Shown here piece after piece: positions 1 through 39,740 of a stretch of DNA of 39,740 bases. Below the pieces are notes generated by a model, which was not told where the DNA came from, searched no databases, and saw only the letters and a list, made by a program, of their open reading frames with translations. Origin of the DNA: an uncultured Ectothiorhodospiraceae bacterium (GTDB lineage Bacteria; Pseudomonadota; Gammaproteobacteria; S012-40). The stretch lies in the NCBI GenBank assembly GCA_945787715.1, contig CALZJE010000027.1, positions 1-39,740 of the forward strand. Reading direction: 5' to 3'. Position numbers and translations under genes: made by a program. Positions within the stretch are counted from its first letter, which is position 1; every line of letters begins with the position of its first letter.

Positions 1-113
1 AATTTAAGTAATCCTGCTATCCAATTGATATTTAAGCTATATTCGTGCCTGTCACACTAATTAGGCAGAAATGGTCTCGAATTATAATTAGCACTCACGA
101 AATTACAAGGGTA

Positions 114-818
114 TTAGCACCAACTGGCTTGATTGTCTGGTTTTTCGATTATTTCTTGAACATTTGCTGCAATAATGTTGTACGAAACATTCCCATAAAG
201 TTTTTGCCGCCCTTCATTTAGTAAATAAGAAGGGCTTCCTTCAATGTGATGTGCCTCTTTGATTTCAATATCGTTAAAAAGTGCCGCCATTGCATCACCT
301 TTTTTTAGATATTTTTCAATTTTGGTGCGCGGGATGTGTAGCTGTTCCAAGATTTCAAACTGAATCTGCTGGTCGGCTATGTTTTTAGCCTGTTCAAAAA
401 AGTGAATTCTTGCTTGCCATAAGTATTCTTCAAAAAGGTTTCTACCACCGAATGCATCAAGCGGTTCATCGGAAATGTGTTGTGCTTTTTGCAAAAGTTG
501 CACAGCTTTAAAAAATAGATGGCTATTTGCTGAAGACGCTGGAATGTTTTTAGTCCAAATATCAGGATGAATCTTCACATGCGGAAACTTCTCCCCGATA
601 GACTTGGTATGTTCTGAAAATCCTGAGAATCCTCCTTTTTCCTTCCAGCCTTCTCCGATTCTTTTGCTGGTGCATGAAAAAACTGGAATAAAGTGATATT
701 CAATTTCCAATTTGTTGTCCAGCTGTTTTTTAAGTTCATCTAGCCTAGCTTGGGCGGTATAAGCCCAAACGCATAAAATATCGGTAAAGTAGGCAAGTTT
801 AACTTTTTTTTGTTTCAT
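114..818 (-). CDS. DsbA-family (FrnE/HCCA isomerase-like) thioredoxin-fold protein
   Basis: A 234-residue protein with the outline of the FrnE / 2-hydroxychromene-2-carboxylate isomerase branch of the DsbA family. The first strand is followed by DILCVWAY near residues 13-20, where redox-active relatives carry CPWC. A cis-proline-type loop (EGSPSYLLN) lies near the C-terminus, with an alpha-helical insertion between. Only the first Cys of the usual CxxC is present (CVWA), so ordinary disulfide-oxidase chemistry is unlikely. A glutathione-dependent isomerase/transferase or a redox-dead role fits better. There is no signal peptide, so the protein is probably cytoplasmic. It stands alone on the minus strand upstream of the mpg gene. 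The family is clear; the substrate is unknown. Confidence 0.8.
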   Translation of the reverse strand: MKQKKVKLAYFTDILCVWAYTAQARLDELKKQLDNKLEIEYHFIPVFSCTSKRIGEGWKEKGGFSGFSEHTKSIGEKFPHVKIHPDIWTKNIPASSANSHLFFKAVQLLQKAQHISDEPLDAFGGRNLFEEYLWQARIHFFEQAKNIADQQIQFEILEQLHIPRTKIEKYLKKGDAMAALFNDIEIKEAHHIEGSPSYLLNEGRQKLYGNVSYNIIAANVQEIIEKPDNQASWC

Positions 819-875
819 AGTTTTTCTCGATGCAAATGAGTTGAGTGAATTTTGCTCGAAATGAGTTGTTCGATG

Positions 876-1466
876 TCAGCGTTTAGAGAGAAATGGATTG
901 CCTTTCATGGTAAAACGCCAATGTGCATTCCGGTCTTTTTCTTCGGCATAATTAATTCCTATACGTGGTGATGTTTCGGTTTGATAGTCGTTATGTTCGT
1001 CATTTGTTTCTATCCAGAGTTTCTTTCCCAAGCAGAGATCCCAAGCATTGAGGGTTTTATCAATATTATATGCCTGACAAAGTTTTGCAGGGCCATTGGT
1101 TAATGATTTTTCCTCAGTTATGTTCCGATGCCGCTTGAGAACATCAATATGATTTAAAGGCTGAATCGCTCGAAGGAGTACAGCTGCAGGATTACCTTCA
1201 GATTCTGTAACGATATTGAACATGTAATGCATGCCGTAAATAAAATAGATATAAGCATGGCCGGCTCTGCCAAACATGATTTCAGTTCTTTGAGTTTTTC
1301 CTTTCGAAGCATGGCAGGCAGTATCATTTTCTCCAATGTAGGCTTCAGTTTCGACAATTAATCCTATGAGTTGTTGTTGGCCGTGCTGTCTTATCAATTT
1401 TTTCCCGAGTAAAGATCTCGCTACTTCGAGCGTTGGTTGTTGGTAAAATTCGCGTTTGAGTATCAT
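876..1466 (-). CDS. mpg: DNA-3-methyladenine glycosylase (AAG/MPG family)
   Basis: A 196-residue protein of the alkyladenine DNA glycosylase (AAG/MPG) family. It excises 3-methyladenine, hypoxanthine and related alkylated bases in the first step of base-excision repair. Family blocks seen are ARSLLGKKL, IVETEAYIGENDTACHA (with the Glu that activates the attacking water), RAGHAYIYFIYGMHYMFNIV, AAVLLRAIQP and a NGPAKLCQA block. Length matches bacterial members. It is transcribed divergently from the DUF481 gene at 1602 and lies about 60 bases upstream of the DsbA-like gene on the same strand. It is a monofunctional glycosylase family, unrelated in fold to the MutM found further along. Confidence 0.93.
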   Translation of the reverse strand: MILKREFYQQPTLEVARSLLGKKLIRQHGQQQLIGLIVETEAYIGENDTACHASKGKTQRTEIMFGRAGHAYIYFIYGMHYMFNIVTESEGNPAAVLLRAIQPLNHIDVLKRHRNITEEKSLTNGPAKLCQAYNIDKTLNAWDLCLGKKLWIETNDEHNDYQTETSPRIGINYAEEKDRNAHWRFTMKGNPFLSKR

Positions 1467-1601
1467 TTAAGGTGGCAGTGTCGAAGTAGATAATTCATTA
1501 AATAGTAAGTAGTTAAATTATTCCAGCAAAATAAAAGTTGTTGAACTATACTCCAAATATGGTTACTTTCCGTTTTTCAAATAAAACATAGGATGAGGAT
1601 A

Positions 1602-2306
1602 ATGAATAAAAAACTAACCGCATTAATGTGTACCGCACTAATGAGTACAGTAGCTGTGGCTGAAGATAGTATTGAGAGTAGTGTTGAGCTGGGTTTAATA
1701 CAAACAACTGGTAATACTGAAACACAGTCAGTTAACGCAAAAGCAAATGTCATGATGACAAAGGGTAAATGGGGAGCTTCAGCTTCACTCGAAGCGCTAA
1801 ATGTTAGTGGTGATGAAGGCCGTTTATCTGAAAAATATTTAGGTTCAGGTCAGGTTGCATATTCTATTACCAGTCGGAGTTATGGTTTTTTAACTGCCAA
1901 AGGCGAGCATGATCCATTTAGTGGGTATAGTTACCAAGTGACTAGCGCATTGGGTTATGGTTATCGTGCAATCAAAAAAGATGACATGGTACTTGACCTT
2001 GAAGCTGGCCCTGGTTTTCGCCAATCGAAAGTCAGAAGCTCAGGTGACGAAGAAGACGAGGCACTATTGCATTTAAGGGGTTATTTTGCATTAGACTTGA
2101 GTAAAACATCTAAACTGACGGAAGACTTGGTGATTGATGCTGGCGAAGATAAAACAATCATCAGATCTGTAACTGCAATTACTGCTCAAATTGTTGGTAA
2201 TTTGGCGATGAAAGCATCATTTACGTTGAAGAATACCTCTGATGTTCCTCCAGGAGTAGAAGATACAGATACAGAAACTTCGCTTGCACTTGTTTACAGT
2301 TTCTAA
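1602..2306 (+). CDS. DUF481 (YdiY-like) outer-membrane beta-barrel protein
   Basis: A secreted protein of about 234 residues. It opens with a Sec signal peptide (MNKKLTALMCTALMSTVAVA, cleavage before EDS) and continues as alternating beta strands ending in the aromatic SLALVYSF, typical of an outer-membrane barrel terminus. The pattern VELGLIQTTGNTETQSVNAKA is the DUF481 opening, and EAGPGFRQSK is a mid-barrel block. DUF481 proteins are often described as salt-induced outer-membrane proteins, but their cargo is not known. I prefer the ATG at 1602 over an ATG three codons earlier, because AGGATGAGGATA gives it properly spaced Shine-Dalgarno sequence and the signal peptide then begins directly. 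Confidence 0.85.
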   Translation: MNKKLTALMCTALMSTVAVAEDSIESSVELGLIQTTGNTETQSVNAKANVMMTKGKWGASASLEALNVSGDEGRLSEKYLGSGQVAYSITSRSYGFLTAKGEHDPFSGYSYQVTSALGYGYRAIKKDDMVLDLEAGPGFRQSKVRSSGDEEDEALLHLRGYFALDLSKTSKLTEDLVIDAGEDKTIIRSVTAITAQIVGNLAMKASFTLKNTSDVPPGVEDTDTETSLALVYSF

Positions 2307-2403
2307 TATCAGGGTAAGCTCTTGAGTAAAGGGTAATTATATCTGGCGCGTATTTCGCTTTAGTTAGTTTATCCAACTCGTAATAAGCAGGTTTGTAACC
2401 CAT

Positions 2404-2829
2404 ATGGAAAAGCAGGATTTTAGCCACGAAGTTGAGTATCATCGCTCAACAATGGCAAGAATTACTTTGGTTTTCCTGGGTACTGCTTTTGTTGTAATTG
2501 GCGTAGTCGGTGTATTTCTTCCTATTTTACCAACTACGCCTTTTATGCTTTTAGCGGCTTGGTGTTATGCTAAAAGTTCTGCTCGCTTTTATAACTGGAT
2601 AATGAACAATCGTATATTTGGTCCAATTATTCGGGAGTGGAGGCAGTATCGTAGTATTCCTAAACGCGCGAAATGGACAGCTTTAATCTTACTCTTTTCC
2701 ACTTTTGGTGTTTCTATCTTTTTCTTTGTCCCCTATTTGTCTGTACAAATAATGCTTGGAATTTTATGTATATCAATGGCGATATTTATGTGGAGTATTC
2801 CAGTTAGAGAGCCTAATACAGATATATAA
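2404..2829 (+). CDS. DUF454 (YbaN-family) inner-membrane protein
   Basis: A 141-residue membrane protein of the YbaN/DUF454 family. The signature LPILPTTPFMLLAAWCYAKSS follows the first hydrophobic segment (about residues 20-45), then the block RFYNWIMNNRIFGPIIREW. Two further hydrophobic helices lie near the C-terminus (about residues 92-130). No biochemical function is established for the family. A start at the ATG at 2452 is also possible and would match the shorter N-terminus of YbaN, but it lacks an obvious ribosome binding site. The gene converges with mutM. Confidence 0.85.
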   Translation: MEKQDFSHEVEYHRSTMARITLVFLGTAFVVIGVVGVFLPILPTTPFMLLAAWCYAKSSARFYNWIMNNRIFGPIIREWRQYRSIPKRAKWTALILLFSTFGVSIFFFVPYLSVQIMLGILCISMAIFMWSIPVREPNTDI

Positions 2830-2882
2830 CGTTACTCAGTGCGGTGTTCTACTATTTCGCCATACCGAACTGCTAGAGTGAA

Positions 2883-3698
2883 TTATTTTTGGCAGTGAGT
2901 GCAATAATAGGTCGCTCGTTGATTGATAACTCGATGTTTAATTGGGTGTTGGCAAATGGTGCACGGCAAATCTTTTCTACCATAGACTTGTAATTTTTGA
3001 GCGAAGTAACCCGGTTTTCCTTCTGGGGTATTAAAATCCTTCAATGTGGTCCCGCCCTTTTCAATAGCCTGCTGAAGAATACTTTTAATTGATTTAACGA
3101 GAGTGTTAAATCGATTTAGAGATATTTTTTTTGCGGCTTGAGTTGGATGAATCCCTGCAAGAAATAGTGATTCGCTCGCATAAATATTTCCCACGCCTAC
3201 GACAATGTGGCCATCCATTATGAAAGATTTTATGGAAATGGATTTCTTGCGGGACAATTTATGTAGATATTCCCCTGTAAAATTTTCATCAAATGGCTCT
3301 GGTCCAAGAGATTTAAGAAGCTTGTGCTCTTGCCAATCATCGGAAGTCCAAAGTACCGCGCCAAAACGCCTTGGATCGCGTAAACGCAGTGATTTTCCAT
3401 TGCAAAAAACCAGCTCAAAATGATCATGTTTTTGTAGTGGTGTTTTCTGCTCAACAATATGCATGCTGCCAGACATTCCTAAATGCATTATTAATGTGCC
3501 ATTCTTGAAATGAAGTAGTAGATATTTTGCTCGCCGCGCTGTGTTTAATACGACTTTGTTCTTTAATTCGTTGGCGATAAGTTGATCGATGGGCCAACGT
3601 AAACTGGCGTTATATATATTTATTGTCTTTATTTTTTGTTTGTCGACGAATGGGGTAATGCCGCGTAGAGTGGTTTCAACTTCAGGTAATTCAGGCAT
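2883..3698 (-). CDS. mutM: Formamidopyrimidine-DNA glycosylase MutM
   Basis: A 271-residue bifunctional glycosylase/AP lyase that removes 8-oxoguanine and formamidopyrimidines. The N-terminus MPELPEVETTLRGI has the catalytic Pro2 and Glu3. DPRRFGAV is the void-filling loop. A helix-two-turn-helix region (DGHIVVGVGNIYASESLF) precedes the C-terminal zinc finger, whose ligands are CTIC and CTHC, with the conserved QRATYYC block. Length is normal. It is the last gene of a five-gene minus-strand operon, 5 bases after the DUF4340 gene. It probably shares that operon's promoter, an unusual partnership for a DNA-repair enzyme. Confidence 0.97.
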   Translation of the reverse strand: MPELPEVETTLRGITPFVDKQKIKTINIYNASLRWPIDQLIANELKNKVVLNTARRAKYLLLHFKNGTLIMHLGMSGSMHIVEQKTPLQKHDHFELVFCNGKSLRLRDPRRFGAVLWTSDDWQEHKLLKSLGPEPFDENFTGEYLHKLSRKKSISIKSFIMDGHIVVGVGNIYASESLFLAGIHPTQAAKKISLNRFNTLVKSIKSILQQAIEKGGTTLKDFNTPEGKPGYFAQKLQVYGRKDLPCTICQHPIKHRVINQRATYYCTHCQK

Positions 3699-3703
3699 AT
3701 TGT

Positions 3704-4522
3704 TTAGTTATGCCTTGGTGGGGTAAACGTTAATAAGCTGGCCATGAATTGTTTGGGTATTACGTAAATAATGCCGAGGTCTTTACGAGCGAGTTTTAAT
3801 GTGTTTTTCGAAGGGATAATACTAAATTCTAATATATCACCAAGATTAATTTGTACTAATGCAATAGCAATTGCTTGCTGTCCTTCATAAATCTCGATAT
3901 TTTCTGCGTCCACATTTTGCCAATTTTGGTAGAGATTCTTACTTTTCATGGTAGGTAATTGTATCGGAGGCTTCCGCTTCCATAATATTTTTAAATTTGT
4001 CACCGTATCGCCAGATTGGACTAGAGATTTGCTGACATAATCAGTTATAGGTTTAAGTATTTTACGATAGTGATTATCGTCGATTATGTACACTTTATTG
4101 TTGGTGAATCCATAATGGCGATTTGCAAATGGTTCACTATTGCCGAGTTTTATGATGGTATTATTGAATGTAATAGAAAAATTACTTTCTGATAGACCAT
4201 ATTTATCTAATTCTTCATCTGAGTCTCTTTCGATTGATAGTGCAGTTTGCTGTGAGAGCGTAAGCAATTGTGATACTAATTTTTTATTTGCGTTAATATT
4301 TATGTTGTTTACGAGCACAAACCAATCATCATTGTGCTTAGATAAATCTATTACTTGATCGGGCTTGTTGATGATTATGGAGTGTATAGAGCTAACATCA
4401 AGCGCAGTGAGTACTTCTGTTTGGTGTGAAGGTACGAACTTTGGTTTTAAAAGCGCAATAGATGCTAGGCCGACAATTATAATTAATATGGTGATATTGA
4501 TAAATTTACTGCTGGATATCAT
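3704..4522 (-). CDS. DUF4340 membrane-anchored protein of a Gld-type ABC operon
   Basis: A 272-residue protein with one N-terminal membrane helix (about residues 7-25) and a large extracytoplasmic part. The region VIDLSKHNDDWFVLVN resembles the DUF4340 repeat unit, and DEELDKYGLSESNFSITF matches the family's 'YGL' segment. DUF4340 proteins regularly follow GldG-like proteins in ABC operons, and it does here, 4 bases downstream of that gene. The function is not established. By location it is probably an accessory to the ABC complex on the periplasmic face. Confidence 0.75.
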   Translation of the reverse strand: MISSSKFINITILIIIVGLASIALLKPKFVPSHQTEVLTALDVSSIHSIIINKPDQVIDLSKHNDDWFVLVNNININANKKLVSQLLTLSQQTALSIERDSDEELDKYGLSESNFSITFNNTIIKLGNSEPFANRHYGFTNNKVYIIDDNHYRKILKPITDYVSKSLVQSGDTVTNLKILWKRKPPIQLPTMKSKNLYQNWQNVDAENIEIYEGQQAIAIALVQINLGDILEFSIIPSKNTLKLARKDLGIIYVIPKQFMASLLTFTPPRHN

Positions 4523-4526
4523 TTAA

Positions 4527-5945
4527 TCACTTTTTCCTACGGCGATACCAAATAATGATGCCGGTTAACAGTAACAGCAAAGGGATGACTAATAAGAAAC
4601 TAAAGCCGATAATTATTTGGTTAGTCTTTGTTAATTCAAAATTTAAGTCGCTATTTGTTTTATTGGGAATATTGATGAATGTTTCATCTTTAATGAGCCA
4701 GTTAATAACATTCATGGCAAAATCAAGATTTCCAGCCTGACCAATATACGCATCTGAGGCAAAGTCATTATCACCAATGATTACAACTCTTTGTTGCTCC
4801 TGACGCGGTTCAATGTCATTTATGTCTGTTTCAAAATCTGCATCAAAGTCGAGATTCTCTTCAGCTTCTTCAAAACTGGGTGTGCGTGTCAGGCTAAGCC
4901 CAATAACCAAAGGTCCTGGAATGTCTTGACCTGCTTCAAGAGCAACATCAGGTGTGTATTCTTCAGTTTCAGACCAAGTGCGTGGCAAAGTTTCCAGTAT
5001 ATCTATGGCATCCCACTCTTCTGTTCCGTAGAACTCTAAAGCTTTGGCGGTAGGGAATATAGTCATGCTATTAAAGTTGTTTGTGATTGGGCTGTTTGGA
5101 TATTCGGGGATTAGCGTAAAGCGGTTGTCGTCAATGCCAAGTAGCTGAGTGTTAGGATCAACAACCATGCCTTGTAATAGTTCAATACCCAATGCTTCAG
5201 CCAAAGGTTCAAGACCTATGATTTCTTTAGGTTCCAATAACCATAATAAATTCCCCCCTCTTTCAATATAATTGAGCAGAATATTAATTTCACCGGGGAG
5301 ATAATCCTTTTGTGGGTCTGCAATAACAAGAACAGAAGTATTACTCGGTATATTTGGGTTGCTAGCCAAGTTGTAGCCACGAACATGTAATCCCTTAGTT
5401 TTCATGATTTTTGTCCAGCTGGAAAAGTCGTAATTTGAGTCTCCGTATGGACTTCGCTCATCATGGCCTTCGAGAAATAACACCCACTGTTCATTGGTTC
5501 GGGATAATTTATATAATGCGTTTGTTAAACTGAGCTCGGTGCTCGCCACGACTAATTCACTGCGATCTCCTACTTTTAAAAGTAGTTCACCTTCATTTCG
5601 GATTCCTAATTCTCTTACGAGGTCAGTCTCTTTGATTGGGTCGATAATCTTCAGAGAAATGTTAGTTTTATAGCGCTGATAGTTTTTAACAAGGTGCTTG
5701 GTTTCACTGATCAGAGCTTTGCTGTTTTTACTGATAAAAGCACTGATTTCTATGGGTTCTGGAATCTTTTGTAAAAGCGCAATGGTTGCATCACTAGGAG
5801 TATTGCGCTTATTATTTGTCCAATCAGCTTCGAATTCATGCTGTAAACTTAGCCATGCTAACGTGCTGATGAGAACAAGGAAAATTAACAGAAATAGTGT
5901 GTTCTGAAAGCGTATTTGTCGTTTTACTTTTGGGCTGATATGCAT
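4527..5945 (-). CDS. GldG-like ABC-system extracytoplasmic component
   Basis: A 472-residue protein with one N-terminal helix (about residues 13-31), a large extracytoplasmic domain and a C-terminal helix (about residues 446-468) followed by RRRKK, so both ends are anchored in the membrane. It contains the block VLFLEGHDERSPYGDSNYDFS and LVIADPQKDYLPGEINILLNYIERGGNLLWLLEP, typical of the GldG/ABC_transp_aux family. Near its end comes VVIIGDNDFASDAYIGQAGNLDFAMNVINWL. In Bacteroidetes GldFG with GldA serve gliding; in Proteobacteria homologues the role is unknown. It sits between the permease (5 bases upstream) and DUF4340. Confidence 0.85.
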   Translation of the reverse strand: MHISPKVKRQIRFQNTLFLLIFLVLISTLAWLSLQHEFEADWTNNKRNTPSDATIALLQKIPEPIEISAFISKNSKALISETKHLVKNYQRYKTNISLKIIDPIKETDLVRELGIRNEGELLLKVGDRSELVVASTELSLTNALYKLSRTNEQWVLFLEGHDERSPYGDSNYDFSSWTKIMKTKGLHVRGYNLASNPNIPSNTSVLVIADPQKDYLPGEINILLNYIERGGNLLWLLEPKEIIGLEPLAEALGIELLQGMVVDPNTQLLGIDDNRFTLIPEYPNSPITNNFNSMTIFPTAKALEFYGTEEWDAIDILETLPRTWSETEEYTPDVALEAGQDIPGPLVIGLSLTRTPSFEEAEENLDFDADFETDINDIEPRQEQQRVVIIGDNDFASDAYIGQAGNLDFAMNVINWLIKDETFINIPNKTNSDLNFELTKTNQIIIGFSFLLVIPLLLLLTGIIIWYRRRKK

Positions 5946-5950
5946 GATTG

Positions 5951-6700
5951 CTAATGTTGGAGTCTATCTGCGTTAAGTCTGCGTATACTTAATGTAAGAA
6001 AAGTAGTGATGAAAAGTAGATAATAAATAATATCGCTAGATTTAAATATACCCTCAAGAAGTGGCCGATAATGATTGAGTAAGGATAAGTAACTTATCAC
6101 TGAACCAGCTTCGGTAAAGTCAGCAGACCAATCGACTATCCATAATAATAACAGTAATCCAAATGTGCTAATTGCCGCAATCGTAGGTTGATTCGTTATC
6201 GTAGACATAAACAAGCCAGCCGAAGCAAAGCTGGCTAGTAGCAATAACAGCGCAAGAAATGAAGAGGCAGCCATGCCGTAATCGAGAGTACCGCCTGCTA
6301 ATAGCGAGAGTGGCATTAATGCCATAAGGAGTAATATTATCAAAATAAAGATCATGATCCCGATAAATTTCCCCAGTACTATTTCAGTAATTGAGACTGG
6401 TGCGCTGAGTAATAAAGTAAGCGTTTGTGTTCTTTTTTCTTCACTGATCAGTCGCATAGTAATTAGAGGAATGACTAACAATAAAATCATTGCAGCATTG
6501 GCAAAGATTGGCGTTACAACAATTTCTGTTATTCCTGGGGCTTCATTCATTGCCAAAAGTTGGCTTTGAATTTGTAGAAAAAGATCTAGCTGCCCAAGAA
6601 AAAGATAGCCCATGATGAATTGCACAACGGCTAAAATTGACCAGGCAAGAGGTGATAAAAACAGGCTTCTTACTTCGCGGGAGGCGATTGTTATAATCAT
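5951..6700 (-). CDS. ABC-2 type transporter permease (GldF-like)
   Basis: A 249-residue integral membrane protein with about six hydrophobic helices. The N-terminus MIITIASREVRSLFLSPLAW is the usual ABC-2 permease start. The segment LITMRLISEEKRTQTLTLLLSAPVSITEIVLGKF is the cytoplasmic coupling region of the GldF/ABC2_membrane family. It overlaps the ATPase gene by 4 bases (stop-start ATGA type), so the two are translationally coupled. Together with the ATPase and GldG-like protein it would form one membrane complex. Its substrate is unknown. Confidence 0.88.
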   Translation of the reverse strand: MIITIASREVRSLFLSPLAWSILAVVQFIMGYLFLGQLDLFLQIQSQLLAMNEAPGITEIVVTPIFANAAMILLLVIPLITMRLISEEKRTQTLTLLLSAPVSITEIVLGKFIGIMIFILIILLLMALMPLSLLAGGTLDYGMAASSFLALLLLLASFASAGLFMSTITNQPTIAAISTFGLLLLLWIVDWSADFTEAGSVISYLSLLNHYRPLLEGIFKSSDIIYYLLFITTFLTLSIRRLNADRLQH

Positions 6701-7680
6701 GAATATACTGCCTCCACCATCACATCGTCATTATTAATAGAGCTATGCTCTTCGGTGGTGGTGATATCCACAAATACTTCTTCCAATGAAAGTTGCTCTG
6801 GTCTGATTTCGATAAGTCGCCATCCTTGTTCTACAGATTTTAAGACGATTTGCTCTGATGGATCGATATCGGGATTGTGGTGAATCCTGAAATAACCTTC
6901 TTTAGTTGTTGAAACACTATCGACACCGGCAAATTTGTGTAACTCTTCAGCGTTTGGTGCTTGATGAAAACCAACAAACAAGCTGGAGGACTGCATACGT
7001 TTTTGTAAGTCTTCAGTAGTTTCAGTTAATACGATGCTACCTTTGTTTATGATCAACACTTTATCGCAGGTGGTGGTGACTTCGGGTAAAATGTGAGTGG
7101 ATAAAATGACACTGTGGTCTTCCCCTAGCTCTCTAATAAGAGATCGAATTTCTCGGATCTGAATTGGATCAAGCCCCACCGTTGGTTCATCGAGTATTAC
7201 TACAGGTGGTGAATGGATTATCGCTTGTGCTATCCCAACACGCTGCTGAAAACCTTTCGACAAATTACCAATCAGGCGCTTTCCTACTTCATTTAAACTG
7301 CAGCGTTGTTTCGCAATGTTGATCGCTTCTTGTCGTTCACTGTGTTTTATGTGGTGAAGTTTTGCGCAAAAGCGTAAATATTCATCAACAGTAAATTCTT
7401 TATAGATAGGAGGATGCTCGGGCAAGTAACCCAAATGTTGTTTCGCTTTTTTAGGGCGATCGAGGATGTCTATACTGTTTATAGAAATCTGTCCAAAGCT
7501 TGGTGCGAGATTGCCAGTAATCATTTGGATAGTCGTGGATTTACCGGCACCATTGGGTCCAAGTAAACCGAGGACTTCACCACGGTGAATATTAAAGCTC
7601 AGGTTGTTTACGGCGCATAGGTCGCCGTAAAAACGTGATACACCTTTTACGCTAACCAATATTTCATCTGTTACAGACAT
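6697..7680 (-). CDS. ABC transporter ATP-binding protein (GldA-like)
   Basis: A 327-residue ATPase. It has Walker A GPNGAGKST, Q-loop YLPEHPPIY, signature LSKGFQQRVG, Walker B VVILDEPT followed by the D-loop VGLDP, and the switch His in STHILPEV. About 100 residues after the core form the C-terminal accessory domain typical of ABC-2 exporter ATPases (DrrA/CcmA/GldA class). It is the first gene of the minus-strand operon that continues through permease, GldG-like, DUF4340 and mutM, and is divergent from the globin-sensor gene across a 196-base spacer. I could not identify a clear promoter in that spacer. Confidence 0.93.
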   Translation of the reverse strand: MSVTDEILVSVKGVSRFYGDLCAVNNLSFNIHRGEVLGLLGPNGAGKSTTIQMITGNLAPSFGQISINSIDILDRPKKAKQHLGYLPEHPPIYKEFTVDEYLRFCAKLHHIKHSERQEAINIAKQRCSLNEVGKRLIGNLSKGFQQRVGIAQAIIHSPPVVILDEPTVGLDPIQIREIRSLIRELGEDHSVILSTHILPEVTTTCDKVLIINKGSIVLTETTEDLQKRMQSSSLFVGFHQAPNAEELHKFAGVDSVSTTKEGYFRIHHNPDIDPSEQIVLKSVEQGWRLIEIRPEQLSLEEVFVDITTTEEHSSINNDDVMVEAVYS

Positions 7681-7876
7681 ATTTTCAGAACGGTTCCTGA
7701 TTTTAGATCCAATGTTATCGGCGTAATGAATTCATACATTTGTTTTAGTGTATGGCAATGTACTAGGAATGCAATAAATTCCTGTTAATCTCATTTTATT
7801 TAAAAAATATTTTTTGCATAACTTGTGCATGGCCAGAATAGGCCCGTAATTTTGAGTTAATTTATTCCCTATTATT

Positions 7877-8899
7877 ATGATGCTTACATTTTGCACAAAA
7901 TATTCGTTTGATGAAAAGAAGCGCCAATCGCGTTTGGCTTCTATTGGCTTAGGTGAGGATGAATATAAACTCGCTGAGCAATTACAGCGAAATGTGATAA
8001 AGCCTAATCTTGATGAGATTGTAATCCAATTGTTTCGCATGATTCAGTTGGATGATGAGGCTGGAAAAATGTTTGTTCAGGGTTTTCGATCAGATAAATT
8101 AACACGTTTTCTTTACCGTTATTTAACGACTTTAGGTAAGAACTTTTCAGACGGCGCTTATTTTGAGCAAAGATTAAGAGTAGGTATTGCCCACATAAAC
8201 GCTGGTGTAAGTTTTATCGCATTTCAACTGGCTTTCCGTATTTTACAACAAATATTATTAGATCATGTACCGGAGAATATAAAGAATAGAGGATTTTTAT
8301 CAACATTCATTTTAAAAATTACATCGCTTGATTTAGTGATTGCGACTGAGGCTTTTGAGCATTATCGACTTGCTCAAAACCCGGAAGCGGCGATTCCCTC
8401 CCGCGGTAGTGTCCAACAACTGTTAAGTTCAGAGCAATTAAATGCCTTACTGGCGGCAAATTGGCGCGAAGCAAGTGGAAATTGTGAAACTTATGTAGGT
8501 TTAGCGGCTATTGATGATGATCAGCGAGTAGAGCAGTGTTATGGTCAGCAGACTGCGCGAGATGCACGCAATGGTGTTGTTCAGCGAATGTTAACTTCCT
8601 TACGGCCTGGTGATGGGCTTGGACAATTTGACGATGAGCATTTTTTAATAGTTTTAAGTAATACGACATATGAAAACGCCTATGATATTTGTCGCCGTGT
8701 GATGGATAAAGTTGCATTACATCCTTTCTCTGCTGATAAAATGACGATTCCTGTTACAATTAGCATTATCTTGACGTCTTACTCGCACCCGGAAATTCAT
8801 GACGAGGTGCTGCCAAGACTAATGCAAGCACTGACAAAGATACAGGAACAAGGCATTAATCAGTTGGAGTTAGTTACAGATGCAGATACTGGGGGTTGA
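7877..8899 (+). CDS. Globin-coupled sensor with degenerate GGDEF domain
   Basis: A 340-residue protein with two domains. Residues about 20-165 are a protoglobin/globin-coupled-sensor haem domain. His106 in RVGIAHINAGVSF fits the proximal haem ligand of this family. Residues about 180-335 have the shape of a diguanylate cyclase domain, but where GGDEF should stand the sequence reads DDEHF (252-256), within LGQFDDEHFLIVLSNT. Cyclase activity is therefore unlikely, and the domain may act as a binding or signalling module. No good ribosome binding site precedes the ATG pair at 7877/7880, but an in-frame stop lies just upstream. The gene overlaps hyuA by 20 bases, implying co-expression. Confidence 0.82.
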   Translation: MMLTFCTKYSFDEKKRQSRLASIGLGEDEYKLAEQLQRNVIKPNLDEIVIQLFRMIQLDDEAGKMFVQGFRSDKLTRFLYRYLTTLGKNFSDGAYFEQRLRVGIAHINAGVSFIAFQLAFRILQQILLDHVPENIKNRGFLSTFILKITSLDLVIATEAFEHYRLAQNPEAAIPSRGSVQQLLSSEQLNALLAANWREASGNCETYVGLAAIDDDQRVEQCYGQQTARDARNGVVQRMLTSLRPGDGLGQFDDEHFLIVLSNTTYENAYDICRRVMDKVALHPFSADKMTIPVTISIILTSYSHPEIHDEVLPRLMQALTKIQEQGINQLELVTDADTGG

Positions 8900-10847
8900 T
8901 ACCGGAGGCACATTTACCGATTTCGTGTTGTATAGTAATGATGAGTTAAAAGTCCATAAAGTCCTCTCCACACCTCAGACTCCTGAAAAAGCCATTATAC
9001 AAGGCATTACTGAACTAGGCCTTGATTTTCAGCAATTAAAAATTATTCATGGGTCTACTGTGGCCACCAATGCTGTGCTTGAAGGCAAAGGTGTTAAAAC
9101 ACTTTATATAACCAATTATGGTTTGCGCGATGTTTTGTTGATCGGCCGCCAGGCGCGGCGTGAACTTTACAATTTGCAGCCACTTCCTTTTTCAAATCCT
9201 GTTAAGCGAGAAGATTGTGTAGAAACCGGCGGACGTGTGTCTGCTCAAGGCAAGGTTATAGAAGACTTATCAAAAGATGAATTGCTTGCACTTGTGGAAG
9301 AGGTTAAATCGCGAAAACCAGATGCAGTAGCTATCAATCTGATCTTTTCTTTTTTGAATACTAAGTTTGAAGAGCGTATAGAAGCAGCGATGCCAGATGA
9401 CATTTTTGTGTCACGTTCATCGTCTGTTTTGCCAGAATATAAAGAGTATGAGCGCGGCATGACAACTTGGCTGAATGCTTATGTTGGACCGCTTGTACAA
9501 AAATATCTGCTACGGTTATCAAAAGAAGTATCGCCTGCAAATGTTTCTGTCATGCAAAGTTCAGGAGGTACTGCGAGGGCAGATCAAGCCGGTAAAATGG
9601 CGGTTAATATGTTGTTATCAGGGCCTGCTGGAGGATTGCAGGCGGCAAAAGCAGTCGGAGAGCAACTAGAATTATCAAAGTTGATTACCTTTGATATGGG
9701 CGGTACCTCAACAGATGTTGCTCTAATTGATGGTGATATAAAGCTCAGTAACGAGTCTAATATTATTGGTTTACCTGTTGCTGTTCCTATGGTTGATATG
9801 CATACGATTGGTGCAGGCGGCGGTTCGATAGCATCAATTGATAATGGAGGTATCTTACAAGTAGGGCCTGAATCCGCTGGTGCATCACCAGGACCTGCAA
9901 GTTATGCTAAAGGTGGAGTGCAAGCAACTGTTACTGATGCCAATGTAGTGCTGGGCAGGCTACCCTCCACACAAGCTTTAGCCGGTACTTTGAAACTAGA
10001 TTTGAGTGCTGCAAGAATCGCAATGCATCCCTTGGCGGAATTTATGGAATGTACTGTAGAGCAAGCCGCGTTGGGTGTAATTCGTTTGGCAAATGAGCAC
10101 ATAGCCCAAGCATTGCGAGTGATTTCAGTGCAGAAGGGAATTGATCCACGTCATTTTTCGTTAATGAGTTTTGGTGGTGCAGGGGCATTGCAAGTATGTG
10201 AGTTAGCAGAAATTATGGGCATGTCGCGAGTCGTGGTTCCTCTAAATTCAGGTGTATTTTCGGCATTTGGCATGCTGGTGTCTCCTGTCTCCCGAGAGCT
10301 ATCCATAACACATGTGGGCCAACTGGATATGCTGGATGAGCATGAGATTAATGTGCTATTTCAGCAGCTGCTTGATAAGGGTGAAAAGGAAATGGAGCAT
10401 GAAGACGTGGAAATGCAAAAAGTGAAAAATCTATTGTCAGTGGATTTACGCTATGTTGGGCAATCTTTTTCACTTAATGTACCCTGGCAATCGATTATGC
10501 AGGCAAACGAAGCATTTCATCGTCTGCATAAACAACGCTATGGACATGCACTTAATGAAGCCGTTGAGCTGGTAAATTTACGTGTTTCATTGAGAGCAGA
10601 AACGGCGTCGTTAAGTTGGAGCGAGAAGCTTGAAAATACAGTGGATAGGCCGAAAACTAATGTGAAGCTCTATGCTATTGATGAGCCTGTTGATATCTGG
10701 GATCGGGAAGAGATCTCCCAAGGGCAAGTTATTAATGGCCCTGCATTGATAGTAGAGAAAGTTGCCACAACTTTTATAAAACCAGGGTGGGCTTGTGAAA
10801 AAGAACATCATGGTCATTTAATTCTGAATAGAGATTATTGTTCGTGA
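8880..10847 (+). CDS. Hydantoinase/oxoprolinase family protein (HyuA-like)
   Basis: A 655-residue protein of the HyuA/5-oxoprolinase A superfamily, which uses ATP to open hydantoin, 5-oxoproline or related rings, or to carboxylate ketones. It starts with the actin-like phosphate loop (VDTGGTFTDFVLY). The Hydantoinase_A core follows with LLSGPAGGLQAA, LITFDMGGTSTDVALI, VDMHTIGAGGGSIA and GGAGALQVCELAEIMG, then the C-terminal family block. Length is normal. No HyuB (hydantoinase B) partner is adjacent; instead it is embedded between a haem-globin sensor (20-base overlap) and a lipoprotein gene (1-base overlap). The substrate cannot be told from sequence. Confidence 0.92.
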   Translation: MQILGVDTGGTFTDFVLYSNDELKVHKVLSTPQTPEKAIIQGITELGLDFQQLKIIHGSTVATNAVLEGKGVKTLYITNYGLRDVLLIGRQARRELYNLQPLPFSNPVKREDCVETGGRVSAQGKVIEDLSKDELLALVEEVKSRKPDAVAINLIFSFLNTKFEERIEAAMPDDIFVSRSSSVLPEYKEYERGMTTWLNAYVGPLVQKYLLRLSKEVSPANVSVMQSSGGTARADQAGKMAVNMLLSGPAGGLQAAKAVGEQLELSKLITFDMGGTSTDVALIDGDIKLSNESNIIGLPVAVPMVDMHTIGAGGGSIASIDNGGILQVGPESAGASPGPASYAKGGVQATVTDANVVLGRLPSTQALAGTLKLDLSAARIAMHPLAEFMECTVEQAALGVIRLANEHIAQALRVISVQKGIDPRHFSLMSFGGAGALQVCELAEIMGMSRVVVPLNSGVFSAFGMLVSPVSRELSITHVGQLDMLDEHEINVLFQQLLDKGEKEMEHEDVEMQKVKNLLSVDLRYVGQSFSLNVPWQSIMQANEAFHRLHKQRYGHALNEAVELVNLRVSLRAETASLSWSEKLENTVDRPKTNVKLYAIDEPVDIWDREEISQGQVINGPALIVEKVATTFIKPGWACEKEHHGHLILNRDYCS

Positions 10848-12370
10848 TGAGATTGATAAATAGACAAAAACACACTGCGTTAATACATAGCATGTGTGCT
10901 TGTTTAGGTTCCAGGGTTTTATTTTTTAGATTGATTGTTGTTAGCTGTTTTGTGCCGCTTTTTTCAGCCTGTGATAACACTGTTTCTCACACATCAATGA
11001 CATTAGACAGTAATGCTTATTATGCTGTTTACCAAAAAAGCCCCACTGATAAATGGCGCGTTATCTCCTATAATGATACGCGTTATGGTCTAAAAACCGT
11101 GACTTTTACCTTGGAAGACGATACTACGCCTTATACATTAGTTTTTGTTTGTCCCTCAAATCGTGGTGATAATCCGCATGAGATATTTGTTTATTATGCA
11201 ACAGCTAAAGAGATGGATCTGGTCGATTTTAAATGCCGACGAGCGAATGAAGATATTATAAAGAAGCCAGTGTATGGAAAGGTGGAGGGTGTTAGTATCG
11301 TCGACTCAAAAAACAGTTTAGGAGAAATTGCATACATTGCTCTCTCCAAAGATGTTTCCCTTAATGCTCACGAAGGCTATGCAGCGATAGTACAGAGTGG
11401 TCGACGAGATGCAGTTGCGTATAAAGGCAAACAAAAAGAAAATGGCCTGGACGCAATTGAACCTGAAGAGTTTTATATTGAAAGAGGCGTTTTATTGGCA
11501 TTAACAACGAACCCCCAAGCTGTAGATATAGATTTTTCGGGGAAAAAAAATGGTGTTTATGTAGGTAAGTTTGCAACTGGGGTTTCTTCATCGGTAGAAA
11601 TTTTTGGGCTAGGTGATAATGAATCTGTTCGATCGAAACTTGGTTTTTTAAGTGGAAAAAAATCCTATTTAGAGCTGAAAGAAAGTGCTGCTACTAATTT
11701 CAGTTTTGTAGATGTGCCATTAACGCTGGCGGCGGAGGATGCGACCTTGGAAGAGAGTAATTTCCATCCCGGTGAGGGGCATGAGCTGATTGTTGATGTC
11801 TTTGATGAGAATGGAAGTGAAATAAAAAAATTTACTAAATTGTTTACTATTCCAGAAAATAAAAAACATGCAATTCGATTACCTACGGAATTAAGCGATA
11901 AAACAACAACGAAACTGAATAATGTTGGTAATTTGCAAGAAATAGTCTTCAACTGGAAAGCTTATCAGTCGAATGAAATGGCGGCAGAATTATATCGATG
12001 GCAGTTTATTGGTATTGCTGCACCCTATAATGAAGACGAAAAACCAGATGTTGATGTTAATCAAGTAAAGTGGTCAGTTTATGTAACAAAAGGATGGTTG
12101 GATCATATGAGTGAAACAACTGGTAGTTACACATTAAAGTTACCCACTGATTTTAATGTTGTCGTAAATGATAGTTTGGGTGATCCAATTTATGTTTGGC
12201 GTAAGGAATGGGGATTTCGTGAAAGCACTCCTATAGAATGGGAGATGGGAGCTATTACGATTAGCGCTGAAGGCCGTTCAAACGATGTTGTTGAATATCT
12301 GATGAATAGAAATTTCAATAAGTCATATAGTTTTTCCCAGGCTAATATTCGAGGATCGACTCAGCCCTAG
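10847..12370 (+). CDS. Unknown lipoprotein coupled to HyuA
   Basis: About 507 residues that I do not recognise as any named family. The N-terminus is hydrophobic (about residues 24-41) and ends in the lipobox LFSAC, giving Cys42 as the lipidated residue. The next residue is Asp, which in enterobacteria is the Lol-avoidance signal keeping lipoproteins in the inner membrane. The mature part is beta-rich with many acidic residues, and no catalytic motif was recognised. The ATG at 10847 overlaps the hyuA stop (TGATG), favouring translational coupling. An earlier in-frame TTG at 10838 is less likely. It is probably a periplasm-facing inner-membrane lipoprotein. Confidence 0.75.
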   Translation: MRLINRQKHTALIHSMCACLGSRVLFFRLIVVSCFVPLFSACDNTVSHTSMTLDSNAYYAVYQKSPTDKWRVISYNDTRYGLKTVTFTLEDDTTPYTLVFVCPSNRGDNPHEIFVYYATAKEMDLVDFKCRRANEDIIKKPVYGKVEGVSIVDSKNSLGEIAYIALSKDVSLNAHEGYAAIVQSGRRDAVAYKGKQKENGLDAIEPEEFYIERGVLLALTTNPQAVDIDFSGKKNGVYVGKFATGVSSSVEIFGLGDNESVRSKLGFLSGKKSYLELKESAATNFSFVDVPLTLAAEDATLEESNFHPGEGHELIVDVFDENGSEIKKFTKLFTIPENKKHAIRLPTELSDKTTTKLNNVGNLQEIVFNWKAYQSNEMAAELYRWQFIGIAAPYNEDEKPDVDVNQVKWSVYVTKGWLDHMSETTGSYTLKLPTDFNVVVNDSLGDPIYVWRKEWGFRESTPIEWEMGAITISAEGRSNDVVEYLMNRNFNKSYSFSQANIRGSTQP

Positions 12371-12408
12371 GAGCCTCGGATTAGTTGCGACACTAAGTTT
12401 TATATTTT

Positions 12409-13182
12409 ATGGAAATAGTTGTTTTTGCTTTGGTGGGAATTATCGCTGGGCTTTCTGCTGGGCTTTTTGGTATTGGTGGTGGATTAATCACTGTGCCTGC
12501 CATGATATTCCTGCTTCCTCTTTTTAGTGTTGATTCACATACCTACCATGTAGCTATAGCAACCTCATTGGCTGCCATTATTCCTACGGCAATTATGTCA
12601 TCATATGGACATTACAAAAAACACGCTATTCGATGGCCTGTTATTATAAGATTGACTCCTGGGTTGGTTGCTGGTGGTTTGTGTGGGGTGTTTTTAGCGC
12701 TTTATACTTCTCAGGCTATTCTGAAAGTCGTGTTTGGTTTTTTTTTATTGCTTGTTGCAAGCAATATGTTTAGAAGGTCGATGCGAGAAAGCGTTGATGT
12801 TTTTCACATTCAGTCAGTCAATCCGTTTGCTGGACTAGCGATAGGTACAATCTCTTCATTGATGGGAGTTGGGGGAGGAACAATGTCTGTACCTTATTTA
12901 GTTTGGAAAGGCTTAAAAGTTCACCAGGCAATTGGTTGTTCGGCTTTTCTAGGTTTACCCATAGCACTATCAGCAACCGTTGCATTCTATTTATCTAGAT
13001 TTACCGAATATGAATTAACTGGAGGGTATATTTATTTACCGGCATTAATTGGTATATCTTTGGCTGCAGTTATCGTGGCACCATTGGGTGTAAATCTCGC
13101 CCACAAACTCCCCGTCAAAACTTTGAAAAAACTCTTTTCTATCCTTTTGATTGTTGTCGCAATAAAAATTATTGCTGATTGA
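12409..13182 (+). CDS. TauE/SafE (TSUP) family anion exporter
   Basis: A 257-residue membrane protein with about eight hydrophobic helices arranged as two related halves. Each half begins with the family's glycine-rich motif: FGIGGGLITVPAMIFLLP near residue 20 and MGVGGGTMSVPYLVWKGL near residue 150. TSUP proteins move sulfite, sulfonates or related anions across the inner membrane, but the sequence does not disclose the substrate. It lies 38 bases after the lipoprotein gene on the same strand and may be read from the same transcript. Confidence 0.9.
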   Translation: MEIVVFALVGIIAGLSAGLFGIGGGLITVPAMIFLLPLFSVDSHTYHVAIATSLAAIIPTAIMSSYGHYKKHAIRWPVIIRLTPGLVAGGLCGVFLALYTSQAILKVVFGFFLLLVASNMFRRSMRESVDVFHIQSVNPFAGLAIGTISSLMGVGGGTMSVPYLVWKGLKVHQAIGCSAFLGLPIALSATVAFYLSRFTEYELTGGYIYLPALIGISLAAVIVAPLGVNLAHKLPVKTLKKLFSILLIVVAIKIIAD

Positions 13183-13511
13183 TTATTGCGCATAATATTA
13201 TTGTTTTCATGTAAAGCCCATGTTGTGTGGTGTTGTTATCGTTTAATCTGATTTTATAATAATTTATAAGGGATGGTTAATATTTGAATTTCGAACGCTA
13301 ATGTATAGAATTTAAAGGAATAATAACTAAACGTCGTTATTACCGTTAAGGTTAATAGCTAATAGTTTATTTATTGTGCGATAACTCCAGTTTGTTAAAA
13401 CTATTTGGTGTAAGTGTTGCAGGTTATGAATGTCTGTTTGTCGCTTGGCTGCTGATTTCTTTGTTACTCTACAAGATTACGGATGTATCTATGTTTAAAA
13501 GGAAGTTTTAC
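13183..13511. other. Intergenic region upstream of the TIGR04211 gene
   Basis: About 330 bases without a convincing gene. An in-frame TTG at 13374 would extend the downstream protein by 46 residues including a hydrophobic stretch, but it displaces the signal peptide to the interior and has no ribosome binding site, so I treat this as leader. A 7-base inverted repeat (TAATAAC/GTTATTA) lies around 13321-13342. Confidence 0.5.
13284..13311 (+). promoter_or_regulatory. Candidate sigma-70 promoter for the TIGR04211 gene
   Basis: TTGAAT at 13284-13289 and TAGAAT at 13306-13311 are separated by 16 bases, a fair match to -35 and -10 boxes. It would give a leader of nearly 200 bases before the start at 13512. 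Such matches are common in AT-rich DNA, so this is only suggestive. Confidence 0.3.
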
Positions 13512-14168
13512 ATGAAAACAATATGGGCATTTTTATTATTGTCATTATTTGTTCCTACTGTTTTTGCTAAAACACTCTATGTAACAGATGTTTTGTACGT
13601 TTCAATTCGAGACAGTTACATGGAAAATTCTAACTCTATAAAGGTGTTAAAATCAGGCGTTATGTTAGAAGAAATTGGGGAAGAGCAAGAGGGTTATGCT
13701 TTTGTGCGGACTGAAGATGGTATTGAAGGCTGGATAAAGTCTAGATATCTGGTTGATGAGCCTATTGCAGGATTAAAGTTAAATAAAATTCAAGCTCAGT
13801 TAGAAAAATTGGATTCAGAGAATAAAGATTTCAAAGAAAAATATACACAAGCGAGAAAAAAACAGAAAGAAGCTGAAAAAGAACTGAAGCGATTGGTGTC
13901 TCAAGGTCAAAATTTGGCAAATGAAAATGCAAGACTTAAAACTCAATTTGCAAAGCCATTATTGCTATCTCAGGAAAACGAAAAACTAAAAGTGGATTAT
14001 CAAACTTTAGAATCAGAGGTCTTGATGCTTCGTCAGGAAAATGAAAATTTTAAAAATACTTCAGGTAGAGATTGGTTTCTTGTCGGAGCAGGAGTAGCAT
14101 TTATTGGATTGATTATTGGTCTAGTCATTCCAAATATGCGTTTTAGCAAAAAGAATGAATGGGCTTAA
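13512..14168 (+). CDS. TIGR04211 (YgiM-like) SH3 and coiled-coil membrane protein
   Basis: A protein of about 218 residues. A Sec signal peptide (MKTIWAFLLLSLFVPTVFA) is followed by a bacterial SH3 domain (about residues 20-85; LYVTDVLYVSIRD and the block GIEGWIKSRYLVDEP). A long Glu/Lys-rich coiled coil follows (about 95-180), then one C-terminal membrane helix (GAGVAFIGLIIGLVIP) and a short basic tail. This order is that of the TIGR04211 family, represented in E. coli by YgiM. The ATG at 13512 is chosen because AAGGAAG stands 7 bases before it and the signal peptide starts exactly there. The molecular role is not established. Confidence 0.85.
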   Translation: MKTIWAFLLLSLFVPTVFAKTLYVTDVLYVSIRDSYMENSNSIKVLKSGVMLEEIGEEQEGYAFVRTEDGIEGWIKSRYLVDEPIAGLKLNKIQAQLEKLDSENKDFKEKYTQARKKQKEAEKELKRLVSQGQNLANENARLKTQFAKPLLLSQENEKLKVDYQTLESEVLMLRQENENFKNTSGRDWFLVGAGVAFIGLIIGLVIPNMRFSKKNEWA

Positions 14169-14187
14169 TTTTTATAAATATGCGAGG

Positions 14188-15168
14188 TTAAGTCGTTAGG
14201 TATAAGCTGCGGCAGCTAGAGCTTCCTCTAATCCACCAAAGCCCCAGCTTTTCACTCATGCGATTGAGTAATTCTGGCGGGCCGACTATTCGTTGAAAAT
14301 GTTTTTCAAAATGTTGTATATGTGAGAGCCAATGTTTCTGGTTTACCCCCATCTTTTTCATTGAGCATTGAATACTTTCAGGTATTGATGGTTCATTTTC
14401 ATTTTGAATGGATTTCGCAGCCCATTTAACAAGTTTTATATAGTCTTTTATGGAAAATGAAATATTTTTCCCTTTCTCTTTTGTTTTGTCTTCTTCAAAT
14501 GGAAGGAGTCGTTGAGTTGGGACTTTTTTTGAATAGGCTTTAATACGCTCTTTGATTGAAGTGAAGTGTGAGCTGGCAGGCGTCTGAGCGATACCTGCGC
14601 GGATTGGATTTAAATCCACATACATCATGCATGAGAGTAATGCTGTTTCATCGAGCAGTGCCTGACTTTTAAATCGCCCTTCCCAAAAACGACCAGTACA
14701 CTTATCTTCTTTGTTGGATTGCCGGGCTATTGCTTCATTTAAACAGCGCATAAACCAGCTTATATCCATTAAGCGTTCTCGCCATGTTGCTATTATTTCA
14801 ATGGCTTTACTCTTTTCAGCATTCGTTATATCTGTATTTTCTTGGTATTTCTCAATTGTTTGATTGCTACTAAAAAGTAGTGTCCAGCGATTTATGACGT
14901 CTATATCCTTGAGCCTTTTGTTTAATTCAACATCGATATGCAGTACTAAATGATAGTGATTGCTCATCACAGCATACGCACATATATCAATTGAGAATAT
15001 TTCAGATAGCTGTTGGATTTTATTTGAAATCCATAGCTTTCGGTGATCATAGTTTTGGCCGGAAACTGGGTCTTCGCCACACAAAAAAGCCCGCCGAACG
15101 CAACGGGAGATGCAGTGATAGTAGGGGGTGTCTTCTATATATATCTGCTGCGTTCTGGCGGTAGTCAT
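14188..15168 (-). mobile_element. RAYT-like Y1 (IS200-type) transposase homologue
   Basis: A 326-residue HUH-type protein of the REP-associated/IS200-like Y1 transposase superfamily. The HUH pair is seen in AYAVMSNHYHLVLHI (about residues 63-77), and the family block RFWEGRFKSQALLDE with YVDLNPIRAGIA follows. Where RAYTs usually have a Tyr-containing helix (Y-x-x-Y-F-N type), this protein reads WFMRCLNEAIARQ, so the canonical catalytic Tyr seems absent. The long N-terminal insertion and basic C-terminal extension mark a distinct subgroup. No terminal repeats, target duplication or short REP palindromes were found flanking it, so it looks like a single-copy, possibly domesticated gene rather than an insertion sequence. 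Confidence 0.75.
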
Positions 15169-15507
15169 TGTATTACAACTTTTTTTGCTTCTTAGGGCTT
15201 ACCTTGGGAGGTGTTTAATAAGTGTATTACCAGAAATTATAAATGTCAATATATGGGTGTCCAATAATATTTCCAATAATACTCTATCGAATCAAAAGCA
15301 GTAAATGTAAATTATTTAATCCAAGCTATGACTTTGATGGTAGCAACTGAAAAGAGAATGTTTTACTGTGAAGAGAGTGAAAAGGATTGAAGCCAATAAA
15401 ATAGAAAATGTATGATCGTTATTTCGCGAATTGAAATATTTTCACAGTGTATATAAAAAAACCACCGCGGGAGCGGTGGCATATTGAAAGTAAAATGAAT
15501 TTAATTA
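15169..15507. other. Intergenic region between the RAYT homologue and the secreted-protein gene
   Basis: About 340 AT-rich bases. Apart from the minus-strand terminator near its right end I see no gene, RNA or repeat in it. It must carry the promoter of the minus-strand RAYT homologue, but no convincing boxes stand out. Confidence 0.5.
15453..15480 (-). terminator. Rho-independent terminator of the secreted-protein gene
   Basis: On the minus strand a perfect 7-base stem (CCACCGC/GCGGTGG, loop of 4) is followed by a run of seven T. It stands about 30 bases after the stop codon of the gene ending at 15508, the classic intrinsic terminator geometry. Confidence 0.88.
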
Positions 15508-16584
15508 TTATAGGAAGGGATCTGCATTATCATAGATAAGTGTAGTTGCGTTACCGGTTAGGTCAAATAGCGTGTGAGATTCGGCATTATCTGCAGTACC
15601 CGCCCCGTCCTTATCGAGTAGATCACCTAAGCGAGCAAATCCAAAATCTCCAGCATTGTCAACTTGTTGTGATACTAATACACGCTCAATTGCATCATCA
15701 TTAACCCAATCAACAACTACTGAATCTCCGAAAGTTGCTTGATCTGTTGTAGCGCTCACACCAGCTGATACATCTGGAATCATCGTTCCAGACATGTAGT
15801 CATATTGGAAGTTTTGATTAGAAAGGCCTGTGCCAAGGTCGATTTGCGTTTGCATCGCCATTTTTTTACCGACTGAGGTTCCATCAGCAGAGCCTACAAC
15901 AGTACCAGTTCCATCGAATATCGTATGTCGTTCATCTTGATATGCAAAGCTATCTACGATTGAAGAATCTGATGGTGTTATAGCTTGTGTTAAACTAAGG
16001 TTGTTAACGAGGTCATTATTACCACCGCCATTAGAGACATCATTGTGTGTAGCAGTGAATCCAAACGCAGCGATGAATTCTCCGCCTGAAGAGACTCCTG
16101 TTGTAGAATCCGATACAGTTTGAGTCATTTCTACCGTATTTTCCGTACTAGGATCATAAAATGCACCTGTTAATATGGTTGATGACGATTCTAAAGTACC
16201 ACTTGAACCGGCACCTGAAGTAAGATCATTTATGATTTGACGTGTTGCGATACCATCACCTGAACCACCGGTCATTACAAAACTTTCTGCTGAGAATTGT
16301 TCTGAAGCAGCTTGGCCTGCACCACCTAATACGATGGTATGAAAAAATCCTTGGTTATCAGCATCTCGTGTCATGGAAACTTGTAAGAAACCATCGCCTT
16401 CAATTGGAGTGGCACCACAAGTAAAACCTACTGGACATGTATATTGAGTAGAGTTAATGGTTCCATCAGTTACACCAGAATGAGTTGCTCCCCAACCAAG
16501 AGACGTTGGTTCCCCAGCATGTAGTGTGAGTGGTAATGCAACTATGCCAAAAATCATCAAATTACGTAGTATGTTAGCTTTCAT
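15508..16584 (-). CDS. Unknown secreted protein
   Basis: About 358 residues with a clear Sec signal peptide (MKANILRNLMIFGIVALPLTLHA, cleavage before GEP). The mature part is rich in Gly, Ser, Thr, Asp and Asn and poor in Lys, as expected of an extracellular or surface beta-rich protein. Two Cys sit close together in TCPVGFTCG. No C-terminal sorting signal (PEP-CTERM, GlyGly-CTERM or LPXTG) and no catalytic motif were recognised. The ATG at 16584 is chosen over one 15 codons upstream because GAGAGGA is correctly spaced before it and the signal peptide starts there. It has its own terminator and a long upstream region, so it is a single-gene unit. Confidence 0.75.
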   Translation of the reverse strand: MKANILRNLMIFGIVALPLTLHAGEPTSLGWGATHSGVTDGTINSTQYTCPVGFTCGATPIEGDGFLQVSMTRDADNQGFFHTIVLGGAGQAASEQFSAESFVMTGGSGDGIATRQIINDLTSGAGSSGTLESSSTILTGAFYDPSTENTVEMTQTVSDSTTGVSSGGEFIAAFGFTATHNDVSNGGGNNDLVNNLSLTQAITPSDSSIVDSFAYQDERHTIFDGTGTVVGSADGTSVGKKMAMQTQIDLGTGLSNQNFQYDYMSGTMIPDVSAGVSATTDQATFGDSVVVDWVNDDAIERVLVSQQVDNAGDFGFARLGDLLDKDGAGTADNAESHTLFDLTGNATTLIYDNADPFL

Positions 16585-17060
16585 AAAAAAAGATCCTCTC
16601 ATTCTTGATTTATTTGAACGCACAAGCATTTAGAATGCTTATTTCTTCTACTTCTCCTTAACAGCTTTTTGTCCTTCTGGATCATTGTTGTTTGAAACTG
16701 TTACAGTGATCTCATGTTTTTAATTTCCGATGTGTATTTAAAGTAGTAACCTAAAGATCTTTAATTCATAGGTAGATGCTCTAATGTAAGCTGTATCATC
16801 TAATATGAGTTGTTAAGCTTCTTCTTCGTTTCTCCTTTTACTTACATGGAACGTTTGGGTTGTGAATCATGCTACTTATCAAATCAGAAACCTCGATTAG
16901 TACTCACTTTAACGTCCCTGCTTGTCTGAGGATCAGTTGAGTTTGATTGTTTTGAGAAGTATCACACAGTTTGAGAAATTGAAGATTAAGACTGTGAAAA
17001 AGTCCTTGACAATGATTTTTCTAGATTTTTGGTGAAGTTGATTTCATCTACTCTGATCTG

Positions 17061-17088
17061 ATCAATGATCATTTTTATAATCATTGAT
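17061..17088. repeat. Perfect 9-base inverted repeat
   Basis: ATCAATGAT at 17061-17069 and ATCATTGAT at 17080-17088 are exact reverse complements separated by 10 bases. No T-run follows on the minus strand, so it is not an obvious hslO terminator. It could be an operator or a weak hairpin. Confidence 0.55.
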
Positions 17089-17120
17089 GTCTTAGATATT
17101 TAACTATGGACAAATACGGG

Positions 17121-17147
17121 TTTGTTATGTTTGTTATGTTTGTTATG
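17121..17147. repeat. Tandem repeat, three exact copies of TTTGTTATG
   Basis: Three head-to-tail identical copies of a 9-base unit, followed by a partial fourth (TTT). It lies about 100 bases past the hslO stop. It is a simple tandem repeat, possibly variable between strains. Confidence 0.8.
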
Positions 17148-17244
17148 TTTTTTGATAGACAGGTTGTTGATTGTTTGAAGTGAAGAAGAGTCAATTTGAA
17201 CTTAGCCTGATTAATCTAAGCCAGTCATCAATATTGAAGAGGCG

Positions 17245-18117
17245 TTATTGTTTTGTTTTTGGGATTGGGTGTTGAATTTCTACAGCGAATAATTCCTCTG
17301 CGTCAACGGCGTCAAATTCATAATGTTGATTGCAAAATTCACAATCGATTGAAATCTTTTCTTGCTCTTCAATGATGCTGTGTATCTCATCAATGCCGAG
17401 TGATACTAGCATGTTGCCTACCCGTTCTCGAGTACAACTACATTTGAATTGATATTGTTCTTCGCCCAGAAGTCGAACATCATCTTCATTAAACAAACGA
17501 TGTATAATTTCTTGCGCACTTAAATCGAACAACTCTTTGTCTTTAATTGTTGCCGCAAGTTGCGTAATTCGATTCCAGTCGTCATCTGTTGGATTGTTGT
17601 CCCCTGGGAGCTTTTGCACTAACAGACCGCACGCGTTATTTATATCAACCGCGAGATACAATTTAGTCTCAAGCTGTTCCGATCGAAGTAAGTAGTTTTC
17701 TAGTGCATGACTAATTTTTTCACCTTCTAATTCCACTATACCTTGGTAACGTTCTCTAGAATTGCTGTTGTCGATGGTAATGGCGAGTTGTCCATCACCA
17801 AAAAGCTCTCGTAAATTGCCTTGATGTACAGATTCATCGTATTTAGCTAAGCCGCGAATATGCTGTAGGCTTGTGCATTCCATTATCATAAGGCTAACAG
17901 GCCCGCTGCCTCGGATTTGCATGGTCAGTAGGCCGTCAAATTTAAGCGTTGCTGCTAGTAAAGAATTTGCAGCAGCAAATTCTCCTAGTACTTTGTTTAC
18001 GACTTCGGGGTACGTTTTTTGGTTTTGTAACTGCTTCCAGCTATCATTGAGTTGGACTATCATTCCCCTGGCGGGGGTATTTTCAAAGATAAAACGTGTT
18101 AGTGTATCTTTAGCCAT
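17245..18117 (-). CDS. hslO: Redox-regulated chaperone Hsp33
   Basis: A 290-residue Hsp33. The N-terminal holdase domain includes SLLAATLKFDGLLTMQIRGSGPVSLMIMEC and the block GDGQLAITID. The C-terminal redox switch has the four zinc-binding Cys as CSC (in QFKCSCTRERV) and CEFC. Under oxidative stress these Cys form disulfides, release zinc and activate the chaperone. Length is standard. It follows gatB by 8 bases on the same strand and is probably cotranscribed with gatA and gatB. Confidence 0.96.
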   Translation of the reverse strand: MAKDTLTRFIFENTPARGMIVQLNDSWKQLQNQKTYPEVVNKVLGEFAAANSLLAATLKFDGLLTMQIRGSGPVSLMIMECTSLQHIRGLAKYDESVHQGNLRELFGDGQLAITIDNSNSRERYQGIVELEGEKISHALENYLLRSEQLETKLYLAVDINNACGLLVQKLPGDNNPTDDDWNRITQLAATIKDKELFDLSAQEIIHRLFNEDDVRLLGEEQYQFKCSCTRERVGNMLVSLGIDEIHSIIEEQEKISIDCEFCNQHYEFDAVDAEELFAVEIQHPIPKTKQ

Positions 18118-18125
18118 GTAGCCTA

Positions 18126-19562
18126 TTAGCCTTTCAGTTTTGCTTTAAGTAATTCATTAACCTGTTGTGGATTAGCTTTACCTTGCGTGGCTTTCATCGT
18201 CTGACCAACAAAGAATCCGAAGACTTTTTCTTTGCCGCTACGATATTGTTCAACTTGTACTTCATTATTGGCAATAATTTCGTCGATAACTTTTTCAATT
18301 AGCCCCGTGTCGGTAACCTGTTTTAATCCTTTCTTTTCGATGATTTTATCGGCTGCACCTTCGCCATTCCACATAGCTTCAAAAACTGTTTTTGCAATTT
18401 TCCCTGAAATTGTATTGTCAGCAATACGTTTGATCATGTCGCCTAATAATTCAGGAGTAATAGGGCATTCACTAATGTCTATACTGTTTTTGTTTAATGC
18501 AGACATGACTTCGCCCTGCATCCAGTTGGCGCTTAGCTTTGCTTCGCCATCGGCAGCATTTACGGTTGCTTCAAAAAAGTCGGATATTGCTTTTTGTGCA
18601 GTAAGTACATCGGCATCAATGGAATTTAAGCCATGCTCGGTAATGAAGCGTTGTTTCTTTTCGTGAGGCAACTCAGGCAATGTCTCTTTAATCGCTTGAA
18701 TATAACTATCATCCAGTTCAATAGGTAGTAAGTCTGGGTCAGGGAAATAACGATAGTCATTTTCATTTTCTTTGCTACGCATTGAGCGAGTTTCGTCTTT
18801 GTCGGCATCATACAGACGAGTTTCTTGAGCTATCTTTCCACCATCTTCAATAATAGCAATCTGGCGCTCAATTTCGTAATTAATTGCTTTTTCGACAAAA
18901 CGAAAAGAGTTAATGTTTTTAATCTCCGCGCGTGTTCCGAATTCTTGCTGGCCGACAGGACGAACTGATACGTTTGCATCACATCGAAATGAGCCTTCCT
19001 GCATATTGCCGTCGCATATTTCCAGATATTGAACCAACGAATGGATTTTTCGCATATAGGCCACAGCTTCTTTAGCTGAGCGCATATCTGGTTCGGAAAC
19101 GATTTCTATCAGTGGTGTACCTGCGCGATTGAGATCGATGCCTGTCATGCCATGAAAATCTTCATGTAAAGACTTTCCTGCATCTTCTTCCAAATGGGCG
19201 CGAGTGATGCCGATGGTTTTTGTTTTGCCACCTTCTAGCTCGATATCAATAGAGCCATGCTCGACAATGGGAAAGTAGAGCTGGCTTATTTGATATCCTT
19301 TAGGGGAATCTGGGTAGAAATAATTTTTTCTATCGAAGACTGATCGATTTGCAACTTGAGCACCCACCGCCAAACCAAATTTAGCTCCCATCGCGACTGC
19401 TTCTTTATTAACAACAGGCAATACACCTGGCAAGCCGAGATCTACTGCACAGGCTTGTGTATTGGGCTCTGCACCGTAAGCTGTCGATGCACCTGAAAAT
19501 ATTTTACTTTTTGTTGCAAGTTGAGCGTGGATTTCTAATCCGATGACGACTTCCCATTCCAT
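18126..19562 (-). CDS. gatB: Asp/Glu-tRNA amidotransferase subunit B
   Basis: A 478-residue GatB, the kinase/tRNA-binding subunit of the GatCAB complex that converts Glu-tRNA(Gln) or Asp-tRNA(Asn) to the amidated forms. It begins with the family block [24 protein letters not shown]. The metal-binding and ATP region follows with [17 protein letters not shown] and [17 protein letters not shown]. The GatB/YqeY tail domain ends in a [13 protein letters not shown] block. The gene is 4 bases after gatA and 8 bases before hslO. Length is normal. Confidence 0.97.
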
Positions 19563-19566
19563 ATTT

Positions 19567-21021
19567 TTACCCCAGTCTCTCAGGTGATTTTGTGTGCCAG
19601 TCAGTGAGTGTTTGAAATTGATGGGCTATGTTCAATAAGCGTGATTCATCAAAGTAGTTACCGATGATTTGCAAACCAACAGGCATATTATTCGCCAAAC
19701 CAGCGGGGATAGACATGCCTGGCAATCCAGCAAGATTCACGGCAATAGTGTAAATATCAGATAAATACATGGTTATGGGATCATTAGATTTTTCACCAAT
19801 TTTAAAAGCGGTCGATGGTGTGGTTGGGCCCATGATGACGTCAACTTTCTCAAATGCTTCTTTAAAATCCTGACTGATAAGCTGGCGAATTTTTTGCGCT
19901 TTGATATAGTACGCATCGTAAAAACCGGAAGATAGTGCATAGGTGCCAATCATGATTCTACGTTTTACTTCTTCACCAAAAGCTTCGCCGCGCGAACGTT
20001 TGTATAAATCTTCAAGGTCAACGGGATTTTCACAACGGTAGCCAAATCGAACCCCATCAAATCGGGATAAGTTTGAAGAGCATTCAGCGGGAGCGACGAC
20101 ATAATAAGCAGGAACAGATAAACTTGAATTTGGCAGGCTTACTTCGATAATCTCCGCGCCTGCTTTTTTGTAGACATCAAGTGCTTCTTCAATGCTCTTT
20201 GCGATTTCTGCATCCATGCCTTTTTCGAAATATTCTTTGGGTAAGCCGATTTTTAATCCAGCTAGGTTTTTATTAAGCTCAGCTGTGTAATCGGGAACAG
20301 CTTTATTTGCACACGTTGAGTCTTTTTCATCAAATCCAGCCATTGTATTGAGTAAAATAGCAGCATCTTTGGCTGTGCGTGTCATTGGACCGGCTTGATC
20401 CAAACTCGATGCGAATGCAATCATGCCGTAACGAGAAACTCTACCGTAGGTTGGTTTTAGTCCGGTCAAATTACAAAACGCAGCGGGTTGGCGAATGGAG
20501 CCGCCTGTATCGGTACCTGTGGCTGCTGGTGCTAAGCGCGCAGCGACAGCTGCCGCTGAACCACCTGATGATCCACCGGGAACAGTTTCCGCATTCCAGG
20601 GATTTTTAACAGCGCCATAAAAACTGGTTTCGTTTGAAGAGCCCATTGCAAATTCATCCATATTGGTTTTACCCAGCATGACAGCACCCGCTTGATGGAA
20701 CTTGTGGATTACTGTTGCATCATAGGGAGCGATAAAATTATTGAGCATTTTGGAGCCGCAGCTGGTTTTTACACCATTTGTGCAGAATATATCTTTTTGA
20801 GCCAGAGGAATTCCGGTTAATATTTCCGCATTGCCAGCAGCAATTCGCCCATCAGCCAACTTAGCTTGTTGTAATGCAAGCTCTGGCGTGACTGTTATAT
20901 AGCTATTGTAGATGCCATCCAGTTGTTGGATTCTATCAAGGTAGGCTTGTGTAAGCTCCACGCTGGAAATGACTTTGTTTTGTAAGTCACTGGCTAATTC
21001 TGATATTGTTTTTTCGAACAT
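19567..21021 (-). CDS. gatA: Asp/Glu-tRNA amidotransferase subunit A
   Basis: A 484-residue amidase-signature enzyme that releases ammonia from glutamine for the GatB active site. The catalytic Lys lies in PLAQKDIF, the glycine/serine-rich amidase signature in [15 protein letters not shown], and the nucleophile region in [15 protein letters not shown]. The ATG at 21021, with GGAG 5 bases upstream, gives the normal N-terminus MFEKTISEL. An upstream in-frame ATG adds 13 residues of no family character. gatC normally abuts gatA but is here more than 430 bases away, separated by a palindromic element. Confidence 0.96.
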
Positions 21022-21455
21022 ATTTGCTCCGAAATTTAGGGGTTTGATGCTATATCTCACGGAACGGAAACTGCATCAGCAGCTCTAGGAGGCTGTCCGA
21101 GAATAGGTATCGTAGCGAGGGAAAGTCATTTTGAAGCAGATTTTTTGATCGTTTGAGACTAATAGCCGTAGCTATTTGTCGAAAAGGATCGGAAAAACTG
21201 ATCAAAATAACTTTTCCGCAGTAGGTTCTCTATTCTCGGACAGCCTCCTAACGTGTGTAATTGCTGATAATTGTTTATCACGAATAATACAAATGGTTAG
21301 TTGTGATTGTTGTTTATTTTGCTTTCACAAGGAGTGTGATTTTATCTGCTCTGACTTGTCAGTCAGGCACTTAATTCAAAACATTCCTAGAAAAATCAAA
21401 ATTCTGCGTAATCATTACTATGATTTATGAATTATCCGGGTTAGAATTTTTCCGA
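21022..21455. other. Enlarged gatC-gatA spacer
   Basis: A gene-free gap within an otherwise tight operon. About 165 bases of it are the palindromic element described separately. The rest (21251-21455) is AT-rich with no ORF, RNA or further repeat that I can support. An 84-codon frame through the palindrome has no family resemblance. Confidence 0.6.
21088..21248. mobile_element. MITE-like palindromic element between gatC and gatA
   Basis: Terminal inverted repeats are perfect: AGGAGGCTGTCCGAGAATAG at 21087-21106 is the exact reverse complement of 21230-21249. The arms stay roughly three-quarters complementary all the way to a perfect central hairpin AATAGC-CGTA-GCTATT (21161-21176). If the element is taken as GGAGGC...GCCTCC it is flanked by TA on both sides, the target duplication of IS630/Tc1-type elements. 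It has no coding capacity. This fits a non-autonomous MITE of about 160 bases inserted in the gat operon. Folded as RNA it would make one very long hairpin. Confidence 0.75.
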
Positions 21456-21743
21456 TTATTCAATCACTTTAGGAACGAGATACAAGCCGTTTTTTGTTGC
21501 TGGTGCAATTTGTTGAAAATGATCGCGCTGATTCAGTTCGGTAACATTGTCTTCGCGTAAGCGTTGGCTCTCCGATAAAGGATGTGCCATGGGTGTGATG
21601 CCGTTTGTATCAACTGAACTCATTTGTTCCACGAGCTGAAGAATATTTGATAAATTATCAGCATAAGAAGGGATGTCGTCATCACTAATAGATAAGCGAG
21701 CTAAATGAGCAATTTTTTCAACATCTGACTTTTCCAGGGACAT
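21456..21743 (-). CDS. gatC: Asp/Glu-tRNA amidotransferase subunit C
   Basis: A 95-residue GatC, the small clamp subunit that stabilises GatA on GatB. Family blocks are [46 protein letters not shown] and the terminal [11 protein letters not shown]. It is first in the gat operon and divergent from mreB. Because it is physically separated from gatA by a palindromic insertion, its stoichiometry with gatA/gatB may depend on read-through of that structure or on a second promoter. Confidence 0.96.
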
Positions 21744-21871
21744 ATTTCACTCTAGACGGTTTGTTAATTGTTTCGGACGTGAACCATACCATAGATGTTT
21801 ACTTGCCCAAAAAAGTTTTTCTCGTATGCTGGCCCGGAGATTTTACGAATGTTACGTTTTCTTACTTGCTC

Positions 21872-21952
21872 TTTGATACACCACATGCTTTTTTCCAATC
21901 GACCGGACATACCAGTCCGGCGCTCAATCAGAAAAGCATGTGGTGTATCAAA
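21872..21952. repeat. Nested palindrome in the gatC-mreB divergent region
   Basis: A perfect 21-base inverted repeat (arms 21872-21892 and 21932-21952, each containing GATACACCACATGC or its complement) encloses a second perfect inverted repeat, CCGGAC (21903-21908) and GTCCGG (21915-21920), on the same centre. Total span is 81 bases. TTGCT occurs both just before and just after it, a possible short target duplication. It is unrelated in sequence to the gatC-gatA element. It lies between two divergent essential operons, upstream of both. Confidence 0.85.
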
Positions 21953-22022
21953 TTGCTGCGCAATAAATTCGCAAATTCATAAAGTCTCTGGGCGAGACTT
22001 CACAATCTGAATATAAGGATAG

Positions 22023-23224
<1,202 letters not shown>

Positions 23225-23241
23225 TTTCAGGATTTAGATAA

Positions 23242-23272
23242 TGGCAACATACGTCGTAAATAATTATATAAT
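23242..23272 (+). promoter_or_regulatory. Weak candidate promoter upstream of mreC
   Basis: A perfect -10 hexamer TATAAT lies at 23267-23272, about 75 bases before the mreC start, but the only upstream match to a -35 box (TGGCAA at 23242) is poor and 19 bases away. It could give mreC and downstream genes transcription independent of mreB. Confidence 0.25.
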
Positions 23273-23346
23273 ATCCTCGTTCTAAGTAATTTCATCTCGA
23301 TGGTTTGTTGATTGGGAGAGCTATAGACTGAGTTCAGGAGAGAACC

Positions 23347-24213
23347 ATTAAACCTTTGTTTGCATATGGCCAGGCGGCAGGATTGCGTTTTGCCTTATTG
23401 ATTTTCTTCTCATTGGCTTTAATGACAATCGATCATCGCTTGCACTATCTGGATAATGTGCGATCAGTGATTTCTATCATTGTTTATCCCATTCAATATA
23501 TTGTTAGTTTTCCTTCTTCAGCGACGAGCTGGATGGGGGAGAATCTTCGATCACGCGAAGATCTGTTAGTGGATAATGAGAAACTCGACACTCAAAACGC
23601 TTTTTTACAAGCGCAAATGCAAAAATATGTTTCTCTAGAAATTGAAAACATGCGTTTGCGGCGGTTGCTTGATGCTTCCGAGAAATTGACTGATCGAGTA
23701 TTGACCGCCGAATTATTGGCTGTCGATCTTGACCCCTTCAGCCATAAAGTGATGATAAATAAAGGCTTACGCCATGATGTCCATAAAGGTCAACCTATAT
23801 TGGATGCTTCAGGTGTTTATGGCCAGGTTGTTCAGGTTAATCCCATTGTCAGCTCAGTCATGCTGTTAACCGATCCAGGACATGCACTTCCTGTTCAAGT
23901 TAATCGTAATGGTTTACGCACAATTGCTGGAGGTACTGGGTCTACCTCAGTGCTCAATTTGTTGCATATACCAAATAATGCAGATATTAAACAAGGGGAT
24001 TTTTTGGTCACTTCGGGTTTAGGTGGCGTTTTTCCAGCGGGTTATCCGGTGGCAAAAGTAAGTGTTGTTGAGCCTGATCCGAGCCAGCCATTTGCGGTGG
24101 TCAAAGCTGAACCATTAGCAAATTTAGAAAGCAGTAGAGAAGTTTTATTAGTGTGGAAAGAAAAGAGCGGGCAGGAAAAAGCATTGGTCAACATTGAAGA
24201 TGGTGGCAAATAG
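23347..24213 (+). CDS. mreC: Rod-shape-determining protein MreC, apparent ATT start
   Basis: A 288-residue bitopic protein linking MreB to the periplasmic synthases. It has a short cytoplasmic N-terminus, one membrane helix (LRFALLIFFSLALMTIDHRL), a coiled coil (about residues 65-115) and a beta-rich domain with GVYGQVVQVNP and SGLGGVFPAGYPVAKV. No ATG or GTG gives a normal N-terminus. ATT at 23347 begins I/M-KPLFAYG, as family members start, and has AGGAG 6 bases upstream. The in-frame TTG at 23356 would sit 15 bases from that site, too far. I therefore infer ATT initiation, with TTG the alternative. Confidence 0.93.
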   Translation: MKPLFAYGQAAGLRFALLIFFSLALMTIDHRLHYLDNVRSVISIIVYPIQYIVSFPSSATSWMGENLRSREDLLVDNEKLDTQNAFLQAQMQKYVSLEIENMRLRRLLDASEKLTDRVLTAELLAVDLDPFSHKVMINKGLRHDVHKGQPILDASGVYGQVVQVNPIVSSVMLLTDPGHALPVQVNRNGLRTIAGGTGSTSVLNLLHIPNNADIKQGDFLVTSGLGGVFPAGYPVAKVSVVEPDPSQPFAVVKAEPLANLESSREVLLVWKEKSGQEKALVNIEDGGK

Positions 24214-24216
24214 CCT

Positions 24217-24705
24217 ATGGCCGAGAAAAAAAAGCAAGGTAGTAATGTCATTTTCTTAACGCTTCTTGCCGCGTTGTTTCTCACCGTTTTACCGCTACCT
24301 GAGTGGTTAAGACCTTTTAGACCGGAGTGGGCAACGCTTGTTGTTATCTATTGGTGTCTTGCTCTTCCTGTGCGAGTGAATATTGGTGTTGCTTGGGTAA
24401 TGGGGCTAACCGTAGATGTTCTGACGGGCACACTATTAGGCCAACATGCGCTTGCGATGGCTATTGTTGCTTTTTTTACTGTTCGATTACATAAACAGAT
24501 TCGGGTTTACCCTTTGTGGCAACAGTCACTCAGTGTTTTTACTTTAGTGGCTTTAGGCCAACTACTTGTTGTCTGGATTCGCGGAATCGCGGGTGATTCA
24601 CCGGATTCATGGCTCTATTGGGGGCCATCATTAACAAGCGCTATTGTATGGCCTGTGGTATTTGTTTTCTTGCGAGATATTCGCCGTAAGTTCAGAGTAG
24701 CATAA
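24217..24705 (+). CDS. mreD: Rod-shape-determining protein MreD
   Basis: A 162-residue integral membrane protein with about five helices. The family block PFRPEWATLVVIYWCLALP is followed by VAWVMGLTVDVLTGTLLGQHALAMAIVAF. It completes the MreBCD complex and starts 3 bases after mreC. The Maf/RNase G genes that often follow mreD in gammaproteobacteria are absent here; mrdA follows instead, 10 bases on. Confidence 0.95.
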   Translation: MAEKKKQGSNVIFLTLLAALFLTVLPLPEWLRPFRPEWATLVVIYWCLALPVRVNIGVAWVMGLTVDVLTGTLLGQHALAMAIVAFFTVRLHKQIRVYPLWQQSLSVFTLVALGQLLVVWIRGIAGDSPDSWLYWGPSLTSAIVWPVVFVFLRDIRRKFRVA

Positions 24706-24715
24706 GTACTTTCTA

Positions 24716-26575
24716 ATGGCTGACACACAACTAAAGCTTAAAGATCATTTACGAGAATCGCGGATTTTTACCAGCCGAGTCATCGTTGCAGGTGTAGGTG
24801 TTGCTGCTCTTGTCCTCGTTATCTTGATGCGAATGATCTATTTACAGGTCATGAGTCACGATCATTTCACCACGCTCTCTCAAAATAACCGCGTAAGTAT
24901 TGTTCCTGTGCCTCCAACAAGAGGATTGATTTTTGACAGAAACGGTGAGGTGTTAGCACAAAATCTACCGTCATTTTCTCTTGAACTGGTGCCTGAAAAA
25001 ATTGATGACGTTGATGCAACCATTAAAGCGCTAGGCGAGATAATTAGTTTTTCGGATAATGATGTTTCCCAGTTTAAAAAAGCAAGAAAACGTTCAAAAG
25101 CCTATCAATCGCTGCCGCTTCGGTTTCGGTTAAATGAAGAAGAGGTCGCCCGTTTTTCTATCAGGCAACATCAATTTTCCGGCGTGGAAATAAAAGCACG
25201 TTTAATGCGTGAATATCCTCACGGTAGTTTAGCTGTTCATGCGCTAGGTTATGTTGGCAGAATAAATGAAGCAGAGATGAAAGTTTTAAATCCTGCTGAT
25301 TACAATGGTACAACCCATGTAGGGAAAACAGGGGTAGAGCGATATTATGAAGATATATTGCATGGTGATGTTGGATTTAGAAAAATAGAATCCAACGCGC
25401 GAGGGCGGATCTTGCGTGTACTTGAAGAAGAGAGGCCAACGCCAGGGCATAATATATTTCTGAATCTTGATATCAATGTGCAAAGAGCTGCTGAAGAAGC
25501 GTTACAAGGCAAACGCGGAGCTGTTGTTGCTATTGATGTTAAAACTGGCGGAATGATTGCCTTAGCAAGCATGCCCGGTTTTGATCCAAATCCTTTTGTG
25601 AATGGAATTGACTCAAAAAGCTATCGTCAACTAGCAGATTCTGTGGATCGTCCACTTTTTAATCGTGCTATTAAAGGGCGCTACCCGCCAGGTTCTACCT
25701 TGAAGCCATTTGTTGGATTAGCGGGATTGGAATATGACGAGGTTCATGGTGGTTCAGAAATATCGTGCATCGGTTGGTATCAACTTAAGAATGACGAACA
25801 TAAGTACAGGGATTGGAAAAAAACCGGACATGGTTCGGTAACATTGGACGACGCAATAGTAGAATCTTGCGATGTCTATTTTTATGATCTGGCGTTGCAA
25901 CTTGGTATTGATCGGATCTATGAATTCAATAAGCACTTTGGCTTTGGGCGAGTAACTGGCGTTGATATTTTGGGTGAAACGACAGGATTGTTGCCTTCAC
26001 GAGATTGGAAAAGACGCGTAAAACGTGAGGCGTGGTATCCTGGCGAAACACTTATCACAGGCATTGGTCAAGGGTTCAATGTGACATCACCTGTTCAGTT
26101 GGCGGTTGGGACGAGCATTTTGGCAAACTACGGGCTTCATATTAATCCCAAGCTGGTCTATGCAACTCAGGAGAGTGGCAAAGGAACATTAGAATATCTT
26201 CCATTAGAAGTGGTAGGCACAGTTCCTATTGTAAAAAAAGAAAACTGGGATTATATGATGGAAAGTATGAAGAGAGTTGTTCACAGCCATCGAGGAACGG
26301 CGAGAAAAATTGCCGCAGGAGCAACTTATACCATCGCTGGTAAAACTGGAACAGCGCAAGTGTTTGGCATTGCTCAAGAAGAAGAGTACGACCAAGAAAA
26401 TTTGGAAGATCATCTTCGTGATCATGCCCTATTTATCGCATTTGCGCCTGCGGAGGATCCCCAGATAGCAGTATCAGTTATCGTAGAAAATGGCGAGAGT
26501 GGTGGCGGAGTTGCTGCACCTATCGCAAGAGTAGTATTAGACGCATTTCTTTTGAGGAAGAATACACGTGGCTAG
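24716..26575 (+). CDS. mrdA: Penicillin-binding protein 2 (elongasome transpeptidase)
   Basis: A 619-residue class B PBP. It has one N-terminal membrane helix (about 20-42), a dimerisation/pedestal domain starting at NRVSIVPVPPTRGLIFDRNG, and the transpeptidase domain. Catalytic motifs are S327-T-L-K330 (PPGSTLKPF), S384-C-D386 (VESCDVYFYDL) and K543-T-G (AGKTGTAQ). It crosslinks new peptidoglycan during side-wall growth with RodA. The next gene, rodA, starts inside its last codons (8-base overlap). The rsfS and rlmH genes that commonly precede mrdA are replaced by mreBCD. Confidence 0.97.
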   Translation: MADTQLKLKDHLRESRIFTSRVIVAGVGVAALVLVILMRMIYLQVMSHDHFTTLSQNNRVSIVPVPPTRGLIFDRNGEVLAQNLPSFSLELVPEKIDDVDATIKALGEIISFSDNDVSQFKKARKRSKAYQSLPLRFRLNEEEVARFSIRQHQFSGVEIKARLMREYPHGSLAVHALGYVGRINEAEMKVLNPADYNGTTHVGKTGVERYYEDILHGDVGFRKIESNARGRILRVLEEERPTPGHNIFLNLDINVQRAAEEALQGKRGAVVAIDVKTGGMIALASMPGFDPNPFVNGIDSKSYRQLADSVDRPLFNRAIKGRYPPGSTLKPFVGLAGLEYDEVHGGSEISCIGWYQLKNDEHKYRDWKKTGHGSVTLDDAIVESCDVYFYDLALQLGIDRIYEFNKHFGFGRVTGVDILGETTGLLPSRDWKRRVKREAWYPGETLITGIGQGFNVTSPVQLAVGTSILANYGLHINPKLVYATQESGKGTLEYLPLEVVGTVPIVKKENWDYMMESMKRVVHSHRGTARKIAAGATYTIAGKTGTAQVFGIAQEEEYDQENLEDHLRDHALFIAFAPAEDPQIAVSVIVENGESGGGVAAPIARVVLDAFLLRKNTRG

Positions 26576-27707
26576 ATCCGCGCTTTCACAAGGCTTTGAA
26601 AGCAAACAAAAAACGGGTGCGCAAGATTTTTTTCAATCATTCCATATCGATTGGCCGTTAATGACTGGGATCATCATCCTCTGTGTACTTGGTTTGGTTG
26701 TTTTATACAGCGCCAGCGGTGAGGATTGGGCCACAATGACACGACAAATGGTTTGGTTGTGCATTGCATTGACAGTGATGATTTTGACTGCGCAAATTCC
26801 ACCGCATCATCTTGAGTTTTGGGCACCCTGGGTGTTTGGTATTGGGCTAATGTTTCTGGTGTTGGTGTTGCTGTTTGGTGATGTTGGGAAAGGCGCCCAA
26901 CGCTGGTTGAATTTTGGTTTATTTCGATTTCAACCCTCAGAGATGATGAAGTTCGCTGTGCCTATGATGGTGGCGTGGTATATGGCCACAAAACCGCTCC
27001 CCCCTTCTACTAAACGCATAATGGTTGCGCTGCTTATTATATTAATTCCTGTTGGATTGATTGCTAAACAACCTGATCTGGGTACATCTTTATTGGTAGC
27101 TAGCGCAGGTTTATTTGTGTTGCTTTTAACGGGAGTTAGCTGGGTTTTGATTGGTGGTTTTCTGGTAACGCTTGCAGCGGTTGCTCCGGTTGTTTGGTTT
27201 TTCTATATGCACGATTATCAAAGACAACGTGTATTAACTTTTTTAAACCCTGAAAACGACCCACTTGGTTCTGGCTATCATATTATTCAATCGAAAATTG
27301 CAATTGGTTCAGGTGGTTTATATGGCAAAGGCTGGTTAAATGGAACACAATCCCAGTTAGATTTTTTACCCGAACGTTCCACTGATTTTATTTTTGCTGT
27401 TTTTGCAGAAGAGTTCGGGTTGGTTGGTGTTGTTGGTCTGCTCGCAGTCTATTTGTATATCATATTCCGTGGGATGATCATTGCTGTGCAAGCACAAAGT
27501 ACTTTTGGCCGTCTTTTAGCCGGTAGTCTTGTGCTGACTTTTATGGTCTATATCATCGTCAATATTGGAATGGTCAGTGGTTTACTGCCTGTTGTTGGTG
27601 TGCCACTACCGTTGGTCAGTTATGGGGGCACTTCATTGGTAACACTGATGATAGCGTTTGGTATTTTGATGTCGATACACACTCATCGTAAGTTATTAAC
27701 TTCGTAA
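26568..27707 (+). CDS. rodA: Peptidoglycan glycosyltransferase RodA (SEDS family)
   Basis: A 379-residue SEDS polymerase with about ten membrane helices. Family blocks include VVLYSASGEDW, GAQRWLNFGLFRFQPSEMMK, AKQPDLGTSLLVA, the catalytic-region LPERSTDFIFAVFAEEFGLVG and the terminal PLPLVSYGGTSLVTLM. It polymerises lipid II glycans for the elongasome and works as a pair with PBP2. It begins with GTG and overlaps mrdA by 8 bases, indicating coupled synthesis of the two partners. Confidence 0.97.
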   Translation: MARSALSQGFESKQKTGAQDFFQSFHIDWPLMTGIIILCVLGLVVLYSASGEDWATMTRQMVWLCIALTVMILTAQIPPHHLEFWAPWVFGIGLMFLVLVLLFGDVGKGAQRWLNFGLFRFQPSEMMKFAVPMMVAWYMATKPLPPSTKRIMVALLIILIPVGLIAKQPDLGTSLLVASAGLFVLLLTGVSWVLIGGFLVTLAAVAPVVWFFYMHDYQRQRVLTFLNPENDPLGSGYHIIQSKIAIGSGGLYGKGWLNGTQSQLDFLPERSTDFIFAVFAEEFGLVGVVGLLAVYLYIIFRGMIIAVQAQSTFGRLLAGSLVLTFMVYIIVNIGMVSGLLPVVGVPLPLVSYGGTSLVTLMIAFGILMSIHTHRKLLTS

Positions 27708-27718
27708 AGGAATCTGTA

Positions 27719-28732
27719 GTGGTAGTAAAAGTAAGAGTTGCATTGTTAAGCATATTGATTGTGACGTTGGCTCCAATGGGAATTGCGAACGCGAAATCAC
27801 CATCAAAAAATCCGATTGTGGTTGAGTTTATTGATGATATGGCAAAGAAGCATAAATTCGATAAACTCGAACTGAAGGTGATGTTTGAGCAAGTGGAAAT
27901 TTTACCAGAAGTCATTAAAAAGATAACCCGTCCGGCGGAATCCTGGCCCTGGTATCGCTATCGTAATTTGTTTATGAAGCAGGATAGAATTGATCAGGGT
28001 GTTGAGTTTTGGAATGAAAACGCTAAACAGCTTGCCCGTGCAGAGAAGAAATTTGGTGTTCCTGCACAAATTATTGTTGCCATTATCGGTGTGGAAACTA
28101 AATATGGACGACTGACCGGGACTTATCGCCTGCTCGATTCTTTAACTACACTCGTGGTTGATTATCCTCGACGGAGTAAATTTTTTAAAAAAGAGTTAGA
28201 GCATGTTTTATTACTGGCACGTGAGGAAAAAATTGATCCTTTAACCGTGCACGGTTCTTATGCCGGGGCAATGGGCAAGCCTCAGTTTATGCCTAGCAGT
28301 TATAGAGCTTATGCGATCGATTTTAATGGTGATGGGCATCGAGATTTGTGGAATAACACAGCAGATGCAATCGGAAGTGTCGCCAGTTATCTGAAAAAAC
28401 ATGGCTGGAAAGCAAATCAACCTATTGCTGGCGTTGCCAAAGTAGAGGGTGAGAGTTATAAGCGATTTCTCAAGAAAGGAATAAAACCGAAAGTTAAATT
28501 GAACGAAATTGGGAAATATAACGTCTCAACTGATCTTGATGAATCTTCAATGCTTAAAGCTGCATTGATTGAGCTGGAGCAAAAGAATGGCAAGGAATAT
28601 TGGTTAGGGTTGCGTAATTTTTATGCAATTACTCGCTATAACCATAGTAAGCTCTACGCAATGGCTGTTTATCAGTTAGCCGAAAGTGTAAAAGAAAAAA
28701 AACTGCGTCAAAATATTAGTATGAGGCCTTAG
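27719..28732 (+). CDS. mltB: Lytic murein transglycosylase B
   Basis: A 337-residue family-3 lytic transglycosylase that cleaves glycan strands to form 1,6-anhydro ends. A signal peptide (about residues 1-22, ending ANA) has no lipobox Cys, so this is a soluble periplasmic form. The catalytic Glu is E126 in AIIGVETKYGR. Other family blocks are YAGAMGKPQFMPSSYRAYAIDFNGDG and DAIGSVASYLKKHGW. It starts with GTG, with AAGGA 8 bases upstream, and lies 11 bases after rodA. Confidence 0.95.
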   Translation: MVVKVRVALLSILIVTLAPMGIANAKSPSKNPIVVEFIDDMAKKHKFDKLELKVMFEQVEILPEVIKKITRPAESWPWYRYRNLFMKQDRIDQGVEFWNENAKQLARAEKKFGVPAQIIVAIIGVETKYGRLTGTYRLLDSLTTLVVDYPRRSKFFKKELEHVLLLAREEKIDPLTVHGSYAGAMGKPQFMPSSYRAYAIDFNGDGHRDLWNNTADAIGSVASYLKKHGWKANQPIAGVAKVEGESYKRFLKKGIKPKVKLNEIGKYNVSTDLDESSMLKAALIELEQKNGKEYWLGLRNFYAITRYNHSKLYAMAVYQLAESVKEKKLRQNISMRP

Positions 28733-28786
28733 TTGTTGTATCCTTATCTACCGACTTTTTTTAGGTAATGTTGGTTTTATATTACA

Positions 28787-29587
28787 ATGTTAAATATGGA
28801 CACGAAATTTTTCTTTACTGCCGTTTTACTCTCTCTACTGATAACCATTTTATCAGCCTGTAGTTCGTCGGGACCGAAAGATGGCGCGCCTCGTCATCTA
28901 CCTGTTGAAGTTGCAAATATTCCAAACGCAATCCCCATCTATGAGCCGAAAACCAAATGGGGAAATCCAGAATCTTATGCAGTGGCAGGTAAAACTTATT
29001 ACACATTGAAATCCAGCCTGGGATATGTGGAAAAAGGTGATGCCTCCTGGTACGGCACAAAATTTCACGGTAGACGCACATCTAGTGGTGAGCCGTACGA
29101 TATGTATGCAATGACAGCCGCTCATAAAACATTACCACTACCTACCTACGTTGAAGTTAAAAACTTAGAAAATGGAAGGAAGATTGTTGTTAAAGTGAAC
29201 GATCGTGGCCCATTTCATGCTGGTAGAATAATCGACTTATCCTATGTCGCAGCGATTAAACTTGGTATTGATGCAAAAGGTACCGGAAAGGTTGAAGTTC
29301 GGGCAATCAATGTTTCTACTGTTGGTCGTAATAGTAGTCAAACAAATAGTGATGAAACACTATTTGTTCAAGTGGGAGCGTTTTTAGAAAAGGATAATGC
29401 AGAGCGAATGCAGCTGAGATTAGCCGAATCATCAATAAATAGTGATATTCATGAATATATTATAAGTGCGACACGGCAAGTTTATAGAGTAAGAATTGGT
29501 CCGTTTGACAAGCGAGAAAATGCAAACAACATTGTCGATGATTTACAGGGGATTGGTGTACAGAATGCGAAAGTCATATCGGAATAA
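28787..29587 (+). CDS. rlpA: Lipoprotein RlpA, septal-ring lytic transglycosylase with SPOR domain
   Basis: A 266-residue lipoprotein. The lipobox is LSAC (about residue 25), followed by Ser residues that favour outer-membrane sorting. The double-psi beta-barrel domain (about residues 85-175) has GDASWYGTKFHGRRTSSGEPYD and the catalytic-region block VKVNDRGPFHAGRIIDLS. A C-terminal SPOR domain (about 190-266; LFVQVGAFLEKDNAERM) binds denuded glycans at the septum. A second ATG three codons in is equally possible as the start. In Pseudomonas RlpA cleaves glycans lacking stem peptides. Confidence 0.95.
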   Translation: MLNMDTKFFFTAVLLSLLITILSACSSSGPKDGAPRHLPVEVANIPNAIPIYEPKTKWGNPESYAVAGKTYYTLKSSLGYVEKGDASWYGTKFHGRRTSSGEPYDMYAMTAAHKTLPLPTYVEVKNLENGRKIVVKVNDRGPFHAGRIIDLSYVAAIKLGIDAKGTGKVEVRAINVSTVGRNSSQTNSDETLFVQVGAFLEKDNAERMQLRLAESSINSDIHEYIISATRQVYRVRIGPFDKRENANNIVDDLQGIGVQNAKVISE

Positions 29588-29606
29588 CAGGATTAATAGA
29601 GAAGAA

Positions 29607-30752
29607 ATGAGAGTATTAAGTAAAATTGATTGGTTAATAATCCTTACGGTTATTCTTAGTGTTTTTAGTTTTAATACATTGGCTATTGAACCCAAAGCAC
29701 CTGACTTAGCGGCGAAATCGTATATTTTAAAAGACTTCAACAGCGGGAAGGTTATCGCAGAACTTAATAGCGATAATCGGATTGAACCTGCAAGCTTAAC
29801 AAAGATGATGTCGAGTTATGTGATTGAGCATGAGTTGAAGAACGGAAATATCAGTATGACTGACGAAGTCAAAGTCAGTGAAAAAGCCTGGAAAATGCCT
29901 GGCTCTCGTATGTTCATCGAAGTTAACACCCGCGTTCCCGTTGAACAATTAATTAAAGGAATCATTATCCAGTCAGGCAATGATGCAACCGTTGCAATGG
30001 CTGAACATATTGCAGGGACTGAAGATGCGTTTGTATCGTTAATGAATGAATATGCCCGCCAGATAGGAATGAGCGGTACTCACTTTGTCAACTCGACGGG
30101 CTTACCACACAAAGATCATTATACAACGGCAAAAGATTTAGCGACATTGGTCGAAGCAGTTATTCGTGATTTTCCTGAGCACTATCAATGGTATTCGGAA
30201 AAAGAGTTTACCTTTAACAACATAAAACAGTACAACAGAAATAAACTACTTTGGCGCGACGACAATGTGGATGGCGTAAAAACTGGCCATACAGAATCGG
30301 CAGGATACTGTTTAGCTGCTTCCGCTGAAAAAGGTGGAATGCGATTGATCTCTGTAGTGTTAGGGACAGATAGCGAAAGAGCAAGAGCAACAGAGTCGCA
30401 AAAGCTACTCACCTTTGGTTTTCGCTTTTATGAAACACATAAACTTTACGATTCAACAGTCAGTTTAACCAATGCAAAAATTTGGAAGGGTGAAGTGGAA
30501 TTTGTTCCCCTGGGTATTGAAGAGGATTTATGGATTACGATTCCGCGTGGAGAATATAAGTCACTAAAAGCTTCGATTAGTTTAGATGCGAAAATTGTGG
30601 CACCTGCGAAGAGCGGTAACACATATGGTGCGGTCAATGTCACTTTGGCTGGTAATCCTCTTTTAAAACGCGACTTAGTAGCGCTTAAAGATGTTAAAAA
30701 TGGTGGTTTTTTTGGCGGATTAGTTGACGCTGTGAAGATGCGTTTTGAATAA
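29607..30752 (+). CDS. dacA: D-alanyl-D-alanine carboxypeptidase (PBP5/6 family)
   Basis: A 381-residue low-molecular-mass PBP that trims the terminal D-Ala from pentapeptide stems. It has a signal peptide (to about residue 26) and active-site motifs S63-L-T-K66 (EPASLTKMM), SGN (IIQSGNDATVA) and KTG (GVKTGHTESAGYC). The PBP5-type C-terminal beta domain follows, then an amphipathic anchor (FGGLVDAVKMRFE). The ATG at 29607 gives the proper signal peptide; the frame stays open upstream but there overlaps rlpA. Its stop overlaps the start of dat by one base (TAATG). Confidence 0.95.
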   Translation: MRVLSKIDWLIILTVILSVFSFNTLAIEPKAPDLAAKSYILKDFNSGKVIAELNSDNRIEPASLTKMMSSYVIEHELKNGNISMTDEVKVSEKAWKMPGSRMFIEVNTRVPVEQLIKGIIIQSGNDATVAMAEHIAGTEDAFVSLMNEYARQIGMSGTHFVNSTGLPHKDHYTTAKDLATLVEAVIRDFPEHYQWYSEKEFTFNNIKQYNRNKLLWRDDNVDGVKTGHTESAGYCLAASAEKGGMRLISVVLGTDSERARATESQKLLTFGFRFYETHKLYDSTVSLTNAKIWKGEVEFVPLGIEEDLWITIPRGEYKSLKASISLDAKIVAPAKSGNTYGAVNVTLAGNPLLKRDLVALKDVKNGGFFGGLVDAVKMRFE

Positions 30753-31612
30753 TGTCCACTGTTTTTTTGAATGGCGAATTCTTACCCGGCGATCAAGCGA
30801 AAATTTCAGTATTTGATAGAGGTTTTTTGTTAGGGGATGGTGTTTATGAAGTCATCCCAGCTTATAGCGGAGCTTTGTTTCGATTAGATGAACACCTTAA
30901 TCGATTGCAAAGCAGTCTTAACGAAATAAAACTTGCGAATCCATTGTCAAATGACGAGTGGGTAACGATGTTGAATAGATTGATTGCAAAAAACTATGCA
31001 ACTGAACTGTCTGTTTATCTGCAGGTTACTCGGGGCATCGCAGTGCGTGACCATGCATTTCCCACAAATACAGCAGCTACTATTTTCGCGATGGCAAATC
31101 CAATAAAACCAATGGACGCTAACTGTTATCAAAAGGGCGTTTCGGCAATAATGGTGGAAGATAATCGCTGGGCACGTTGTAATATTAAAGCCATAAGTTT
31201 GCTTCCAAATGTTTTGTTAAGGCAACAAGCAGTAGAGCATGGCGTTGTCGAGGCGATACTTCATCGCAGAGGGCATGTTACCGAAGGCGCAGCCTGTAAT
31301 ATATTTGCAGTATTTAACGATGAAATAGTCACGCCACCAAAAAGCTCTGAATTACTGCCAGGGATCACGCGAGACTTGATATTGGAGCTAGCGCAAGATA
31401 ATGGATTTAAATCTGTAGAAAGTGAAATTACTCTGGAAGAATTTAAACTGGCCGATGAAATCTGGCTTACCAGCTCAACAAAAGAGATATTGCCAGTGAC
31501 TATGCTTGATGATGTTCAAGTGGGCAATGGTCAGCCTGGTAAGGTTTGGAGTGCCATGAATGTTGTTTATAAGAATTACAAGAAACAGTTACACTCAGAG
31601 TCATTAAAGTGA
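30752..31612 (+). CDS. dat: D-amino-acid transaminase
   Basis: A 286-residue class-IV PLP aminotransferase of the D-alanine transaminase type. The schiff-base Lys is K146 in NIKAISLLPNVLLRQQA, with the family blocks FDRGFLLGDGVYEV, GHVTEGAACNIFAVF and WLTSSTKEILPV. It interconverts D-Ala and 2-oxoglutarate with pyruvate and D-Glu. Translational coupling to dacA (TAATG) fits recycling of the D-Ala released by that carboxypeptidase into D-Glu. The ybeD-lipB-lipA genes that often follow in related bacteria are not here. Confidence 0.9.
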   Translation: MSTVFLNGEFLPGDQAKISVFDRGFLLGDGVYEVIPAYSGALFRLDEHLNRLQSSLNEIKLANPLSNDEWVTMLNRLIAKNYATELSVYLQVTRGIAVRDHAFPTNTAATIFAMANPIKPMDANCYQKGVSAIMVEDNRWARCNIKAISLLPNVLLRQQAVEHGVVEAILHRRGHVTEGAACNIFAVFNDEIVTPPKSSELLPGITRDLILELAQDNGFKSVESEITLEEFKLADEIWLTSSTKEILPVTMLDDVQVGNGQPGKVWSAMNVVYKNYKKQLHSESLK

Positions 31613-31697
31613 ATTCTCTTGAAACTTTAAGTCCATGAAATAAAAAACACAATACCTTGTTGACTTGAACAGAAAAATAAATCATTTTTTAATGACT

Positions 31698-31766
31698 ATG
31701 AATAAACTCTTTTCAATAGCACAAGCAATGATTGGCACCATTCAAAACGAAAGGTGGGTTTGTTAG
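31698..31766 (+). other. Very short ORF before a terminator (22 codons, doubtful)
   Basis: ATG to TAG encodes a peptide starting MNKLFSIAQA and ending NERWVC, just ahead of the terminator that precedes the GNAT gene. No ribosome binding site is visible. The order short ORF, terminator, gene resembles an attenuator, but chance is the simpler explanation. Confidence 0.15.
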
Positions 31767-31782
31767 TGTATAGAAAAGATTA

Positions 31783-31813
31783 AAAAAACCCGCCCGTCAG
31801 AGGCGGGTTTTTT
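31783..31813. terminator. Strong rho-independent terminator after the cell-wall run
   Basis: AAACCCGCC and GGCGGGTTT form a GC-rich stem with a 7-base loop (CGTCAGA), flanked by A-run and T-run so it can work on either strand. It lies about 170 bases past dat and ends the mre-mrd transcription run. Confidence 0.93.
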
Positions 31814-31857
31814 ATTTCTGCCTCAATAAGGGTAATTTTTTGTCATTAGGAGGCAGC

Positions 31858-32439
31858 ATGGAACTTGAAAGAACAGTGCTAGATGGACGTTTTGTTAGAT
31901 TAGAACCACTATCAAAGCTTCACGAGGCTGGCTTGTGCGACGCCATTTCTGACGGTAAGCTTTGGGAGCTGTTTGTTACTTTAGTTCCGACAATAGATCA
32001 AGTTCCTCAATTTGTAGAAAATGCACTTGAAGCCTTTGATAGCGGCGATGGGCTGGCGTTTGCAACAATCGATAAAGCTACAGGACGCATCGCAGGATCA
32101 ACACGTTTTATGAAAGCGAATTTACCAAATAAACGTATAGAGATTGGTTATACTTTTTTAGGAAAATCCTGGCAGAGAACTCAGATTAATACCGAAGCTA
32201 AATTGCTAATGCTTACTTATGCCTTCGAAAAATTAACACTTAATCGTGTAGAACTTTTAACAGATTATTTAAACGAAAAATCGAGAAAGGCAATAGGCCG
32301 TTTGGGCGCTAAAGAAGAAGGCATATTACGTAATCATATGGTTATGCCCGATGGTAGAGTTAGAGACTCTGTTATATATAGTATTATTAAGAATGAATGG
32401 GTTGGTGTTAAGCAGCATCTTATCTACAAACTACGATAG
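31858..32439 (+). CDS. GNAT acetyltransferase (RimJ/RimL-like)
   Basis: A 193-residue acetyltransferase of the RimJ/RimL type (Acetyltransf_3). Family features are the start VLDGRFVRLEPLSKLHEAGL, the central strand IEIGYTFLGKSWQRTQINTEAKLLMLTYAFE, where RimL-type enzymes bind acetyl-CoA, and the block LNRVELLTDYLNEKSRKAIGRLGAKEEG. The start at ATG 31858 is fixed by a textbook AGGAGGC a few bases upstream. An in-frame TTG 6 codons earlier is rejected. The substrate could be a protein N-terminus or a small amine; it cannot be told from sequence. Confidence 0.88.
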   Translation: MELERTVLDGRFVRLEPLSKLHEAGLCDAISDGKLWELFVTLVPTIDQVPQFVENALEAFDSGDGLAFATIDKATGRIAGSTRFMKANLPNKRIEIGYTFLGKSWQRTQINTEAKLLMLTYAFEKLTLNRVELLTDYLNEKSRKAIGRLGAKEEGILRNHMVMPDGRVRDSVIYSIIKNEWVGVKQHLIYKLR

Positions 32440-32533
32440 TTAGGTACTTGCATTTTCTTCTACACGGCGTTTACCGATTAAGCTAGATGATGAGTATTGC
32501 AGACTAAAACTACGAAATAAATTTTATAACTTT

Positions 32534-33136
32534 ATGAGCAATCTTAATGACGAAAATGGTGAATATCTATCACAATATTTTAACGCACTAAATCTGCAGG
32601 GCGAAGAATTTAATGCTAAAGAATTTGAAGACTGCACATTCAATGAATGTAACTTAAGTGAAGCCACATTTGTCAAATGTCGATTTATTGATTGCCATTT
32701 TATAAAATGCAATCTTAGCGTCATAAAAATTGATCATACGAAGTTTTCAGAAGTTACTTTTGAAGAGTGCAAGATGGTAGGCATTGATTGGACTACAGCA
32801 TCTTGGCCAAGGTTTGTGCTTCCATCCCCAATTAAGTTTTTCAAATGTATTCTTAGTGACTCCTCTTTTTTCGGGCTTAGCTTGGAAGAAATTATGATTG
32901 AAGACTGTAAAGCGCATGATGTCGATTTTAGAGAAGGTAATTTTAGTGAGGCGAATTTTTCTTATACAGATTTTACAAATAGTATGTTTAGCCAAACCAA
33001 TCTTACAGCTGCGGACTTCTCAGAGGCTCTAAATTACAATATTGATATTTATGCCAATGAAATCAAACGTGCTAAGTTTTGCCGTTACGAAGCAATTAGA
33101 TTGCTTGATAGTATTGGAATTAAGCTGGTGGACTGA
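32534..33136 (+). CDS. Pentapeptide-repeat protein (Qnr/YjbI-like)
   Basis: A 200-residue right-handed beta-helix protein. Repeats of the A(D/N)LXX type run through residues about 25-80 (FEDCTFNECNLSEATFVKC) and 110-165 (DFREGNFSEANFSYTDFTNS). They are interrupted by WTTASWPRF, the kind of loop seen between the two coils of Qnr-type proteins. The end, KRAKFCRYEAIRLLDSIGIKLVD, is the typical C-terminal helix. Qnr and MfpA bind DNA gyrase as DNA mimics; whether this one does is unknown. Confidence 0.88.
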   Translation: MSNLNDENGEYLSQYFNALNLQGEEFNAKEFEDCTFNECNLSEATFVKCRFIDCHFIKCNLSVIKIDHTKFSEVTFEECKMVGIDWTTASWPRFVLPSPIKFFKCILSDSSFFGLSLEEIMIEDCKAHDVDFREGNFSEANFSYTDFTNSMFSQTNLTAADFSEALNYNIDIYANEIKRAKFCRYEAIRLLDSIGIKLVD

Positions 33137-33393
33137 AATTTTGTATGAGGACAGGTAATAGTACTAACTCAAATTTCGGAGCTCTTGTTATCTTGAAGGC
33201 AATAACCACGGTATTTGTAGAGTATGTTTATTGCCGCTAGTTATGTAGTAAAAAAATTGACGCTGAGTACTGGCCGATTTCTGTATTTTTACATAACATC
33301 GTGAAGCAACGAATACGTTGATATTTATGTGCTAATATTATTTATAGGATATATTTATTACGTTATTTTAATTGATGTAACCACGGCAAGATA

Positions 33394-34206
33394 ATGACTA
33401 AAGACAAAGCTGTTGCCAGGCCCTTATTAGCAATTCACCGAGGGAAGGAGCCGATACTCGTTAGTGCGATTCACTCTGGGCATGGCTTGCGCCCTGAAGT
33501 GGAGCACATTATTCAATTAGACGAGCAACAGCGATTACGTGAAGAAGATCCATTTACTGATGCCTGGATTTGCATTGCTGACAACTTTATTCTACCCCAA
33601 CGCTCACGCTTTGAAGTCGATTTAAATCGCCCACGTGATCATGCTGTTTATGTAACACCCGAAGACGCATGGGGCCTCGATCTTTGGAAAACTCCACCTA
33701 ACGATACAATCATTGAACATTCGCTAGAAGAATATGATGTTTTTTATCAACAGCTCGGCAATTTACTGGATGAGATGGTGGGTAAATATGGCAAAGTCGC
33801 CGTCTATGATTTACACACCTATAATTTTCGCAGAGATGGAATTCACGCTGAGCCAATGAATCCTCAGGAAAATCCTGAAGTGAATGTCGGCACTGGAACA
33901 ATGGATCGTGAATTCTGGGCTCCAGTGGTCGAAGCATTTATCAAACAACTGCGAAGTTTCGATTACCTGGATCGGCAGTTGGATGTGCGTGAAAATATTA
34001 AATTTAAAGGACGACAGTTTGCACAATGGATACATGCACACTACCCAAAAGATGTCTGCGTTTTATCAATAGAAATTAAAAAATTTTTTATGGATGAGTG
34101 GTCGGGAATGGGAGACCCAGTCGCAATCCAGGCTATTCGGCAAGCGTTAGCAGGCACTCTGAGTGGGGTGAAAGAGGCACTTTTTGAACTAGGTAAAAAT
34201 CGATGA
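33394..34206 (+). CDS. N-formylglutamate amidohydrolase-like enzyme
   Basis: A 270-residue member of the FGase (HutG/N-formylglutamate deformylase) family, zinc-dependent amidohydrolases with a carboxypeptidase-like fold. Conserved blocks are LVSAIHSGHGL, FTDAWICIADNF, SRFEVDLNRPRD, VAVYDLHTYNFRRDG and NIKFKGRQFAQW. No hut genes are nearby, so a role in histidine degradation is unlikely. The stop overlaps the next gene's ATG (ATGA), so it is translationally coupled to the QEGLA metallopeptidase. A tight three-gene operon follows, suggesting a shared amide- or peptide-bond substrate. Confidence 0.88.
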   Translation: MTKDKAVARPLLAIHRGKEPILVSAIHSGHGLRPEVEHIIQLDEQQRLREEDPFTDAWICIADNFILPQRSRFEVDLNRPRDHAVYVTPEDAWGLDLWKTPPNDTIIEHSLEEYDVFYQQLGNLLDEMVGKYGKVAVYDLHTYNFRRDGIHAEPMNPQENPEVNVGTGTMDREFWAPVVEAFIKQLRSFDYLDRQLDVRENIKFKGRQFAQWIHAHYPKDVCVLSIEIKKFFMDEWSGMGDPVAIQAIRQALAGTLSGVKEALFELGKNR

Positions 34207-36089
34207 CCCCCTCAGGAGCCGATGTTAATAAATTCATAGAAATCCTTGCTTGCCACTTTGAAGCGAATAAAGCGACTGATATTGCAACTCAGCATTATCG
34301 TATTCACATCGACCGACAACTTCCGTTTCTGATTTTTTACCGAAAGTGCGATGAAACTAGCCAGGCCACTCTGGATATTCTCAGTACTTTTTCTTCCTAT
34401 ATTCTAATTCCTGCCGATGATCAGTACATTGCTCAAAATAAAAAGCTTATAAACGCAATCGTTGAGCTGCAAAAAAAATATTTTGAAGGCAGTTTGCTTA
34501 TAGAAATTTGGTTTAAACCTCTGAGTCACCCACTAACAAAACAAGGAGAGCCTAAGCCGCAAAAGTTTAGTATCAAGGCTTTTTCTCAAAACCTCTCTCA
34601 TGCAACTTTAGAATCACTTGAAGCAGCTTTGCAACAGATTATTTTACGAAAGCGTAATGCGATTGTTGATGTTAATTATGAGGATTCAATTGCACCGCCG
34701 GGTATCAAAGCGTTATTTGATAACACGCAAAGCGAACCAAAGGTTAGTTTTCTCGGAATTGAAATTGAAGAGATGTATCAAAGCATTGAGTCTGATCAGA
34801 TTTTCCCTTTCGCGATTAAAAAGTTAAAAGATGGCCTGAATAGAGCAATTAAAAAAGCGGTGTATACATTTTCACATGAGAGCACTTTATTCAAACCTGA
34901 AAATTATCATGTGTTGGGGCGACGGTCTTTAACTAAACTTGTTTGGCAGTGTGATAAAGCATTAACAGACATCAGTGAAAGTTTTGATTTGCTGTTACAT
35001 GTTACGCCAGTCAATACCAGCCAAGCATGGAAGGAATTTAAACGTTCTCATTATCAAAAAACACCCATCTTTCATTATCGACCAAGAACTGTCGATCCCT
35101 CACTCTTGAAACGTAAACTTTATAACATTCCTATTGAGGATATTGAAGATCCAGCGCTTAATTCTTTCTTTACTTCAAAGCGCGATGAACTAGATGAGCA
35201 AATCGGCCTGTTACATAAACGCGAATTGTCTCAATTCCTATTTAGTTCGATTCAAATTTTTGGAGTCATCGATAAGGGGCTACTAACGACAGCAAAAAAT
35301 ATTTTGTGTCAACAATCAACAGTTGATCAAATTTATACTTCTGAATTGTTAAGTGCCGATCAGTTTGCCGCACACGCTGAGCAAACAATGGATTATTATC
35401 GAAAAATTGATCCTCAGTTTACAGCGACAGTAACTGTAAGAAACGATATTACTGGTATCTTGGTTTCTCATGGAAATTTTTTAATAGGCACTGATGCACA
35501 GGTATCAAAATCAAGATTAAGTGCTACCTTATCTCATGAAATTGGAACGCATGTATTAACGTATCACAATGGAATCCAACAGCCCTTCAGTCAACTATAT
35601 TCAGGTATGGCGGGATATGAAGAATTACAGGAAGGATTGGCGGTACTTGGTGAATATTTTTCAGATGGCTTAACGCATGATCGATTGGTTATTCTTGCTG
35701 CACGTGTAATTGCAGTTGACAGTATTATCAAGGGTGCAAGTTTTGTTGAAACATACAATGTCTTGACCGATGAATACGGCATTTACCCTCATTCGGCTTT
35801 TTATACGACAATGCGTGTTTATCGTGGCGGTGGATATACCAAAGATATGATCTATTTACGTGGACTACTGCATTTGCTTCAGCTGATTTCAAAAGACATT
35901 GATTTTAATCTGTTATTCACAGGAAAGATATCATTTGAATATTTACCACTGATCGAAGAGTTATACTGGCGAGAAATTATCAAGCCTCCCGTGTTGCTTC
36001 CGCAGTATTTAGCAACGGAATCTGCCCAAAGAAAGATGAGTACTATTAAGAAATCGCCTAAGTTGGATACCATTATGGAGGGTCTGTAA
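34203..36089 (+). CDS. DUF1704 / 'QEGLA motif' metallopeptidase (TIGR02421, MATCAP family)
   Basis: A 628-residue protein annotated in databases as 'flavohemoglobin expression-modulating QEGLA motif protein' (TIGR02421, DUF1704). The zinc motif is H445-E-I-G-T-H450 in LSHEIGTHVL, with Q476-E-G-L-A480 supplying the third ligand Glu477. A large N-terminal region of unknown fold precedes it. Eukaryotic members of the superfamily (MATCAP/KIAA0895L) are carboxypeptidases removing the C-terminal Tyr of alpha-tubulin. It overlaps the amidohydrolase gene by 4 bases and is 3 bases from the ATP-grasp ligase. A C-terminal-tail peptidase is my inference; the bacterial substrate is unknown. Confidence 0.9.
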   Translation: MTPSGADVNKFIEILACHFEANKATDIATQHYRIHIDRQLPFLIFYRKCDETSQATLDILSTFSSYILIPADDQYIAQNKKLINAIVELQKKYFEGSLLIEIWFKPLSHPLTKQGEPKPQKFSIKAFSQNLSHATLESLEAALQQIILRKRNAIVDVNYEDSIAPPGIKALFDNTQSEPKVSFLGIEIEEMYQSIESDQIFPFAIKKLKDGLNRAIKKAVYTFSHESTLFKPENYHVLGRRSLTKLVWQCDKALTDISESFDLLLHVTPVNTSQAWKEFKRSHYQKTPIFHYRPRTVDPSLLKRKLYNIPIEDIEDPALNSFFTSKRDELDEQIGLLHKRELSQFLFSSIQIFGVIDKGLLTTAKNILCQQSTVDQIYTSELLSADQFAAHAEQTMDYYRKIDPQFTATVTVRNDITGILVSHGNFLIGTDAQVSKSRLSATLSHEIGTHVLTYHNGIQQPFSQLYSGMAGYEELQEGLAVLGEYFSDGLTHDRLVILAARVIAVDSIIKGASFVETYNVLTDEYGIYPHSAFYTTMRVYRGGGYTKDMIYLRGLLHLLQLISKDIDFNLLFTGKISFEYLPLIEELYWREIIKPPVLLPQYLATESAQRKMSTIKKSPKLDTIMEGL

Positions 36090-36092
36090 GCC

Positions 36093-37139
36093 ATGAAAAT
36101 TGCTTTTGTGATAAACAATATATTGACTGAATGGCCTGATTACACCACGACGAATCTGGCTTATGAAGCGAAAAAACTTGATCATGAAGTTTGGTATATT
36201 AATGTTAGCGATTTTTCCTACGATTCTGATGAAAATGTTCACGCTAATGCCTATAGTGCAGCACTTGCTGATATGGCGTCATTGACAAGCTTTATTAATT
36301 CCATACGAAATTCAGATAAGAGTAAATATTATATTAACGTAGCAGAGTTAGACGTGTTGATGCTGCGTAATGATCCAGCAGAAGATGCTCAAACGAGGCC
36401 GTGGGCAAGGCTTGCTGGAATTAATTTCTCCCGCTTTGCCATTCTTAAAAATGTTTTAGTACTCAATGATCCTGATGGTTTAAGTAAAGCCATTAACAAA
36501 TTATATTTACAAATTTTCCCAAAGGAAATTCGTCCCGAAACATTAATTACACTGGACAAAAAGCAAATAAAGGAATTTTCTGAAAAATGGGGCGCAATCG
36601 TAATTAAACCTTTAGTTGGTTCTGGCGGACGCAATGTCTTTCTCCTCAGATCAGAAGATAAGCCTAATATGAATCAAATGTTGGAGTCGGTTTCCCGAGA
36701 TGGTTATATCATTGCTCAGGAATATTTGCCAGAAGCAGTGAATGGTGATGTAAGAGTGTTTCTCATGAACGGTGAGCTATTGCAGGTAGATGGTAAAATT
36801 GCTGCGTTTCGCCGTGTACGTGAGAACGGCGATATGCGAAGTAATATGACTGCCGGGGCGACCTCTGCCGCGTATGAAGGATCTTCTGAAAACTTAATTG
36901 ATTTAGCCAATAAAATTTCTCCAATAGTAAAACAAGACGGATTGTTCTTAACTGGGATTGATATGGTTGGTGATAAAATTATGGAAATAAATGTATTTAG
37001 CCCTGGTGGAATAGAGAGCGCCAATAACTTTAATAACGTTAATTATACAGAAGCCATCATTAATAACATTCAAAACAAAGTGGAGCATCATGCTAATTAT
37101 CCTGATTTAAATAATGTTGAATTAGCTTCGCTTGCTTAA
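36093..37139 (+). CDS. GshB-like ATP-grasp ligase
   Basis: A 348-residue ATP-grasp enzyme resembling glutathione synthetase GshB. It has an N-terminal substrate domain (FVINNILTEWPDYTTTNLA) and blocks VIKPLVGSGGRNVFLL (ATP loop), AQEYLPEAVNGDVRVFLMNG, and IDMVGDKIMEINVFSPGGIE (metal-binding Glu/Asn). GshB-type enzymes join an amino acid to a carboxyl phosphate. Some ATP-grasp relatives (RimK, tubulin-tyrosine ligase) extend protein C-termini. Classical gshA is not adjacent, and the tight coupling to a peptidase and an amidohydrolase argues that this may not be the housekeeping glutathione synthetase. Confidence 0.85.
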   Translation: MKIAFVINNILTEWPDYTTTNLAYEAKKLDHEVWYINVSDFSYDSDENVHANAYSAALADMASLTSFINSIRNSDKSKYYINVAELDVLMLRNDPAEDAQTRPWARLAGINFSRFAILKNVLVLNDPDGLSKAINKLYLQIFPKEIRPETLITLDKKQIKEFSEKWGAIVIKPLVGSGGRNVFLLRSEDKPNMNQMLESVSRDGYIIAQEYLPEAVNGDVRVFLMNGELLQVDGKIAAFRRVRENGDMRSNMTAGATSAAYEGSSENLIDLANKISPIVKQDGLFLTGIDMVGDKIMEINVFSPGGIESANNFNNVNYTEAIINNIQNKVEHHANYPDLNNVELASLA

Positions 37140-37144
37140 TGAAA

Positions 37145-37189
37145 ATTCAGGTTTTACTAAACCAGAAAAAATGATGTAGCAACCTGAAT
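37145..37189. repeat. 9-base inverted repeat after the ATP-grasp gene
   Basis: ATTCAGGTT (37145-37153) and AACCTGAAT (37181-37189) are exact reverse complements, enclosing a smaller pairing GGTTT/AAACC. There is no T-run after it, so it is not a clear terminator. It may be a partial terminator or mRNA-end structure. Confidence 0.4.
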
Positions 37190-37233
37190 GGCAAACTAAC
37201 AGAAATATAGTGCCTACATAATAAGGAGATTGA

Positions 37234-37629
37234 ATGCAAGCTAAAGGTACATTTGAAGTGAAGTTACAACCACTGGCGTCATACGCTCAAGGCGCAGATG
37301 ACATTAATCTTGGGCGAATGTCGATAGATAAAATATTTAGTGGAGATTTAAGTGCAACAAGTAAAGGAGAGATGTTAAATGCTATGACGTCCGTGCAGGG
37401 ATCTGCAGGTTATGTGGCAATTGAGCAAGTAACCGGCGTGTTATCAGGCAAAAGTGGCAGTTTTGTTCTACAGCACTATGGAAAGATGGCGCAAGGTGAT
37501 AACTTTCTTTTGCTAGAAGTGCTTCCTGATTCCGGGGCAGGAGAGCTGACCAATATTTCAGGAAAGATGACGATCCGAATTGAAAAAAAGCAACATTTTT
37601 ACGAATTTGATTACAGTTTTGATGGGTGA
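37234..37629 (+). CDS. DUF3224 domain protein
   Basis: A 131-residue cytoplasmic protein of the DUF3224 family, a small single-domain beta-barrel (allene-oxide-cyclase-like fold) of unknown function. Conserved blocks are GTFEVKLQPL, MSIDKIFSGDLSATSKGEML and VTGVLSGKSGSFVLQHYGKM. The start is supported by AAGGAGA 5 bases before the ATG. It is followed with almost no gap by the VOC-family gene, suggesting they are cotranscribed. Confidence 0.9.
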   Translation: MQAKGTFEVKLQPLASYAQGADDINLGRMSIDKIFSGDLSATSKGEMLNAMTSVQGSAGYVAIEQVTGVLSGKSGSFVLQHYGKMAQGDNFLLLEVLPDSGAGELTNISGKMTIRIEKKQHFYEFDYSFDG

Positions 37630-37633
37630 GAAT

Positions 37634-37990
37634 GTGAATAAACACGAAAAAATAAATTATGTTGAATTCCCCGCTAAAGACATCAAAGCAACCAAGATAT
37701 TTTTCACTGAAGTATTTGGTTGGTCATTTGTGGATTACGGCCCAGAATATACTGCGTTCTCGAATGAAGGTATTGACGGCGGCTTTTATCAATCTGATTT
37801 AGCATCATCCACTGTAAATGGTAGCGCGCTTATTGTTTTTTACAGTGAAGACCTGGAGCATACAAAATCAAAGATCGAGAGCGAAGGGGGAGTGATTCTA
37901 AAGCCGGTATTTCAATTTCCTGGTGGTCGTCGATTTCACTTTAGCGATCCTAATGGTAATGAGTTTGCAGTTTGGTCAGATATTGATTAG
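37634..37990 (+). CDS. VOC-family (glyoxalase/bleomycin-resistance) protein
   Basis: A protein of about 118 residues with one vicinal-oxygen-chelate domain of two beta-alpha-beta-beta-beta units. It has EFPAKDIKATKIFFTEVFGWSFVDYG at the start and FPGGRRFHFSDPNGNEFAVWSD at the end, the latter with the typical metal-site Glu region. GTG at 37634 is chosen. An ATG at 37622 is also possible and would overlap the DUF3224 stop by 8 bases. VOC proteins catalyse varied metal-dependent reactions or bind small molecules; no substrate can be assigned. Confidence 0.85.
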   Translation: MNKHEKINYVEFPAKDIKATKIFFTEVFGWSFVDYGPEYTAFSNEGIDGGFYQSDLASSTVNGSALIVFYSEDLEHTKSKIESEGGVILKPVFQFPGGRRFHFSDPNGNEFAVWSDID

Positions 37991-38538
37991 TGCTATCGCA
38001 AACGTTTACATACCAGTAAAGTTTCGTGAAGTTACGATATTGGGTTGATGAAGATTATTGAGTGCTTATATCGCTCGCATGTGTAAGGATATCAATTATT
38101 AGTTTGTTAATATTAAATGTGAAGGCAGCGCTAATAGATTTTTTTTAATGTGTTGCCTGTTAATTCTTGAGCAAAAACGTTAGAGTTGCAGGTGTTAGAG
38201 TGTCGTGACACCCTGTACGATGCAGAAAATTTCTTCCTGTTATCAATGAATTTGTGATTCTTGCGTTAATAGTGATGTTCGTTGTTATTTCTTGGCTGCA
38301 GATTTCTGACGGGTTTTTGCGACTTTTAGGAGGATCGCTATATAGTATTGTAATATTTTCGTCTCTAGAATTTAGTTGCCTTACTGTCATGTTAACGAAA
38401 TTTTTGCTTCTCGTATAATAAATTCCCATATAATTCGGTTTCTAATAAAAATAGCGCTAATATATAAAATAGTACTTTTAAGTTTTGTAACAGGGTCCTA
38501 AGTTGTTATAGCGCAGTTGAATTAAAACGGAAATAATT
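37991..38538. other. Intergenic region before the GNAT-cNMP gene
   Basis: About 550 AT-rich bases with no gene that I can support. An 89-codon minus-strand frame (38160-38429) has no family resemblance and atypical composition. The region contains a promoter-like site near 38392-38419 and must hold the control elements of the downstream gene. Confidence 0.5.
38392..38419 (+). promoter_or_regulatory. Candidate sigma-70 promoter of the GNAT-cNMP gene
   Basis: TTAACG (38392-38397) and a perfect TATAAT (38414-38419) are 16 bases apart, about 120 bases before the start codon. The -10 box is exact, the -35 box fair (4 of 6). Confidence 0.4.
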
Positions 38539-39740
38539 ATGCCTATTCGATTAAAAGTCGCAAATACTCAGGATGAGCTTGATGATGTTTTTAAGCTACG
38601 TTATGAAGTCTTTGTTGTAGAAGGCGGTCATTTTAATAAATCGTCGTTGGAAAAAGAACAAGTAATTGATCGATTTGACCAGTTGGATACAACTGTTAAT
38701 ATTATTGCCTACGAACAAGATGAGCCGGTTGGTACAATTCGTATAACCAAAGACTCTGATCATGGCTTACCGCCTGAAACATATTATAATTTTTCCAAAC
38801 AAAAGAGATCTCTTCAAGATTCTTATAATGCGGGTCTATCATCCAAGCCATTAATTGTTGGCCCGAGCATGTTAGCAGTCGGCGAAAATTGGCGAGGACG
38901 ACGTGATGTAACGCCTGCGCTATTAAAATTAGCCAGTGGAGTGGCAAAAAGTTGGCATACCACCCATTTTATTGCAACAGTAAATCATGATTATGTATCT
39001 CTTTATAAAAGAATCGGCTTTTATGCGGTAGACCATCCCGCTATGAACTCTACTATTGGCAATGTAATCGTGCCAATGGTTGCAGCGTTTAGTGATGTTT
39101 ACGAGTGGGCTTTTGGTAATTTATTGGGAACAATGTTCGATCGCTTTTGGATTGACCGTTTTTGCGGTAATTTTGAAAGAATTTTACTGAGAGCTGGAGA
39201 AGTCCTGTTTTCAGAGGGTGATGTTGCCAACAATTTTTACATTATCGACTTTGGATGGATGCAAATATCACGAAGCGATCCTGAGGGTAAGCCGATTACT
39301 CTAGGTCATTTGCCGCGAGGCGCATTACTAGGTGAAGCTGCGCTTATTGGTGACCAAAACAGATCTGCGACAGCAACGGCTCCAACTAGCGTTGAGTTGA
39401 TTGTACTGAGTCGTGAAGATTTTCGGATAGCTTTATTTGAGGATGAAGATGATATTCTGGATAAATTCCTGCGCCAGATTTCTGCCCGAATTCGGCGTGC
39501 TGATGATTTGGCTATGATTACAGCACTCTCTCCGCAAACAACTCGTGTACGCTTTTCCTTGAATGAACTAAGAAAAGTAGCTAATCCGGACAGGCGTCGT
39601 CCGGGTACTTGGGTAACCCGAATCAGTCTTAAAAAGTTAGCCGATTTGGCTTCAGTTGATGAGCAAGATGTTAAACTTGTTTTAGAAGTGGAAAAACTAG
39701 AGGGTCGATTGGAATACGGTCAGCGATCAATTCGTTTTCT
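38539..39740 (+). CDS. GNAT N-acyltransferase fused to a cNMP-binding / CRP-like module (partial)
   Basis: Open from the ATG at 38539 to the window edge (400 codons), so its C-terminus is missing. Residues about 1-190 are a GNAT-type domain. FKLRYEVFVVEGGHF recalls the N-acyl amino acid synthase (FeeM) and LuxI-like branch. Residues about 215-330 are a cyclic-nucleotide-binding domain whose phosphate cassette GALLGEAALIGDQNRSATA keeps the Glu266 and Arg275 needed for cAMP or cGMP. The last visible part (ISLKKLADLASVDEQDVKLVLEVEKLEGRLEY) resembles a CRP-type winged helix. This suggests an acyltransferase gated by cyclic nucleotide, possibly also DNA-binding. Confidence 0.85.
   Translation, partial: MPIRLKVANTQDELDDVFKLRYEVFVVEGGHFNKSSLEKEQVIDRFDQLDTTVNIIAYEQDEPVGTIRITKDSDHGLPPETYYNFSKQKRSLQDSYNAGLSSKPLIVGPSMLAVGENWRGRRDVTPALLKLASGVAKSWHTTHFIATVNHDYVSLYKRIGFYAVDHPAMNSTIGNVIVPMVAAFSDVYEWAFGNLLGTMFDRFWIDRFCGNFERILLRAGEVLFSEGDVANNFYIIDFGWMQISRSDPEGKPITLGHLPRGALLGEAALIGDQNRSATATAPTSVELIVLSREDFRIALFEDEDDILDKFLRQISARIRRADDLAMITALSPQTTRVRFSLNELRKVANPDRRRPGTWVTRISLKKLADLASVDEQDVKLVLEVEKLEGRLEYGQRSIRF

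Follow-up and report, generated by a model that had tools for sequence, protein, structure and literature searches.

Tubulin and ribosomal protein S6 are known targets of cycles in which a ligase and a peptidase act on the C-terminus. Enzymes of the FGase family cleave N-acyl-glutamate. In eukaryotic deglutamylation, TMCPs shorten glutamate chains and leave the branch-point glutamate, which is removed by the M14 enzyme CCP5 (PMC10499314). RimK is strongly induced at low salt in Photobacterium damselae (PMC10308900), and Rlo acts in hypo-osmotic stress (PMC12239564). The DUF1704 family (PF08014) is now named MATCAP by Pfam, and our literature search found no paper on the function of its bacterial members. 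Here we describe a MATCAP gene that lies between an FGase gene and an ATP-grasp ligase gene on a 39,740-nucleotide stretch of DNA from an uncultured Ectothiorhodospiraceae bacterium (contig CALZJE010000027.1, positions 1 to 39,740; hereafter the window).

The trio in the window and its predicted enzymes

As read from the sequence, three consecutive ORFs occupy positions 33394-37139 on the forward strand of the window. The gene of an FGase-type zinc amidohydrolase (33394..34206, 270 aa) overlaps the long-form MATCAP (DUF1704/QEGLA) gene (34203..36089, 628 aa, two domains) by an ATGA stop/start at 34203..34206, and a 3-base gap (36090-36092) separates the latter from the gene of a GshB-like ATP-grasp ligase of the PRK12458 subfamily (36093..37139, 348 aa). 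The preliminary description had reported this trio, both junctions and the positions of the two zinc motifs of the peptidase, and all were found where it had placed them. When the locus was scanned for promoters and terminators, no more signals were found than in shuffles.

The FGase scored above the gathering score of PF05013 (74.7 against 28.9 bits, E 1.5e-20). A carboxypeptidase-like site is predicted at H27, E51, D76, N78-R79, D139, H141 and E227. Among 34 module FGase domains, H27, E51, D76, N78 and D139 were present in all, R79 and E227 in 32 each, and H141 in 31. By analogy with M14 enzymes, N78-R79 and E227 may serve in carboxylate binding and catalysis. Judged by these residues, the FGase is an M14-like enzyme whose predicted active site is intact. 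A search of solved-structure sequences with the FGase returned only chance matches, for example GFP.

The MATCAP protein matched PF08014 with 279.5 bits (E 5e-83; gathering score 27). Both parts of its zinc site, HEXXXH plus EGLA, are present in the C-terminal catalytic domain (aa 265-626, 34995..36080), as HEIGTH at aa 445-450 (35535..35552) and as the third zinc-ligand motif QEGLA at aa 476-480 (35628..35642), which aligns to EEGLA of human MATCAP. The pattern HE[IVLM]G[TVI]H was found in 34 of 35 long-form and fusion sequences, one being missed by the automatic pattern. In a structural comparison with an AF2 model of low confidence (mean pLDDT 65.5), the C-terminal domain matched human MATCAP (7z5g, Z 16.6, rmsd 4.3 over 284 residues; 7z6s, Z 16.3), which bears out the earlier view that the peptidase belongs with MATCAP. 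The protein is a MATCAP gluzincin whose zinc site is intact. The module clade has a HEIGTH-type motif, as does human MATCAP, whereas the solo bacterial forms lack it and have HE[GA]x[VI]H instead; this motif distribution is, in the sequences compared, new here. Of the bacterial relatives of human MATCAP identified in this analysis, the closest are those of the module.

The N-terminal domain of the same protein (about aa 1-262, 34203..34988) has a degenerate FGase-like fold. When the AF2 model was searched, aa 29-227 matched the FGase structures 2q7s (Z 11.0) and 2odf (Z 9.9), and hhalign aligned the domain to stand-alone FGases (E 7.8e-5) and, more strongly, to the FGase portion of the fusions (E 2.4e-13). 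The segments bearing the zinc ligands are missing from the domain in the alignment, and it has a conserved motif, HIDRQLPFL. On the model, approximately the first 230 residues of the window MATCAP protein form a domain of degenerate FGase fold that has no zinc ligands, a feature described here for the first time. FGase and MATCAP form one polypeptide in some lineages, and elsewhere the MATCAP protein bears the inactive FGase-fold domain.

For the ligase (PF02955, E 1.9e-47), the best-fitting NCBIfam model was PRK12458 (NF009110; 389.3 bits, cut-off 408) and not the GshB equivalogs, to which it scored below the cut-offs (TIGR01380, 200.0 against 299.05; NF003573, 207 against 272). The catalytic residues K136, K172, R221, R241, R249, N251, D290, E298 and N300 are retained and all ATP and Mg residues of GshB are kept. 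GshB was the nearest characterised ligase (1gsa, E 9.4e-33, Z 13.2-13.3), and RimK gave E 2.7e-5 and Z 9.5. A search of solved-structure sequences up to E 1 found GshB, RimK and LysX only, without TTL, and among the best fold matches listed GshB (Z 13.3) and RimK (Z 9.5) occurred and TTL was absent, the model (pLDDT 52.6) being used for ranking only. A TTL-like ligase was rejected for lack of sequence support. Of the parallel with the tubulin tyrosination cycle drawn in the preliminary description, the peptidase half was therefore upheld by the MATCAP fold and the ligase half was not; because the ligase is GshB/RimK-like, that half of the parallel is one of logic, not descent.

Conservation, inheritance and loss of the module

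The neighbourhood comparison suggested earlier covered 25 long-form MATCAP loci, and 22 of them had all three genes in identical order and orientation. These loci span Gammaproteobacteria to Rhizobiales plasmids, where the order recurs at about 32% identity; pSymB of Sinorhizobium meliloti carries the module. Ten further loci have the ligase gene followed by a single FGase::MATCAP fusion gene, and none of the solo short MATCAPs in the comparison had the ligase and FGase partners. The arrangement is far beyond chance. At one locus (L139), an AstE/AspA deacylase occupies the place of the FGase. Around the modules no conserved fourth gene was found, except that a minority of loci have an HdfR-like LysR regulator. 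The gene contexts are otherwise variable. Carriage by phages was rejected, as the search of viral contigs found no module and phage records gave one weak partial match.

The MATCAP tree placed long-form and fusion sequences apart from solo forms (100/100), with the long forms supported at 100/99. Distances between MATCAPs correlated with those between ligases beyond the divergence of GshB (partial r 0.911, 0 of 2000 permutations) and also within the module-only subset (0.495, 3 of 2000). A genome of the same genus (G001) has a GshB 69% identical to that of the window genome and a module only 30% identical and of the fusion type, and the module was therefore exchanged as a unit. These comparisons show that the trio is a real conserved module, co-inherited as a unit.

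Judged from the genes present, losses of the ligase and of an intact FGase tend to coincide. Three genomes (G710, G690 and G626) still have MATCAP, in truncated form, but no module ligase and no FGase; in another (G116) the ligase is missing and the zinc ligand H141 of the FGase domain is lost. In one genome (G662), the ligase persists even though residue 141 of the FGase is N. That some genomes retain MATCAP but neither ligase nor FGase points to a role for it outside the proposed cycle.

Proposed function and alternative explanations

We put at about even the chance that the trio is a self-contained module that makes and trims an amide at a carboxyl end, perhaps by glutamylation. The ligase would use ATP to attach an amino acid, L-glutamate being the likeliest, to a free carboxylate on the tail of a peptide or protein. 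MATCAP would trim ordinary alpha-linked residues off the new end, and the FGase would remove the last residue, held by a bond that MATCAP cannot cut. The two hydrolases may act as one assembly, in which the inactive domain holds or pairs with the active FGase, and would parallel eukaryotic deglutamylation by enzymes of the MATCAP/TMCP and CCP5 types. The choice of glutamate as the added residue comes only from family precedent. Such a cycle would be an undescribed one across Pseudomonadota, with an inactivated enzyme domain as built-in partner. As a marker of the substrate, no conserved neighbour or small peptide was found around the modules.

Expression data are available from P. damselae, where RNA-seq at 1% versus 3% NaCl showed the 'GshB' gene RS17020 up 38.4-fold and the 'QEGLA' gene RS17025 up 27.5-fold (PMC10308900), at a locus whose architecture was deduced from its locus tags, with Photobacterium sp. 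GJ3 as a guide. In marine bacteria of the Vibrionaceae type, low salinity probably switches the module on.

The relatives of ligase and FGase mostly act on small molecules. Because this holds for the closest characterised ones, a small peptide substrate fits equally well. A serious, though less likely, alternative is therefore a small-peptide pathway: the product of the ligase would be a di- or tripeptide of gamma-glutamyl or N-acyl type, glutathione-like or osmoregulated, for which the hydrolases prepare the precursor or recycle the product, no protein being modified. GshB as the nearest characterised ligase, the salt response in P. damselae, and the action of the FGase and AstE/AspA families, the latter replacing FGase in L139, on N-acyl amino acids are consistent with such a pathway; both partners are, however, carboxypeptidase-type hydrolases, and the MATCAPs that have been characterised have protein tails as their substrates (PMC10499314). 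Maturation of a RiPP or another peptide natural product, in which the ligase would modify a precursor peptide and the peptidases mature it, is very improbable: graspetide ATP-grasp ligases were among the structural matches, but no exporter and no conserved small ORF lies beside the modules, whose contexts vary. The RiPP precursor was sought in a small-ORF comparison around 29 modules and not found, although very short or divergent ones could be missed.

The preliminary description had left room for the ligase being the genome's only glutathione synthetase or grouping with true GshB, and neither was found. The former was ruled out by a separate GshB of the window genome (at C19, 428.5 bits) and its own GshA, and a canonical separate GshB is present in 18 of 19 module genomes. 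In the ligase tree, module ligases (99/99) and GshB (100/99) lay on separate sides of branches, a separation read without root placement, and the substrate-side residues N8, YTT 17-19 and SPGG 303-306 differ from GshB. That the ligase is a redundant glutathione synthase, placed by chance next to two general peptidases, as the annotation 'glutathione synthetase' and the kept ATP and Mg residues might suggest, is hardly credible beside these data and the fusion and co-inheritance of the module. By its residues and its clade, the ligase is an ATP-grasp enzyme of GshB/RimK type that is catalytically intact and separate from the glutathione synthase of the cell. Genes of the module are usually mislabelled, and we argue that rises of such a 'GshB' in RNA-seq, for example the 38-fold one in P. 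damselae, should not be read as glutathione biology.

The make-and-trim reading has a fuller form, in which the module is a bacterial counterpart, with a related peptidase, of the eukaryotic tail-modification cycle. With salinity as the cue, a dedicated ligase would write a single residue or a short chain of glutamates at the C-terminus of a protein, and the MATCAP/FGase complex would erase it; eukaryotic MATCAP would descend from the clade of the module forms and not from the solo bacterial ones. We regard this fuller form as unlikely.

Comparison with known systems

The solo members of the TIGR02421 family ('flavohemoglobin expression-modulating QEGLA motif protein') share QEGLA and the catalytic domain with the module MATCAP, which scored 331.7 against the cut-off of 338.65, but fall in another clade with HE[GA]x[VI]H replacing HEIGTH. 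The module FGase shares PF05013 membership and M14-like metal and carboxylate motifs with HutG and the AstE/AspA deacylases; it differs from HutG in its score (29.9 bits against the 278.75 of equivalog TIGR02017), in having no hut genes nearby and in being tied to a ligase and MATCAP. GshB has its fold and its ATP and Mg residues in common with the module ligase, which nevertheless lies below every equivalog cut-off, forms a separate clade, has different substrate-side motifs and coexists with true GshB.

RimK/RimB, the system of S6 glutamylation, and RloC/RloA likewise combine an ATP-grasp ligase with a dedicated peptidase. Their peptidases are aspartic retropepsins, whereas those of the module are zinc enzymes, and the module ligase remains below the RimK-family cut-off (TIGR00768, 78.4 against 143.4 bits). 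The human system of MATCAP/TMCP1 (KIAA0895L) and TMCP2 with TTL/TTLL ligases, which modifies tubulin tails, has the same MATCAP fold and HEIGTH...EEGLA-type zinc site, the same pairing of ATP-grasp ligase and carboxypeptidase, and TMCPs that shorten glutamate chains. It differs in that the module ligase is GshB/RimK-like and not detectably TTL-like, and in that the bacterial protein bears an FGase-fold domain and has no tubulin to act upon.

The trio and its distribution

The trio comprises three genes on the + strand: an FGase-type zinc amidohydrolase gene (33394-34206; Pfam FGase, 1.5e-20), a MATCAP peptidase gene (34203-36089; Pfam MATCAP, the renamed DUF1704, 5e-83) and an ATP-grasp ligase gene (36093-37139; Pfam GSH-S_ATP, 1.9e-47). 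Their coupling as given in the preliminary description was confirmed: the first two genes overlap by ATGA, and the second and third are separated by 3 bases. The peptidase scored 331.7 against the QEGLA label model, under the model's own cut-off of 338.65. The ligase was best fitted by the unassigned subfamily PRK12458 (389 bits, cut-off 408) and scored under the GshB equivalog cut-offs. Upstream of the trio (32534-33136) lies a gene for a pentapeptide-repeat protein with weak resemblance to Qnr (57 bits, cut-off 240). The ligase gene is directly followed by an inverted repeat (37143-37192), ATTCAGGTT...AACCTGAAT, whose loop spans about 30 bases.

Homologues of all three proteins were mapped around every MATCAP locus from two genome draws (369 genomes from the class and 398 from the phylum), relatives, plasmids and genome contigs. 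The loci fell into three kinds: long (two-domain) MATCAP, FGase::MATCAP fusion and solo short MATCAP. The trio is a module, conserved in the order and orientation of the window at 22 of the 25 long loci, including plasmids of Aminobacter, Sinorhizobium and Shinella. The other three were L095, interrupted by the contig end; L144, with FGase absent within the stretch read; and L139, where an AstE/AspA-type deacylase gene (PF24827, 1.2e-36) replaces FGase and overlaps the long MATCAP gene (7158-10110), with no ligase nearby. Inserted genes separate FGase from MATCAP at L138 and L143. On a Phyllobacterium zundukense plasmid (L034) the trio is disrupted, FGase and ligase being spread over several frames and MATCAP open but shorter.

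Twelve fusions were found, e.g. in Photobacterium sp. GJ3 (L031); Pfam detected both domains in the single protein, and the ligase lay directly upstream in 10/12. Neither FGase nor module ligase was ever alongside solo MATCAPs (~430 aa) in the sampled loci. A RimK-like ATP-grasp gene adjoins solo MATCAP convergently at L072 (7948-10149) and L073 (4874-7075), possibly a second, independent ligase-MATCAP pairing, and another lies nearby at L087.

Inheritance of the module

In the MATCAP tree, long forms, fusions and one truncated form split from solo forms (100/100), and the long forms made a single group (100/99). The HEIGTH-type motif was present in the module clade and absent from the solo clade, which has HE[GA]x[VI]H. 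Human MATCAP was retrieved by the module profile (E 2.8e-5) and not by the solo profile at a threshold of E 10; with four sequences each, these profiles rank relatives within the sample only. Trio ligases (99/99), GshB (100/99) and RimK-like proteins formed separate groups, so that the trio ligases stand apart from true GshB; ligases of fusion loci grouped at 89/92. Long branches between tree groups were flagged and deep branching order was set aside.

MATCAP and ligase distances, corrected for GshB divergence, were correlated (partial r 0.911 in 15 genomes, 0/2000 permutations; 0.495 in the 12 trio genomes only, 3/2000). A genome of the same genus as the window genome (G001) has a fusion-type module; its GshB is 69% identical to that of the window genome, its MATCAP and ligase only 30%. 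Judged from these sequences, the module seems to move whole, as a unit.

The stand-alone FGase retains its site: H27, E51, D76, N78 and D139 were found in 34/34 module FGase domains, and H141 in 31/34. Genomes G710, G690 and G626 kept a truncated MATCAP, with module ligase and FGase found nowhere in them, and G116 has no ligase and a fused FGase without H141. FGase was present in every ligase-bearing genome of this set, G662, with N at 141, being the sole exception to its intactness.

Domains of the peptidase and identity of the ligase

The kinship of the peptidase with human MATCAP was borne out by an AF2 model built from four sequences (mean pLDDT 65.5), in which aa 265-626 match human MATCAP (Z 16.6). 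Residues 29-227 match N-formylglutamate amidohydrolases (2q7s, Z 11.0; 2odf, 9.9) and, after these, M14 carboxypeptidases. The N-domain profile matched the FGase part of fusions at E 2.4e-13 and stand-alone FGases at 7.8e-5; because the former figure takes in a shared linker, the match in structure is the less ambiguous of the two lines of evidence. In the N-domain alignment, the segments that hold H27, E51, N78-R79 and H141 are either absent or substituted, so long MATCAP is predicted to carry an inactive FGase-like domain beside a putatively active FGase gene.

That the module ligase is the cell's glutathione synthase was rejected, since 18/19 module genomes have a separate GshB above cut-off and module ligases scored 125-238 against a cut-off of 299. 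In the window genome, a canonical GshB encoded elsewhere (428.5 bits), present along with GshA, rules out the ligase as the sole glutathione synthetase. The ligase shares its ATP and metal residues with E. coli GshB and departs from (near-)invariant GshB positions at N8, YTT 17-19, S177 and SPGG 303-306, probably on the substrate side. The proposed parallel with tubulin tyrosine ligase (TTL) had no support from sequence: the nearest solved relatives by sequence search were GshB, then RimK. A low-confidence structure model gave the same ranking, and TTL did not appear among the matches listed in either comparison. Two loci, L062 (2506-3552) and L092, have a second, tandem module ATP-grasp gene that has lost metal/ATP residues (D290H/E, E298D). 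These form one clade, by sequence a putative conserved pseudo-ligase; as with the MATCAP N-domain and FGase, an inactive member accompanies an active one.

Context and candidate function

No substrate-marking neighbour gene was found around module loci. In 10/36 module loci (L031, L032, L137, L138, L140, L141, L144, L148, L149 and L153), several of them outside the class, a gene for an HdfR-like LysR regulator was located no more than about 1.4 kb upstream, almost always in divergent orientation. The Photobacterium copy exceeds the HdfR equivalog cut-off, and in Vibrionaceae the association may be plain synteny. In P. damselae RNA-seq, RS17020 'GshB' (38.4-fold) and RS17025 'QEGLA' (27.5-fold) were among the genes most strongly raised at 1% relative to 3% NaCl, and RimK was up 52-fold (PMC10308900). 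A fusion-type module is suggested here by the adjacent locus tags and by the occurrence of the same pair on a large replicon in Photobacterium sp. GJ3.

A small-peptide pathway, with a metabolite rather than a protein as target, is about equally serious as the reading that follows. The combination of a GshB/RimK-type ligase, MATCAP and an M14-like N-acyl-glutamate-type hydrolase suggests a glutamylation cycle, in which the three would work together. In humans, the MATCAP-family tubulin carboxypeptidases (TMCPs) cut back glutamate chains but spare the residue at the branch point, whose removal falls to the M14 enzyme CCP5 (PMC10499314).
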